Shown: positions 1 to 64,000 of the stretch, piece after piece
Layout: each line of letters starts with the position of its first letter
How positions within the stretch are numbered: position 1 is the first letter of the stretch
From: an uncultured Thiotrichales bacterium
GTDB taxonomy: Bacteria; Pseudomonadota; Gammaproteobacteria; CAIRSR01
Direction of reading: 5' to 3'
DNA length: 64,000 nucleotides
Assembly (NCBI GenBank): GCA_903881315.1
Contig: CAIRSR010000117.1
Coordinates: forward strand, 1 to 64,000
Made by a program: the position numbers and the translations under genes
The notes under the pieces: generated by a model
What the model saw: the letters and a program-made list of their open reading frames with translations, nothing else
The model's database searches: none
What the model was told of the DNA's origin: nothing

Positions 1-544
1 CACCGTACTCAATGAGGCGCGCTGCATCCCCAATACTGTGCGTGCCCGTAGCACAGGCACTCACGATAGACAGGTTGGGGCCCTTGAAGCCATACATAAT
101 AGAAAGGTTGCCCGCCGCCATGTTGATGATGGAACTCGGGACAAAGAAGGGGGAGACGCGCCGTGGCCCAGCCTTGACCACAGCGTCACGCGCGAGCTCA
201 ATACCCGGCAAGCCACCCATACCCGAACCGATGGCCACACCAATCCGCTCCGCATTACTCTCGGTGACTACGATCCCCGCATCCTCAATGGCCTCCTTGC
301 CGGCAGCAATTGCATAGTGAACAAAGGCATCCATCTTCTTCACTTCTTTCGCCGGAAGGTACAAAGCGGCATCAAACCCCTTCACGGTCGCAGCAATGCG
401 CGTGGGGTAGCCGGTCGCGTCAAACGACGTAATCTGCCCGACACCACTACGCCCCGCCACAATCCCTTCCCAGGTTTCTCGGACTGACAACCCCAAGGGA
501 GACACCATGCCAAGACCCGTGACCACAACTCGTCGTTTACCCAC
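1..544 (-). CDS. fabF: Beta-ketoacyl-ACP synthase II (partial, C-terminus beyond the window)
   Basis: FabF condenses malonyl-ACP with a growing acyl-ACP in cytosolic fatty acid elongation. About 181 N-terminal codons are present; the rest lies left of base 1. The GTG start at 544 is preceded by a GAGGAG ribosome site, and the protein opens with the usual KRRVVVTGLGMVSPLG stretch. The catalytic cysteine sits in an ACATGTHS context at codon 164, where FabF has it. It is the last visible gene of the minus-strand plsX-fabHDG-acpP-fabF cluster, about 105 bases after acpP. The distinction from FabB rests on position next to acpP and on the N-terminal motif, and is quite safe. Confidence 0.95.
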   Translation of the reverse strand, partial: MGKRRVVVTGLGMVSPLGLSVRETWEGIVAGRSGVGQITSFDATGYPTRIAATVKGFDAALYLPAKEVKKMDAFVHYAIAAGKEAIEDAGIVVTESNAERIGVAIGSGMGGLPGIELARDAVVKAGPRRVSPFFVPSSIINMAAGNLSIMYGFKGPNLSIVSACATGTHSIGDAARLIEYG

Positions 545-649
545 CTCTCGCGCTCCTCAATCGTCGCCGCGAACGAAACAGAAGAGAACCGCTCTCACGC
601 TAACCGCGTGGCAGCCCAGCCCACCGATACCTTCAACCCTTCACAACCA

Positions 650-886
650 CTAATTCTTGTGCTTTTTGATGTAGTCAATCGCCTCTTGGACAGTCGTGAT
701 CTTTTCGGCGGCTTCATCAGGGATCTCAATCTCGAACTCCTCCTCGAGTGCCATGACCAACTCCACAGTGTCGAGGGAGTCGGCGCCCAGATCGTCGACA
801 AACGAAGCCTCCAGGGTTACCTGCTCTTCCTTAACCCCCAATTGCTCGACGACGATCTTCTTGACGCGATCTTCAACGGTACTCAT
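650..886 (-). CDS. acpP: Acyl carrier protein
   Basis: This 78-residue acidic protein carries the growing acyl chain on a phosphopantetheine arm attached to the serine of the [10 protein letters not shown] motif (about Ser37). The sequence is a textbook Acp[13 protein letters not shown] at the start, DDLGADSLD in the middle, [12 protein letters not shown] at the end. The ATG at 886 is preferred because it gives the family N-terminus and lies about 10 bases after a GGAGGA site; an in-frame TTG three codons upstream sits too close to that site. It lies between fabG and fabF as in most proteobacteria, and the roughly 100-base gaps on both sides leave room for its own promoter, which I could not identify. 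Confidence 0.98.
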
Positions 887-982
887 GACGGACAAATCCT
901 CCAGCGTTGGTTTAGGCGGTTTTCCGCCAGTTTAGATAAAAACCGTTCCAGACACAAAGATACTCTAGCTTCACAATCACCA

Positions 983-1726
983 TCAGGCCATATACATACC
1001 GCCATTCACATGTAGCGTATCGCCCGTGATATAACCCGCCTCTTCCGAGGCAAGAAACGCTACCGCCTCTGCTACCTCTTGGGGCTGCCCCAATCGCTGC
1101 AGTGGAATCTGGGCAAGCAGCGCATTACGACCCACATCGGGTAAGGCACGGGTCATGTCGGTATCAATAAACCCCGGTGCCACTACATTTACGGTAATAC
1201 CCCGAGAACCCACTTCCCGTGCAAGCGACTTCGAAAACCCAATCATCCCCGCCTTTGCTGCGGCGTAGTTCGCCTGCCCAGCGTTGCCGACCACGCCAAC
1301 AACGGAAGAGATGTTAATGATGCGTCCCCAGCGGGCCTTCATCATACCCCTTAGGACGGATTGTGACAGCCGAAAAACGGAGGTGAGATTGGTCTGCATG
1401 ATCGCATCCCACTCCTGCTCCTTCATCCGCAACAGCAGATTGTCCCGGGTAATCCCCGCATTGTTGACGAGGATGGTAACACTGCCATAGGTCTGCTCAA
1501 TAGCCGCGAGACAGTCGCGCACCGAGGCTGGATCAGTTACCTCTAGCACTCTACCCTCACCGCGTATCTTGGCTTCTTCGAGTGCGGTCGAGATTGCTGC
1601 AGCACCAGCCGGAGAGGTGGCGGTACCAATCACAATCGCCTTCCTCTGTCCTAGCGCCGCCGCGATAGCCGCACCAATCCCACGACTCGCCCCCGTCACT
1701 AACGCAACCCGACCTTCCAGCGACAT
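983..1726 (-). CDS. fabG: 3-oxoacyl-ACP reductase
   Basis: FabG is the NADPH-dependent reductase of the first reductive step in fatty acid elongation. The 247-residue protein is a short-chain dehydrogenase: the TGASRGIG nucleotide loop is near residues 11-18, followed by NNAG, the catalytic serine in INISSVVG and the YAAAKAG catalytic tyrosine-lysine pair, with the C-terminal GDTLHVNGGMYM typical of FabG. The start is the ATG at 1726 with an AGAGG site 8 bases upstream; a GTG directly before it is less likely. It sits between fabD (63-base gap) and acpP in the fab operon. Confidence 0.97.
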   Translation of the reverse strand: MSLEGRVALVTGASRGIGAAIAAALGQRKAIVIGTATSPAGAAAISTALEEAKIRGEGRVLEVTDPASVRDCLAAIEQTYGSVTILVNNAGITRDNLLLRMKEQEWDAIMQTNLTSVFRLSQSVLRGMMKARWGRIINISSVVGVVGNAGQANYAAAKAGMIGFSKSLAREVGSRGITVNVVAPGFIDTDMTRALPDVGRNALLAQIPLQRLGQPQEVAEAVAFLASEEAGYITGDTLHVNGGMYMA

Positions 1727-1789
1727 CACGTAACCTCTTGTTAGAGAGATATTTAATCAATTTTCGCACGACACCCGCAACATACCCAC

Positions 1790-2746
1790 CTACGCCAACA
1801 ACGCAAGCGCCTGGCGCAACCCATCCGGGTCGAATACGGGGCGGGTCTCCAGCCCCTTGGCAATACGTTTGTTCAGGCCGTTTAGAACCTTCCCAGGCCC
1901 GAGTTCCATGACTGTCTGTACCCCGCGCCCCATCTGGGCGCGCACACACTCCACCCACCGCACCGGACAGAACAACTGACGCACCAGCGCATCACGGATT
2001 GCCGGGACATCAAGGGCCTCAGCCACGTCCACATTGTTAATCACCGGAATCTGCGGCATCAAAAAGGGCACTGCCGCTAGCCTCTCCCGCAGTCGCTCCG
2101 CCGCATCAGCCATCAAGGCACAGTGCGAAGGGATGCTGACCGGCAACACCACGGTGCGCGCCTTCAAGCCCTTGGCTGCCTCTACTGCACGAAGAACCGC
2201 CGCACGATGCCCGGCAACCACCACCTGACCTGGCGCATTAAAATTGGCGGCCATCACCACCTCGCCCTCGGCAGCCGCGTTACACACCAGAACCGCCTGT
2301 TCCTCATCAAGCCCGAGCAGTGCCGCCATCGCACCCTCGCCTTCTGAGACCGCCTCCTGCATGTAACGACCACGATCCGCCACCAAGGTCACGGCGGTTG
2401 CAAAGTCCAGCGCACCCGCGCACACCAGCGCAGTGTACTCGCCCAAACTGTGACCAGCCATCACTGCGGGCAGCGCACCACGGCTTTCGCGCCATACACG
2501 CCACACAGCAACCCCAGCAGCGAGCATCGCCGGCTGGGTATGCTGTGTACGATTAAGGGCGTCTTCCGGCCCATCCTGCACCAGTCGCCACAGGTCATAA
2601 CCCAGGGCCGCCGACGCCTCGGCGAAGGTCTCTTGCACTTGCGGGAAGGCCCCGGCCAGTTCCGCCAACATGCCTACCGATTGTGAACCTTGCCCGGGAA
2701 ACACAACTCCAAACCGCTCATGTGAAACATCATGTGTACTGTCCAC
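1790..2746 (-). CDS. fabD: Malonyl-CoA:ACP transacylase
   Basis: FabD loads malonyl from malonyl-CoA onto ACP. The protein has 318 residues, close to the family length of about 310. The N-terminal FPGQGSQ loop, the nucleophile motif GHSLGEY (Ser100) and the histidine in SIPSHCALM near residue 205 are all present. The start is a GTG at 2746 behind an AGGG site; it adds about ten residues before the conserved VVFPGQGSQ. It lies between fabH and fabG with a 108-base upstream gap that contains a 14-base palindrome, so it may have its own promoter or operator. Confidence 0.96.
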   Translation of the reverse strand: MDSTHDVSHERFGVVFPGQGSQSVGMLAELAGAFPQVQETFAEASAALGYDLWRLVQDGPEDALNRTQHTQPAMLAAGVAVWRVWRESRGALPAVMAGHSLGEYTALVCAGALDFATAVTLVADRGRYMQEAVSEGEGAMAALLGLDEEQAVLVCNAAAEGEVVMAANFNAPGQVVVAGHRAAVLRAVEAAKGLKARTVVLPVSIPSHCALMADAAERLRERLAAVPFLMPQIPVINNVDVAEALDVPAIRDALVRQLFCPVRWVECVRAQMGRGVQTVMELGPGKVLNGLNKRIAKGLETRPVFDPDGLRQALALLA

Positions 2747-2766
2747 AGGAACCCTAGAACCCCGCG

Positions 2767-2780
2767 CTATTGACCAATAG
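2767..2780. promoter_or_regulatory. 14-base palindrome just upstream of fabD
   Basis: CTATTG and CAATAG form a perfect inverted repeat separated by two bases, ending 20 bases before the fabD GTG in the fabH-fabD gap. Its size and place would suit a dimeric repressor site or a small RNA hairpin. I do not recognise it as a FabR, FabT or FapR operator. Confidence 0.3.
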
Positions 2781-2854
2781 TAACCGCAACCCAGTAATGC
2801 GCCGTTATGATAGGGACGCCTACTTACTTGGAACTCTTACTTAGAACCTACTCC

Positions 2855-3823
2855 CTAGAACCGCACCAATGCGGATCCCCAAGTAAAACCACCACCAAAC
2901 GCCTCAAGTAACACCACATCACCGCGCTGAATCCGCCCATCGCGCACGGCTACATCCAGCGCCAGCGGCACAGAGGCAGCCGAGGTATTGCCGTGATACG
3001 CAACCGTCACCACAACGCGATCCAGCCCCAGGTGGAGCTTCTTCGCCGTGGCCTCAATGATCCGGATATTGGCCTGGTGCGGCACCAACCAGTCAACCTC
3101 ACCACGCTGCATCCCGTTGGCGGCAAGCGTTTCATCGACTATCGCCCCGAGCATCCGCACCGCATGACGAAAGACCTCGGCACCCTGCATCGTCATAAAA
3201 CCGCTGACTTCGCGCAGACGATCATAGCCCTGCCCTATTCCCCAGGGAACCGTCAACAGTTCCTTATAGCGTCCATCCGCATGGATATGGGTAGAGAGGA
3301 TGCCGGGCTCCGTTACCGCCTCTAGCACCACTGCACCAGCCCCATCGCCAAACAAGACACAGGTGGTACGATCATTCCAATCTAGGATACGAGAATAGGT
3401 CTCAGCGCCCACTACCAAGGCGTAGCGCACACCACCCGTACGGATGAAGCGATCCGCTATCGCCAGCGCATACATAAAACCGGTACAAACCGCCTGCACA
3501 TCAAAAGCGGGGCAACCATGAACCCCAAGCCTCTCCTGGAGCAGACAGGCAGTAGAAGGATAGACCCGATCGGGTGTCGTGGTCGCGACGATAATCAAAT
3601 CTATGTCAGCAGCCGCAACCGAGGCCATCTCTAGGGCTGCCTGGGCGGCAGCGGTTGCTAGATCACAGGTGGTCTGACCTGGCGCAACAATGCGTCGCTC
3701 ACGGATACCGGTACGCTCACGGATCCAATCATCCGTGGTACTGACCATCTCTTCTAGTTCAGCGTTCGTCAAAACCCGATCGGGTAGATAACCGCCAGTG
3801 CCAGCGATGCGAGATCGCATCAT
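2855..3823 (-). CDS. fabH: Beta-ketoacyl-ACP synthase III
   Basis: FabH starts fatty acid synthesis by condensing acetyl-CoA with malonyl-ACP. The 322-residue protein shows the complete Cys-His-Asn triad: Cys113 in the QAVCTGF motif, His in VPHQANIRI near residue 248, and Asn in YHGNTSAAS near residue 278. The start at 3823 overlaps the plsX stop by four bases (ATGATGA context) and has a GGAG site 6 bases upstream, which points to translational coupling with plsX. A second ATG follows at once. Confidence 0.98.
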
Positions 3824-4854
3824 GTCTCGCTCCGTTGCTGCAACAACATCCCCAGGTGCTCGACGATGCGCGTTGGCAACGCCTGGCGAACCTCCTGGAT
3901 GGTAGCACGGATGGCCTGGGCAAACGCAAAGACATCAGCCGCACCATGGCTCTTGACCACAATACCCCGCAACCCAAGCAGCGTCGCGCCGTTATAACGA
4001 CGCGGATCCACGCTCGCACGAAAGGCCTGCAACACTGGCTGCGCCACAAACCCGGCCAAGCGGGTCAGGGGGGTGCGCATGAATTCTTTCTTCATGTAGT
4101 GGGTAATCATCTGAGCCACCCCTTCGCTGGTCTTCAGCGCGATATTACCCACGAACCCATCACACACCACCACATCAGCGGTGCCAAGATAGATATCATT
4201 ACCCTCAACGAACCCAATATAGTTTAAGTCGCTCGCTGCAAGCAACCGCGCCGCCTCCTTGACCTGTTCGTTGCCCTTCATCTCTTCCTCGCCGATGTTC
4301 AGTAACCCCACCGTAGGACTGGGATTACCATCCACAGCAGCGGCCAACACCGCACCCATCACGGCAAACTGGAACAGGTGCTCGGGGAGACAACCCACAT
4401 TCGCCCCCAGATCGAGCATGTGCGCGTGGCCACGGATCGTAGGCAGTGCCGCAGCGATCGCAGGTCGGTCTATCCCGGGCAGAGTCTTTAGGACATAACG
4501 GGCGGTCGCCATCAGTGCCCCAGTATTTCCGGCACTCACACAGGCGTCCGCCACCCCCTCTTTCACCAGGTTGATGGCCACCCGCATAGAAGAATCCTTC
4601 TTGTTGCGAAGGGCGGCTGAGGGCAGATCATCCATCTCGACGCGCTGCGAGGCATGATGCACCACAAGCCGCTCGCTCGGCTCCACCCCGTGTCGGCGCA
4701 ACTCAGTAACCACCGCATCTTCTTGTCCCACCAAGATCAACGTGAGGTCTAGCGCTTGCGCCATCACCTCCAGGGCGGACTCGATCACGACAGGAAGGCC
4801 ACGGTCTCCTCCCATGGCATCCAGGGCAATGGTAATGGCCTGGCCTTTATTCAT
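3820..4854 (-). CDS. plsX: Phosphate acyltransferase PlsX
   Basis: PlsX converts acyl-ACP to acyl-phosphate, the donor used by PlsY in phosphatidic acid synthesis, so it links fatty acid and phospholipid synthesis at the membrane surface. The protein has 344 residues and opens with the characteristic [11 protein letters not shown]; further family motifs are [15 protein letters not shown] and [16 protein letters not shown]. It overlaps rpmF by eight bases upstream and fabH by four downstream, so rpmF-plsX-fabH read as one tightly coupled transcript. Confidence 0.97.
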
Positions 4855-5032
4855 CCTTCTTGGCGACGCTCAACACTTTACGTCCGCGATAATAACCATC
4901 CCGGCTCACATGATGACGACGATGGGTCTCACCACTCTCGGGCTCGGTGGACAACGGCGGCCCCACGAGGAAGTCATGAGAGCGATGCATGCCCCGCTTG
5001 GAGGGGGATTTACGATTCTGAGGTACAGCCAT
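4847..5032 (-). CDS. rpmF: Large ribosomal subunit protein bL32
   Basis: bL32 is a small basic protein of the 50S subunit. The 61-residue sequence starts [20 protein letters not shown] and contains the conserved [18 protein letters not shown] block. It has no cysteines, so this is the zinc-free form. The ATG at 5032 gives the family N-terminus; the reading frame is open further upstream but that part has no bL32 similarity. The yceD-rpmF-plsX order is conserved in proteobacteria. Confidence 0.97.
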
Positions 5033-5148
5033 GAAGCAACTCCTGATGGTTCGAGACCAGACTATATTATGAAAGACAACGAACGCAATGACGAACGATA
5101 CCCGCAATTTCAACCGAAAGGCAACTAGAAGTCTTCACAATTATCCTT

Positions 5149-5170
5149 CTTGTACTCTACTTGTACTCTA
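5149..5170. repeat. 11-base perfect tandem duplication
   Basis: CTTGTACTCTA occurs twice in direct succession in the 152-base gap between yceD and rpmF. It looks like a short slippage duplication. No protein or regulator can be linked to it from the sequence. Confidence 0.6.
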
Positions 5171-5184
5171 GTGGCGTCATCCAG

Positions 5185-5694
5185 CTAGGACGTCTTCAGG
5201 ACAGCGAAGGGATTACGCTGCCCCGCAAGCGTACAGCACTCCCCCTGCCCGTACTGCTCTAGCACCTCACGCGCTGGACATTCGTCAAGAGGGTGCGTAG
5301 CAACCACCGGCAAAGCAAGGAGTAGCTCATCCTCCACCATCTCCCGCACCGATACAACACCCTCCGCCACCAGCGGTTCCAGTTCGTCTGGGAGTTGGCT
5401 CGCCGCAGCCAAGTCCGCCACCACCCCCAAGAGCACGTCTCGCTCTATGGGAAACCAAAAAGGCATCAAGCACCGCTGACAAAGGAGACTCACCCGTGCG
5501 GAAACCTGCCCACTAACCACGCGCCGCCCCTCAGGGCTCGTCGCGAAACACAAGCGGAATTCCGCCTCCCCATCCGCTTGATGCAGCGACGCAGCAAGAC
5601 GATCAAGCCCGACAAGGGGATAGCTGCCGCTGATCTCTTGCCCTTGGTTGGCAGACCGCACTGGATCGATGAATTCTGGCCATGGCTTCGACAT
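5185..5694 (-). CDS. yceD: DUF177 protein YceD (23S rRNA accumulation protein family)
   Basis: This 169-residue protein belongs to the YceD/DUF177 family, whose gene is found next to rpmF and which has been linked to 23S rRNA accumulation. Two cysteine pairs are visible: CQRC in the middle of the protein and ECP...ECC near the end, the arrangement expected in the family. I chose the ATG at 5694 because it begins MSKPWPEFIDP, close to the family N-terminus and length; the frame stays open to 5841 but that extension has no family similarity. No clear Shine-Dalgarno site precedes it, so the start is moderately certain. Confidence 0.88.
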   Translation of the reverse strand: MSKPWPEFIDPVRSANQGQEISGSYPLVGLDRLAASLHQADGEAEFRLCFATSPEGRRVVSGQVSARVSLLCQRCLMPFWFPIERDVLLGVVADLAAASQLPDELEPLVAEGVVSVREMVEDELLLALPVVATHPLDECPAREVLEQYGQGECCTLAGQRNPFAVLKTS

Positions 5695-5801
5695 AAGCTG
5701 CGGAGTGTAATAGTCTTTGCCAATCAGTGTCAAGACAACGCCCGCGCCTACTCGCTTGGTATCACCGTCACCAAGTTCCCCGTCACAGCCATGGATTTTA
5801 C

Positions 5802-5830
5802 TGTACCCAATAAGGATTGAGGGATATAAT
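5802..5830 (+). promoter_or_regulatory. Possible promoter in the yceD/Sel1 divergent gap
   Basis: A perfect TATAAT lies at 5825-5830, 17 bases after a weak TGTACC at 5802-5807, about 138 bases before the Sel1 lipoprotein start. The same AT-rich spot read on the minus strand offers TTGGTT-17-TTATAT pointing at yceD. The remaining 270 bases between the two starts show nothing else clear. Confidence 0.35.
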
Positions 5831-5967
5831 TTACCGTACAATACAGAACCAACTTAGGAACTTGCGAACCCGCTCACACACCAAGCCAACAATCCACCAA
5901 ACTTCCCACGCGCCTTCCACTGCGCGACGCGATCATCCATCCCCCAATTGACAATGAGTCTGCGGTC

Positions 5968-6609
5968 ATGAAAAACATCTCCCTACGTCTCATTGCTACC
6001 CTCTGGCTGGCGCTGCTCCTTGCCTCCTGCACCGATAATTCGGTGAATGATCTCCGCGCCAAGGCGGAGCTTGGGGATGCAAAGGCGCAATTTGCGCTTG
6101 GGCAACGGTATGACAATGGCCTAGAGATACCACAAGATTTCTCAGAAGCGGCAAAATGGTATCGTAAGGCGGCTGATGCGGGTCATGTAATGAGACAATA
6201 TCACCTAGGTGTTTGCTATCCTGAGGGAAAAGGCGTGAAACAGGATTTTAATGAGGCGATGACCTGGATCCGTAAAGCCGCCGAACAGGGTGTTGGCGAG
6301 GCGCAATACAACCTAGGCTGGATGTGCAGCAACGGCGAGGGCACCCAGCGGGATGACACAGAGGCCGCCAAGTGGTACCTCAAAGCCGCAGAACGGAACC
6401 ACGCTAACGCTGAGGCCGTTCTCGGCGAGATATACTACAAAGGCAAAGGCGTGAAGCAGGATCTTGAGACCGCTTACATGTGGTGGTCGATTGTTGCCGC
6501 CAAGGGTGTCGTCGTAAGAAGGCTTGCGCAACTTGAAAAGATCATGACGCCTGAGCAAGTTCTTGCGGCCAAGAAGCGCGCCGCAGAATGGCTCCCGACA
6601 GAACAGTGA
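5968..6609 (+). CDS. Sel1-repeat lipoprotein
   Basis: The 213-residue protein begins with a lipoprotein signal: basic MKNISLRL, a hydrophobic core, then LLASC with the lipidated cysteine near residue 22. The mature part holds about four Sel1-like repeats of 36 residues, each with the pattern A(Q/E)xxLGxxYxxGxGVxxDxxEAxxWxxKAA, covering roughly residues 35-190. Such solenoids usually mediate protein-protein contacts in the periplasm, and many have no assigned function. It stands alone between yceD (divergent) and the pyruvate carboxylase genes. I cannot name a partner. Confidence 0.85.
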   Translation: MKNISLRLIATLWLALLLASCTDNSVNDLRAKAELGDAKAQFALGQRYDNGLEIPQDFSEAAKWYRKAADAGHVMRQYHLGVCYPEGKGVKQDFNEAMTWIRKAAEQGVGEAQYNLGWMCSNGEGTQRDDTEAAKWYLKAAERNHANAEAVLGEIYYKGKGVKQDLETAYMWWSIVAAKGVVVRRLAQLEKIMTPEQVLAAKKRAAEWLPTEQ

Positions 6610-6755
6610 TGCTGAACCTCTCGCCGCCTTATCGCAATGGCGCAGCAACTACCGCGCAGAACCCACAGAACTCTATGAAGGCACATTCCCATCACCTTTC
6701 GGTATACTGTAGGACAGTTACGCAACGAGACTGCGCACGCCCTGGCTAGCCACTG

Positions 6756-6789
6756 TTGTGCTGCGCCACCATCCAGTTACAATGACTGG
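6756..6789 (+). promoter_or_regulatory. Possible promoter of the pyruvate carboxylase operon
   Basis: TTGTGC at 6756 and TACAAT at 6778-6783 are 16 bases apart, 40 bases before the pycA ATG. The -10-like hexamer is embedded in an inverted repeat, CCAGT-7-ACTGG (6773-6789), which could be a repressor site. A second -10-like TATACT lies at 6703-6708. The gap between the Sel1 gene and pycA is 216 bases and holds no gene. Confidence 0.35.
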
Positions 6790-6825
6790 TACGTGGCCGT
6801 TGTGTTCGTTCCGAGAGAGTCCTGC

Positions 6826-8253
6826 ATGACCTTACCTATAAAGAAGATACTCATTGCTAACCGTGGTGAGGTTGCGGTGCGTATCGCCCGCGCCTGTGCC
6901 GAGATGGGCATCACGTCGGTTGCCATTTACACCGACGCCGACCGCCATGCTTTGCATGTTAAAAAGGCCGATGAGGCCCACAACATCGGCCCCGACCCGG
7001 TAGCAGGCTATCTCAATGCCCAAAAGATTGTCGAACTCGCCGATCTGACGAATTGTGATGCGGTACACCCGGGCTACGGCTTTCTCTCGGAAAATCCGCT
7101 CCTCGCCAAGACCTGTGCCTGTCGCGGGATTCGCTTCATCGGGCCCACCCCCGAGGTCATCCAGCGCATGGGCGACAAAACCGCCGCACGACAAGCCATG
7201 GCAGCGGCTGGAATACCCATCATTCCTGGTACACCGCACAATCTCAGAAACCTAGACGAAGCCCTCGCCAAGGCAGAAGAGTTTGGTTACCCGGTCATGC
7301 TCAAGGCCACGTCAGGCGGCGGTGGACGAGGCATTCGCCGTTGCAACACCGAGACTGAGCTACGCAACAGCTACCAGCGCGTGCTCTCCGAGGCGACCAA
7401 GGCCTTCGGTAGCGCCGATGTCTTTATGGAGAAGTGCGTGGTTCATCCCCGCCACATCGAGGTGCAGATACTTGCTGACCACTACGGCAACGTCATCCAC
7501 CTCTTCGAGCGGGATTGCTCGATCCAACGTCGTCACCAAAAGCTGATTGAGATTGCCCCCTCGCCCCAGCTCACCACCGCTGAGCGACAATACCTCGGCG
7601 ATCTCGCGGTGCGTGCCGCACACGCCGTCGGTTACACCAACGCAGGCACCATTGAATTTCTCATGGACGATGAGAATAATTTTTACTTCATGGAGATGAA
7701 TACCAGACTCCAGGTCGAGCACACCATCACCGAGACCATCACCGGTATCGACATCGTCCAGGAACAGATCCGCATCGCAGCCGGTCGCCCCCTCCGCTAT
7801 CGCCAAGACGATGTAGCCTTTCGCGGCTATGCCATGCAGTTTCGTATTAACGTGGAAGACCCGGCCAATGACTTCTTGCCAAGCTTCGGGCGCATTACCC
7901 GCTACCTCGCACCCGGCGGCCCCGGGGTACGAACGGATGCCGCTATTTATACGGGTTACGAGATCCCCCCCTACTACGACTCGCTGGCCGTCAAACTAAC
8001 GGTGTGGGCCTTGTCATGGCCCGACGTGCTGGCCCGAGGACGTCGGGCGCTCGTTGACATGGGGGTAGACGGGGTAAAAACCACCTTACCCTACTACCAC
8101 GAGATCCTCAAAAATGAGGACTTCCAGAGTGGGCATTTTAATACCGGCTTCGTGGAAAGCCACCCAGAACTGGTACGCTATACAATGCGACGCAACCCGG
8201 CAAACGCTGCAACCGCCATTGCTGCCGCCATTGTCGCCCACCTCGGGCTATGA
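6826..8253 (+). CDS. pycA: Pyruvate carboxylase subunit A (biotin carboxylase)
   Basis: This 475-residue ATP-grasp enzyme carboxylates biotin with bicarbonate and ATP. Motifs: IANRGEVAVRI at the N-terminus, the KATSGGGGRG ATP loop, RRHQKLIE, and EMNTRLQVEH in the active site. It is followed 94 bases later by a carboxyltransferase/biotin-carrier gene, so it serves the two-subunit pyruvate carboxylase that makes oxaloacetate. It differs clearly from the second biotin carboxylase (accC) in this window, for example EHTITE where AccC has EHPITE. The ATG at 6826 was chosen over an upstream GTG because it matches the family N-terminus (MTLPIKKILIANRGE) and has a GAGAG site. Confidence 0.93.
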   Translation: MTLPIKKILIANRGEVAVRIARACAEMGITSVAIYTDADRHALHVKKADEAHNIGPDPVAGYLNAQKIVELADLTNCDAVHPGYGFLSENPLLAKTCACRGIRFIGPTPEVIQRMGDKTAARQAMAAAGIPIIPGTPHNLRNLDEALAKAEEFGYPVMLKATSGGGGRGIRRCNTETELRNSYQRVLSEATKAFGSADVFMEKCVVHPRHIEVQILADHYGNVIHLFERDCSIQRRHQKLIEIAPSPQLTTAERQYLGDLAVRAAHAVGYTNAGTIEFLMDDENNFYFMEMNTRLQVEHTITETITGIDIVQEQIRIAAGRPLRYRQDDVAFRGYAMQFRINVEDPANDFLPSFGRITRYLAPGGPGVRTDAAIYTGYEIPPYYDSLAVKLTVWALSWPDVLARGRRALVDMGVDGVKTTLPYYHEILKNEDFQSGHFNTGFVESHPELVRYTMRRNPANAATAIAAAIVAHLGL

Positions 8254-8304
8254 CCACGACAAAGATGACGGTAAGAATAACTCTTTGCTAGCACCCCCTA
8301 ATCG

Positions 8305-8323
8305 TCGTCCCAGACAGGGACGA
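8305..8323 (+). repeat. Hairpin between pycA and pycB
   Basis: TCGTCCC, loop AGACA, GGGACGA form a perfect 7-base-pair stem 24 bases before pycB. No T-run follows, so it is not a classical terminator. It may mark an mRNA processing or stability site setting the ratio of the two subunits. Confidence 0.45.
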
Positions 8324-8347
8324 GTGAGGATTTATTAAAGGTTTCCT

Positions 8348-10177
8348 ATGCCCCGTGTCCTGATTACCGATACCACCCTTCGCGACGCGCATCAGTCGAA
8401 GATTGCGACGCGCATGCGCACCGAGGATATGCTCCCCATCTGCCCAAAGCTCGACCAGGTCGGGTTTTGGTCACTAGAGGTGTGGGGTGGCGCGACATTC
8501 GACGCCTGCTTACGCTTCCTCAAAGAAGACCCTTGGGAGAGGCTGCGTAAGTTACGCAAAGCGCTCCCCAATACCCGCCTCCAGATGTTGCTGCGTGGTC
8601 AAAATCTGCTTGGCTACCGCCACTACTCTGATGATGTGGTGCGTGCCTTCGTCAGTCGCGCCGCCAACAACGGCATGGATATCTTCCGCATCTTTGATGC
8701 CCTGAACGACACCCGCAACCTCCGTGTATCGATAGAGGCAGTAAAAGCCACCGGTCGACACGCCCAAGGTGCCATCTCGTATACCACGAGCCCGGTACAT
8801 ACGGTGGCAGGCTTCGTCGCAATGGCCAAAGAACTCGAGGATATGGGCTGCGACTCGATCTGCATCAAGGACATGGCCGGTCTACTCACGCCAGAGGTCA
8901 CCTGTAAACTGGTTCCGGCGCTAACCGCCGCCGTTCGGCTACCGATCGCGCTACACTCCCACGCAACCTCTGGCCTCTCCGCCATCTGCCAATTCTTGGC
9001 CGCAGAACGCGGTTGCTACCATGTCGATACCGCCATCTCGGCGCTCAGCGACGGAGCAGCCCACCCAGCCACCGAGAGCATCGTCGCCGCCTTCCGCAAT
9101 ACGGCCTGGGATACTGGATTAGATCTAGCACTCCTCCAAGAGATTGGGTTCTACTTCTATTCCATTCGCAAGAAATACCACCAGTTCGAAAGCGAATTTA
9201 CTGGTCTTGACACGCGGGTGCAGGTCACCCAGGTGCCTGGGGGGATGATCTCGAATCTTTCTAACCAGCTTCGTGAACAGGGCGCCCTAGACCGGATCAA
9301 CGAGGTGCTCGCCGAGATCCCACGGGTACGTCAAGACCTCGGCTACCCACCCCTCGTAACCCCAACCTCCCAGATCGTCGGGACGCAGGCGCTCTTCAAC
9401 GTCCTGACCGGAGCGCGCTACAAGAGCATCACCAATGAGGTTAAGCTCTATCTGCAGGGTAAATATGGCCGAGCACCAGGCACGGTCAACCCCGAGGTAT
9501 GCCAACAGGCCATCGGCAACGAGCCTGTCATTGAATGTCGCCCAGCCGATCTCTTAAGTCCAGAGATGGATAATCTCCGCGCCCAGATCGAAGACACCGC
9601 CAAGAGCGAAGAAGACGTTCTGTCCTACGCGATGTTTCCCGACGTTGGCCGTAAGTTCCTGGAGGAGCGCAACACCGATACGCTAAAACCAGAACCCCTT
9701 GAGCCCCTTGCGCGTTGGAACAGTCCTAGCCCGGCACAACCACCTTCCGATGCGCCTGTGGATTTCCGCGTTACCTTTCACGGGGAGAGTTATCACATTA
9801 AGGTTACCGGCACGGGTCACAAGGCAAAAAGCCAACGTCCTTTTTACGTCACCCTCGACGGGATGCCGGAAGAGGTCTTGGTCGAGACGATTGAGGAGAT
9901 TGCACCAAACGGCGGTAATGCCGCTCGCACCAGCAACAAAAGCAAACGACCAAAAGCGTTCATGCCTGGCCATGTGACAACCTCTATGCCCGGCACAATC
10001 ATCGAGATCTTGGTAAAGGTCGGCCAAGAGGTAAAGGCCGGCACCCCCCTCCTCGTCGCCGAGGCAATGAAAATGGAAACCGAGATCAACTCCCACATTA
10101 GTGGTAAAGTCATCGCTATTCATGTGGCCAAGGGAGACAGCGTGGTGCCTGATGACGCGCTGATCGAGATTGGTTAA
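8348..10177 (+). CDS. pycB: Pyruvate carboxylase subunit B / oxaloacetate decarboxylase alpha-type
   Basis: The 609-residue protein joins an N-terminal carboxyltransferase TIM barrel (about residues 1-460; DTTLRDAHQS metal-site motif, GGMISNLSNQL) to a C-terminal biotinyl domain (about 535-609) with the EAMKMETE biotinylation motif. With pycA it forms a two-subunit pyruvate carboxylase supplying oxaloacetate. The alternative, a sodium-pumping oxaloacetate decarboxylase alpha chain, is less likely because no beta or gamma membrane subunit genes are nearby and a biotin carboxylase gene is. An AAAGG site precedes the ATG. Confidence 0.92.
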   Translation: MPRVLITDTTLRDAHQSKIATRMRTEDMLPICPKLDQVGFWSLEVWGGATFDACLRFLKEDPWERLRKLRKALPNTRLQMLLRGQNLLGYRHYSDDVVRAFVSRAANNGMDIFRIFDALNDTRNLRVSIEAVKATGRHAQGAISYTTSPVHTVAGFVAMAKELEDMGCDSICIKDMAGLLTPEVTCKLVPALTAAVRLPIALHSHATSGLSAICQFLAAERGCYHVDTAISALSDGAAHPATESIVAAFRNTAWDTGLDLALLQEIGFYFYSIRKKYHQFESEFTGLDTRVQVTQVPGGMISNLSNQLREQGALDRINEVLAEIPRVRQDLGYPPLVTPTSQIVGTQALFNVLTGARYKSITNEVKLYLQGKYGRAPGTVNPEVCQQAIGNEPVIECRPADLLSPEMDNLRAQIEDTAKSEEDVLSYAMFPDVGRKFLEERNTDTLKPEPLEPLARWNSPSPAQPPSDAPVDFRVTFHGESYHIKVTGTGHKAKSQRPFYVTLDGMPEEVLVETIEEIAPNGGNAARTSNKSKRPKAFMPGHVTTSMPGTIIEILVKVGQEVKAGTPLLVAEAMKMETEINSHISGKVIAIHVAKGDSVVPDDALIEIG

Positions 10178-10312
10178 GGGTTAGTACCGCAGCCTATACC
10201 GATCACAATCCTCCGTCATTCATAGATATACGGGGCTTGCTTGCCTGTTTACGCTGCCCCTTACGTTACTTTCCCTGATTGCAATAATTCCCGAGGGATG
10301 AGACGCTTGCCC

Positions 10313-10337
10313 CTAGTCTCGTTTCCTTCGGGACTAG
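10313..10337 (+). repeat. Hairpin in the leader of the CZB gene
   Basis: CTAGTCTCG, a 7-base loop TTTCCTT, and CGGGACTAG form a 9-base-pair stem (one T-G pair) ending 32 bases before the CZB start codon. The 192-base pycB-CZB gap otherwise holds nothing I recognise. Confidence 0.5.
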
Positions 10338-10369
10338 AGCCACCACTCACGATAACCGGGGGAAGTATC

Positions 10370-10723
10370 ATGGATCTCAATGCTGCGATCAAAGCCCATG
10401 GGGATTGGAAACTGAAACTGCGTGGCGCAATCCAGAGCAAGGAAAAGCTTGATGCCGCGACAATCTCCGTGGACAACCAATGTCCGCTGGGCAAGTGGCT
10501 ACATAGCGAGGCCAAGGATAAATATGGAAAACTAGCCAGTTACAAAAACTGTGTTACTAAGCACGCAGATTTTCACAAGTGTGCTGGCAATGTTGCAAAA
10601 ACGGTAAACGCAGGCAAATACCCCGAGGCCGAAGCAATGCTTGGCGCAAACTCAGAGTACATGAATGCTTCAACCGCTGTTGCCATCGCAATCGGCGCGC
10701 TCAAGAAAGAGGCAGGCATTTAA
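10370..10723 (+). CDS. Stand-alone CZB (chemoreceptor zinc-binding) domain protein
   Basis: This 117-residue protein consists of little more than a CZB domain, a four-helix zinc-binding fold known from chemoreceptors and diguanylate cyclases. The expected ligands are visible: His near residue 10 (AHGDW), Cys in NQCPLGKWL near residue 39, and two His in KHADFHKC near residues 66-70, the 3-His/1-Cys pattern. No kinase, receptor or output domain is attached, so it may bind zinc or sense redox state as a soluble partner. The ATG at 10370 has a GGGGAAG site 5 bases upstream; the frame is open further upstream but that part is not domain sequence. Hairpins flank the gene on both sides. Confidence 0.85.
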   Translation: MDLNAAIKAHGDWKLKLRGAIQSKEKLDAATISVDNQCPLGKWLHSEAKDKYGKLASYKNCVTKHADFHKCAGNVAKTVNAGKYPEAEAMLGANSEYMNASTAVAIAIGALKKEAGI

Positions 10724-10761
10724 TAGGCGCTGCTTATCCCATTAGGAAGCCTATTATGCTT

Positions 10762-10804
10762 ATAATCAGGGCCTGCAAGGGTGCCTCTTGTGGGCCCTGA
10801 TTAT
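10762..10804 (+). repeat. Long hairpin after the CZB gene
   Basis: ATAATCAGGGCC and GGCCCTGATTAT form a perfect 12-base-pair stem; the inner bases continue as two wobble pairs and a further six-pair stem (CAAGGG with CTCTTG, one G-T pair) closed by a 3-base loop, about 20 pairs in total. It lies 39 bases after the CZB stop and 32 before maf. There is no T-run on either side, so it is either an unusual terminator, an mRNA 3' stabiliser, or a recombination or protein-binding palindrome. Confidence 0.7.
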
Positions 10805-10835
10805 GCCCATGACCCAATCGTACACCCAGTGAATC

Positions 10836-11414
10836 ATGCCGCAGATCATCCTTGCCTCTACCTCCCCGTATCGTCGCGAATTGCTCGCCCGTTTTGGTCT
10901 GCCATTTGAGTGCGTGGCACCGGACGTAGACGAGACGCCTCACCCTGATGAGCCCCCCGAGTCCCTGGTGCGACGACTTGCCGAAAGCAAAGCCCGTTCG
11001 GTGGCCGTGCGCTACCCAGACGCCCTGGTGATTGGCTCGGATCAGGTTGCGGTGCTAGGCGATACCATCATCGGCAAGCCCCTCGATCACGCCCGCGCCA
11101 CCACCCAACTGCGTGCCGTCTCCGGGCGACGGATAACCTTCTTAAACGGCCTGTGCCTTATCAATACCGCAAGCGACCAGGTGCAGATCTCGGTTGTACC
11201 CTTCAACGTATTTTTCCGGGTACTCTCCGACGAGATGATCGAGCGCTATCTAATCCGAGAAAAACCCTACAACTGCGCAGGCTCACTCCGTTCAGAGGCG
11301 CTTGGCATTGTGCTCTGCGACCGCCTAGAAGGCGATGATCCCAACGCACTCATCGGGTTACCCCTCATCCAGCTCGCCCGCATGCTTGAGGCGGCTGGCG
11401 TCGCGATCCTCTAG
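10836..11414 (+). CDS. Maf-family nucleotide pyrophosphatase
   Basis: The 192-residue protein is a Maf-type house-cleaning pyrophosphatase that hydrolyses non-canonical nucleoside triphosphates in the cytosol. It starts with the hallmark ASTSPYRRELLARFG and has the VIGSDQVAVLG motif near residue 70 and the C-terminal NALIGLPL. The sequence looks more like the YceF branch (7-methyl-GTP) than YhdE (dTTP/UTP), partly because yceF is the Maf gene often found near yceD-rpmF-plsX; here that cluster is about 6 kb away, so the subfamily is uncertain. Confidence 0.9.
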   Translation: MPQIILASTSPYRRELLARFGLPFECVAPDVDETPHPDEPPESLVRRLAESKARSVAVRYPDALVIGSDQVAVLGDTIIGKPLDHARATTQLRAVSGRRITFLNGLCLINTASDQVQISVVPFNVFFRVLSDEMIERYLIREKPYNCAGSLRSEALGIVLCDRLEGDDPNALIGLPLIQLARMLEAAGVAIL

Positions 11415-11426
11415 AAGACACCGACC

Positions 11427-11861
11427 ATGCCGCAAAATGCTAGATTCGCCCTTCTGGTCGCCTGCCTGGTGTTATTTTCAAATGCACAAGCCATTGTAAA
11501 CGCCTGCCCAATCACACCCCCATTAGAAACATTCCTCTGTAATGCCAACGAGGAGTACCGCAGTCTACAACTCATCGGCGAGATTACCATCCTAACGGGT
11601 ACATCCATCCCCGCGACAAACGACGCTATTACAGAAGCCGTACAGAATCTTAAACCGTTTCTTAGTAAGGGCAAGAATTCGGTCTTTTTTAACACGAAGG
11701 CAGGGGATGCCTTAAATGATTTCTATATTTATTGGATGACCATCATTAACGATTCCCTACCCCGCAGTTACGAAGCTCTGCCAGGCTATCAACAACGCAT
11801 GGACGAGCGTTTCACCGCCTTACAGGAGAAGGCAAACCGTTTGCGCATCGCTACCGAATGA
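11427..11861 (+). CDS. Hypothetical secreted protein
   Basis: I do not recognise this 144-residue protein. It begins with a signal peptide (basic NARFALL, hydrophobic core, cleavage likely after SNAQA near residue 22). The mature part has two cysteines close to its start (ACPI and FLCN) that could form a disulfide, followed by a mostly helical, moderately charged chain without further known motifs. It starts 13 bases after maf and ends 15 before rsmD, so it is probably co-transcribed with both and expressed. Confidence 0.7.
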   Translation: MPQNARFALLVACLVLFSNAQAIVNACPITPPLETFLCNANEEYRSLQLIGEITILTGTSIPATNDAITEAVQNLKPFLSKGKNSVFFNTKAGDALNDFYIYWMTIINDSLPRSYEALPGYQQRMDERFTALQEKANRLRIATE

Positions 11862-11875
11862 GCACCTGAGAATCG

Positions 11876-12472
11876 ATGGGTAACCAGCAAACGCACCGCT
11901 TACGTATCATTGGTGGCCAATGGAGAAGCCGCCTGCTGTTGCTTCCCGACATCGCCGGGCTGCGTCCGACACCCAACCGCGTACGCGAAACCCTGTTTAA
12001 TTGGCTGCAAGGTGTCATCACCGGCGCACGTTGCCTAGACCTCTTCGCTGGTAGCGGTGCTTTAGGACTAGAAGCACTCTCGCGGGGCGCTGCTGAAGTG
12101 GTCTTCGTCGAACACAATCCGGCAATGGCAACAGCCCTACGTGGGTATCTGACGCAATTAGACGCAAAACAGCGCGGTAGCGTGATTCAAACCGACGCCG
12201 CAGGCTATTTGCAAGGCCCCTCCCGCCCCTTCGACCTCGTTTTCCTTGACCCGCCCTTTTCATCGGGGTGGATACCGCGTCTTTGTTTCCCCCTCCAAGA
12301 GCGCGGTTGGCTTGCCCCGCACGCACGGGTCTATTTGGAAACAGAGGCTGAATGTACTCTGCAGCCTTTACCACCCGGCTTAGAACTGGTACGCGCCCGT
12401 CATGCCGGAAAGGTTGGCTACCATTTAGCACAATACTCGCCCCGACACGAAAGAAACCCAGAGTTTTCCTAG
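11876..12472 (+). CDS. rsmD: 16S rRNA (guanine(966)-N2)-methyltransferase RsmD
   Basis: RsmD methylates G966 of 16S rRNA. The 198-residue protein has the family signature at its N-terminus (RIIGGQWRSR, then RPTPNRVRETLFNWL), the SAM-binding loop DLFAGSGALGLEALSRGA near residues 55-72, and the catalytic LDPPF motif near residue 127. The start is an ATG at 11876, 15 bases after the upstream gene. Usual neighbours such as ftsY and coaD are not here. Confidence 0.95.
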   Translation: MGNQQTHRLRIIGGQWRSRLLLLPDIAGLRPTPNRVRETLFNWLQGVITGARCLDLFAGSGALGLEALSRGAAEVVFVEHNPAMATALRGYLTQLDAKQRGSVIQTDAAGYLQGPSRPFDLVFLDPPFSSGWIPRLCFPLQERGWLAPHARVYLETEAECTLQPLPPGLELVRARHAGKVGYHLAQYSPRHERNPEFS

Positions 12473-12533
12473 AACACGCGGACAAAGGGTGTAGACTCGT
12501 CTCATTGCAGAAATCCTCTGCTGGAGGTGACTC

Positions 12534-13094
12534 ATGTCTAAGCACCAGAAGAACCAAGAAAATAACCAGTCTCCGCTCACCGATATCAAAACGCTACGTG
12601 AGCGTGCCCGCAAACACATCGAAAATGGCGCAGTAACCGCGAGCTACCGGGCCGAGCGCGAAACCGTCATCAACCTACTAAACGAGGCGCTGGCGACCGA
12701 GATCGTGTGCTTCTTGCGCTATAAACGACATTTCTTTATGGCGTCAGGGATTAACGCCGATGCCGTGGCCCAAGAATTTTTACAACACGCAACCGAAGAA
12801 CAAACCCACGCCGATCAAATTGCCGCACGCATCGTCCAACTGAAGGGTTCACCCAATTTCAACCCGGATGGCCTAACGACCCGCAGCCACGCCGAATACA
12901 TTGAGGGGAACTCTTTGGTAGAGATGATCCGCGAGGATCTGGTCGCTGAGCGCATCGCCATCGATAGCTATGGCGAGATGATCCGCTACCTCAGCGACAA
13001 GGATCCCACCACGCGGCGTATGCTGGAGGGGATCCTGGCCATGGAAGAGGAACACGCCGACGACCTATCGAGCCTACTTGAGGAACTTTCTTAA
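12534..13094 (+). CDS. Ferritin-like di-iron protein (bacterioferritin family)
   Basis: This 186-residue protein has a four-helix ferritin-like fold with a di-iron site: a helix with ATEIVCFLRY near residue 56, EEQTH near residue 88, a third with AERIAIDSY near residue 140, and EEEHADDL near residue 175. The last two Glu-xx-His motifs and the spacing match the bacterioferritin/Dps-like families used in iron storage or oxidative stress protection. A hydrophilic N-terminal extension of about 35 residues is unusual. A GGAGG site lies 7 bases before the ATG; just upstream, GCAGA and TCTGC (12507-12521) could fold into a small hairpin beside it. Confidence 0.85.
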   Translation: MSKHQKNQENNQSPLTDIKTLRERARKHIENGAVTASYRAERETVINLLNEALATEIVCFLRYKRHFFMASGINADAVAQEFLQHATEEQTHADQIAARIVQLKGSPNFNPDGLTTRSHAEYIEGNSLVEMIREDLVAERIAIDSYGEMIRYLSDKDPTTRRMLEGILAMEEEHADDLSSLLEELS

Positions 13095-13182
13095 TCCCCC
13101 GAGCAGTATGCCCTGTGGGCCTTGCATCCTCTGGGAAAACCTCTTAACCTTCACTGCTCACTACCGCTCTGGAGTATCGGCA

Positions 13183-13845
13183 ATGCGTGATATCGATCTG
13201 GATCGTGCCCGTTTTAACATGGTAAATCAGCAGGTACGGCCTTGGGATGTGCTCGACCACCAAGTGTTGGATGCAATGCAGGATCTGCCACGGGATCGGT
13301 TTGTACCACCCACCTATCGAAATCTTGCCTACGCCGGTACCGAGATACCCATCGGCCACGGCCAAGCGATGATGACGCCATCCGTGGAGGGGCGTATGCT
13401 CCAGGCCTTGGCGCTGAAATCCTCGGATATGGTGCTGGAGGTGGGTACTGGCAGCGGTTATGTCACCGCCCTCCTCGCTCGTTTTGCCAAACATGTCTAC
13501 AGCGTAGATCTCTACGAAGATTTCCTGAAACTCGCGAAAGAGCGACTTACCTCTTTATCCATCACCAACGTGACGCTAGAGCAAGGCGATGCCGCAGTCG
13601 GGTGGGATAACCATGCACCATACGATGTTATCGTCCTCACCGGCTCGGTGCTAGAGATCCCCGTTTCGTTTACTCGGAGTTTGCGCAAGGGGGGGCGGTT
13701 GTTCGCCATCGTCGGTACGCCTCCGATCATGGAGGCGCGGCTCATCACCCGCATTGAGGGAGACGCCTACGGTCGGGAATCACTGTTCGAGACGGTTCTG
13801 TCTCCCCTCGTCAGTGCCTCTCCATCACAGCATTTCGTATTTTGA
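13183..13845 (+). CDS. Protein-L-isoaspartate O-methyltransferase family protein
   Basis: The 220-residue protein is a class I SAM methyltransferase of the isoaspartyl methyltransferase family. It starts with ARFNMVNQQVRPWDV, has MMTPSVEGRMLQAL (the family's substrate-loop region) and the SAM loop VLEVGTGSGYVTALLA near residues 86-101. This short form, found next to rhodanese and tolC genes in gammaproteobacteria, is diverged from canonical Pcm, so true repair activity is not certain. The ATG at 13183 has a GGAG site 9 bases upstream; the longer frame from 13078 would overlap the ferritin-like gene. Confidence 0.87.
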   Translation: MRDIDLDRARFNMVNQQVRPWDVLDHQVLDAMQDLPRDRFVPPTYRNLAYAGTEIPIGHGQAMMTPSVEGRMLQALALKSSDMVLEVGTGSGYVTALLARFAKHVYSVDLYEDFLKLAKERLTSLSITNVTLEQGDAAVGWDNHAPYDVIVLTGSVLEIPVSFTRSLRKGGRLFAIVGTPPIMEARLITRIEGDAYGRESLFETVLSPLVSASPSQHFVF

Positions 13846-13861
13846 TGTCCAACGACAGAAC

Positions 13862-14182
13862 ATGCGCCACTTCACACCGCGCCAACTCCAAGAACACCTA
13901 GAGACGGCGAAGATTCCTCCCTTTTTACTGGATGTCCGTGAACAATGGGAATACCAGGTCTGTCGCATTGAGGGGGCACAACTCCTCCCAATGCGCCAGA
14001 TCCCCGGGGCCTACCAGACCCTGGATCGGCACCAAGAGACAGTAGTTATCTGTCACCATGGTGTGCGTAGTTATCAGGTCGCATACTTTTTAGAACACAT
14101 GGGCTTTACCAATGTTATCAATCTGACCGGAGGCGTGGCTGCCTGGGCGCGGGACGTAAATCCTCTCATGCCCACCTATTGA
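13862..14182 (+). CDS. Single-domain rhodanese-like sulfurtransferase
   Basis: This 106-residue protein is one rhodanese domain: LLDVREQWEYQVCRIEGA near the N-terminus and the active loop ICHHGVRS with the persulfide cysteine near residue 65. It resembles GlpE/PspE-type single-domain enzymes, but lacks a signal peptide, so it should act in the cytosol. It lies between the isoaspartyl methyltransferase-like gene (16-base gap) and the tolC gene (39-base gap), a set that recurs in gammaproteobacteria without a known functional link. Confidence 0.9.
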   Translation: MRHFTPRQLQEHLETAKIPPFLLDVREQWEYQVCRIEGAQLLPMRQIPGAYQTLDRHQETVVICHHGVRSYQVAYFLEHMGFTNVINLTGGVAAWARDVNPLMPTY

Positions 14183-14221
14183 TGCCGTAAGCCTTAAGCC
14201 AGTCCCAGCAGAGGGTGCGCA

Positions 14222-15598
14222 GTGATTCCTGTCTTGCTCGTTATCGGTATGTCGTTGATGCTCCCTGCCCAAAATTCTCGGGCCGAGGATCTATGGGCTG
14301 TCTTCCACCTTGCCTTGGAACGTGACCCGCAGTTCGCAGCCGCAGCCGCAGCACGCGATTCCGCCCTGGAATCAGTGCCCCAGGCAAAGGCAGGGTTTTT
14401 GCCAACCGTTACCGCCGCGACCGGCCTAAATTTCAACAACCAAAAGGTTGTTTATGGTAACGCTGCGGCGTTGGGCCCGACTGGCTCGGTGTCGGGACAA
14501 CAGATGAGTTACCCAAGCCACAATTATTCTCTCAATATCACGCAGCCCATCTACCACCGAGAAACGTCGCTCGCACTACGCCAGGCCGACTCGCGGGTGG
14601 GTCAAGCCAATGCAGAGTACGGTGCCGCCCGTCAGGATCTGATTGTGCGATCGGCGCAGGGCTATTTCGACGTTCTTGCCGCGCTAGATTCTCTTGACAC
14701 GGCAAAGGCCGAAAAACTGGCGGTCGGGCGTCAACTCGATCAGAGCAAACAACGCTTCGAAGTAGGCATCATCGCCATTACCGATGTGCATGAGGCCCAA
14801 GCGGGCTACGACCTCGCCGTGGCCCAAGAGATCGCTGCCGAGAACCAGGTAGCCAACGCCCGAGAGGCGTTGCGCGCAATCATCGGCGCTGCCCCCAGTG
14901 ATGCCCTCGCCCCCTTGGGTGACGAGAACCTCCCCTTAGTGAGCACGGAACCTGCCAGCGCAGATCGCTGGGCCGATACTGCGTTAGCGCAGAATCTCAC
15001 CCTTGAGGCCACACGCGCCCAAGTAGAGACCGCACGCAACCAGGTAGAGATCCAGCGATCCGGACACTACCCGCACATTGATGCCGTTGGTAGCACCAGC
15101 CTCCAAAAGCTTAGCGGGGGCAGTGCCGCTGGCTCCACCGAAACCGACAGCACAGTCATCGGCCTACAGATCTCCATCCCACTCTACCAAGGGGGCATCA
15201 TCAGCTCCCGCATACGTCAATCTGGTGCCGACCTTGCCCGTGCGCAGGATCTATTGGAGCAAGAGCAACGCGCCACAGTGCTCTCGGCGCGGAAGTCTTA
15301 CCTCGGGGTTATTGCCGGAATCTCCCAGGTCAAAGCACTGAGACAGGCCGTCATCTCCAATCAGAGCGCACTGCAAGCCACTGAGGCCGGTTACCAAGTA
15401 GGCACTCGCACCATTGTCGATGTCCTAAACTCCCAGCGCTTACTCTTCGCCGCAGAGCGCGATTACTCCCAGTCCCGTTACAACTACGTGTTAAACACGC
15501 TCCGCCTGAAACAAGCCGCTGGCCAGCTCAACGATGCCGATCTTCAGGCGATCAATACCTGGCTTGGCGAAAACAAAGGCAAGGGCGCGGCACCATGA
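14222..15598 (+). CDS. tolC: TolC family outer-membrane channel protein
   Basis: TolC forms the trimeric outer-membrane exit duct for type I secretion and tripartite efflux. The 458-residue protein has a signal peptide (about 21 residues, ending NSRAE), then the typical internal duplication of outer-membrane-factor helices, with LALERDPQFAAA near the mature N-terminus and the repeat partner containing ATEAGYQVGTRTIVDVLNSQRLLFAAERDY near residues 385-412. The start is a GTG at 14222 with an AGAGGG site. Its stop overlaps the cutA start by four bases. No secretion or pump genes lie nearby. Confidence 0.93.
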   Translation: MIPVLLVIGMSLMLPAQNSRAEDLWAVFHLALERDPQFAAAAAARDSALESVPQAKAGFLPTVTAATGLNFNNQKVVYGNAAALGPTGSVSGQQMSYPSHNYSLNITQPIYHRETSLALRQADSRVGQANAEYGAARQDLIVRSAQGYFDVLAALDSLDTAKAEKLAVGRQLDQSKQRFEVGIIAITDVHEAQAGYDLAVAQEIAAENQVANAREALRAIIGAAPSDALAPLGDENLPLVSTEPASADRWADTALAQNLTLEATRAQVETARNQVEIQRSGHYPHIDAVGSTSLQKLSGGSAAGSTETDSTVIGLQISIPLYQGGIISSRIRQSGADLARAQDLLEQEQRATVLSARKSYLGVIAGISQVKALRQAVISNQSALQATEAGYQVGTRTIVDVLNSQRLLFAAERDYSQSRYNYVLNTLRLKQAAGQLNDADLQAINTWLGENKGKGAAP

Positions 15599-15936
15599 CC
15601 ACAGAGAGTGTGGTTGTGTTCTGTACCTGCCCTAATGTCACTGCCGCACAAAATCTGGCCAATGCGGTGGTTGATCAGGGCTTGGCGGCCTGCGTCAACC
15701 TCCTGCCTGGCATTACGTCGGTCTATCGCTGGCAAGGTGCCGTTGAGAGCACCAGTGAATGTTTGTTAGTCATCAAGACCCAAATGGTAGCCTATCCAGC
15801 GCTAGAGGCCGCCCTGGCCGCGATGCACCCCTGCCAGGTGCCTGAAATCATCGCCCTGCCCATCCTCTGCGGACTGCCGAGCTACCTGCACTGGATCGCA
15901 GAGAACGTCCGCCCCATAGAGACACCAACCCGTTGA
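15595..15936 (+). CDS. cutA: CutA1 divalent-cation tolerance protein
   Basis: The 113-residue protein is a CutA1 homologue, a small trimeric PII-like cytosolic protein linked to copper tolerance in Escherichia coli. Motifs: VFCTCPN near residue 8, GLAACVNLLPGITSVYRWQG near residues 33-52, ECLLVIKT near 59-66 and PEIIALPI near 82-89. The ATG overlaps the tolC stop (ATGA), so translation is coupled. Confidence 0.95.
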   Translation: MTTESVVVFCTCPNVTAAQNLANAVVDQGLAACVNLLPGITSVYRWQGAVESTSECLLVIKTQMVAYPALEAALAAMHPCQVPEIIALPILCGLPSYLHWIAENVRPIETPTR

Positions 15937-16000
15937 TCACTCGAATACGTAATCAGGGTAGGCTGCGAGCGCCGAAGTTTACCCCTGCCGAGACTAGGCC

Positions 16001-16546
16001 ATGACCAAGGAACAACGGCTTTTGGTGATATTCGTCCTGGTCGTGATCAGCGGTGGACTTGGGATGTTCACATCTCACTACTTCCCTTGGAACCCATCCG
16101 CCCCACCACGCCCATCTTCACTAAATCAGTCATCGGATTTCAGTTTGCTCGATACCTCGGGGCAGATGCGTCACAGCAACGAGTGGCATGGGAAGGTGCT
16201 ATTACTTAATTTCTGGGCTCCCTGGTGCCCCCCCTGCCGGAAAGAGATACCCGGGTTTATCAGTCTTTACAAAAGCTATCGCGAACAAGGACTCATGATC
16301 GTGGGTGTCGCCCTCGACGAACCAGAAGAAGTCCGCCACTTCGTCAGTAACCTCCACATTGACTATCCGAACCTCATCGGAAATGATGCCGGTAGCGATT
16401 TGGCCGACCGCTTCGGCAACAATAGCGGTAGCCTGCCCTACACTGTGATCTTCGATCGCGGCGGGAAGCTGGTATATCGTCATCTTGGTGAGCTATCCGT
16501 CGCGGATGCCGAAGCGGTCATCCGTCCGCTCCTGACGCAGCATTGA
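16001..16546 (+). CDS. TlpA-like membrane-anchored thioredoxin
   Basis: This 181-residue protein has one N-terminal membrane anchor (residues 7-23) and a periplasmic thioredoxin fold with a WCPPC active site (Cys76 and Cys79), followed by LPYTVIFDRGGK containing the cis-proline. Such TlpA/ResA-type proteins reduce periplasmic disulfides, for instance of apocytochrome c or other clients. In pseudomonads the same position, between cutA and aroQ, carries dsbD (dipZ), the usual electron donor; no dsbD is here. Its reductant must therefore be encoded elsewhere. Confidence 0.9.
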   Translation: MTKEQRLLVIFVLVVISGGLGMFTSHYFPWNPSAPPRPSSLNQSSDFSLLDTSGQMRHSNEWHGKVLLLNFWAPWCPPCRKEIPGFISLYKSYREQGLMIVGVALDEPEEVRHFVSNLHIDYPNLIGNDAGSDLADRFGNNSGSLPYTVIFDRGGKLVYRHLGELSVADAEAVIRPLLTQH

Positions 16547-16635
16547 GAACAGGGATAGACAATACTCACCTGATTAGGCACAATTCTCCGCTGACACAAG
16601 CAAGCACGGTTCCACCAATCGGGGGAGGGTAGAGG

Positions 16636-17079
16636 TTGCGTCTGTTGGTCTTGCACGGCCCTAATCTGAATCTACTTGGCACCCGAGAACCCGATAAGTA
16701 TGGCCGAACCACGCTTGCCGAGATTGATGCGCGGCTTCAGCACATCGCGGGGGGTGCGGGTTGCCACCTAGAGAGCTTTCAAAGCAACGCTGAGCACGCC
16801 CTGATAGAGCGGGTTCACGCAGCAGAGAAAGACGGGGTTGACTTTATCATCATCAACCCAGCGGCCTATACCCATACCAGCGTTGCCTTACGTGATGCCT
16901 TGCTGGCCGTCTCGATACCATTTATTGAGGTACATCTGTCTAATGTTTACAAACGGGAGCCCTTCCGTCGCCATTCCTACTTTTCTGACATCGCCATTGG
17001 GGTCATTAGCGGGTTAGGGGCACAGGGCTATGAGTTGGCGCTTGCTGCAGTTCTGAAGCGTCCCGTCAGCGGCCCGTAA
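16636..17079 (+). CDS. aroQ: Type II 3-dehydroquinate dehydratase
   Basis: AroQ catalyses the third step of the shikimate pathway. The 147-residue protein shows the type II signature: [14 protein letters not shown] with the lid tyrosine in DKYGRTT just after it, [17 protein letters not shown] with the catalytic histidine region, and [18 protein letters not shown]. The start is a TTG at 16636 preceded by a strong GGAGGG site. The aroQ-accB-accC order is common in gammaproteobacteria. Confidence 0.96.
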
Positions 17080-17125
17080 CCAATGCCATCATTGGGTTGC
17101 GGGTTATTGTATTCTTGCCTATTCG
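17080..17125 (+). promoter_or_regulatory. Hairpin and possible promoter before accB
   Basis: CCAATG-CCAT-CATTGG (17080-17095) is a short perfect hairpin right after the aroQ stop. It is followed by TTGCGG-17-TATTCG (17097-17125), a weak promoter-like pair 28 bases before accB. Together they could end the aroQ transcript partly and start accBC, which often has its own regulated promoter. Confidence 0.3.
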
Positions 17126-17152
17126 TACGGCACATGATCAAAAATAGGTTCC

Positions 17153-17602
17153 ATGGACATTAGAAAGATCAAAAAACTCATTGAACTAGTTGAAGCGTCT
17201 GGTATCGCCGAGATCGAGATCCGCGAAGGTGAAGAATTGATACGCATCAATCGCGGCCCAACCTATGCTGCCCCGCTTCCGATGCTCTCGCCACACGGGT
17301 ATCCGTCCGCCCCAATGGCGCAAATGGTGCCTGAGCGCGTGGCCACCACCCCCGATGCCCTACCCTCGGGACATGCGGTCACCTCGCCCATGGTGGGCAC
17401 CTTCTACCGCGCCCCCTCTCCAGGTTCAAACTCTTTCGTAGAGGTGGGTCAGCGTGTTGAGGTCGGTGATACTCTATGTATCATTGAGGCCATGAAAATG
17501 CTGAACCAAATCGAATCTGATCAATCGGGGGTAATCAAATCCATCCTCGCGGAGAATGGGCAACCCGTAGAATTCGGTCAGTCTCTTTTTATCATTGGCT
17601 AA
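17153..17602 (+). CDS. accB: Biotin carboxyl carrier protein of acetyl-CoA carboxylase
   Basis: AccB carries biotin between AccC and the AccAD transferase in malonyl-CoA synthesis. The 149-residue protein starts [20 protein letters not shown] as usual, has a short proline/alanine-rich linker (about residues 40-70), and ends in a biotinyl domain with [15 protein letters not shown], the thumb-bearing stretch, and the [10 protein letters not shown] motif whose lysine is biotinylated. It is 36 bases upstream of accC. Confidence 0.98.
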
Positions 17603-17638
17603 CTCAACCCTCACCCACCGCAACTGCTCCTGACATCG

Positions 17639-18985
17639 ATGATAAAAAAAATCGTCATAGCCAACCGTGGTGAGATCGCGTTACGCATCCTACGCGCCTG
17701 CCACGAGATGGGTATCCGTACCGTAGCGGTGCATTCCACAGCCGATCGTGATCTCAAGCATGTGCGTCTAGCGGATGAGACAGTGTGCATTGGCCCCCCG
17801 ACCGCCTCTGCAAGCTACCTAAACGTGCCAGCGGTGATCAGCGCCGCCGAGGTCACTGATGCGAGCGCCATTCATCCCGGCTACGGATTTCTTTCCGAGA
17901 ACGCCGATTTCGCCGAGCGGGTCGAACAGAGCGGCTTTATCTTTATTGGGCCACGAGCCAGCAATATCCGCCTCATGGGGGACAAGGTTCAGGCCATCTT
18001 GGCCATGAAGCGTGCCGGAGTACCCACAGTACCCGGTTCTGATGGTGCCCTCGACGACAACGAGGAAGAAACCCTTCGTATCGCCCGGGATGTCGGATAT
18101 CCCCTCATCATCAAGGCCGCTGGTGGTGGTGGTGGGCGTGGGATGCGCGTTGTTCACAACGAGGCAAACCTACTGACCGCCATTTCATTGACCAAGACCG
18201 AGGCCGCCAATGCCTTTGGCAACGCCACGGTCTACATGGAGCGCTACCTAGACAACCCGCGCCATATCGAATTCCAGGTGCTTGCTGACACCCACGGCAA
18301 CGCGATCCATCTTGGTGAACGCGATTGCTCTATGCAACGCCGCCACCAAAAGGTGGTCGAAGAATGCCCGGCCCCGGGGATCACCTGGGAGATGCGTAAC
18401 CGGCTGGGACAACGCTGCGTTCGCGCCTGCCTCGACATCGGCTACCGTGGGGCAGGTACCTTCGAGTTTTTGTACCAGGACGGCCAGTTCTACTTCATCG
18501 AGATGAACACACGGTTTCAGGTGGAACACCCGATCACCGAGATGGTCACTGGTGTAGATATCGTCCGCGAACAGATTCGCATCGCCAACGGCGAGGCCCT
18601 CGCCTACCGTCAGGAGGACATCGCGTGGCGCGGTCATGCCATTGAGTGCCGCATCAACGCCGAGGATCCGGAACGGTTCACGCCGTCGCCCGGTACCGTA
18701 ACGATGTACCACGCGCCCGGTGGGCCCGGGATTCGGGTGGACTCACACCTCTATACCGGCTATCGGGTTCCGCCCTACTACGACTCGTTGATCGGTAAAT
18801 TGATCGCGCACGGCGAAGATCGGGCCCGTGCGATCGCACGGATGCGCAACGCGCTAGAAGAGGTCGTGGTCGAGGGAATCAAGACCAACGTCCCCCTCCA
18901 CCAGATCATCCTAGGGGACGCTAATTTTGGGCAGGGAGGCACGAACATCCACTACCTAGAAAAGATGCTTGTGGGTCAGAAATAG
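17639..18985 (+). CDS. accC: Biotin carboxylase subunit of acetyl-CoA carboxylase
   Basis: AccC carboxylates the biotin on AccB using ATP and bicarbonate. The 448-residue protein has the full ATP-grasp set: [26 protein letters not shown] near residues 159-170, RRHQKVVEE and [15 protein letters not shown]. It is a paralogue of pycA about 10 kb to the left. It is the last gene of the plus-strand block and ends 13 bases from the convergent rfbB; prmA, which often follows accC, is absent, and no terminator hairpin is visible. Confidence 0.98.
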
Positions 18986-18998
18986 CCGGGGGAAACCG

Positions 18999-20054
18999 CT
19001 ACCCCACCAACCCCAGCCGCTCACCACGATAACCGCCCGACATGACACGGTTCGTCCAGGTGCGATTTTCTAGGTACCAGCGCACGGTCGAACGCAGTCC
19101 GGTTGCGAAGCTCTCCTGTGGCCGCCAACCCAACTCGCGTTCGATCTTGTCTGGATCGATGGCATAGCGCAGATCGTGGCCAGGACGATCGGTAACGTAG
19201 GTGATCAGACTTTCGTGCGGACGATGCGGAGAATCGGGCACTAGCTCGTCCAGCAAGGCACAAACCGTACGCACCACCTCGATATTGGTACGCTCGCTAC
19301 GTCCCCCAAGGTTGTAGGTCTCGCCAAGACGCCCCTGCGCCAAAACGGCCCGCAGACCACGCACATGATCCGCAACATGGAGCCAGTCGCGAATATTCTC
19401 ACCCTTACCATAGACCGGCAAAGGTTGCCCTGACAGGGCACGAAGTATGATCAGCGGGATCAATTTCTCAGGGAACTGATAGGGCCCATAGTTATTCGAG
19501 CAATTGGTCGTCACCGTGGGCAGACCGTAGGTGTGGTACCAGGCTCGCACCAGATGGTCAGAGGCCGCCTTGCTCGCGGAATAGGGTGAACGCGGCTGAT
19601 AGGGGGTATCCTCCCGGAAAAAACCCTCGGCACCCAAACTCCCGTAGACCTCATCGGTCGAGACATGCACAAAACGAAAGCACCCCTTGGCCTCTGGAGA
19701 AAGACCACTCCAGTGATCACGCGCTGCCTCAAGCAGGGAGTAGGTTCCCACCACATTGGTCTGAATGAACGCGGACGGCCCATCAATGGAACGATCCACA
19801 TGCGACTCAGCCGCCAAGTGCATAACTGCGTCGGGTTGGTGCTTCCTGAATACCTGGGCTACATCGCCAGCGTCGCAGAGATCCACCCGCTCAAAACAAT
19901 AACGCGGATGGCTTGCTACATCGACTAAAGAATCAAGATTACCGGCATAGGTCAGTTTATCAAGGTTAATGACGACATCATCCGTCCCATGGACAAGCTG
20001 CCGCACCAACTCCGAGCCGATAAAGCCCGCCCCTCCGGTTACCAAGATCCGCAT
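18999..20054 (-). CDS. rfbB: dTDP-glucose 4,6-dehydratase
   Basis: RfbB makes dTDP-4-keto-6-deoxyglucose, the precursor of rhamnose and other deoxysugars for surface polysaccharides. The 351-residue extended SDR has [15 protein letters not shown] at the N-terminus (NAD loop), [22 protein letters not shown], and the [11 protein letters not shown] catalytic Tyr/Lys region near residue 160. It starts only 2 bases after the nuoN stop, so it should be made from the nuo transcript. Its usual partners rfbA, rfbC and rfbD are not in the window. Confidence 0.96.
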
Positions 20055-20056
20055 CG

Positions 20057-21517
20057 CTACCTACTCAATACCATGAGGCATACCGCCATCAAACTGCCAG
20101 GAAACACTCCGAGACAGAGCAGAGCCAAACCATTAACACTTATCATCGCACCCATGCCAACCGTAGGCACAAGCGGTGTGACATCACGCGCCTTCTCGAA
20201 ATACATAAACCAGACAACCCGCAGGTAATACCATGCGCCAATGATCGAGAAGAAAACAGCCAAAATAGCCAGCCACACCTGCCCCGCAAAAACAACGGCC
20301 CGCAGTACCTCCCACTTCGCCCAGAACCCTATGAAAGGCGGAGCACCTGCCATGGACAGCATAATAATCGCCATCATGGCAGCAAACCACGGACTGCGCT
20401 CATTAAGCCCTTTGAAGTCTTCGACGCGCTCCGCCTCGAAGCCAGCCCGCGATAATAAGAGAACCATGCCAAGACTACCCAAAGACATCATACTGTAGGT
20501 AATCATGTAAAACAGCGCGGCACTATAACCCTGTGGCTCACTGGCCATCATGCCAAGGAATAGAAAACCAACGTGCGCAATCGCTGAATAACCGAGCATC
20601 CGCTTGATGTTGGTCTGTGAGATGGCGACCACGTTACCTACCACCATAGACAACACGGCCAACACCGCGATCATCTGCTGCCACTGACCAACCAGCGGCT
20701 CAAGCGCCCCCATCAACAGGCGCATCAGCATGGCAAACGCAGCGAGCTTCGGTGCAGCACTCAAAAACAAGGTCACTGGCGTAGGGGATCCCTGGTAGAC
20801 ATCGGGAAGCCACATATGGAACGGAACTGCCCCAAGCTTGAAGGCCACACCAACCACAACGAACACCGTACCAAAAACCAGGACAAGCTGTTGTTGATCC
20901 GCATGACCAGCCACCACCTGATGCACCGCAGCAGAAACCTGAGCCAGATCCAGACTACCAGTGGCCCCGTACAGCATAGACATACCGTAGAGCAACATAC
21001 CGGTCGCAATCGCACCCATGACAAAGTACTTCATGGCTGCTTCGCTAGCGACAGCGGAATCGCGATCAAAAGCCACCATCGCGTACAGCGGCAAGGAAAG
21101 TAATTCTAAACCAAGGAAGATCGTTAAAAAGCTCCCCGCCGAAACCAACACCAACATGCCCAGCATCGAGAACAGCCCAAGAACAAAAAATTCGCCTTTC
21201 AGCAAACCGCGCTCTCGCAGATATTCCCGTGAATAGACAAAGGTAACGAAGGTCGCAAGGTAGATAAACACCTTTAACAAATCGCCCAAAGAATCCTTGA
21301 GAAAATATCCATTCAGAGCCAATCCGGCATTCTGCCCAAACCCGAGCACCGTCAATACCCCTCCCGCAAGCAACAGCAGTAGGGTAAGCCAATAGGCCAA
21401 TGTACTCCCACCTTCCCGAGGGGATCGAAAAACATCCACCATGAGGATAGCGCAAGTTCCCACGAGAACCAGAATCTCAGGGCCAGCGGCAGCAATCTTA
21501 AGCATCGCAAAGGTCAT
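20057..21517 (-). CDS. nuoN: NADH-quinone oxidoreductase subunit N
   Basis: NuoN is one of the three antiporter-like proton-pumping membrane subunits of complex I. The 486-residue protein has about 14 hydrophobic segments. Family features include [19 protein letters not shown] near residue 235 and the conserved lysines in the central helices (for example [15 protein letters not shown] near residue 305). It is the last nuo gene, 22 bases after nuoM and 2 bases before rfbB. Confidence 0.97.
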
Positions 21518-21539
21518 GTCAGTTCCGTGGAATTACGGG

Positions 21540-23045
21540 TTAGAGCTTGGAATGGCCGATCTGATTCACAAGGTGATTGACCGACTCACGCATCATGTCC
21601 ACCAGTGGCGCGGGCCACAAGCCGAGTATCAACACAAGCAAAGCCAACACACCGAGCACAACAAATTCACGATTATTGATATCGGAAAGCGCCGCCACAG
21701 TATCATTGCTGACACCCCCGAAGATCACTCGCTTTACCATCCACAGGGTATAGGCCGCGCCCAAGATAAGCGTTGTTGCCGCCAAAAAAGCATACCAAAA
21801 ACTGGACTGGAAGATGCCCAGGATTACCATGAACTCACCTACAAAACCCGATGTTCCGGGCAACCCGGTGTTGGCCATCGCAAAAAGAACCATCAGTGCG
21901 GCAAAGATAGGCATGGTATTCGCCACACCGCCGTAGTCAGCAACCAGACTAGAGCGAACACGGCTGAACAGCACACCGACACACAAGAATAAGGCCCCTG
22001 TGATAAAACCATGTGAGACAGTTTGCACCACTGCCCCCTCCATCCCTAATACAGCAGCGCTACGGTCTCCGATGGCAAGAGCAGCGAAGGCAGCAAAGGC
22101 ACCTAATGTAGCGAATCCCATATGGGCAACGGAAGAGTAAGCAATCAATCGCTTCATGTCCTGCTGCACCATCGCAACAAATCCAATATAGACAACCGCA
22201 ATCAGCGACAGCGCAATCATCAAGCCACTTAAGTACTGACTACCATCCGGCACGATCGGTAGTAGGAACCGCAGGACGCCGTACAAGCCCACCTTCCCCA
22301 TCACAGCGGCCATGATCACCGTGCCTCCTGCGGGGGCCTCGCCATAGGCATCTGGTAACCAGGTATGAACCGGCCACATCGGAATCTTCACGGCAAAGGC
22401 CAGCGCGAAAGCAATAAAGATCAGGATCTGCGCGGTCATACCAATGTGCGCGGTTGACTGGATCTTGAGGATATTAAAGCTCCCAGTCAGATAGCCCAAA
22501 TAGATCAGGGCTATCAACATAAACACCGACCCCAAAAAGGTATAGAGAAAAAACTTGATCGTGGCGTAGATACGATGCGGCCCACCCCACACCCCGATGA
22601 TCAAGAACATCGGGATCAGCATCGCTTCCCAGAATACGTAAAAAAGGATGGCATCCGTGGCGGAAAAGGCACCAATCATCACCCCTTCCATAAACAAAAG
22701 GGCCGCCATGTATTGGGAAACTCGATACTGAATACTCTCACTCATTGCTACTACCAGCAGCGTAAAGAGGCTAGCCAGCAAAATGAGTGGCGCAGCAATA
22801 CCATCCACACCCAGGGAATAACGAATACCAAAACTCGGAATCCAGGATGCGTCCTCGACAAACTGCATCACATAAGTGGCTTTATCAAAATCCATCAACA
22901 ACAGTAGCGTCAAGATAAATGTCATCCCCGCGACACCAAGGGCCACCTGACGCACCAAAGCCACACGGCTCTCCCCCAGGGCGAGCACACCAGCAGCGCC
23001 GAGGATAGGAACCCAAATGATCAAACTCAACAAAGGCAGCGACAT
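21540..23045 (-). CDS. nuoM: NADH-quinone oxidoreductase subunit M
   Basis: NuoM is an antiporter-like pump subunit of complex I. The 501-residue protein is strongly hydrophobic, with FYVFWEAMLIPMFLIIG (conserved Glu of helix 5, near residue 144), PVHTWLPDAYGEAPAGGTV near residue 226 and DMKRLIAYSSVAHMG near residue 305. The ATG at 23045 is chosen because MSLPLLSLIIW begins the first helix; the frame extends upstream into nuoL without family similarity. It follows nuoL by 17 bases. Confidence 0.97.
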   Translation of the reverse strand: MSLPLLSLIIWVPILGAAGVLALGESRVALVRQVALGVAGMTFILTLLLLMDFDKATYVMQFVEDASWIPSFGIRYSLGVDGIAAPLILLASLFTLLVVAMSESIQYRVSQYMAALLFMEGVMIGAFSATDAILFYVFWEAMLIPMFLIIGVWGGPHRIYATIKFFLYTFLGSVFMLIALIYLGYLTGSFNILKIQSTAHIGMTAQILIFIAFALAFAVKIPMWPVHTWLPDAYGEAPAGGTVIMAAVMGKVGLYGVLRFLLPIVPDGSQYLSGLMIALSLIAVVYIGFVAMVQQDMKRLIAYSSVAHMGFATLGAFAAFAALAIGDRSAAVLGMEGAVVQTVSHGFITGALFLCVGVLFSRVRSSLVADYGGVANTMPIFAALMVLFAMANTGLPGTSGFVGEFMVILGIFQSSFWYAFLAATTLILGAAYTLWMVKRVIFGGVSNDTVAALSDINNREFVVLGVLALLVLILGLWPAPLVDMMRESVNHLVNQIGHSKL

Positions 23046-23062
23046 ACCTGAATCCCTAATGC

Positions 23063-25027
23063 TCACGCGACCACGAACCAGCCTAGCAAGAAGAGCAGGC
23101 CGATGATCATGGCAAAAGCGTAGTGGTAGAGGAAACCCGACTGAATATAGCGGACAACGGAGGAAACCCACGCCACCGCATTCGCCGTACCATTGACGAT
23201 CACACCATCGATCAAGGAAACGTCAACCGTCCGCCAGAGGAAACGCCCCAACAACGTGCCTCCTCCCACAAAGAAAAACTCGTTAAATCGATCGAACCCA
23301 TATTTGTCTACGAGGACGTTGTACACCACACCGAATCTTCCAACAATCATATCCGGAATATCGGTGCGAACCATGTAGCACAGATAGGCAACGGCCAGGC
23401 CCGCCATCGCAAACCAGAACACGGGCTCAGTTAAAGCACACACCACAGAATCGAAAGGCCCCCGCCAATGCTGCGCGATTTCCCTTAGAACGTCATGATC
23501 GGGCAGCACAAAAATGGCATGTCCAAAGAACGTCCCCGGGTGATCCAACAGCATGGGGCCTACCCCAATTACCCCAGCAAGAACCGACGGGATCGCCAAG
23601 GCAATCAACGGTATGGTGATAACCAAAGGACTCTCATGCAGGTGCTCGCGGGTATGGTGATCCATGCGCCCCTGGCCATGGAAGACCAAGAAGAACATTC
23701 GGAACGAATACAGCGCAGTCACAAACACTCCGATCAGGGTCGCGACGTACGCAATCTTTGCGCCGGGCAAAGCGGAGGCCTCCACCGCAGAGACGATGGT
23801 ATCCTTCGAGAAAAAGCCCGCAGACCCTGGGAAACCAATGAGAGCAAGCGATCCAATCAACACAGTCCAGTACGTAATCGGCATGTATTTTCTGAGACCA
23901 CCCATATTGCGAATATCCTGCTCATGGTGCATCGCAATAATCACCGAACCCGCGCCGAGGAACAGTAACGCCTTAAAGAAGGCATGGGTCATCAAGTGAA
24001 AAATACCCGCCGAATAGGCAGAGACACCCAGCGCCACAGTCATGTAGCCAAGCTGTGACAAAGTCGAGTAAGCGACAACCCGCTTAATGTCATTTTGGAC
24101 AAGACCCAGCACCCCCATGAAGAGCGCGGTGGTGGCACCAATCAACAAAACTACCGAGAGGGCTGTCTCTGAATATTCAAACATTGGCGACATCCGCGCC
24201 ACCATAAAGATACCAGCCGTCACCATCGTCGCAGCATGGATCAAGGCAGAGATGGGGGTAGGGCCTTCCATAGATTCCGGTAACCACACATGTAGTGGCA
24301 CCTGCGCGGATTTACCCATCGCACCAATGAACAGCAGTATGCAGATGACCGTGATAACCGACCACTCACTTCCCGGCCACACCGTCATCGTTTGACCAAC
24401 AAGGGATGACGCCTTTTGGAACACTGGCGTGTAATCCACCGTCCCAAAATACTTGTAGACGGCAGCAATCCCAAGTAGGAAACCAAAATCGCCGACTCGA
24501 TTCACGAGAAATGCTTTAAGGCTCGCGCTATTCGCACTATCGCGCTTAAACCAGAATCCAATCAGAAGATACGAGACCAACCCGACCGCCTCCCAACCAA
24601 AGAACAGTTGGAGGAAATTATTAGCCATCACCAGCACCAACATGGAGAAGGTAAAGAGCGCTGTGTAGCTAAAGAACCGAGTGTAGCCAGGATCGTCGTG
24701 CATATAACCAATGGTGTAGATATGCACCATTAGCGAGACAAAGGTCACCACCACCAACATGACGGCGGTCAACTCGTCTACCCGAAACCCTACATCGAGA
24801 TGTAGACCACTGCCGCTCACCAGCCACGAGTAGATGACTCCATCAAAGATCGGGCCACCGTCAATGATGATCTGCTTAAATACGACGAGCGAGAGTAGGA
24901 AAGAGACAGCCACCCCGATGTTGGTGGCCCAGTGGGCTCCGCTACGACCGATCTTCCAGCCAAACAGACCGGCGGCCAGGGAGCCAAGTAGAGGAGCTAA
25001 AACAATGGTGAGGTAGACGCTCTGCAT
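23063..25027 (-). CDS. nuoL: NADH-quinone oxidoreductase subunit L
   Basis: NuoL is the distal antiporter-like pump subunit with the long lateral helix. The 654-residue protein has FFGWEAVGLVSYLLIGFW with the conserved Glu (near residue 142), PLHVWLPESMEGPTPISALIHAATMV near residues 242-267 and NDIKRVVAYSTLSQLGYM near 330. I place the start at the ATG at 25027 (MQSVYLTIVLAPLLGSL), the usual N-terminus; another ATG at 25045 would add six residues and overlap nuoK by eight bases. The end, FHYAFAMIIG-type C-terminal helix, is intact. Confidence 0.96.
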   Translation of the reverse strand: MQSVYLTIVLAPLLGSLAAGLFGWKIGRSGAHWATNIGVAVSFLLSLVVFKQIIIDGGPIFDGVIYSWLVSGSGLHLDVGFRVDELTAVMLVVVTFVSLMVHIYTIGYMHDDPGYTRFFSYTALFTFSMLVLVMANNFLQLFFGWEAVGLVSYLLIGFWFKRDSANSASLKAFLVNRVGDFGFLLGIAAVYKYFGTVDYTPVFQKASSLVGQTMTVWPGSEWSVITVICILLFIGAMGKSAQVPLHVWLPESMEGPTPISALIHAATMVTAGIFMVARMSPMFEYSETALSVVLLIGATTALFMGVLGLVQNDIKRVVAYSTLSQLGYMTVALGVSAYSAGIFHLMTHAFFKALLFLGAGSVIIAMHHEQDIRNMGGLRKYMPITYWTVLIGSLALIGFPGSAGFFSKDTIVSAVEASALPGAKIAYVATLIGVFVTALYSFRMFFLVFHGQGRMDHHTREHLHESPLVITIPLIALAIPSVLAGVIGVGPMLLDHPGTFFGHAIFVLPDHDVLREIAQHWRGPFDSVVCALTEPVFWFAMAGLAVAYLCYMVRTDIPDMIVGRFGVVYNVLVDKYGFDRFNEFFFVGGGTLLGRFLWRTVDVSLIDGVIVNGTANAVAWVSSVVRYIQSGFLYHYAFAMIIGLLFLLGWFVVA

Positions 25028-25037
25028 GTTGACCGGG

Positions 25038-25343
25038 TCATCCATTGAGTGAATCCAGATCATCGACGTTAATGGTGTTTCGGTTACGGAACATCACCAC
25101 CAAAATCGCCAGCCCAATTGCGGACTCGGCGGCCGCGACGGTAAGGATAAAAAATACGAACACCTGACCAGCAGTATCCCCCAAGTAGTGGGAGAACGCT
25201 ACGAAATTCATATTCACCGCAAGCAACATCAACTCAATAGACATGAGTAGAATGATTACATTCTTGCGGTTTAGGAATATCCCTGCAACGCTTATACTAA
25301 ATAGCAGGGCACCGAGGACTAGGAAATGCGACAGTGAGATCAT
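25038..25343 (-). CDS. nuoK: NADH-quinone oxidoreductase subunit K
   Basis: NuoK is a small three-helix membrane subunit of complex I. The 101-residue protein contains the conserved membrane glutamates in [15 protein letters not shown] (near residue 37) and [13 protein letters not shown] (near residue 72), both needed for coupling. It sits between nuoJ (71-base gap) and nuoL (about 10-base gap or an overlap, depending on the nuoL start). Confidence 0.98.
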
Positions 25344-25414
25344 GGCCGCTTTGTATCTCTCCCGTAAGGGGAAGGAAGGTTAGAACGGGGTCTCATATTT
25401 CTCCCCCATAGACA

Positions 25415-26017
25415 TTACGGTAAAGGAATATCCCTCACTGTGGGTACCTGCACAAGACGTACCCGATCCTCGCGGCGTACCGCCACCTGTTGCGCAGGAT
25501 CCTGTCGTTTTATCCCCTGACGCCGCCGCAATGTTAGCGATATAGCGGCGACAATGGCAACCAACAGAATCACAGAAGCAATCTCGAACGGGTATACATA
25601 GGTGGTATACAAAACCGCCCCTAACTCCGCAGTATTATCATAACTCGCTGGGTGAGGCAGAGGTAACGCATGACCACCAAAACTCTGCGAGCCAACTACC
25701 ATCAGCATCTCCGCCGCCATGACCACCGCAACCAACAACCCTATTGGCAGGTATTTGGTAAAGCCTTCCCGCAAAATCGCGGTATTGGTATCAATCATCA
25801 TGACAACGAATAGGAAAAGAACCATAACCGCTCCCACATACACCACGACTAGGGTAACGGCAAGGAACTCCGCCTCTAACAACACCCACAACGCGGCACT
25901 GGTAAAAAAGACCAGCACCAGCGACAACGCCGCCTGCACCGCATTACGGACAGTGATGACCGCAACAGCAGCCACCATCAGGATAGTCGAGAACACGTAA
26001 AAGACGAAAGTTTCCAT
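25415..26017 (-). CDS. nuoJ: NADH-quinone oxidoreductase subunit J
   Basis: NuoJ is a five-helix membrane subunit of complex I lying near the quinone end. The 200-residue protein shows the typical AVQAALSLVLVFFTSAALWVLLEAEFLA and VYVGAVMVLFLFVVMM (helix 3 with its conserved pi-bulge region). A basic, soluble tail of about 30 residues follows the last helix. It lies 91 bases after nuoI and 71 before nuoK. Confidence 0.97.
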   Translation of the reverse strand: METFVFYVFSTILMVAAVAVITVRNAVQAALSLVLVFFTSAALWVLLEAEFLAVTLVVVYVGAVMVLFLFVVMMIDTNTAILREGFTKYLPIGLLVAVVMAAEMLMVVGSQSFGGHALPLPHPASYDNTAELGAVLYTTYVYPFEIASVILLVAIVAAISLTLRRRQGIKRQDPAQQVAVRREDRVRLVQVPTVRDIPLP

Positions 26018-26108
26018 TTGCTATCTACAAGGTAGTTGGAAAACGACGACCCCAGCATTTCAACAGGGAAAAACTAAAACCTGCCTCAACGCTCGCCCCA
26101 CAAATCTT

Positions 26109-26600
26109 TTACCGATAGTGCGCATCGACTGCCCTACTCGCCGCAATCTGTTGCTCATAACGATCACCCATCTCGAGCAATGCGGACTTGGTCATAATGT
26201 GCTCACCGAAGCGCTCATACGTATACTCGAACTCAGCGGTCTCCACAATCGAATCTACCGGACAGGACTCCTCACAAAAGCCACAGTAGATACATTTAAA
26301 TAAATCAATTTCATAACGAGTGGTACGCCGCGTGCCATCATCGCGTGGCTCAGCCTCAATCGTAATGGCAAGCGCCGGGCAAACCGCCTCGCACAATTTG
26401 CAGGCAATGCAGCGCTCCTCACCATTCGGGTAGCGACGTAGCGCATGTAACCCACGAAATCGCGGCGACAAGGGTGTACGCGATTCTGGATACTGAACGG
26501 TCAACTTACGACCGAACAAATACCTTCCGGTCACAGCCAACCCACCCAGTAGTTCCAGTAGGAACAAACTCTTTAAGTAACGAGCAATCGTATCGTACAT
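26109..26600 (-). CDS. nuoI: NADH-quinone oxidoreductase subunit I
   Basis: NuoI carries clusters N6a and N6b in the peripheral arm of complex I. The 163-residue protein has both ferredoxin motifs, [12 protein letters not shown] near residue 61 and [16 protein letters not shown] near residue 102. The N-terminal [19 protein letters not shown] is the membrane-associated helix. It lies between nuoH and nuoJ in the usual order. Confidence 0.98.
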
Positions 26601-26648
26601 GGACGCTGTAACTCAGGTAAATTCACGAATGACAGTGGACAAACCACA

Positions 26649-27656
26649 TCACACTTTCCACCAAGCCCACCCCTCTACCACCATCAACGCGATCAACAGC
26701 AGCCACACAATGGTAATCGGTATGAAGACCTTCCAACCCAATCGCATAATCTGATCGTAACGGTAGCGTGGAAAGGTAGCGCGAAACCAAAGATAGAGCA
26801 ACAGAAAAAACGAAACCTTTAGTAATAACCAAAAAATACTTGGCTCACCGATAACCGGAATCCCCTCGAAAGGAGATAACCAACCGCCAAGAAACAGCAA
26901 AGACGCTAACATAGAAACGAGGATCATGTTGGCATATTCAGCCAAGAAAAACACGGCAAAGGCCATCCCTGAATACTCTACATGAAAACCCGCCACAATC
27001 TCCGACTCGCCCTCAGTCACATCGAACGGTGCACGATTCGTCTCCGCAACCGCTGAAATAAAATAGATTACCATCAAGGGAAACATCGGCACACAAAACC
27101 AATCCAGAATCCCACCCTTTTGGGCGTTGACAATGACCCCAAGATTCAAACTATGCGCACCTATCACTACCCCAACCAAGGCAAAACCCATCGCAATCTC
27201 ATACGAAACCATCTGCGCCGCTGAACGCATGGCCCCCAGAAGGGCATACTTTGAGTTAGACGCCCAGCCCGCAATGATGATGCTATACACCCCCATCGAA
27301 CTTATCGCCAGAACGTAGAGCAGACCCACGTTGGTATTGGAAAGCACCAAAGTATCTGAAAAGGGTATGACTGCCCACGCCGCCAACGCCGCATCAATTC
27401 CAATTAGCGGTGCGAGCAGGAATAAAAATTTATTAGCCTGCGCGGGAATGGTAATCTCTTTAAACATCAACTTCATCGCATCAGCAATGGGCTGCAACCA
27501 GCCACGCGGCCCAGTTCGATTGGGCCCAATGCGTATCTGCATATAACCGATGATCTTGCGCTCAGCATAGGGTAACCACGCAACGGCCGCCAGCAGAGGC
27601 AACTCCACCGCCAAAATCTTTATGACGGTCCAGATGACCACGATCAGTTCGGACAT
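26649..27656 (-). CDS. nuoH: NADH-quinone oxidoreductase subunit H
   Basis: NuoH forms much of the quinone-binding chamber at the membrane surface. The 335-residue protein has about eight membrane helices and the hallmark motifs [32 protein letters not shown] near residue 32 and [28 protein letters not shown] near residue 208. It lies 68 bases after nuoG and 48 before nuoI. Confidence 0.98.
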
Positions 27657-27724
27657 CCCCTACGCCCCTTATTGAAGTTCTCTATTTCCAACCATCGCAC
27701 GAGACAGTTGGATTAAATCAGTAA

Positions 27725-30118
27725 CTAGACAGCGACCCGAGAATCCGCAGACACCGCGACGAGTTCAACCTCCTCAGCAGTGGGCCCCAAAGCGGCAGTC
27801 TCGACCGATGCCATTGGTACCAACACACAGCCCTCCGCCACTCGATCGTCCACCAACAGCGGCAAATTCACACTCTCCCCCCCTTGGCGCACAACGACCC
27901 GCGCAACACCAGAGAGCCCTATCCGCGCCACCGTCGCCGGATGAACCCGTGCAGCAACCGGAACACGCCCATCCGGAGTGGATTGCAATGCTGATGCGCG
28001 TCGCACCAACGCATCCTGCGCATAGGGAGGCACCTCAGAAAGCCGCTCCAGACAACTCGTTCCGGATCCAATCGTCTGCGGAACCGCCCAGGGCACAACA
28101 TTGCTCGGGGTAATCACGCCAATGGCCTCCCTCGCCTCCGCCAACACTTGATCGGAGGAAAAATAATCGAAGCCGCTAAGAGCCATCAGGTTACCCAACA
28201 CCCGAAGCACCTTCCAGGCGGGTCGAGCCTCCCCCACCGGCGCTGCTGCGCCCTGGAAACCCTGCCAATGTCCTTCGAGGTTCACAAACGTACCAGAGGT
28301 CTCCGCATACGGAGACACCGGCAAAAGCGCGTGCGCGTAGCTCTCTTGGGCAGGGGTAATCCACGAGGAAAGGCTTACCACAAAATCAGCGTTCTGCAAC
28401 CCCTTCAACGCCAGAGCAGGGTCAGCGCAATCACGTTCAAGCTCAGCGCCCAGAACCAGAAGACCTCGCACCCCTCCGGACACTTGGGTGCGCCAGTCTT
28501 GGCCCATCATCACCGGCTTACCGCCAGGCCCACGATGAGGAACACAACCCGCCAACCAGGCACCAACGGTTCCCGCCGCCTCTGGCAGATAACCCACAGT
28601 AGCTCCGGTCAGCTCCGCAACTACCCCCACCAACGATCGCAAGACACTAAAACGGGGATGGGATCGTGCGAGATTGCCCATCAATATAATTGCAGAGGCA
28701 GCCTGTACCAAGTACTCGGCAGTAACTCGCGCCGCATCACTGACCTCAACACCCTCCCACAGAACCGCAAGACCGGACGACACAGCACGCCCGCTTGCGG
28801 CCTGGGCTGCCTTAGCAACCGCCAACAGCTCCCGCTCCCATCGACTCGGAGGGACAACCATCGTCGCATTTGGAGAGTAATTGTAATCACGAGCAACCGC
28901 ATCTAAGAACATCGCGTGCGATCCCCGCATCACCGCCCTACGGAGACGATGATTAACCAACGGGTGCTCTTTGCGTAGATAGGAACCTACAACAAAAACA
29001 GCCCCCTTCTGCTCTAGATCTGGGATAGCACAACCAAGCCAAGGAAAGACCGGATCCTGCGCTTGATCGGAGAAATCGAGCTGGCGCAGGCGATGATCCA
29101 CGTTAGGACTACCAGCGGTACGCATCAATTTCTGAACAAGATAGCTCTCTTCTAACGTCGCCGTTGGCGCAACCAGAGCACCCAGCGCCGTGGCTCCGTG
29201 GGATTTTCGCACCTGATCGAGACCGTTCGCCACGAACTCTAGCGCCGTCGACCAATCCACTTCTCGCCACACACCATTCTCGCGGATACGCGGAGTCGTC
29301 AACCGATCGCTACTGTAAAGCCCTTGGTAACTAAAACGATCGCGATCGGAGATCCACATTTCATTGATTGACTCGCATTCCCGGGCAACAACCCGCATTA
29401 CCCTCCCCCTGCGTACATCCAACCGCAGGTGAGAGCCAAAAGAATCATGAGCACCAATCGCCGCGTGCGGCTGAAACTCCCAGGAACGTCCGGTATACCG
29501 CGCCGGTTTAGAAGTCAGCGCACCTACCGGACAGACATCAATAAGGTTACCAGAGAGTTCCGACGATAAGGGATGACCGGTATGGGAGGATATCGCGATC
29601 CGCTCACCACGACCGACAGTACTCAGTTCATTGACGCCGGCAATCTCCCGACTGAAGCGCAGACAGCGGGTACACATGATGCACCGCGTCATGTCCGTAG
29701 CAACCAGCGGCCCGAAATCAGGGTTCGTTAGCACCCGCTTCCCAAAACCATAGCGAGAAACCGTACCACCAAAACCGATAGACGCCTCTTGCAACGGACA
29801 CTCACCACCCTGATCACAGATGGGGCAATCGAGAGGATGATTAACGAGTAAAAATTCCATCACCCCGCGCTGGGCATTTAGCGCCTTGGGTGACTTCGTG
29901 CGGATCCTCATCCCCTCTGCCACGGGGGTGGCACAGGCGGGTACCGCCTTGGGCATTCTCTCTACATCAACCAAACACATCCGGCAACTAGCAGCGGTCG
30001 AGAGTTTCTTGTGATAACAGAACCGAGGGATGACAATCCCGATCCCCTCAGCTGCCTCAATAATGGAGGTTCCACGCTTGACTTGGACATCAATACCATC
30101 AATCTGGATGTTTAACAT
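27725..30118 (-). CDS. nuoG: NADH-quinone oxidoreductase subunit G
   Basis: NuoG is the largest peripheral-arm subunit and carries Fe-S clusters N1b, N4 and N5. The 797-residue protein shows a 2Fe-2S motif (CYHKKL...CRMC...C) within residues 34-62, the His/Cys ligands of N5 in HPLDCPICDQGGECPLQ near residue 95, and CIMCTRC...CPVGAL for N4 near residues 145-200. The extra N7 cysteines found in Escherichia coli are missing, as in many bacteria. The molybdopterin-oxidoreductase-like rear half is present. The ATG at 30118 is chosen over an upstream in-frame start because MLNIQIDGIDVQV begins the ferredoxin fold. Confidence 0.97.
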   Translation of the reverse strand: MLNIQIDGIDVQVKRGTSIIEAAEGIGIVIPRFCYHKKLSTAASCRMCLVDVERMPKAVPACATPVAEGMRIRTKSPKALNAQRGVMEFLLVNHPLDCPICDQGGECPLQEASIGFGGTVSRYGFGKRVLTNPDFGPLVATDMTRCIMCTRCLRFSREIAGVNELSTVGRGERIAISSHTGHPLSSELSGNLIDVCPVGALTSKPARYTGRSWEFQPHAAIGAHDSFGSHLRLDVRRGRVMRVVARECESINEMWISDRDRFSYQGLYSSDRLTTPRIRENGVWREVDWSTALEFVANGLDQVRKSHGATALGALVAPTATLEESYLVQKLMRTAGSPNVDHRLRQLDFSDQAQDPVFPWLGCAIPDLEQKGAVFVVGSYLRKEHPLVNHRLRRAVMRGSHAMFLDAVARDYNYSPNATMVVPPSRWERELLAVAKAAQAASGRAVSSGLAVLWEGVEVSDAARVTAEYLVQAASAIILMGNLARSHPRFSVLRSLVGVVAELTGATVGYLPEAAGTVGAWLAGCVPHRGPGGKPVMMGQDWRTQVSGGVRGLLVLGAELERDCADPALALKGLQNADFVVSLSSWITPAQESYAHALLPVSPYAETSGTFVNLEGHWQGFQGAAAPVGEARPAWKVLRVLGNLMALSGFDYFSSDQVLAEAREAIGVITPSNVVPWAVPQTIGSGTSCLERLSEVPPYAQDALVRRASALQSTPDGRVPVAARVHPATVARIGLSGVARVVVRQGGESVNLPLLVDDRVAEGCVLVPMASVETAALGPTAEEVELVAVSADSRVAV

Positions 30119-30147
30119 CGCAACCCCATCGCTGCCCAGCGCCAATG

Positions 30148-31434
30148 TTAGACCATACACTTCTTGTGTTCGATGTGATACTCGAACTCGGCACGGAAGT
30201 GCTTGAGAAAACTCGCCACCGGCATCGCCGCAGCATCACCCAAAGCGCAAATGGTACGACCCTCGATCCTGCTACCAACATTGGCCAGCAGTTCCAAATC
30301 ACCGGGACGACCTTCACCATGTTCAATGCGGTGCAGCAAGCGGGCTAGCCAACCCGTACCCTCACGACACGGAGTACACTGACCACAGGACTCCTCCGCA
30401 TAAAAATGGGACAGACGCGCCAGCAACTTCACCATACAGGCCGTCTCATCAATAACAATTACCGCACCGGAACCCAACATGGAGCCGACCTTCGTGAGCC
30501 CACCATAATCCATGGTAACCCGTCTCATGGTCTCAGCAGGAACCACCGGGACAGACGAGCCACCCGGGATCACTGCCTTAAGCCGATTCCCCTTCCAAAC
30601 ACCACCCGCCATAGCGAGCAATTCCAAGAAAGGGGTTCCCAGCGAGATCTCATAGTTTCCCGGGTTAGCCACATGACCCGATACCGAAAAGACCTTGGTG
30701 CCACCACAAATCGGCTCACCGCGCCAGTTAAACCACTGCCCACCATTGCGCACAATGCTTGGGATACACGCGAGTGACTCAGCGTTATTGATCGTGGTCG
30801 GCTTACCGTAAAGCCCATACTGCGCGGGAAACGGCGGCTTAAAACGCGGCTGTCCCTTCTTGCCCTCAATCGATTCTAGGAGCGCTGTCTCCTCACCACA
30901 GATATAGGCACCAGCACCCAGGTGAGTATAGATCTCGAAGTTTAAACCCGAGCCCAAAATGTTGCGACCGAGTAAACCAGCAGCCCGAGCGTCCGCAAGA
31001 GCAGCCTCAAAGCGCTCATAGGGCTCCCAGAACTCACCACGAATGTAGTTATAGCCAACCGTCGCGCCGATGGTATATCCGGCAATAATCATGCCCTCAA
31101 CCACCGAGTGCGGATTAAAGCGCAGAATATCCCGATCCTTACAGGTACCCGGCTCTCCCTCATCGGAGTTACACACAAGGTACTTCTGATCCTGCACGTT
31201 CTGCGGCATAAAGCTCCATTTGATGCCGGTCGGAAACCCCGCACCACCACGCCCACGGAGCTGGCTTTTCTTGAGTTCAGCGATAATCGTCGCCGGGGGT
31301 GTCTTTTCCCGCAATATCTTTTCTATCGCCTGGTACCCACCTACCTTGCGATAACTCTCCATCGTCCAAGGCGGATCTAGGTGCAGGGTGCTTAAACAGA
31401 TGTTGTCGGTGTCAGTACTGCAGTTATCGGACAT
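30148..31434 (-). CDS. nuoF: NADH-quinone oxidoreductase subunit F
   Basis: NuoF binds NADH and FMN and carries cluster N3, the entry point of electrons. In the 428-residue protein I see [13 protein letters not shown] (NADH/FMN site, near residue 65), [25 protein letters not shown], and the 4Fe-4S motif [12 protein letters not shown] near residue 350. I use the ATG at 31434, five bases after the nuoE stop; a TTG further upstream would overlap nuoE and lacks support. Confidence 0.97.
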
Positions 31435-31438
31435 GACG

Positions 31439-31966
31439 CTATTCCAGGCTATCGAGGATCCGGTCAATGCGCTCCGGGGTTAAGCGTTCATGATACGTCC
31501 GCCCAACCTGCATCGCAGGCGCACCAACACACGCACCGAGGCACTCCACCTCTTTAAGAGTGAACCGTCCATCGGCGGTAGTTTCGCCAGCTTCAATCCC
31601 GAGTCGATTGGTAAGATGCGCCATTACCTCATCGGAACCTCGCAACATACAAGAAATATTGGTACAAACGCAGACCTTGTGGCGACCAACAGGGGCTAGA
31701 TCGTACATGGAATAAAAAGTGGCCACCTCAGAGACCGTAGTCGCCGGCATGGAAAGATACTCAGCCACCGCATCTAAGTGGGCCGCAGACAACCACCCAC
31801 CATTGTCGTCCTGCGCGATACGCAACGCCGCCATCACCGCCGACTGCTTGTGTTCGGGCGGATACTTGGCCACCCAGAGATCAATCTCCGCACACACCGC
31901 CGGTGACAACACCACCTTCCCCGTTACCACCTCTGGACTAGCAACCTCTTCTGGCTTGGAAGTCAC
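31439..31966 (-). CDS. nuoE: NADH-quinone oxidoreductase subunit E
   Basis: NuoE carries the 2Fe-2S cluster N1a. The 175-residue thioredoxin-like protein has [26 protein letters not shown] and [11 protein letters not shown] with the four ligand cysteines (about residues 99-148). It begins with GTG, and the GTGA overlap with the nuoD stop points to translational coupling. Its C-terminus is 4 bases from nuoF. Confidence 0.97.
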
Positions 31967-33216
31967 CGATCAACCTCCCCGAACACAATATCAATGGTGC
32001 CAACGACAGAGACCACGTCCGCCAACATGTGGCCGCGAACCATCTCGTCCATCGCTGCCAAGTGAGGGAAAGTGGCCGTTCTCACCCTAAATCTGTATGG
32101 TTTATTCGCGCCATCCGACATAAGGTACACACCAAGCTCCCCCTTCGGATGCTCCACCGCCGCATAAACCTCGCCCTCGGGCACCACGTAACCTTCCGAG
32201 AAAAGCTTGAAGTGGTGGATCAGGGATTCCATGTCTCGCTTCATCTCTTCGCGAGACGGAGGTGCCACCTTACGATCACTGACCATCACCGGGCCAGGAT
32301 TACGCCGCAACCACTCTATGCACTGACGAATGATGCGATTAGATTGCCGTAACTCCTCAATGCGCACCAAATACCGATCGTAGCAGTCGCCGGTCACCCC
32401 GACAGGGATATCAAAATCGAGCCTATCGTAGACCTCATAGGGCTGCTTCTTCCGTAGATCCCAGGCAACACCCGATCCGCGTAGCATCGGCCCCGAAAAC
32501 CCCAACTGCAACGCACGCTCGGGTGTAACCACCCCGATACCCACTGTGCGCTGTTTCCAGATACGGTTATCCGTCAGCAGTGTCTCGTACTCATCAACAT
32601 TCGCGGGGAACCGCTCGGTAAAATCCCAGAGGAAATCAAGTAACGACCCCTGTCGATTCGCATTCAGCCTATCGACATCCTTCTGATTGCTCCAGCGCGA
32701 ACTCCTATACTGGGGCATAGTCTCGGGCAAGTCACGATACACCCCACCAGGCCGGAAGTACTGGGTATGCATCCGCGCCCCAGACACCGCCTCATAACAA
32801 TCGAAAAGATCCTCACGTTCCCTGAAGGTATACAGGAACATGGTCATCGCGCCGAGGTCAAGACCGGACGTGCCAAGGAAAAACAGGTGATTCAACATCC
32901 GACTGACCTCGTCGAACATCACCCGAATGTACTGGGCGCGCAACGGCACCTCAATACCCAGCAACCGCTCAACGGCCATGACGTAGGGATGTTCATTCAG
33001 CATCATGGATATGTAATCCATGCGCGTCATAAAACCAATGTTCTGGTTGAACGCCCGACTCTCGGCCAACTTTTCTGTGCCGCGATGCAGCAGCCCGATA
33101 TGTGGATCGGCACGCTGCACAACCTCACCATCCAATTCTAAGATAAGGCGCAGTACACCATGCGCAGCGGGATGTTGAGGCCCCAAATTCAAAGTGTAGT
33201 TTCTAATCTCCGCCAT
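31963..33216 (-). CDS. nuoD: NADH-quinone oxidoreductase subunit D
   Basis: NuoD is the 49-kDa-type subunit lining the quinone cavity. The 417-residue protein starts [31 protein letters not shown], the universal NuoD N-terminus with the quinone-site histidine loop, and ends DIVFGEVDR. It is separate from nuoC here, unlike the fused nuoCD of Escherichia coli. It starts 6 bases after nuoC and overlaps nuoE by four bases. Confidence 0.98.
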
Positions 33217-33222
33217 GGCAGA

Positions 33223-33831
33223 TTACCGTTGGCCCCCCACACCTTCCCCTTCGTAACGATTGTCCCGACGAATAACTCGGGGTGGATGAGCACGCGGCTC
33301 AACTGTAACTGGCTGATAGACGACCCTTCCCCGTTCAGCGTCGTAGCGCATTTCCACAGTTCCGACAACCGGAAAGTCCTTACGGAACGGGTGACCTACA
33401 AAACCATAATCGGTCAATATGCGGCGAAGATCCGTGTGACCATCGAAAAGAATGCCGAACAGGTCAAACGTCTCACGCTCATACCAATTGGCAGACTCCC
33501 ATAGCCCCACCACAGAGTCCATGACGGGCGTTTCGTCATCCAAGAAAACCTTGACACGTACGCGCTCGTTATGGGCAATAGAGAGCATTTGGTACACAAC
33601 CGCAAATCGCCCCCCCTTCCGACCACCTCCCCCATAGGTTAGGTAGTCAACCCCACACAGATCCATGAGCACATCAAATCGGAGATCCGGCGCGTCCCGC
33701 AGTTCCCTGGCCACCCCCAAAAAACGCTCGCGTGACACGACCAGGATGTGCTGACCACAATCCTGAAGGAACTCTACACCGACGCCTTCGAAGTGATTTC
33801 TCAGACGCTCCGCCAAGCCCAGTCTATTCAT
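33223..33831 (-). CDS. nuoC: NADH-quinone oxidoreductase subunit C
   Basis: NuoC is the 30-kDa-type subunit of the peripheral arm. The 202-residue protein contains [14 protein letters not shown] near residue 60 and the signature [43 protein letters not shown] near residues 110-152. It lies 62 bases after nuoB and 6 before nuoD. The last 20 residues are rich in Arg and Gly and look poorly conserved. Confidence 0.97.
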
Positions 33832-33893
33832 GGCCGGAATCGCTTCCCGTTCTCAAGCTGTGAAAGGAAAACACCACTGACAACCACCCGAAC

Positions 33894-34370
33894 CTACCGG
33901 GCAATGGTACTGGTGCGCTTGATCTTCTTCTGCAACTGCAACATCCCGTAGATAAAGGCCTCGGCGGTGGGCGGACACCCGGGGATATAGACATCCACCG
34001 GCACTATCCGATCGCAGCCCCTCACTACGGAGTAGGAGTAATGATAATAGCCGCCACCGTTCGCACATGATCCCATGGAAACCACCCAGCGCGGCTCCGC
34101 CATCTGGTCATAGACCTTCCGTAAGGCAGGTGCCATCTTATTGGTCAAGGTTCCCGCGACTATCATGACATCCGATTGACGAGGGCTCGGACGAAACACA
34201 ATCCCGAATCGATCTAGATCGTAGCGCGAAGCACCCGCGTGCATCATCTCTATTGCACAACACGCCAACCCGAACGTAACCGGCCACATCGAACTTGTGC
34301 GGGCCCAGTTAATAACTGCATCAGCCGATGTAGTTACAAAACCCTTTTCAAGAATCCCCTCTATTCCCAT
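33894..34370 (-). CDS. nuoB: NADH-quinone oxidoreductase subunit B
   Basis: NuoB holds cluster N2, which passes electrons to quinone. The 158-residue protein has the N2 ligands in LACCAIEMM (two adjacent Cys near residue 36), MGSCANGGG near residue 99 and [13 protein letters not shown] near residue 130. The ATG at 34370 overlaps the end of nuoA by ten bases and gives the conventional [17 protein letters not shown] start; a GTG seven codons upstream is possible. Confidence 0.97.
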
Positions 34371-34717
34371 TCCAGCGATCCCTTCTTCCACTCGTAAATA
34401 AACCCAATCACCAGGATCCCAAGAAAGATCAGCATCGCCGCAAAGCCGAAAACGCCAACCTGCTTTAGCGCCACGCCCCAGGGAAACAAGAAGGCAATCT
34501 CTAGATCGAAGACAATGAAAAGGATAGCAACGAGATAATAACGTACATCAAACTTCAGACGCGCGTCCTCGAATGCCTCAAACCCGCACTCGTAAGGAGC
34601 CGTCTTCTCGCTATTGGGACGACGGGTTCCGAGGACAAACCCCGTAAGGAGCGACATCACCCCCGTACCCAGACCTACCATCAAGAACAGCAAAATGGGA
34701 AGGTAGTTTTGCAACAT
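34361..34717 (-). CDS. nuoA: NADH-quinone oxidoreductase subunit A
   Basis: NuoA is a three-helix membrane subunit near the quinone site. The 118-residue protein has the conserved loop [43 protein letters not shown], including its conserved cysteine. It is the first gene of the nuo operon, preceded by a 162-base gap with a strong promoter-like pair. Confidence 0.98.
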
Positions 34718-34818
34718 CGCGTACTTCCCTCTGGATTCGTTTCGATCCGCGCCTCACACGGGGGCGCCACACACGTCACCCAACCGACCCAAGCCACTAC
34801 CCAACGAAATCATAACTG

Positions 34819-34848
34819 AGTCTAAGCCAATCCCGCAATCCCTGTCAA
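34819..34848 (-). promoter_or_regulatory. Probable nuo operon promoter
   Basis: On the minus strand, a perfect TTGACA (34848-34843) is followed after 18 bases by TAGACT (34824-34819), with another AT-rich TATGAT slightly downstream. A transcript starting near 34812 would have a leader of about 95 bases before nuoA. The element lies just after the stop of the upstream repeat lipoprotein gene, so nuo need not depend on readthrough. Confidence 0.6.
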
Positions 34849-34879
34849 GCACCCATAAAGACTACTTATAGTCAGCCAG

Positions 34880-39457
<4,578 letters not shown>

Positions 39458-39513
39458 AGTAACCCCAGAAACACACGCCAAACTATCTTCGTTTATCCGA
39501 CGTGGACGCCTTT

Positions 39514-39541
39514 ATGATATTGCGCCTACAGCACACTCCAA
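39514..39541 (-). promoter_or_regulatory. Possible promoter of the repeat lipoprotein gene
   Basis: Minus-strand TTGGAG (39541-39536), 16-base spacer, TATCAT (39519-39514), about 57 bases before the ATG. The -10 matches consensus at five of six bases; the -35 at three. Confidence 0.4.
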
Positions 39542-39593
39542 CCATCGCACTTGCAACGGCACCGCATGAGTACCCATCGTTTATCGCAGCGCA

Positions 39594-41653
<2,060 letters not shown>

Positions 41654-43486
41654 TTACTCCACCGTTACCGATTTGGCCAGGTTTCTTGGCTGATCTACGT
41701 TAGTACCTCGGTGCACCGCCGTGTGGTAGGCCAATAACTGTAACGGCACGGTATAGACAATCGGTGCCGTAACCTCACCAACGCTCGGAATACTGATGAC
41801 GTGCATATCCGCAGCACTTTGCAGATTGGCCTTGTCATCGGCGAACAGATAAAACTGTCCGCCGCGGGCGCGCACCTCTTGGAGATTAGATTTCAGTTTC
41901 TCCAGAAGCTCATTATTAGACACTAGCGCCATCACCGGCATATTCGCATCCACCAGGGCAAGCGGGCCGTGTTTTAGTTCTCCCGCCGGATACGCCTCAG
42001 CGTGGATATAAGAGATCTCTTTGAGCTTAAGCGCCCCTTCCAGCGCGACCGGATACTGGGTGCCACGCCCCAGATACAACGCATGGTGCTTATCCACAAG
42101 TTGCGCTGCCAATGCGCGGATGGTATCGTCCAGCCGCAGCACCTTCTCGATGAGGACGGGCAATGCGAGCAGCTCCGCCACCAATTCGGCCTCTCGGGCC
42201 TCGCTAAGACCATTGCGCCGCGCTATTGCGATAACCAATAATAACAACGCAACGAGTTGGCAGGTAAACGCCTTGGTAGACGCCACACCAATCTCAGGGC
42301 CCGCACGGGTCATTAAGGCCAACTCGGCCTCGCGGACGATTGAACTCTCGGGGACATTACAAATCGCAAGCGAGTGGGCATAACCAAGACGCTTGGTCTC
42401 TTGTAGGGCAGCCAAGGTATCCGCCGTCTCACCGCTTTGCGAGATACACACCACCAGCGTCCCCGGGGATACCGCCGGACGGCGATAGCGAAACTCACTT
42501 GCCACCTCTACGCTACAAGGTGTTTTGGCAATTGCCTCGAACCAATAACGAGCCACCAGACCCGCATGGTAGCTCGTGCCACACGCAATAATCTGGATCG
42601 CCTTCGTGTCGTTAAGTACCGTACGCGCCGCAGGCCCAAAGGCCTCCTCTAAGATGCGATGGCCACAGATCCGGCCTTCTAGCGTATCCGCAATCGCCAC
42701 GGACTGCTCGTGGATCTCCTTCTGCATATAATGACGGAAGTCACCAAGGTCAATCGCCCCGGCACGCAATTCGCTCTTCTTGATTAGGCGCTCCACCCTT
42801 TGGCCCGCAAAATCGTAGAGGGTTATTCCTTGCGCAGAAATATCCGCAACGTCTCCGTCCTCGAGAAAGATGAAGTGCTGGGTCACCGCAAGCAGCGCGG
42901 TTACATCAGAGGCAATAAATTGCTCGTTGCTACCAACACCAATGACCAATGGACTACCCAAGCGAGCCGCCACCAAGCGCCCAGGATCGGTCGTAGACAC
43001 GACACCGAGCGCATAAGCACCCGCCAATTCGCTAATCGCCACACGTACCGCCGCTTGGAGATCCGGCTGATGAAGACGATGGTAATGGACAAGATGGGCC
43101 ACAACCTCGGTGTCGGTCTCGGAGGTAAACTCGTAACCAAGGTTTTCGAGGCGCTCCCGCAAGACCTCGTGGTTTTCGATGATGCCATTGTGTACCACCG
43201 CCACGGTATCGCGCGAGGTGTGGGGGTGGGCATTACAATCAGCGGGACGGCCATGGGTAGCCCAACGGGTGTGAGCAATACCAAGCCCCCCGCGCAAGGG
43301 GCTGCATTCAAGAAACCGCTCTAAGTCGATTACCTTACCGGTTACGCGAGCCCGCTCCAATTGACCACTCTCATCTTGGATAGCCACACCCGCTGAATCG
43401 TAACCTCGGTATTCCAGTCGCTTCAAACCCTCAAGGAGAATCGCCACAACATCACGTCCGGCAACAGCGCCAACAATTCCACACAT
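41654..43486 (-). CDS. glmS: Glutamine-fructose-6-phosphate aminotransferase
   Basis: GlmS makes glucosamine-6-phosphate, the first step to UDP-GlcNAc for peptidoglycan and LPS. The 610-residue protein starts MCGIVGAVAGRDVV, with Cys2 as glutaminase nucleophile. The N-terminal half is the glutaminase domain; two SIS isomerase domains follow (IIACGTSYHAGLVARYW near residue 300; LGRGTQYPVALEGALKLKEISYIHAEAY near 475), ending NLAKSVTVE. It follows glmU by 60 bases, the usual order, with a GAGGAGG site. Confidence 0.98.
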   Translation of the reverse strand: MCGIVGAVAGRDVVAILLEGLKRLEYRGYDSAGVAIQDESGQLERARVTGKVIDLERFLECSPLRGGLGIAHTRWATHGRPADCNAHPHTSRDTVAVVHNGIIENHEVLRERLENLGYEFTSETDTEVVAHLVHYHRLHQPDLQAAVRVAISELAGAYALGVVSTTDPGRLVAARLGSPLVIGVGSNEQFIASDVTALLAVTQHFIFLEDGDVADISAQGITLYDFAGQRVERLIKKSELRAGAIDLGDFRHYMQKEIHEQSVAIADTLEGRICGHRILEEAFGPAARTVLNDTKAIQIIACGTSYHAGLVARYWFEAIAKTPCSVEVASEFRYRRPAVSPGTLVVCISQSGETADTLAALQETKRLGYAHSLAICNVPESSIVREAELALMTRAGPEIGVASTKAFTCQLVALLLLVIAIARRNGLSEAREAELVAELLALPVLIEKVLRLDDTIRALAAQLVDKHHALYLGRGTQYPVALEGALKLKEISYIHAEAYPAGELKHGPLALVDANMPVMALVSNNELLEKLKSNLQEVRARGGQFYLFADDKANLQSAADMHVISIPSVGEVTAPIVYTVPLQLLAYHTAVHRGTNVDQPRNLAKSVTVE

Positions 43487-43519
43487 TACGAAAATCCCTC
43501 CTCAGTAAACTTGCAGACT

Positions 43520-43536
43520 CTCTCGTCTCCCGAGAG
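43520..43536 (-). repeat. Hairpin in the glmU-glmS gap
   Basis: CTCTCG, loop GGAGA, CGAGAG form a 6-base-pair stem 34 bases before glmS, clear of its ribosome site. In Escherichia coli the glmUS message is cut here by RNase E and glmS is controlled by the small RNA GlmZ; whether that applies here cannot be told from this sequence. Confidence 0.45.
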
Positions 43537-43546
43537 GAATGATGTA

Positions 43547-44974
43547 CTAAGCGGTCGAGGCTTTCTTGGTGGGCCGTTTCCAGCCAGGACGGGTCTCTTG
43601 ACGAGCACGACTTAAGGTCAATTCTCCCGACGGTGCATTGCAGACGATAACAGAACCCGCACCGATAATCGCATCCGCACCAATCTCAACCGGAGCGACC
43701 AAAGCGGTATTCGACCCAACAAAAACTCGATCGCCGATTACGGTACGGTGCTTGTTGGCTCCATCATAATTACAGGTAATCGTTCCCGCACCAACATTGA
43801 CCCCCCGCCCCACATCAGCGTCACCAATATAACTCAGATGGTTAATCTTACTGCCTTCCTGTACCTGTGACTGCTTAATCTCAACAAAATTCCCGACATG
43901 GACACGCGAATCGAGGGTAGTACCAGGGCGTAACCGCGCAAAAGGGCCAATGACACATCCCTGCCCGACGGTAGCCCCCTCAAGAACGGAATGAGCCCGC
44001 ACCTCGGTATCATCCGCAATGGTCACATCCTTCAGAAAACAATGAGGCCCAATCCGTACCCGATCACCCAACTGCACCTGCCCCTCGAAGATAACACCGA
44101 TATCGATCTCCACATCGCGGCCTACCGTGAGTTCTCCGCGCAGATCGAAACGAGCCGGGTCACGCAGGGTCACGCCTTGCAGCATAAGCTCCCGCGCCCG
44201 ACACAACTGATAGGCCCGCTCCAGCTCGGCAAGCTGGACACGCTGGTTCACGCCGAGAACCTCGATCAGCACCGAAGGCGCTGTGGTACGCACCGGCACA
44301 CCATCGGCAACCGCAAGGCTAACAATGTCGGTCAGATAATACTCACCCTGGGCGTTACGGGTATCGAGTCGAGCTATCCAATTGGCCAAATAGCCACCAT
44401 CCACCGCCAAAACACCCGTATTCACTTCACGCACCTGGCGCTCTCGTGGCGTTGCATCCTTCTCTTCAACGATACCGATTACCTGACCCGCCTCATCGCG
44501 GAGGATGCGACCATATCCCGTCGGATCCAGCAAATCCACGGTGAGTAAGGCAAGCGCACCCTTGGGTGCATCAGGAGAGGGCACAACCGCGTCCAGCAGA
44601 GTGCGCAGGGTTTCTGGTCGAATGAGAGGAACGTCACCATACAGGATCAGCGCAGTATCCCCATGCTGAAGATGGGGCAGCGCTTGCAGAACCGCATGAC
44701 CGGTGCCAAGCTGAGAGGCTTGTTCAACCCAGGTCACGGGCAGATGCGCAAGACTAGCACGCACCCGCTCACCTCCGTGACCATAAACAACACAGACACG
44801 CCGCGCCTCTAGTTGGATCGCCGTATCAATAACGTGCGCCAACAGCGGCTTACCCCCAACGACGTGCAAAACCTTAGGCAGATCGGAACGCATTCGCGTC
44901 CCTTGCCCGGCCGCAAGGATGATGACTGTCGGCGCACAAGAACGACGGACACCACTACCAACAGTGAATTCCAC
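43547..44974 (-). CDS. glmU: Bifunctional UDP-GlcNAc pyrophosphorylase / GlcN-1-P acetyltransferase
   Basis: GlmU carries out the last two steps of UDP-GlcNAc synthesis. The 475-residue protein has the pyrophosphorylase signature VIILAAGQGTRMRSDLPKVLH near residue 18 and, from about residue 265, a left-handed beta-helix acetyltransferase domain with hexapeptide repeats and GAGTITCNYDGANKHRT near residue 390. The start is a GTG at 44974, seven bases after GGAGG; it gives a slightly extended N-terminus. The 258-base gap to the FKBP gene holds no gene that I see, only a weak GCCCA-7-TGGGC hairpin at 45178-45200. Confidence 0.97.
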   Translation of the reverse strand: MEFTVGSGVRRSCAPTVIILAAGQGTRMRSDLPKVLHVVGGKPLLAHVIDTAIQLEARRVCVVYGHGGERVRASLAHLPVTWVEQASQLGTGHAVLQALPHLQHGDTALILYGDVPLIRPETLRTLLDAVVPSPDAPKGALALLTVDLLDPTGYGRILRDEAGQVIGIVEEKDATPRERQVREVNTGVLAVDGGYLANWIARLDTRNAQGEYYLTDIVSLAVADGVPVRTTAPSVLIEVLGVNQRVQLAELERAYQLCRARELMLQGVTLRDPARFDLRGELTVGRDVEIDIGVIFEGQVQLGDRVRIGPHCFLKDVTIADDTEVRAHSVLEGATVGQGCVIGPFARLRPGTTLDSRVHVGNFVEIKQSQVQEGSKINHLSYIGDADVGRGVNVGAGTITCNYDGANKHRTVIGDRVFVGSNTALVAPVEIGADAIIGAGSVIVCNAPSGELTLSRARQETRPGWKRPTKKASTA

Positions 44975-45232
44975 GACCTATCCTCCCGCTGACACCCCCG
45001 AACCAAGCCACAGAACCTGGCACCCCAGCCTCTCTTCGGATCCGGAGAGACACAACGCCGCAGCGGCCTCCCGCCAATACTTCTGACTCGACCGCCAAAC
45101 GGCGACGATCAACCAACGCACCGCGCTAATGGGCAACCAAACAAATGCACAACGCGCGCCCGCTTAGCCCAACCGCAGCAAGCCCATCTTGAGTGGGCGA
45201 AGGATAGTGCCAAGTACTGTGAAGACAACAGT

Positions 45233-45709
45233 TCAGTGGAATTGTGCATCAAACGGCTCGCCGCGCACAGCCTCGGCTGGGGTCGCATCACGCAGGCGCA
45301 CAACATCAACGGTGTAGATCAGGGTGCGTCCGGCAAAAGGATGATTACCATCCACAGTGAGCTTGCCATCGGCGATACCAGAGACCACGAAGGTGCGCAC
45401 ATGTCCTTGGTCACTCTCCATCTGAGCCTGCGCCCCAACATAGCGCAGCTCGGGTGGCACATTATCGATGTCATCAACAAACACGAGATCCGACAGGTGC
45501 GGCCCAAAGGCGTCCTCTGGTTCGAGTGTGATCTGAATCCTGCCCCCCACCTCGACCCCTTCCAACGCCTGCTCTACCTTGGGAAACAGCGCGAGTCCCG
45601 CACCATGCACATATCCCACCGGAATATCGGACTGCTCCAGAAAAAGCCCTGCCTCATCACGAATACTATAGGTGAGATAAACAACCTTTCCCTTGGCTAC
45701 ACGAGTCAC
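45233..45709 (-). CDS. FKBP-type peptidyl-prolyl isomerase, SlyD-like
   Basis: This 158-residue cytosolic FKBP has the SlyD/FkpB arrangement: KGKVVYLTYSIRDEAGLFLEQSD at the start, GAGLALFPKVEQALEGVEVGGR, an inserted-flap chaperone-like region, and NHPFAGRTLIYTVDVVRLRDA near the end. It lacks the His/Cys-rich metal tail of Escherichia coli SlyD and is thus closer to the short SlpA/FkpB type. The GTG at 45709 has an AAGGAG site; the frame extends upstream into the terminator hairpin. It stands between atpC and glmU, an extra gene in the usual atp-glm order. Confidence 0.88.
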   Translation of the reverse strand: MTRVAKGKVVYLTYSIRDEAGLFLEQSDIPVGYVHGAGLALFPKVEQALEGVEVGGRIQITLEPEDAFGPHLSDLVFVDDIDNVPPELRYVGAQAQMESDQGHVRTFVVSGIADGKLTVDGNHPFAGRTLIYTVDVVRLRDATPAEAVRGEPFDAQFH

Positions 45710-45760
45710 GGCGCTCTCCTTGGGGCTTAGCGTTATGGAAAACACGGCGGGTGATAAGCA

Positions 45761-45786
45761 AAGCACGGCCACAAGTGGCCGTGCTT
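45761..45786 (-). terminator. Transcription terminator of the atp operon
   Basis: A perfect 12-base-pair stem, AAGCACGGCCAC and GTGGCCGTGCTT with a two-base loop (TT on the minus strand), lies about 50 bases after the atpC stop. On the minus strand it is followed by TGCTTATC, a weak T-rich tail. The stem also lies about 50 bases upstream of the FKBP gene start. Confidence 0.75.
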
Positions 45787-45836
45787 AACGCTTTACTGAA
45801 TATTGGTCGTGAACAGAGAGAAAAACCTACCCGAAA

Positions 45837-46268
45837 TCACACGCGCCCTTTGAGCTTTTCGCGCACATTCTGGAGCGTGCGGAGCTGCGCAACCGCTTCA
45901 AGCAATTCGGCGTGTACACGAGCATAGTCGACGTTCTCCTTCCGATCCTTAAGCAGCTGCATGGCGCGTTCTCGCGCCTCTATCGCTTTTGCCTCGTCAA
46001 TGTCCTTGGCGCGCAACGCAGTATCCGCCAGCACGGTCACCACATGGGGCTGCACCTCTACAACCCCGCCTGAGACATAGAAATATTCCTCTTCCCCCTC
46101 CGGAGTGCGTACCCGTACCTCACCCGGCACGAGCTTACTGATGAGCGGCGTGTGGCGGGGCAAGATACCCAACCCACCACCCGCCGCCGGAGCAAACACC
46201 ATCGTTGCAACGCCAGAGTAGATCGCAGCCTCAGCGCTCACAATATCCACATGGATGGTCATCGCCAT
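45837..46268 (-). CDS. atpC: ATP synthase epsilon subunit
   Basis: The epsilon subunit of F1 connects gamma to the c-ring and inhibits ATP hydrolysis. The 143-residue protein starts with MTIHVDIVSAEAAIYSG, has LGILPRHTPLISKLVPGEVRV and ends in the two-helix domain with conserved basic residues. It is the last gene of the operon, 27 bases after atpD, before a strong terminator hairpin. Confidence 0.97.
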   Translation of the reverse strand: MAMTIHVDIVSAEAAIYSGVATMVFAPAAGGGLGILPRHTPLISKLVPGEVRVRTPEGEEEYFYVSGGVVEVQPHVVTVLADTALRAKDIDEAKAIEARERAMQLLKDRKENVDYARVHAELLEAVAQLRTLQNVREKLKGRV

Positions 46269-46295
46269 GTCGGTACTCCCCCATTGCTACGCTAA

Positions 46296-47765
<1,470 letters not shown>

Positions 47766-47770
47766 TCACA

Positions 47771-48637
47771 TCACACCGCCGCAGCACCAGCCACGATCTC
47801 CGACAACTCTTGGGTGACAGCCGCCTGGCGAGCCTTGTTATAGGCAAGCTGAAGCTCATCAATGATAGTCGCCGCATTATCAGAGGCCGCTTTCATGGCC
47901 ACCATACGCGACGCCATCTCAGACGCCATATTCTCGACCACGCCTTGGTAGACCAAGGACTCAACGAAACGAACCAGAAGTTCATCCAAAACCTCTTTCG
48001 CATCCGGCTCGTACAAGTAATCCCAGTGACCTTTGCTAGCACCCAAACCGGCCTCAGGAGGCAGGGGCAGGATCTGCTCTATTGTCGGGGACTGCGTCAT
48101 GGTATTCACGAATCGATTGTAAACAAGATACAACCTATCGATCTCACCCGCTTTGTAAGCGTCCAACATTACCTTGACGACACCAATGAGATCCACAATA
48201 TGTGGGGTATCGCCGAGATGAGTAATATTGGAAACGATCTTCGCCCCAACCCTTCTCAGAAACACACTACCCTTGCTGCCAATGGAGCAGAACCGAACAC
48301 CGACCCCTTCGCGATCCCGTTCGCGCATCTTAGCCGTTAAGGCGCGCAACAGATTGCCGTTGAGACCACCACACAACCCACGATCAGAGGTGATAACAAC
48401 AAACCCCACATTCTTTGCCTCGGGGCGCGTTACCAGATAGGGATGACGATACTCGGGATGGGCGTGGGCCAAATGCCCAATCACCCGCCTCATTCGCTCC
48501 GCATAAGGACGGGCAGCCACCATCCGATCCTGGAATCGGCGCATCTTACTCGCGGCCACCATCTGCATGGCCTTGGTAATCTTGCGGGTGCTCTTGATAC
48601 TCTTGATCTTGTCACGAATCTCTTTGCCGCCAGCCAT
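47771..48637 (-). CDS. atpG: ATP synthase gamma subunit
   Basis: Gamma is the rotary shaft of F1. The 288-residue protein shows [36 protein letters not shown] at the N-terminus, [19 protein letters not shown] near residue 76, and the C-terminal coiled-coil stretch [41 protein letters not shown]. It lies between atpA (98-base gap) and atpD (95-base gap). Confidence 0.98.
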
Positions 48638-48735
48638 ACTCGTCTACTCGCTCGGTTGCGGCCACCGTGCCTATAAAGACACGATGGCTCCTTACAAAGG
48701 AGGGGAACTTATCGCTCCTGCGCCGCGCCGCCACT

Positions 48736-50280
48736 TTACCAAGTATGGGTGGCCTTGAAGGCAGTGAGAGCAGCACGCAGACCACTCTCCACCTCATCGG
48801 TATATTCCGGTTTCTCGGTGATGCGCGCAAGGAGATCCGCATGATCATGGCGCATGTAAGCCAGCAGCGCATGCTCAAAATCAACTACCTTCTTCACCGG
48901 AACATCGTCAAGAAAACCCAGATTTACAGAGAACAAAGAAACCGACATCTCCGCCAACGACAACGGACGATACTGAAGCTGCTTCATCAACTCGGTAATG
49001 CGCTGCCCACGCTCCAACTGCCTACGGGTTGCATCGTCCAGATCGGAGGCAAACTGCGCAAAGGCAGCAAGTTCACGATACTGCGCCAAGTCAAGACGCA
49101 CACCACCACCAAGCTTCTTGATGATCTTCGTCTGCGCAGCACCACCCACCCGCGACACCGAAAGACCGGCGTTGATGGCAGGACGGATACCGGCATTAAA
49201 CAGATCGGTCTCTAGGAAGATCTGCCCATCGGTGATGGAGATCACGTTCGTTGGTACGAAGGCCGACACGTCGCCCGCTTGGGTCTCAATGATCGGCAAC
49301 GCCGTCAGCGAACCAGTACGCCCCTTGACCCGCCCACCCGTTGCCTTCTCGACGTACTCTTCGTTGACGCGCGCCGCACGCTCCAGCAACCGCGAATGTA
49401 GGTAGAACACATCGCCAGGATAGGCCTCACGACCCGGGGGACGACGCAGCAACAGCGACACCTGACGATACGCCCATGCCTGCTTGGTGAGATCGTCATA
49501 GACAATCAGCACATCCTCACCCTGGTCACGGAAATACTCACCCATCGTGCAACCAGAATAGGGGGCAATGTACTGTAGCGCAGCAGATTCCGACGCAGGC
49601 GCAGCCACCACGATGGTGTACTCCATCGCGCCATGCTCTTCGAGCTTACGCACCACGTTGGCAATACTGGAAGCCTTCTGACCGATGGCTACATAGATAC
49701 ACAAAACGCCAGTACCACGCTGGTTGATAATGGTGTCGATGGCAACCGCCGTCTTGCCGGTCTGGCGATCCCCGATGATCAACTCACGCTGACCACGCCC
49801 GATGGGAACCATCGAATCAATCGCCTTAAGTCCGGTCTGCAAGGGCTGGGTCACCGATTTGCGAGTGATGACCCCGGGGGCCACCTTCTCAATGGGCGAA
49901 GTACCATCCGCCGCAATGGTGCCCTTACCATCGATTGGGAATCCCAAGGAATTCACGACCCGCCCAAGCATCGCACGACCTACGGGCACCTCCAGAATGC
50001 GGCCAGTGCAACGCACCGAATCACCCTCGGTGATGTGCTTGTATTCCCCCATAACCACCGCACCTACGGAATTGCGCTCAAGATTGAGCGCCATACCAAA
50101 GGTGTTGTTTGGAAACTCCAGCATCTCGCCCGACATGACATCGGACAACCCGTGGATGCGGGCAATACCATCGGTAAGGCTCACCACCTTCCCTTCGGTG
50201 CGTGCCTCTACCTTCAGGCCAAACGACTGGATCCGGCTTTGTATTAGTGAGCTTATTTCACTAGGATTGAGTTGTAACAT
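48736..50280 (-). CDS. atpA: ATP synthase alpha subunit
   Basis: Alpha is the non-catalytic nucleotide-binding subunit of F1. The 514-residue protein has [17 protein letters not shown] at the start, the P-loop [17 protein letters not shown] near residue 170, the [48 protein letters not shown] block near residues 263-305, and the VSRVGGAAQ motif near residue 370. I prefer the ATG at 50280 (GAGGA site 10 bases upstream) to a TTG eight codons earlier that overlaps atpH. Confidence 0.98.
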
Positions 50281-50300
50281 GTTCAGGAGTTCCTCGATTC

Positions 50301-50849
50301 TCAATGACGCAGTTCAGTGGCCATCTGTGCCAGACCAGCCCGTACCGAGCCGTCGATCACCACATCACCGACACGTACCACAGCACCGCCGATGAGATCT
50401 GGATCCACATGGAACGTAATATTGACGGCCCGCCTAAATCGTCTTTCCAACGCCCGCACAAGGGTCTGCTGATCCTGCGCGTCATCCAATGGGTAAGCGG
50501 AGATAATTTCCACGTCCACCCAATTCTCGGCTTCTGCCTTTAACCTATCGAACAGGACGATGACCTCCGGCAACACCGCAAGACGATCATTCTCCGCCAG
50601 CACACGAACAAAATTACGCGCAGTCTCTGTAAGGCTTGCCCCCGCAACATCAAGAACCAGATCAGCAAGCAAGCCACGACTGACGAGCGGATTCCTTATG
50701 AATTCGTCCACCGATGCGTCTGTCACGATAGCCGACATCGTGGCAAGCATCTCCGACCAAGACTTCAGATCGTTCTCTTGCCGCGCCTGCGAGAACACAG
50801 CACTCGCATAGGGCCTGGCAACAGTAATATCCGCCGACATACTCGACAT
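50301..50849 (-). CDS. atpH: ATP synthase delta subunit
   Basis: Delta forms part of the stator, joining the b subunit to the top of F1. The 182-residue protein has the [16 protein letters not shown]-terminal helix and the C-terminal [28 protein letters not shown] motif. An AGGGGG site precedes the ATG at 50849; a second ATG three codons on is also possible. It lies 12 bases after atpF. Confidence 0.97.
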
Positions 50850-50861
50850 ACCGATGGCCCC

Positions 50862-51332
50862 CTAGATAGTAGCTGCAATCCGGTCAAGCAACTGTTTGTG
50901 CCTCTCGACATCTATCTCTGCCCGCAGAATCTGCGCCGCTCCCGCTATGGCAAGTGTGGCCACCCGATTACGTAGATCCTCCTTGGCGCGATGTACCTCC
51001 TTCCCAATCTCCGTCTTGGCGGCGACCAGCAATCGCTCTGCTTCTCCACGAGCCTCCTCCTGGGCCTCCTCCACGACAACCCGCGCACGAGACTGCGCCT
51101 GATCAATCAACACGGCAGCCGCATCGCGTGCCTCTTTAATTATCTCTACCGCCCTCTTCTTTGCAAGCTCTCGTTCCTGATGGGCACGCTCCGCAGCCTC
51201 TAACCCATCAGCAATACGCTTCTTGCGATCCTCCAAAACCTGAGTCAGCGGCCCCCACAAAAACTTCGAGATGAAGGCAATGAGTACCAAGAAGGTGGCC
51301 ATTTGGCCGAGCAGCGTGGCAGTGACGTTCAC
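50862..51332 (-). CDS. atpF: ATP synthase b subunit
   Basis: The b subunit is the membrane-anchored stator stalk. The 156-residue protein starts with MNVTATLLGQMATFLVLIAFISKFLWGPLTQVLEDRKKRIADGLEAAERA, the single anchor helix and the start of a long charged coiled coil. The start is a GTG at 51332, eight bases after GGAG. It should follow atpE directly, but atpE is missing upstream. Confidence 0.97.
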   Translation of the reverse strand: MNVTATLLGQMATFLVLIAFISKFLWGPLTQVLEDRKKRIADGLEAAERAHQERELAKKRAVEIIKEARDAAAVLIDQAQSRARVVVEEAQEEARGEAERLLVAAKTEIGKEVHRAKEDLRNRVATLAIAGAAQILRAEIDVERHKQLLDRIAATI

Positions 51333-51517
51333 GAAAGAACTCCAAGTCTAAGGATGCGCTCTATCACGCATCAACCGTTGGTATTAACGCCCCAACACCA
51401 GGAATACGAACCAAAACGCACCCGATCCGCAGACACAAGTGCACTATCACAACCAAACAACAACGAAGAACCCTAAGACTCCACGGCAGGTATCACCCAC
51501 TAAAGACACCCACCACT
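51333..51517. other. atpB-atpF gap where atpE is expected
   Basis: This 185-base stretch occupies the place where other bacterial operons of this type carry atpE (c subunit, about 240-270 bases). No frame in it encodes a hydrophobic hairpin protein or a conserved c-subunit motif such as GAxxGxGxxxG or the RQPE loop. It contains a small inverted repeat (GATGCG-8-CGCATC, about 51352-51371) and is otherwise featureless. The c subunit is either encoded elsewhere or lost from this sequence. Confidence 0.8.
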
Positions 51518-52396
<879 letters not shown>

Positions 52397-52411
52397 TCAG
52401 ACGCAATTCTA

Positions 52412-52837
52412 TCAGCCCTCAGTTTCTGAACCCTTCCCCAACTGCCGACGATCAGGCAGCTTAAAAAGATACCCCATATGAGCAGCGGCTAACCCCATGA
52501 TCACGAGGACGGGTCGGAAGTGATAATAACCCATTCCCACCCCAAGGCCCAGCGCAACCAGACCAAACCGCTCCAGGGCACCAACGAAAAGGTACAAATA
52601 GAGACGCGCATCGCCGATGCTACTCTGGGTCGTATCCATGACCGCAGCTTTTCTTAGTCGCAACCCTAACAAAAAGGTCACCAGTACCGCCAACGAGCCA
52701 CCGTAGCCAGCGGAGAGCACATCCTGGACATTCCCGCGAACCACGTAGACCGCACACGCCACCACCACGACAATGAGGGCCTGCCAGATCAGAATACGAC
52801 GAACCCCGCTGTTCAGAACCCTGGTCAGGTGACTCAT
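52412..52837 (-). CDS. atpI: ATP synthase protein I
   Basis: AtpI is a small membrane protein at the head of atp operons, thought to help c-ring assembly or ion uptake. The 141-residue protein has four predicted membrane segments (about residues 18-36, 44-62, 80-100 and 105-125) and a basic tail. The ATG at 52837 gives MSHLTRVLNSGVRR; the frame extends further but without a better ribosome site. It lies 48 bases before atpB. Confidence 0.9.
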   Translation of the reverse strand: MSHLTRVLNSGVRRILIWQALIVVVVACAVYVVRGNVQDVLSAGYGGSLAVLVTFLLGLRLRKAAVMDTTQSSIGDARLYLYLFVGALERFGLVALGLGVGMGYYHFRPVLVIMGLAAAHMGYLFKLPDRRQLGKGSETEG

Positions 52838-52934
52838 TGTATGGCACACGGTGCGTTGAGAAAACCCTGCGAGGTGTACAGTACCCATCGCACGTCAACC
52901 AAAAGCGTTGCACTACGAGCTACAACAGGCCACC

Positions 52935-52964
52935 AGTGTAGTGGGAAGCCATAAGCTGAGTCAA
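52935..52964 (-). promoter_or_regulatory. Probable atp operon promoter
   Basis: Minus-strand TTGACT (52964-52959), an 18-base spacer and TACACT (52940-52935), about 98 bases before atpI. The 267-base atpI-dat gap is otherwise empty and must also hold the dat promoter, which I could not locate. Confidence 0.5.
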
Positions 52965-53104
52965 TAGACTATCCCTAATTCAGCACCTCTCGAAGCCCTG
53001 AGCGTCTGGAACAGACAGGCGGATGAAGAGTACCATTCGCAGTGTCTTATCAACCGCTCGCGATCGGGCAAATCACGGAACCATCAGCCCCCTAGAGTCC
53101 CATC

Positions 53105-53992
53105 ATGCCCCAAACCCAGGCTGCTCAACCACCCACCGTTTATCTCAACGGCTCGTTTCTGCCCCTCGATCAAGCACAAGTTTCAGTTCTCGATCGGGGT
53201 TTTCTGTTTGGCGACGGGGTCTACGAGGTAATGCCTGTCTATGGCAGCCAACCTTTCCGTCTTGCCGAACACCTGGGGCGCCTCGCCAACAGCCTGGCCG
53301 GGATCCGCTGCGCCAACCCGTTAAGCAACGACCAATGGGACGCCCTCTTCCGCAACCTCATTGTCCGTAACGGCGGCGGGGATCTTTCTATCTACCTACA
53401 GGTGACCCGTGGCGTCGGCCCGAACCGCGACCACAGCTTCCCCGCCAACGCACACCCAAGCGTATTTGTAATGGCGAGCCCACTGCTACCACTGCCTGAA
53501 GTTCACCGCAACAACGGGGTACGTGCGATATTGGTCGAGGATTTCCGCTGGGGGCGGTGTGACATCAAGACCATCACCCTACTCGCCAACGTCCTGCTGC
53601 GCCAACAAGCGGTCGATGCAGGCGCATTCGAGGCCATCCTGGTGCGCGGCACCCAGGTAACCGAAGGGGCGGCCAGTAATGTCTTCATCGTGCGTGGCGG
53701 GCAGCTACTTACCCCGCCCAAGGGGCCCCTGCTGTTACCAGGCATTACCCGCGACTTAGTGTGCGAACTTGCTAGCGCAAACGGCATTCCCATACAGGAA
53801 GTCGCATTAACGGTGGAGGATCTGCAGGGTGCCGACGAGATCTGGCTTACGTCATCCACCAAGGAGGTAGTCCCAGTAACCAACCTGGATGGCGCTCCAG
53901 TGGGGGACGGCCTACCAGGCGCAGCCTATCGACGGATCATGGAACTCTACCAGTCCTTCAAGGGGCTCGCCCGCACCGGGCGATACCAGTAG
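53105..53992 (+). CDS. dat: D-amino-acid aminotransferase (PLP fold type IV)
   Basis: The enzyme transfers amino groups between D-amino acids and 2-oxoacids, giving D-Glu or D-Ala for cell walls. The 295-residue class IV aminotransferase has VSVLDRGFLFGDGVYEVMPVY near residue 29, the catalytic lysine in GRCDIKTITLLANVLLRQQA near residue 157, and EGAASNVFIVRGGQLLTPP near residue 185. A branched-chain aminotransferase (IlvE) or aminodeoxychorismate lyase is possible, but the RGFLFGDGVYE pattern and length favour Dat. It converges with coaX, 21 bases apart. Confidence 0.87.
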   Translation: MPQTQAAQPPTVYLNGSFLPLDQAQVSVLDRGFLFGDGVYEVMPVYGSQPFRLAEHLGRLANSLAGIRCANPLSNDQWDALFRNLIVRNGGGDLSIYLQVTRGVGPNRDHSFPANAHPSVFVMASPLLPLPEVHRNNGVRAILVEDFRWGRCDIKTITLLANVLLRQQAVDAGAFEAILVRGTQVTEGAASNVFIVRGGQLLTPPKGPLLLPGITRDLVCELASANGIPIQEVALTVEDLQGADEIWLTSSTKEVVPVTNLDGAPVGDGLPGAAYRRIMELYQSFKGLARTGRYQ

Positions 53993-54013
53993 TCTCCGCG
54001 CCAGGACGCACGA

Positions 54014-54754
54014 TCAGGTCGTTTTGGCGACGACCGCGAGCCCGTGGATCACCAGGTCGGGCTCGTATTCGACCGTGCTGCTGAGCAGCGGCAGCACGGT
54101 TGCCGCATCCCCGCCCGTAAGCAGCACCGTAACCGCGCCAGAAAGCTCGACAGCAAGATGGGCAACAACGCGCTCAATGAGCGCGACAACGGCGTAGAGC
54201 GTCCCACCCACGACCGCGCTACCAGTATCACACCCAAGCAGCATCTCCTCAGCGCTTTTTGTGAAACGCACCCCCGCCGTACCCACCACGAGGGCGTCAC
54301 GCATCAACCGCAAGCCTGGGACAATCAGCCCCCCCAAATGCACATTGTCCGCAGTCAAGGCATCCAGCGTCACCGCCGTACCACAATCGACCACACACAG
54401 ATGCCCATGGGGCCGCCGCGCCGCGCCAATGAGGGCCGCCCAACGATCAGCGCCAAGACGACTAGGGTCACGGTAGGCGTTGCGAACCCCAAACGCTTGC
54501 GCCTCCGGGCAGAGAAACAGAACCTCTACCTGCCAGGCCACTCGCACCCAAGCGCACAATTCCTGCGCCAAAACCTCCCCGGCCACATTCGATGCAACCA
54601 CCCGAGTGGGTGACATTCCCTGCCAATGGATTGCGGCAACGCAGCCAATGCCCCCCTCGCGGTGAACACAAGAATCCGTAGGCGAAACAACCCCATCCTC
54701 GGCGGAAATAGCCCACTTTACCGCTGAGTTACCAATATCCAATAAGAGGATCAC
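54014..54754 (-). CDS. coaX: Type III pantothenate kinase
   Basis: CoaX phosphorylates pantothenate in coenzyme A synthesis. The 246-residue protein of the ASKHA fold has LLLDIGNSAVKWAI at the N-terminus, LGADRWAALIGAARR near residue 101, and VVDCGTAVTLDALTADNVHLGGLIVPGL near residues 119-147. The GTG at 54754 has an AGGAG site 6 bases upstream. In many proteobacteria it follows birA; birA is not here. Confidence 0.95.
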   Translation of the reverse strand: MILLLDIGNSAVKWAISAEDGVVSPTDSCVHREGGIGCVAAIHWQGMSPTRVVASNVAGEVLAQELCAWVRVAWQVEVLFLCPEAQAFGVRNAYRDPSRLGADRWAALIGAARRPHGHLCVVDCGTAVTLDALTADNVHLGGLIVPGLRLMRDALVVGTAGVRFTKSAEEMLLGCDTGSAVVGGTLYAVVALIERVVAHLAVELSGAVTVLLTGGDAATVLPLLSSTVEYEPDLVIHGLAVVAKTT

Positions 54755-54783
54755 GGGTAGCTCCTGTTGAAAAGGGTGCTGCG

Positions 54784-54843
54784 CTAATTGTATACAGGTT
54801 CAATGATATCCAACTTACCTTCGATATCCTTGATGCTGGTCAT
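54784..54843 (-). CDS. Small open frame upstream of coaX (19 residues)
   Basis: An ATG frame encoding MTSIKDIEGKLDIIEPVYN ends 29 bases before coaX. It has a GGGGGAG site 7 bases upstream and a TATAAT hexamer further up on the same strand (54895-54890). The peptide matches nothing I know. It could be a leader peptide or the remaining N-terminus of a lost gene. Confidence 0.4.
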   Translation of the reverse strand: MTSIKDIEGKLDIIEPVYN

Positions 54844-55464
54844 TTCTAAACTCCCCCTAAGATCCATGCTGCTGACCTACAGCCACGCTATTATACCGCT
54901 ATACCGCACATCCGATGAAACTATACATTTGGCCAGATCCGAATCCCTCCACCGCTAGCAATCACCTGGCGTAACGCAGTGCTTTACGGAGATATCACAA
55001 GGGTGATAGACTCCCCTTCGTTTATTGCGTATAATGTCCGCTTAGGAGAGAATTACTACCTGTGCATAATGGGGGCGGAGTCGTGTTTTGTCGTCTCTGT
55101 GTCGTGGGTAAGGATGGTTCCTCTCATGCGGCCTGTACACGCAAGTCTTGACGTGTGCTAAAGGAAGGCACTGTATGGGACATGACGCCACAAATTACCG
55201 ACCGCATTGGCGCGGCACATTCCGAATAGCGATCATAGCACCAACCAATGCCCTGATTACAAACCTTCACAGTTCAAAACATACCTGGATCAACCGAGAT
55301 AACCAACACTTCGTATCCGCCCAAGTTCCCATCAGCATCGCCAAGAATGGGCACAGCACTCACCACGAAGCCTACAACCCCGTAATAGTGTTGGCCTCTG
55401 CGCAGACTTCTCGCAAAAAATTGCTGGGCACTAGCAGTAGAACTGAGAGCAGAGAGAGCGACCA
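54844..55464. other. Gene-poor stretch between coaX and the helicase-nuclease
   Basis: About 620 bases with no clear gene. I see a consensus-like -10 (TATAAT, minus strand, 54890-54895), a good plus-strand promoter pair near 55007-55035, several GGA-containing short hairpins after it (AGGA-TGGT-TCCT at 55111-55122; GTGC-9-GCAC at 55155-55171), and on the minus strand, at 55274-55507, a decayed-looking frame. No tRNA or known small RNA was recognised. Confidence 0.6.
55007..55035 (+). promoter_or_regulatory. Good plus-strand promoter candidate
   Basis: TAGACT (55007-55012), 17-base spacer, perfect TATAAT (55030-55035). A transcript would start near 55042, about 420 bases before the helicase-nuclease ATG. 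It therefore drives either a long leader or a separate small RNA. Confidence 0.55.
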
Positions 55465-55507
55465 ATGAACCAACCGTCACAAGAAACTGGGGTTCTAGAA
55501 AACCCAT
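55274..55507 (-). pseudogene. Possible remnant of a sensory (Cache-type) protein
   Basis: A 77-codon minus-strand frame contains YYGVVGFVVSAVPILGDADGNLGGYEVLVISVDPG, which resembles the end of a Cache sensor domain of chemoreceptors (V.SAVPI.D.DG...GYEV). It lacks any start region or membrane helix and overlaps the first 43 bases of the helicase gene. The resemblance is by eye and the frame may be chance. Confidence 0.25.
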
Positions 55508-58500
55508 TGGAGACTAACCGACTTCGGCAACTCTATGAAAAGCTGCGCGAGCAGCTCTTGGATCTGACAAGACGCAATCCGCTACTCAACTATGGGTTAA
55601 AACCACGCTCCAAGCGTTTTCTGCAACTGGTTGACTGCGCTATAGAAAGCGTTTACGAGCGACTGATCGTCGATGTGGCGTCGCTCCCTATCGTCGCGCT
55701 CCCTGAACCAGACAGCGTACCGCCTGATGAACGCAGCCCGGAATTTGTGGCAGCCCTTGCATGGGCGAAGACCACCGATATTGAATACCTAAGCACCATC
55801 GAAGCATTGGAGGCATCAGATGATGCCAGTGAAACATCGTTTGAGAACACAGATCGCGCACTACGAGATCGGGTGCGCATCAAGCGTAACCTTCCACCAC
55901 GAGCTTCACGCAAAGAGATCGATAGGGCTGAACATGCCCGTTCGTTGGGTATCGACCCAAACCTTTCTCTCTGCGAAGAACCGCGTGAACAAGAGCAGCT
56001 CCAGACGCTGAAATATCCAGACGAACTGGTGTCCGTCATGGAGAAGATCGCGGACGATGCCCGCCTGGCGGAGCAAGAAACGGGGCTATCTACCCTGCAT
56101 CTCGCCTTTGGATTTTTGGAGTGGTACGAGAGCGAAAATTCCGACAAGAAGTCGCTCGCACCACTCTTGCTGTTGCCCGTTCGGATAGAGCGTTCCACGG
56201 CACACGGCAAACCCGCATACTCGATAGCAGCAAGTGAAAGTGGTGCAGAGGAAAATCTGAGCCTGCAAAAACGACTAGACAGAGATTTTTCGCGCAAGCT
56301 ACCTGACTTTGCAACAGACGGAGACAACGCGCCCACACCCATCGAAGACTACTTTAAGGGGGTAACGGATGCCATTGATGGTTTGAAGCGCTGGCGGATG
56401 CACCGCTGGCTCGTACTCGGCCACTTCTCGTTTGGTCGGTTTGCTATGTATGCCGATCTGGATGCACAGAATTGGGGAGAGCTGTCAGCGAATCCCCTGG
56501 TTGGGGCACTGCTACGGGGAACCGACCAGAAAGAGGATGCTGCACCCTTGCCCGGCATCCCCGATGATTACCAGATCGATGATCCAAAAATCGAGTCCAT
56601 TGCTCCGCTATTGATCCAAGATGCAGACGCCTCCCAACACAGTGCGCTGGTTGATGTCATGCAGGGTGAGAACTTGGTCATACAGGGCCCGCCCGGCACC
56701 GGCAAGAGTCAGACCATCACGAACATCATCGCCAATGCGCTGGCCAAAGGAAAGACTGTCCTGTTTCTTGCCGAAAAGCAGGCGGCGCTAGAGGTTGTGA
56801 AGCGCCGCCTTGATAACTCAGGGCTTGGTGAGTTTTGCTTGGAACTGCACTCGGACAAAGTCTCTCCAAAGAGCATTATCACAAGCCTAAGAGCACGGAA
56901 TGAGCGAGGATCTGGACAAGATCTACCGGTGGCAAATCAGCGCGGCGACACAGACTGGCTTTCGGCGCGCAATGCTCTAAACACCTACGTCAAGGCCCTT
57001 AACGAGCCTCGTCCCGACGGCGACTCAGCGTTCAAACTTCTCTGGAGCGCCATTTATGGACGTATGGTTTCCCCGGAACTTGCCAGCGAATTCAAGGGGG
57101 TGGAGCTTCCACTCCCTCTTCTGCAAGACCCAGGGCACATACGAACCCTCCGTGCGCAACTGGAAGACTTTAAGCATATTGCGCAAACGTACACAAAGGA
57201 CTGCGGTCATCATCCGGCACAGTCGCCCTGGAAGCAGCTACCCCTTGGGGAAATTCATCGGTACAAAATATCCGCACTGCAAGACGCGATTAACGCACTC
57301 AGGGCGTCACTGGAAGAGGGCCACGCACTCGTTGAGAACAACTCGAGTTACGGCATCACCAGCGAGGAAGACCTCTCGGCAGTAACAGACTTAAGTGCAA
57401 CACTCGGCGAGCCTCCGACACCTGAGGCCGTTGATCAAATCCCTCCCACCGACCTCCCAAGCCTCGAACGGGCGGTACGACTGCGAGCAGAACTAGGCAA
57501 CCTTGAGCATGAACTTAGCAGATTTCCTGCTCTGCAAGGATTGACCGTAGATCGGTTATCCATTGCCTCCTCTCTGCTAGAGACATCGGTCGGAGCGACA
57601 CTAGCCGCTAGTCACCCAGCCGCTGCCCTTGCGACTGTCGAAGAAATCGTCGCTGCTGTCCAGGATGTGGAACCGGCACTAACTAGGCTTGGCGTCACCT
57701 TCACTGCACCAGCGTCACAGGCAACAACAGCCGCCGTCTTGGTCAAGTCACTGTTGGCGATACCTCCGCAGTATCTGCGCTGGATGGTCGAGAACCCCGC
57801 CATCCGCAGAGCAGCTACCATAAACAAAACCACCCTCCGCACAGTGATGAACCACTGGCAAAAGCTGCTTAACGACGAAAACACCTGGGGCCAAAGAGTG
57901 ACGGGTTATCAGGGCAAGGTGCGTCCGTCACCCGCACAACTTAACACGTTTGCTGCAACCCTGAGAAAGACTGGGTTCGGCAAAATCTTCGCAACCCTGT
58001 CGGGCAGCCTCCATACCGCAAGAAATTACTGCACACAACTCGGCATTGAGCAATCCCCCGCAGAACTTGAGGCCCTCAGCGCCCATGTGCAGAACCTGCA
58101 AAGATTTGAGTCAGACATCGAGATGGCAGTAGCCCTCGGTACGGCGTGGAACGCACTTGCCACACCCTCCAAGGGAATTGACCAGGCGGCCACCGAGTGG
58201 AACCAAGCAGACATGGAGTGGAACGAGGCAGTCAAGGCGTGGGAAAGACTCTTTTCGACCGCAAGCACCCTTTCTCAGCAGGGTGACTTGCTCGTAGGAC
58301 GTATACTGAAACTCCCACTGATCGAAATACTCTGCGAATCATCGACACAGCTAAACCGTTTGGCTGGTCTTGACGCAACATCAAAGGCGCTCTTAAACGA
58401 GCAGCCGCTTGAAAAATGCCTCTCCGAGATGCGGCAGTGGATCGCCCTTTTGCAACAGTTTCTTTCTATCGATGCGGAAAAAAGGCTTTCACCAATTGGC

Positions 58501-61410
58501 GCATCGATTAAAGACATTTCAGAGATTCATCGACTAAGGCTACGGCTAGAAGAGACGCGCTCTAATCTCTCGCATTGTGCCTCCGAATCACGCGCTATCG
58601 CTTTGCAGCTTTTTGAGAATAACTTCTCGGCGAAAGAAATCACCACAGCCATTGCTTGGTGCGGTGCTGTGCGTGGCTCCAGGGTACCTGCGTTGATGAA
58701 AGACCACCTTCTTTCCGCAACGCTAACAACTAGCCACCAAGATTTGCGTGAGGTAAAAACACACTGGAACAATATCACTAAAACCCGCCCACCCTTAGTG
58801 AAGGCATTGACACCCTTTGGCACAGAGCAAATCGCAGCCCTTCCAACCAATGAACTGCTGGCGCTACTGCGCGAACTGCCCGACAACGGTGGGGGACTCG
58901 CTGAGTTCCTTAAGCTGCGCTCCCTGCGCAGTACCCTCGAACAAGAGGGTATGAAACCGTTCCTAGATGCGATCGACACGCACCTAATCGAAGCGCATCG
59001 CATCATGGGGATATTCACGATGCTGGTCACGACCAGACGTGCGGGACAAGCACGACAAGGAGAGGGCTTGGCTGACAGTCCTGATGGAACAACGTTGGAT
59101 CGACGCCGACAAACCTTCGCGGATCGCGATCGAGCGAAAATCAAAACCGATCGCGAGATAGTGCGAGCGCACTTGTTAAAGCGCACCCCACCCACCGGAT
59201 CGCAATCTGGGCCTCGCAATACCTGGACGAACATGAGACTCCTTCACAACGAGTTCACTAAGTCCAAACGATTTACTCCGGTTCGACAACTAGTTGCCAG
59301 GGCCGGAGCCGCCATACAGACGCTAACACCCTGTTTTATGATGTCACCACTCTCTCTTGCCAAGTTCGTTGCGCCGAGAAGCCTTCACTTTGATCTGCTG
59401 GTAATTGACGAGGCGTCACAGATGAAACCAGAAGACGCCCTTGGGGGAATGTTCCGCGCCACCCAGCTCGTAGTCGTTGGCGATACGAAGCAACTGCCAC
59501 CTACCGATTTCTTCAGTCGTAGCGGTGGCGAGGCAAACACCTCTAGCGATGAGGATGATGACGACATCGACGCAGAGTCGATCTTGGAGGCCTGCGAGCG
59601 CACGTTCGGAAAGCGGCGAATACTCAAATGGCACTACCGCAGTCGGTGCGAAAGTCTGATCGCCTTTTCTAACCGTGAGTTCTACGAAAACAAACTCATC
59701 ACCTTCCCCATGGCAAAACCAGGTGCCTTCTCGGTCGAGCATGTGCGGGTCAATGGAACCTACCGCACCCGCCAAAACCCCGACGAAGCCGCCGCAATTG
59801 CACGGGCAGCAATCGCGTTCATGCAGCATTTCGCCAATGAGCCTGAAGAAAGCTTGCCAACCTTAGGGATCGTTGCCATCAACACCGAGCAGCGCGATTT
59901 CATCAATGACGAACTAGCCAGGATGGGGAGCGGCGATAAACTTGTGGAACAGTATCGTCAGAAGGCGGAAGCGAAGAGTGAACCGCTGTTCATCAAGAAT
60001 CTAGAGAATGTCCAGGGGGACGAGCGCGATCACATCTTCATATCCATGACCTATGGTTGTAAGCACGGCGAGCCAGCCATGGCGCAACGCTTCGGCCCCA
60101 TCAATGGCAAACAAGGCCACCGCAGGCTAAACGTCTTGTTTACGCGCGCACGGGCTCGGATTGGCCTCTTCACCTCCTTTGGCTCGGAGGATGTACGACC
60201 CGCTGACGGCAGTTCAGAAGGCGTGACAGTATTAAAGCGCTACCTGGAGTACGCTGAAACGCGGGGACAGGCCTTCGGACGCCAAACTGGTCGCGAAGCA
60301 GATAGTGCTTTCGAGATCGCGGTCGCCAAACAACTGCGTACGAAGGGGTACCAGATCGATCTCCAAATCGGTGTTTCTGGCTATCGAATCGATCTGGGTA
60401 TCCGGCACCCGGATCGTCCCGAGCACTTTTTGGCAGGTGTCGAGTGCGATGGTGCGACTTACCACTCAAGCAAGAGTGCGCGGGACAGAGATCGACTGCG
60501 CGAGGAGATCCTGAAAAGCCTTGGCTGGCACATCGTCCGTGTGTGGTCTACTGATTGGTTCGACAACCCTGCGTTGGAGACCGAGAAGCTCGCACGAAAA
60601 TTGGAGGAACTACGCACCAAACCAACACCTCGTTCTAACTCCTATCCACCGTTGCATGGGTTGGTTCTCAATTGGGAAACTGAAAGTGCCCGTGACACGG
60701 ATACAACCACCTCAGCGCCTTCGAATGACACTGAGGTCAAACGTAAGGCTACCAATAACCGTGCGGAGAATAAACCAGGGACTCCCCAGTCACCTCCTTT
60801 GGTTCAGCCCCCACGAACTGCAGAAACACCGAAATCCAAACCGAAGGGCGTAGACATCCCATTGATAACCGCGCCCAGCGTTGTATCACCACTGTCGTCT
60901 GTCAGTCATGCAACCTACTCGATCGCCAATCCTACAGACATCGGACGTCCTGAACGCGATCGCTTCTTCGATCCCGACTATAAAGCCATACTCAAACGGA
61001 TGATCGCGCATGTAGTCAGGATAGAAGGCCCCATCTTTGAAAACCTGCTCGTCGATCGTATTGCGCGGGCGCATGGACTTATGCGTTCTGGGAATAAGAT
61101 CAGGGATCGGGTTATCAGCTTGCTTCGGGATGTGGATCGGGTGGACGAAAACGGACATAAAGTGATCTGGCCACAAGGAAAGAAGCCTGGAATTGTCCAT
61201 CCCTATCGGAAGGATCCGTCGGGAACGCGAAAGCACGACGACGTGCCTGCCGAGGAACTCGCGGCGATTGCCCTCCCGTTCGTTCAGCTACGGTTAGGCG
61301 ACGAAGAAATTTTGAGAAAGATGGCTGACGAGTTCTTACTCGGTCGGCTGCACAAACTCACCAGGCAACGATTTACCAAAGCGATTCAGATCGCCAAAGG
61401 TTCAGGATAG
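55465..61410 (+). CDS. Giant DUF4011-SF1 helicase-Vsr-like nuclease-DUF3320 protein
   Basis: This single protein has 1981 residues. Domains: DUF4011 near residues 17-300 (LLDLTRRNPLLNYG at the start); helicase Walker A QGPPGTGKSQT near 407-415; a long, partly coiled insert of about 900 residues; Walker B LLVIDEASQM near 1312-1320 and VVGDTKQLPPT near 1337; second RecA-like domain to about 1570 (WHYRSRC, NVLFTRARARIGLF); a nuclease domain of the Vsr/MTES_1575 type near 1615-1712 (YRIDLGIRH, AGVECDGATYHSS, IVRVWSTDWF); a low-complexity linker; DUF3320 near 1828-1981. Domain sets of this kind are linked to antiphage defence; I recall a single-gene system called Hhe with this architecture. It stands alone with a GAGAGAG site before its ATG. 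Confidence 0.88.
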   Translation: MNQPSQETGVLENPLETNRLRQLYEKLREQLLDLTRRNPLLNYGLKPRSKRFLQLVDCAIESVYERLIVDVASLPIVALPEPDSVPPDERSPEFVAALAWAKTTDIEYLSTIEALEASDDASETSFENTDRALRDRVRIKRNLPPRASRKEIDRAEHARSLGIDPNLSLCEEPREQEQLQTLKYPDELVSVMEKIADDARLAEQETGLSTLHLAFGFLEWYESENSDKKSLAPLLLLPVRIERSTAHGKPAYSIAASESGAEENLSLQKRLDRDFSRKLPDFATDGDNAPTPIEDYFKGVTDAIDGLKRWRMHRWLVLGHFSFGRFAMYADLDAQNWGELSANPLVGALLRGTDQKEDAAPLPGIPDDYQIDDPKIESIAPLLIQDADASQHSALVDVMQGENLVIQGPPGTGKSQTITNIIANALAKGKTVLFLAEKQAALEVVKRRLDNSGLGEFCLELHSDKVSPKSIITSLRARNERGSGQDLPVANQRGDTDWLSARNALNTYVKALNEPRPDGDSAFKLLWSAIYGRMVSPELASEFKGVELPLPLLQDPGHIRTLRAQLEDFKHIAQTYTKDCGHHPAQSPWKQLPLGEIHRYKISALQDAINALRASLEEGHALVENNSSYGITSEEDLSAVTDLSATLGEPPTPEAVDQIPPTDLPSLERAVRLRAELGNLEHELSRFPALQGLTVDRLSIASSLLETSVGATLAASHPAAALATVEEIVAAVQDVEPALTRLGVTFTAPASQATTAAVLVKSLLAIPPQYLRWMVENPAIRRAATINKTTLRTVMNHWQKLLNDENTWGQRVTGYQGKVRPSPAQLNTFAATLRKTGFGKIFATLSGSLHTARNYCTQLGIEQSPAELEALSAHVQNLQRFESDIEMAVALGTAWNALATPSKGIDQAATEWNQADMEWNEAVKAWERLFSTASTLSQQGDLLVGRILKLPLIEILCESSTQLNRLAGLDATSKALLNEQPLEKCLSEMRQWIALLQQFLSIDAEKRLSPIGASIKDISEIHRLRLRLEETRSNLSHCASESRAIALQLFENNFSAKEITTAIAWCGAVRGSRVPALMKDHLLSATLTTSHQDLREVKTHWNNITKTRPPLVKALTPFGTEQIAALPTNELLALLRELPDNGGGLAEFLKLRSLRSTLEQEGMKPFLDAIDTHLIEAHRIMGIFTMLVTTRRAGQARQGEGLADSPDGTTLDRRRQTFADRDRAKIKTDREIVRAHLLKRTPPTGSQSGPRNTWTNMRLLHNEFTKSKRFTPVRQLVARAGAAIQTLTPCFMMSPLSLAKFVAPRSLHFDLLVIDEASQMKPEDALGGMFRATQLVVVGDTKQLPPTDFFSRSGGEANTSSDEDDDDIDAESILEACERTFGKRRILKWHYRSRCESLIAFSNREFYENKLITFPMAKPGAFSVEHVRVNGTYRTRQNPDEAAAIARAAIAFMQHFANEPEESLPTLGIVAINTEQRDFINDELARMGSGDKLVEQYRQKAEAKSEPLFIKNLENVQGDERDHIFISMTYGCKHGEPAMAQRFGPINGKQGHRRLNVLFTRARARIGLFTSFGSEDVRPADGSSEGVTVLKRYLEYAETRGQAFGRQTGREADSAFEIAVAKQLRTKGYQIDLQIGVSGYRIDLGIRHPDRPEHFLAGVECDGATYHSSKSARDRDRLREEILKSLGWHIVRVWSTDWFDNPALETEKLARKLEELRTKPTPRSNSYPPLHGLVLNWETESARDTDTTTSAPSNDTEVKRKATNNRAENKPGTPQSPPLVQPPRTAETPKSKPKGVDIPLITAPSVVSPLSSVSHATYSIANPTDIGRPERDRFFDPDYKAILKRMIAHVVRIEGPIFENLLVDRIARAHGLMRSGNKIRDRVISLLRDVDRVDENGHKVIWPQGKKPGIVHPYRKDPSGTRKHDDVPAEELAAIALPFVQLRLGDEEILRKMADEFLLGRLHKLTRQRFTKAIQIAKGSG

Positions 61411-61572
61411 CGCTAGGATTGGCGCACAGCATGACCAGATCAGCAGATCTCCATCGAGAAATCATAGGCGAGGGGCAGCATCCATCAGCACATTGCGCGG
61501 CATCCTTTCCCACAAATTGAGATCTGCCGTTAGTCTGGAATCTTCTGTGACGGCGCTTTATTCTACTCACCC

Positions 61573-64000
61573 TCACCCCCCAGCACGACCAATCAATTGC
61601 GTCGCCTCTTCCACATCCACCGTGACCAACCGCGACACACCAGGCTCTTGGGTGGTGATACCAATCAGGTGATCGGCCATCTCCATGGTCTTCTTGTTGT
61701 GGGTGATAAAGATAAACTGCACCATCGAAGACATTTCCTGCACCATGTTACAGAAACGACCCACATTGGCCTCGTCCAGGGGCGCGTCCACCTCATCGAG
61801 TAGACAAACCGGCGAGGGGTTGATCTGAAAAATAGAGAAGACCAAAGCCACCGCAGTCAGCGCCTTCTCCCCACCAGAAAGTAAATGAATGGTGCTGTTC
61901 CGCTTGCCGGGTGGTCGCGCCATAATGGTCACACCCGTCTCTAGGAGTTCCTCTCCGGTTAGTTCTAACGACGCATGACCCCCACCGAAAAGACGCGGAA
62001 AGGTAGCCTTCAGGCCATCGTTTACCTGGTTAAAGGTCTCTTGGAAACGCTGGCGGGTCTCGCGATCGATGCGCCGAATCGCGCCCTCTAGGGTCTCTAC
62101 GGCGGTAGAGAGATCCGCATGCTGGGCTTCTAGGTATTGCGAGCGTTCGGCGGCGGCACTATGTTCCTCAATTGCCGCAAGATTGATTGCCCCAAGACGT
62201 TGGATCTGACGCGCCAATTGATCAAGCCGCTCCTGCCAGGCATCCTCGGTAATCTGCGCGGGCAGGGTGGGCAGAACCTCGGGCAGAAGAATCTCAAGCT
62301 CCGCCGCCTGTTCTTCAATCCCACGCGCCCGCACTACCACTTCTTGGTGGGCGATACGAGTCTGCGTCAGCTCCGCCCGTCGCTCCTCAACCACACGTTC
62401 GTTTTCAGTGCGGGCGCGTTCCAATTCACGCAAACGGTGATTGCTATCTTCTAGCTGGTGCCGTGCGCGGTTTAATTGTTCCTCTGCCTCCAAGCGCGTC
62501 GCCAGTCGCTCCTGTAGCTCCTCGGTAAAGCCATCGATCGGGGTCTCGGCGTTCTCTAACGCCTCCTGAAGCACCTCGACCTGCTCGGTCAAATCGTTCC
62601 TGCGCGTCTCTGCTCGCGCAAGACTCGCGTGCATCGCCTCTAGGCGACTACTGACGCTGCGCGCCTCTAGCGCCAAGCGATGGGCCTCGGTGCGGGCGAG
62701 GGCTGCCGCAGCGCGTGTCCTCTCGACCGCCGAGCGCACGTCGCTACGCGCCTGGGTCAGCGTCTCCTGTTCGGCATTGAGCGCGTCCACCTGCTCCAAT
62801 GCCTCATGCAGACGGTCACGCACCTCTGCCGAGCGCTCGGTGTTCTGTTGGATATGATCCGCCACCTCAGCAAGGTCGCGCTGCAATTGGGAAACACGCG
62901 CCTGGATCTGCTCCAAACGCGCCTGCTGCGAACCCAAACGGGTGCGCAGATCCGAATGAACCCGCGCCCCGTCATGAACCGCTGCCGCAGCACGCTCACG
63001 ATCATGCTCGAGTGCTGCCAACTGGGCCCGACCTTCCTCTAGTGCCACCGCCTGTGTTTCTACCTGTTCTTCGGCGGCCTCTAGTGAGATACGCAACTGA
63101 CGGATCTCTTGCTCACGCGCGAGCAGGCCAGTGTGGGCATCGGAATCACGCACCACCCGCAACCACTCTCGCCCCAACCACACACCATCGGGCGTTACCA
63201 CCGACTCCCCCACCGCCAGCGTATCGCGCAACGCCAAGGCGTGTGGCAACGAGGGCGCGGTATAGACGCCAGCGAGTAGCCCCGCCACCGACCACGGGGC
63301 ACGAACCTGATCCACCAGCCGTGGCGCGGTGCTCGCTGCGGGGGGAGGCAATCCTCCGGCAACCGCCGACCACAGACCAAGCCCCCCCTTGTGCAGATCG
63401 GCGGTCTTCTGTGCCACTACCGCGAGATCAGGGACACACACCGCCTCTAGGTGTGGGCCAAGCACCACCTCAACCGCACGCTCCCAGCCTTGAGCCACCT
63501 CTAGCGCCTCCGCAAAACGCGGGGCATGAGATAGACCATGGCGCACCAACCAATCCACCACAGCACCTTTTCCCTTACCAAGCGCCGCTTGCTGAAGGGT
63601 CTCCATGGAGGTGAGCCGACCACGCAAGTGCTGCAAGCGGTGGCGTATTTGATCAAGCTCGGTGCTGAGGTGATGATTCGTGTTGCGCTGGGTTGCAACC
63701 GCTTGATTCGCGTCAACGAGGGACGCAGCCAAGGACTCTTGATGGATGTCGTGGCTCTCGAGTAGTCCCTCCATGCGCTCGACCTCCGCTTCTAGCGGGG
63801 ACGGGTCGATGTTGGCCGCTTCTTTTTCAAGGCGCTGCCGACGCAAGACAAGCTCGCCTTGTTGTTGTTCGATGTAGGTGAGATGGGCGCGCTCTACCTG
63901 GGCCGCCTGAAGCGGCGCTTGACCCGCACGACTAAGCTCTTCCCAGCGCTCTTGCCACTCGGCCAGCGCCTCTTCCGCCACGGTCAGGTCAACCGAGGTC
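61573..64000 (-). CDS. smc: Chromosome segregation protein SMC (partial, N-terminus beyond the window)
   Basis: SMC proteins are dimeric ATPases that fold and segregate chromosomes. The visible 809 or so residues hold part of the first coiled coil, the hinge (GPHLEAVCVPDLAVVAQKTADLHKG and WSVAGLLAGVY, about 140-270 residues from the visible end), the second coiled coil, and the C-terminal head with the ABC signature LLSGGEKALTAVALVFSI and Walker B VCLLDEVDAPLDEANVGRF. About 360 N-terminal residues, including Walker A, lie beyond base 64000. The 162 bases between this gene and the convergent helicase-nuclease stop hold no visible terminator. Confidence 0.96.
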   Translation of the reverse strand, partial: TSVDLTVAEEALAEWQERWEELSRAGQAPLQAAQVERAHLTYIEQQQGELVLRRQRLEKEAANIDPSPLEAEVERMEGLLESHDIHQESLAASLVDANQAVATQRNTNHHLSTELDQIRHRLQHLRGRLTSMETLQQAALGKGKGAVVDWLVRHGLSHAPRFAEALEVAQGWERAVEVVLGPHLEAVCVPDLAVVAQKTADLHKGGLGLWSAVAGGLPPPAASTAPRLVDQVRAPWSVAGLLAGVYTAPSLPHALALRDTLAVGESVVTPDGVWLGREWLRVVRDSDAHTGLLAREQEIRQLRISLEAAEEQVETQAVALEEGRAQLAALEHDRERAAAAVHDGARVHSDLRTRLGSQQARLEQIQARVSQLQRDLAEVADHIQQNTERSAEVRDRLHEALEQVDALNAEQETLTQARSDVRSAVERTRAAAALARTEAHRLALEARSVSSRLEAMHASLARAETRRNDLTEQVEVLQEALENAETPIDGFTEELQERLATRLEAEEQLNRARHQLEDSNHRLRELERARTENERVVEERRAELTQTRIAHQEVVVRARGIEEQAAELEILLPEVLPTLPAQITEDAWQERLDQLARQIQRLGAINLAAIEEHSAAAERSQYLEAQHADLSTAVETLEGAIRRIDRETRQRFQETFNQVNDGLKATFPRLFGGGHASLELTGEELLETGVTIMARPPGKRNSTIHLLSGGEKALTAVALVFSIFQINPSPVCLLDEVDAPLDEANVGRFCNMVQEMSSMVQFIFITHNKKTMEMADHLIGITTQEPGVSRLVTVDVEEATQLIGRAGG

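Follow-up and report, generated by a model that had tools for sequence, protein, structure and literature searches.

The DNA analysed here (the window) is a stretch of 64,000 nucleotides from the genome of an uncultured Thiotrichales bacterium. It carries an ATP synthase operon, which runs on the minus strand in the order atpI-B-F-H-A-G-D-C (Table 1). The first-pass annotation had described this operon as intact in every gene and devoid of atpE, the gene for the c subunit. Gene order and integrity were borne out by Pfam matches for I, a, b, delta, alpha, gamma and beta, and for epsilon by inspection of the sequence. Exactly 185 nt (51333-51517) separate the stop of atpB (51518, minus strand) from the GTG start of atpF (51332). 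The claim that this gap codes for no c subunit also held, with coordinates, reading frames and homology search in agreement. No c subunit was found in any reading frame of the spacer, and a lax tblastn search of the spacers of all four genomes of the family revealed no c remnant (best E ~0.03 in a tiny database, and no c motif). A c-subunit match was likewise absent from the rest of the 64-kb window. Subunit a retains its essential arginine, as stated earlier (within a 17-residue segment, not shown). Near the operon, a single ORF of 1981 aa (window positions 55465-61410) encodes what appears by eye to be a large helicase-like protein.

Table 1. The atp operon of the window and the F-type c-like genes on other contigs of the same genome
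Feature	Location	Strand	Remarks
atpI	52412..52888	minus	PF03899, E 9.4e-6, barely above cut-off
atpB, subunit a	51518..52363	minus	PF00119, E 1.2e-53; family-conserved
atpB-atpF spacer, usual gammaproteobacterial atpE site	51333..51517	minus	no c subunit encoded
atpF, subunit b	50862..51332	minus	PF00430, E 7.6e-29
atpH, subunit delta	50301..50849	minus	PF00213, E 2.5e-48
atpA, subunit alpha	48736..50304	minus	PF00006, E 4.3e-83; ATG at 50280 is the probable true start
atpG, subunit gamma	47771..48637	minus	PF00231, E 1e-103
atpD, subunit beta	46296..47750	minus	PF00006, E 7.5e-74; probable true start ATG near 47675
atpC, subunit epsilon	45837..46268	minus	ORF and sequence judged by eye, not Pfam
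c gene, class alpha	C18:6558-6857		Glu kept
c gene, class delta, C18 copy	C18:7328-7648		just downstream of alpha
c genes, class beta (two) and class gamma (two)	C171		Glu kept
c gene, class delta, C28 copy	C28:590-937 (L142)		diverged
c gene, class delta, C65 copy	C65:2609-2959 (L143)		diverged

The family lacks atpE at the atpB-atpF junction

The family was sampled with four genomes from two genera, all of them fragmented drafts: the window genome (G000) and G001 represent one genus, and G002 and G003 the other. In all four, atpB is followed directly by atpF with no c gene between them. The spacers measure 185 nt in G000 and 135, 141 and 258 nt in G001, G002 and G003, respectively, and all that the family conserves in them is the start of atpF and a ribosome-binding GGAG. 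A c gene lies within ~210 bp of atpB in 33 of 33 genomes from other families of the class, as read by eye from the coordinates of PF00137 and PF00119 matches; the adjacency count covered 37 genomes. Of the 80 nearest c-subunit loci in GTDB genomes, 79 likewise show the operon order; the remaining one belongs to a member of the same family. These counts support the earlier statement that atpE normally sits between atpB and atpF in Gammaproteobacteria. The canonical atpIBEFHAGDC operon (for example in Guyparkeria, Halothiobacillus and Thiotrichaceae; L058-L136) otherwise has the same gene order as the window; it holds atpE between atpB and atpF, whereas the window's family has lost atpE from the operon and the gene has multiplied at other sites.

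An assembly error had been among the explanations offered by the first-pass annotation. The junction without atpE is common to four genomes of two genera, and the comparison with close relatives yielded no intact operon, all three relatives lacking atpE at this place. Since 4/4 family genomes lack the gene at this junction and 33/33 outsiders have it next to atpB, its absence there is not an assembly error. Elsewhere in the operon, the atpH-atpA junction of G003 is ~550 bases long (L146:9760-10315) and contains a small ORF that resembles, by eye, a retropepsin-like aspartyl protease.

F-type c genes are located outside the operon

We searched the window genome with PF00137 and obtained seven matches, six of the F type (two on contig C18 and four on C171) and one of the V/A type (C123). 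A divergent relative, used as the query, uncovered another two c-like genes (C28 and C65), which brings the F-type c-like genes of this genome to eight, spread over four contigs other than that of the window. That atpE had moved elsewhere, one of the possibilities raised at first, is thus what the search of the rest of the genome found, with six genes above the PF00137 cut-off and two diverged ones. We refer to the c genes that keep the ion-binding Glu as alpha, beta and gamma, and to those in which it is replaced (the GN copies) as delta. Alpha is the one c copy common to all four family genomes. In G001, alpha and delta lie on C216 and beta and gamma on C104; in G003, alpha and delta lie on C27; in G002, alpha stands alone on C44, ~23 kb from the atp operon. 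The alpha and delta genes are accordingly paired in three genomes, and G000 and G001 show synteny around the pair, with two upstream genes and one downstream oxidoreductase gene in common. No delta was found in G002 (99% complete), which makes delta dispensable within the family and an accessory rather than a core part. These positions also carry a caution for annotation: a scheme based on operons can mark an ATP synthase as incomplete although its rotor gene has only changed place.

Two of these loci have further features. A 6-kb stretch of contig C171 (L038:5262-11319) carries the four c genes as two facing tandem pairs, with few other convincing genes; it also holds tandem repeats of 67 bases (5796-5996) and 46 bases (6068-6159). 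In G002, the ectopic c gene is followed immediately downstream by a HEARO RNA (RF02033, 127.7 bits; L045:8055-8278, minus strand), in the place where the relatives have delta, and delta may have been deleted from that genome, or displaced, by a mobile element. A mobile-element link was considered and rejected, as the HEARO RNA occurs at the G002 copy only and no long repeats surround the G001 copies.

The first-pass annotation had further suggested that a second operon supplies the c subunit. This did not hold up: G000 has one subunit a only, with no second F- or N-type subunit a in the genome. A V/A-type operon (subunits I, proteolipid, F, E and A; L037, G000 C123, 1-6950) exists beside the F-type enzyme, and V/A-type proteolipids are present in the family mates too. 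Achromatium, which has V-type ATPases (PMC4530308), was considered as the source on that account and received no confirmation: no 16S gene was found, and Ca. A. palustre has 38% GC against 56% here. As a c supplier, this proteolipid was rejected, being divergent and belonging to its own C123 operon. The N-ATPase, an extra ATPase from a second F-type operon (PMC4154653) with its own c subunit encoded next to its own subunit a, was rejected for G000 because it is absent from that genome. Similar loci, second F-type loci with their own subunit a and an adjacent c gene of ~80 aa, were observed in G002 (L044, C297) and G003 (L048, C110), and among the four family genomes they are restricted to the second genus.

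The delta copies have lost the ion-binding carboxylate

The alpha protein is ~78-86% identical to the operon-borne c subunits of many Gammaproteobacteria and shares with them the ESFPFI motif, including the ion-binding Glu. Ser31, Trp35, Gln49, Glu68 and Ser69 are present in 10/10 alpha, beta and gamma genes. The five delta genes, from three genomes, all have Phe31, Cys or Ser at 35, Asp59, Gly68 and Asn69 and have lost Gln49. The ten copies with Glu and the five without it are therefore separated, with no exceptions, by S31F, W35C/S, Q49x, N/Q/K59D, E68G and S69N. The helix-2 carboxylate is present as Glu68 in every alpha, beta and gamma copy, and its replacement by Gly68 in 5/5 GN copies makes delta a c-like protein and not an ion-carrying c subunit. 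With the residue offset set by the RQP loop, positions 68 and 31 correspond to Asp61 and Ala24 of E. coli c. Positions 24 and 61 of that protein face each other, as 1l6t (Asp24/Asn61) illustrates. Judged from the aligned residues, the ion site of delta is rebuilt and has not simply lost one residue: a helix-1 Phe lies opposite a helix-2 Gly, and Phe31 would fill the cavity over Gly68.

Na+-type c subunits carry a helix-1 Gln together with a Ser or Thr after the carboxylate (PMC7793690). Alpha has Ser69, but Trp35 stands at the position of the helix-1 Gln; it departs in this from the Na+-specific pattern, and coupling to protons rather than Na+ is likelier.

The curated PF00137 cut-off of 24 bits was passed by alpha (44.8 bits), beta (54.9), gamma (39.4) and the delta copies of C18 (28.5) and G001 (27.7). 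It was not reached by the C28 copy (14.4), the C65 copy (no match) or the GN copy of G003 (23.9), and the c homology of these three comes from their 44-71% identity to other copies. In a ten-sequence alignment (A1), G30, G34 and G36 and the block FPF..LAF..WF.FANPF are kept. AlphaFold models the G001 delta, with modest confidence (pLDDT 68), as a hairpin; the structures that fit it best are c subunits, and 1l6t is among the matches. Searched as a DNA pattern, the motif F-[VIM]-G-N-F-P-F has true matches in this family only, among 369 Gammaproteobacteria sampled for the exact motif; matches in G199 and G338 were discarded as chance reads within unrelated sequence. The C28 and C65 copies also bear a C-terminal tail of ~20 aa with Cys residues, which none of the glutamate-bearing copies has.

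In the tree, the delta copies form one clade with support 99/98. A single relocation of atpE is likely but unproven, because not all c copies of the family come together in the tree and gamma branches outside the operon copies; forcing the family copies together was not rejected (AU p 0.15).

A c-ring probably supplied in trans and the possible role of delta

The c-ring sets the number of ions spent per ATP and is normally built of identical subunits from one operon gene. For the window's family we propose, with a probability of about 0.8, that the c-ring is supplied in trans from relocated atpE and that delta is an ion-blind rotor subunit, most likely a regulatory or ratio-setting one. The gene would have departed from the atp operon in the family ancestor, and the F-type c-ring would since have been assembled in trans from the relocated genes, with alpha (C18 in the window genome) as the housekeeping c subunit. 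The c gene would then have multiplied, which would account for the beta and gamma isoforms with intact sites seen in the window genome's genus. One duplicate would have become the ion-blind delta before the two genera split, its gene standing just downstream of alpha and its ion-site residues changing together (carboxylate to Gly, neighbouring Ser to Asn, facing helix-1 residue to Phe). Gene content makes it very likely that alpha supplies c to the window's ATP synthase in trans, given that subunit a keeps its arginine, the operon has no c gene and alpha is common to the four genomes. Delta probably enters the same ring as alpha, since its hairpin and helix-1 glycines are kept. By precedent, a site without a carboxylate would there stop or slow rotation or lower the number of ions per turn, so that delta may lock or tune ion transport, and expression outside the operon would allow the cell to vary the delta dose. 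The broader notion, that dispersed ion-carrying and ion-blind c genes yield variable rings, is conceivable at somewhat below even odds; if it is true, gene expression would decide the ion-to-ATP ratio or the locking, which the ring itself would no longer fix.

Parts of this arrangement have precedents. The accessible part of PMC4154653 describes Epsilonproteobacteria in which the atp genes are split between 0A and 0C and between 0C and 0B and the c gene, as in the window's family, lies apart from the atp operon, as well as ectopic duplications of single atp genes in isolated species; in contrast to the window's family, it reports for Epsilonproteobacteria no multi-copy ectopic c family and no c subunit without a carboxylate. 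In the literature that could be searched, we found no dispersed family of several c genes that includes a conserved ion-blind copy, and no usable account of c paralogs without a carboxylate or of E. coli D61G. A precedent thus exists for atpE outside its operon and another for a rotor subunit that lacks a site, while the combination looks new.

One role for delta, possible though tentative, is to lower the ion-to-ATP ratio of the ring, its blank site being tolerated and skipped as with c1 of Acetobacterium woodii. The F/V-hybrid rotor of that bacterium (4bem) combines c1 with c2/c3, c1 being a fused V-type double hairpin encoded in the operon. It resembles the proposed rotor in being natural and in having a c-type chain whose hairpins outnumber its ion sites and whose gene stands beside normal c genes. 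Delta differs from c1 as a single F-type hairpin that is encoded outside the operon and has no ion site. With its 10 Na+ sites (PMC7793690), the A. woodii ring shows that a ring with a missing site can work in nature, and a change of ratio is therefore possible if subunit a tolerates the blank. A lowered ratio is also favoured by the strong conservation of the whole hairpin and the re-made site, by the pairing of the alpha and delta genes and by the c1 chain 4bem_J being one of the relatives of this c family with a solved structure. Against it, we identified no adaptation in subunit a, G002 gets by without delta, and a single E56Q in the c10 ring of Bacillus PS3 abolishes ATP synthesis (PMC8809890).

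This last result indicates instead that delta, once in a ring, would lock or silence it. Delta could then be an inhibitor that, when produced, is built into rings and locks rotation there; for some of the enzymes, for example those of one membrane or growth phase, this would save ATP or close a proton leak. We regard this role as possible though equally tentative. Engineered loss of a single site halts coupled rotation (PMC8809890), separate genes permit separate control, and delta is dispensable in G002, all of which fit an inhibitor; the adjacent alpha and delta genes may be co-transcribed, however, which speaks against a strictly conditional role. PS3 E56Q and E. coli A24D/D61N (1l6t) have lost the carboxylate in one subunit, as delta has, and the facing positions 24 and 61 of the latter are the pair changed together in delta. 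Both mutants are laboratory constructs, whereas the change in delta is natural, old and conserved. Standing beside a normal c gene, a conserved natural F-type c paralog without an ion site offers a ready test of whether blank steps can exist in a rotor and of whether cells exploit them to tune or lock the ATP synthase.

A place for delta outside the F-type ring, in another membrane complex or an assembly of its own, is a slightly more doubtful proposal. It was considered because the cytoplasmic-loop Gln that in other c rings points towards the central stalk is missing from 5/5 delta copies, and contact with F1 may be gone. Yet delta retains the glycines of helix 1 and most of helix 2, which would fit selection for packing against alpha, and one oxidoreductase gene is the only conserved neighbour that could be a partner.

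Selection on delta and quality of the contigs

That the delta copies are pseudogenes on their way out is very improbable. Between G000 and G001, the C18 copy shows pN 0.09 against pS 0.66 (one-sided p 9e-23), and alpha shows 0.09 against 0.62; the C18 delta is under purifying selection as strong as that on alpha. The C28/C65 pair is less constrained (0.14 against 0.40, p 5e-7; omega ~0.25), and one of these two could be decaying, being diverged and below the Pfam cut-off. Decay is nevertheless opposed by pN/pS far below 1 in all tested pairs, by open frames and by diagnostic changes that persist at 47% identity between genera, and it is contradicted for the C18, C216 and C27 copies.

Least credible is an artefact in which atpE was dropped in assembly or binning and the extra c genes are contamination: the window genome is fragmented (221 contigs, 93.9% complete) and one GN copy sits on a 3.4 kb contig, but the same junction recurs in both genera, it is interior to the 82.6 kb contig C117, the alpha-delta locus is syntenic in the independent assembly G001, and contamination is 0.88%. 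The composition of C18, C171 and C28 matches that of the window, and the short C65 falls inside the window's own spread.

Follow-up and report, generated by a model that had tools for sequence, protein, structure and literature searches.

Helicase-nuclease defence proteins and the placement of the window protein

Defence by a helicase combined with a nuclease is described for Hna, Nhi and Hachiman, of which Hna and Nhi are single-gene systems (PMC13381803; PMC12904381), Hna being an SF2 helicase with a PD-(D/E)XK nuclease (PMC13381803). They serve here solely as a mechanistic analogy, and no kinship is claimed. MTES_1575 of Microbacterium testaceum carries in one chain an SF1 helicase, a Vsr REase and winged HTHs overlapping DUF3320 (PMC3710099). 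Catalogues list Hhe-type proteins under single-gene phage defence; no paper on their mechanism was found in the literature searched, nor one naming the PDC-S37 family or giving the origin of the name ProA. PDC-S37 is a PADLOC phage defence candidate, and the PDC families are candidates rather than proven systems.

The protein studied here is encoded in the window, i.e., the whole stretch of 64,000 nucleotides analysed, from an uncultured Thiotrichales bacterium. It is composed as follows (positions in the window):

55465-61410, + strand: giant helicase-nuclease gene, ATG start, one intact reading frame, 1981 aa
55552-56277, + strand: DUF4011 (residues 30-271; Pfam, 113.6 bits)
56626-56817, + strand: AAA_11, first part of RecA-like domain 1 (residues 388-451; Pfam, 60.7 bits)
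56686-56709, + strand: Walker A, inside AAA_11 (residues 408-415; motif pattern and alignment)
56872-59259, + strand: fast-changing, all-helical insert (residues 470-1265), a predicted antiparallel arm (tip around residue 859)
59407-59421, + strand: Walker B, DEASQ (residues 1315-1319; motif pattern and alignment)
59578-60162, + strand: AAA_12, second RecA-like domain (residues 1372-1566; Pfam, 44.1 bits)
60310-60603, + strand: MTES_1575 Vsr-like nuclease (residues 1616-1713; Pfam, 121.5 bits)
60442-60465, + strand: ECDGATYH nuclease motif, within MTES_1575
60610-60864, + strand: linker (residues 1716-1800), site of a helical module of the clade that is absent here
60958-61107, + strand: DUF3320 (residues 1832-1881; Pfam, 67.3 bits)

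All five Pfam matches exceed their gathering scores and, together with the motif search, confirm the architecture read in an earlier note on this DNA: DUF4011, a split SF1 helicase, a Vsr/MTES_1575 nuclease and DUF3320 in 1981 residues. DUF3320 overlaps a winged HTH, according to PMC3710099. The protein shares the SF1 helicase, Vsr REase and DUF3320/wHTH chain with MTES_1575 of M. testaceum but differs by the HEPN and transglutaminase domains described for the latter (PMC3710099), neither of which is among the 25 Pfam families listed for the window protein.

The active residues of helicase and nuclease, on which the earlier note made its reading depend, are present in the alignment and kept in 36 to 39 of its 39 rows, a set from which ORFs shorter than 1200 aa (from L025, L030 and L054) were left out. 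K414 is kept in all 39 rows, D1315, Q1343, R1392, Q1517, R1561, D1643 and D1662 in 38, E1316 in 37, and E1660 and H1667 in 36, and the window protein itself has every key residue checked. When residues 385-1575 are compared with known structures, Foldseek retrieves Dna2, SETX, UPF1, IGHMBP2 and Sen1 (E from 7e-8, probability 1.00), and the top row of the VIA structure comparison is Upf1 2xzl (Z 17.6, rmsd 9.9 over 324 residues). The helicase is a UPF1/Dna2-type SF1 (SF1B) motor, split by an 899-residue insert.

The best PADLOC match, PADLOC coverage rules being left aside, is PDC-S37 (1160.7 bits, E 0, in three stretches, the best at 987-1976), whose 1550-position profile is shorter than the window protein; Hhe comes next (732.8 bits). 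In NCBIfam, the antiphage ProA and Hhe models both give strong matches: ProA (NF058533) scores 1145.8 bits against a curated cut-off of 1500, over residues 17-1957, and Hhe (NF042953) 1100.2 bits against 2000; as both scores are below the curated cut-offs, the protein is assigned to neither family. Since the ProA match begins only at 353 of the 1903 profile positions, the window protein lacks the N-terminal part of ProA (352 positions). The protein has what characterizes Hhe, namely DUF4011, an SF1 helicase split by a long insert and a Vsr-like nuclease, helicase and nuclease having their active residues, and like Hhe it has no long N-terminal extension. It differs, however, by its separate clade and by DUF3320 standing in place of the Hhe C-terminal module, the Hhe profile match stopping at 1727 of 1797, with positions 1728-1797 absent.

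In a tree built by a quick method (SH-aLRT support, no bootstrap; the broken gene L101 left out), the window protein falls in a 12-row, mostly alphaproteobacterial clade with an SH-aLRT of 100, apart from the annotated Klebsiella and Vibrio Hhe, and its relatives give the same PADLOC and NCBIfam scoring pattern. Judged by sequence, it appears to represent an unnamed branch between Hhe and DUF3320-type proteins, of a kind that is itself already known.

Genomic setting, distribution and neighbours of relatives

The gene stands alone between coaX (Pan_kinase, 54014-54754, - strand) and an SMC gene (61573-63999, - strand) that runs off the window, the position given in the earlier note. The flanks at this locus are housekeeping genes, no defence island is seen in the flanking genes, the window holds no tRNA as integration site, and flanking repeats are limited to short imperfect pairs, taken as chance. 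Whole-genome searches return the gene as the sole match of its own protein and as the single MTES_1575 match. A 16S search of the genome gave no hit, and an LppC/LpoA gene at L051:10644-11819 points, tentatively, to a gammaproteobacterial host. Its GC content is 54.3% vs 55.7% for the window, and its codon score is 0.011 vs 0.096-0.516 for the 23 other window genes, which are the genes, mostly on the minus strand, that the score was trained on, the four other plus-strand genes also scoring low (0.096-0.247). As a sign of foreign origin, this composition is weak. No clean empty site between coaX and smc could be shown in the three family genomes compared (G001-G003), because in G001 and G003 the two genes are on separate contigs and in differing settings, while a search of G002 gave no smc.

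The earlier note held that equal presence in all relatives would argue for a housekeeping role. None of the three family genomes (one of the same genus, two of the same family) has a match of the window protein. Among 369 class genomes, own genome included, DUF4011 is found in 24 and matches of the window protein at E ≤ 1e-50 in 17. Relatives are carried on 360 of 72,556 plasmid records, and the viral contigs searched gave no relative. The presence of the gene among relatives is patchy.

In the flanks of the relatives, 96 ORFs give matches to 57 PADLOC families at E ≤ 1e-30, a count of families rather than genes, since several match the same protein; PglX, PglZ, BrxC, DrmD, DrmMI and type IIG are among the 25 of the 57 that are listed. 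Control ORFs, 85 of 92 and drawn from genomes other than the flank genomes, match one. The 96 flank ORFs were taken from 153 after removal of L029, of the flanks on plasmids (L094-L100) and of three ORFs of L024 that double those of L018, and long plus-strand frames replaced overlapping minus-strand ORFs in L024 and L026.

One alternative is that the protein is a host helicase-nuclease for DNA repair or replication, similar to Dna2, and no defence gene. This would agree with its Dna2- and UPF1-like core, with the housekeeping surroundings of the window locus, and with Pseudomonas aeruginosa, where a DUF4011 gene belongs to the core genome of all isolates studied (PMC10250203); for this last reason, some members of the wider DUF4011 group may serve another role. 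A host repair function of the window protein is nevertheless unlikely, as the gene is missing from all three family relatives and rare in the class, and as its relatives are found on plasmids and beside BREX, DISARM and restriction-like genes. A defence directed against plasmids or transformation instead of phage could also be considered, as foreign DNA of any kind could be the target of such an enzyme and sequence cannot tell the target class; the named relatives are however annotated as antiphage and many relatives are themselves plasmid-borne, which makes this quite improbable.

We consider instead that the window protein probably acts against phage as a single protein, an effector of the Hhe/ProA/PDC-S37 kind, in line with the antiphage role proposed in the earlier note. 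This reading is based on the PADLOC and NCBIfam matches, the kept motif residues, the Dna2/UPF1-like core, and the patchy presence, plasmid carriage and defence-rich flanks of the relatives; it is weakened by the NCBIfam scores falling below cut-off, by the lack of a defence island at this locus and by the core status of the P. aeruginosa gene.

The insert, the C-terminal modules and a possible mode of action

The insert of about 900 residues announced in the earlier note measures 899 between Walker A (beginning at residue 408) and Walker B (1315), but it is not unusually long, as had been claimed: in the 35 of 39 rows where both motifs were found by pattern, the spacing is 842-1005 residues in 23, 612-734 in 11 and 1206 in one, and it is 931 and 934 in the annotated Hhe of Klebsiella and Vibrio. 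A long insert is a family trait, here of unremarkable length. For residues 601-1150, dN/dS is 0.31, 0.24 and 0.37 in three pairs (undefined in a fourth, where dS is saturated), vs 0.016, 0.046 and 0.091 for the helicase in the same pairs, i.e., 4 to 19 times the helicase value. As it never exceeds 1, the ratio is evidence of fast change in the insert, not of positive selection.

The predicted model of the insert (pLDDT 81.2, pTM 0.45) shows symmetric pairing in its VIA rows, as would be expected of paired up and down strands. Foldseek against PDB yields no match at E ≤ 0.001, its best rows being the condensin, MukB and Smc5/6 coiled coils (probability 0.28 or less); the best VIA row is Smc5/6 (rmsd 21.1 over 307 residues), with a Z of 6.1 that is below the level VIA calls meaningful for helical models, and BFVD gives one match at E ≤ 0.001, with a TM of 0.07. 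An SMC-like arm of antiparallel helices is predicted for the insert, with moderate confidence. Signs of an internal duplication in it are suggestive only: hhalign gives a probability of 61 and a score of 42.8, where the highest of 60 block shuffles reaches 33.1, and other cuts give probabilities from 0.4 to 68.8.

The 12-row clade combines the Hhe-type C-terminal module with DUF3320. In 9 of the 11 other members the linker site is occupied by a helical module some 80 residues long, and the window protein retains DUF3320 alone (z of -0.3 for the module, vs 19.0 in Klebsiella Hhe).

As to polarity, substrate, trigger and sensing, activation and function of the window protein, we infer the following scheme. 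The SF1B (UPF1/Dna2-type) motor would load on foreign or replicating DNA and move, by analogy, 5'-3'. The long helical insert would project as an arm from the first RecA-like domain and either recognise a phage protein or a state of the DNA, or restrain the nuclease; its fast change and predicted shape are compatible with a sensor role. ATP-driven unwinding would then pass strands to the C-terminal Vsr-like nuclease, and DUF3320, as a winged HTH, may assist DNA binding.

A further idea, which we hold as possible but doubtful, is that the Hhe/ProA-like insert generally forms an SMC-like arm on a UPF1/Dna2-type motor, its fast-changing part recognising phage, and that the present branch is an Hhe/DUF3320-type hybrid in which C-terminal DNA-binding modules have been swapped while motor and nuclease stayed fixed. 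If so, this defence protein would unite in a single chain sensing and docking parts that can be exchanged, and tip, arm and C-terminal modules would offer direct handles for tests of Hhe-type proteins.

The leader and upstream open reading frames

The region upstream of the gene contains the following:

54755-55464: leader from coaX to the gene; GC 49.6%, no + strand frame with a codon score above 0.01
55007-55035, + strand: promoter-like site, within the leader
55148-55468, + strand: 106-aa ORF, probably non-coding, its last 4 bases shared with the gene start
55274-55507, - strand: 77-aa ORF

Promoter-like sites are no commoner in the leader than in shuffles (1 found vs 4.0 expected), no Rfam match indicates an RNA element up to E 1, and leader DNA has no match in the three family genomes. 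The odd leader, the count of promoter-like sites and the lost C-terminal module could together suggest a decayed or silent import without present function; given a 5.9 kb open frame with its active residues kept, this is highly improbable.

As an upstream partner gene, the 106-aa ORF is rejected, weakly: it matches no Pfam family even at E 10, its codon score is -0.31, and its likeness to the Phd protein of L017 (score 30) is reached by 25 of 1000 shuffles. With this ORF looking non-coding and housekeeping genes on both sides, the earlier suggestion that the protein has no partner genes stands at the window locus. It does not extend to all relatives: in two of them a small antitoxin-like gene lies upstream of the helicase-nuclease homologue, so that working alone holds for the window locus only. 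The 77-aa ORF, for which no relative was found in the other three family genomes or on plasmids, nor in solved structures beyond chance level, spans the sole part of the leader where the codon score is clearly positive (0.18-0.29).

Placement of a probably defensive gene within a known kind

The helicase-nuclease gene is real and intact, and it is probably a defensive gene of an already known kind. The gene and the leader that precedes it are located as follows:

54755-55464, leader between coaX and the helicase-nuclease gene
55274-55507, minus strand, 77-aa ORF in the leader
55465-61410, plus strand, helicase-nuclease gene, a single open frame of 1981 residues

Its Pfam domains are arranged in the order DUF4011, first part of AAA_11, AAA_12, MTES_1575 and DUF3320, all above their own gathering scores. 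All the checked motor and nuclease residues are present and are kept in 36-39 of the 39 rows of an alignment of long relatives. The gene has coaX and smc as its two neighbours, with DUF4145, Sel1-repeat, chemotaxis, RelA/SpoT-like and RecN/SMC-like genes beyond smc, and at this locus it does not lie in a defence island. The leader ORF has a positive codon score and a frame that runs on beyond its stop; no relatives of it were found, and it is perhaps the remnant of another gene.

PADLOC ranks PDC-S37 first for the window protein (1160.7 bits) and Hhe second (732.8, compared with 2444 for the annotated Klebsiella Hhe, L095). The NCBIfam scores are below the cut-offs for both antiphage ProA (1145.8 against 1500) and Hhe (1100.2 against 2000), as are those of the four same-clade relatives tested (4/4). 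In a 38-row tree built by a quick method without bootstrap, the protein falls within a 12-row clade (SH-aLRT 100, branch 0.74), its sisters being the L016 and L017 proteins from Rhodospirillales and Rhizobium bins, whereas the annotated Klebsiella and Vibrio Hhe form a separate supported clade. Because its scores fall below both cut-offs and its clade stands apart from annotated Hhe, the protein is filed as neither Hhe nor ProA, and is placed in an unnamed branch of the Hhe/ProA kind. The two features of this branch deserving follow-up are a predicted arm and an exchange of C-terminal modules. Hhe itself was reportedly first described by Gao and colleagues in 2020. Separately, one genome of the class encodes three different long DUF4011 proteins (L110, L112 and L113), which lie in two separate tree regions. 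Published studies list HheA among SF1/SF2 defence helicases (PMC12278908) and confine Gao_Hhe to Proteobacteria by that study's models (PMC9090908).

A predicted arm and variable C-terminal modules

In the window protein, 899 residues separate Walker A from Walker B. The earlier note had considered this insert unusually long, which is not borne out, as a long insert is common to the family: among the 35 rows with both motifs, it spans 842-1005 residues in 23, 612-734 in 11 and 1206 in one. Its sequence is 35 and 36% identical to that of L016 and L017, for a core identity of 77%. Across the clade, mean identity is 17-35% at residues 551-1150 and 55-85% at 301-450 and 1251-1700. Three of four pairs gave usable dN/dS values, 0.24-0.37 for residues 601-1150 and 0.016-0.091 for the helicase, and no value exceeds 1.

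The AlphaFold2 model of residues 385-1575 (pLDDT 79.0, pTM 0.47) predicts a nearly all-helical insert, which was also modelled alone (470-1265; pLDDT 81.2, pTM 0.45). Matches of the insert model to solved structures are weak, the best Foldseek rows being mainly coiled-coil proteins, and they do not establish kinship with the matched proteins. Of 50 VIA rows, 35 align no more than 100 residues across a span of over twice that number, and in these the two ends of the aligned range lie symmetrically about model residue 390 (mean 390.5, sd 5.5). Such ranges would be expected from an antiparallel arm whose tip lies close to protein residue 859, a feature that belongs to a predicted model of moderate confidence.

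By its modelled fold, the motor is assigned to SF1B, UPF1/Dna2 type. As motors of this type translocate 5'-3', the window motor would move in the same direction. One possibility is that the arm would keep the enzyme inactive, to be freed by a phage protein or a DNA state. This is proposed by analogy with Hna, described as an autoinhibited helicase-nuclease stimulated by a phage SSB (PMC13381803), and with the SSB or DNA-end sensing described as recurrent in several DNA-targeting systems (PMC12904381). Other literature cited is PMC3710099, PMC11291487 and PMC13249269.

Two elements vary downstream of the nuclease within the clade, a helical module of about 80 residues and DUF3320. The two occur together in 6 of the 12 clade rows (L016, L017, L019, L022, L026, L094), the helical module without DUF3320 in three (L020, L021, L023), neither in two (L018, L024), and DUF3320 without the module in the window protein only. 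Outside the clade, the 24 rows, which omit three without a recognised nuclease pattern, comprise nine with DUF3320 only, five with the helical module only, none with both and ten with neither, including L103, which is cut by a contig end. The module corresponds to the end of the Hhe profile: the match of the window protein stops at 1727 of 1797, whereas those of L017, L026 and L094 extend to 1797. Since both sister proteins carry the module, the simplest account is its loss in the window lineage.

Distribution, partners and surroundings of the relatives

Matches at E<=0.001 occur in 6 of 37 genomes searched, own genome counted. Neither a match to the window protein nor DUF4011 is present in the single genome of the same genus or in the two of the same family (0/3 for each), an absence that is thin evidence because close relatives number only three. 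Among 369 class genomes, own included, DUF4011 is found in 24 and P0001-like protein matches (E<=1e-50) in 17. Relatives occur on plasmids (360 of 72,556 records, including 244 from Klebsiella) and on a single phage record out of 50,697; none was found in the viral contigs scanned. In PMC10250203, a large DUF4011 gene is reported as a core flank of the P. aeruginosa defence hotspot cDHS1 in every isolate studied; that gene could possibly be a housekeeping or fixed member.

The genes beside the relatives point to no constant partner. At L017, a Phd/YefM antitoxin-like gene (L017:2274-2480; 33.6 bits against a cut-off of 29.8) overlaps the start of the helicase-nuclease gene by 4 bases. At L094, on a conjugative Bradyrhizobium plasmid, a 71-aa gene (L094:9707-9922) has a ribbon-helix-helix match of 24.2, below the cut-off of 27. 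The remaining upstream ORFs tested, those of L016, L024, L026 and the window, gave no match. Downstream at L094, an annotated DUF429 gene (L094:16189-16869) shares the last base of the helicase-nuclease gene.

The flanks of relatives were sampled as 96 ORFs, each 150 aa or longer, and at E<=1e-30 these ORFs match 57 PADLOC families; the matches listed (25 of the 57 families) include BREX PglX, PglZ and BrxC, DISARM DrmD and DrmMI, type IIG and HerA. The 85 control ORFs, drawn from the host contig and the loci of two other family genomes (G002 and G003), gave one family at this threshold (mad3, 3 members), a contrast that may be overstated because control and flanks come from different genomes. 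Pfam matches reveal (i) SbcD/SbcC-like pairs of a metallophosphatase and an AAA/SMC-type ATPase beside L022 and L100, (ii) AddB/AddA-like pairs of PD-(D/E)XK and UvrD beside L024 and L026, and (iii) GmrSD beside L021.

Some relatives are altered or broken. In the relative at L099:3-6083, on an unverified phage record of human faecal origin, Walker A and B are kept and the nuclease motif ECDGxxYH is altered (Glu to I, His to K), suggesting by sequence what is perhaps a nuclease-dead copy. On the Sphingomonas plasmid pC33 (L101:5620-11476), the gene is broken into three annotated ORFs. Each of three Klebsiella plasmid matches (H19-H21) covers an annotated hhe gene, a transposase of ISVsa5 and a distinct AAA-domain gene, as if an insertion sequence had interrupted hhe.
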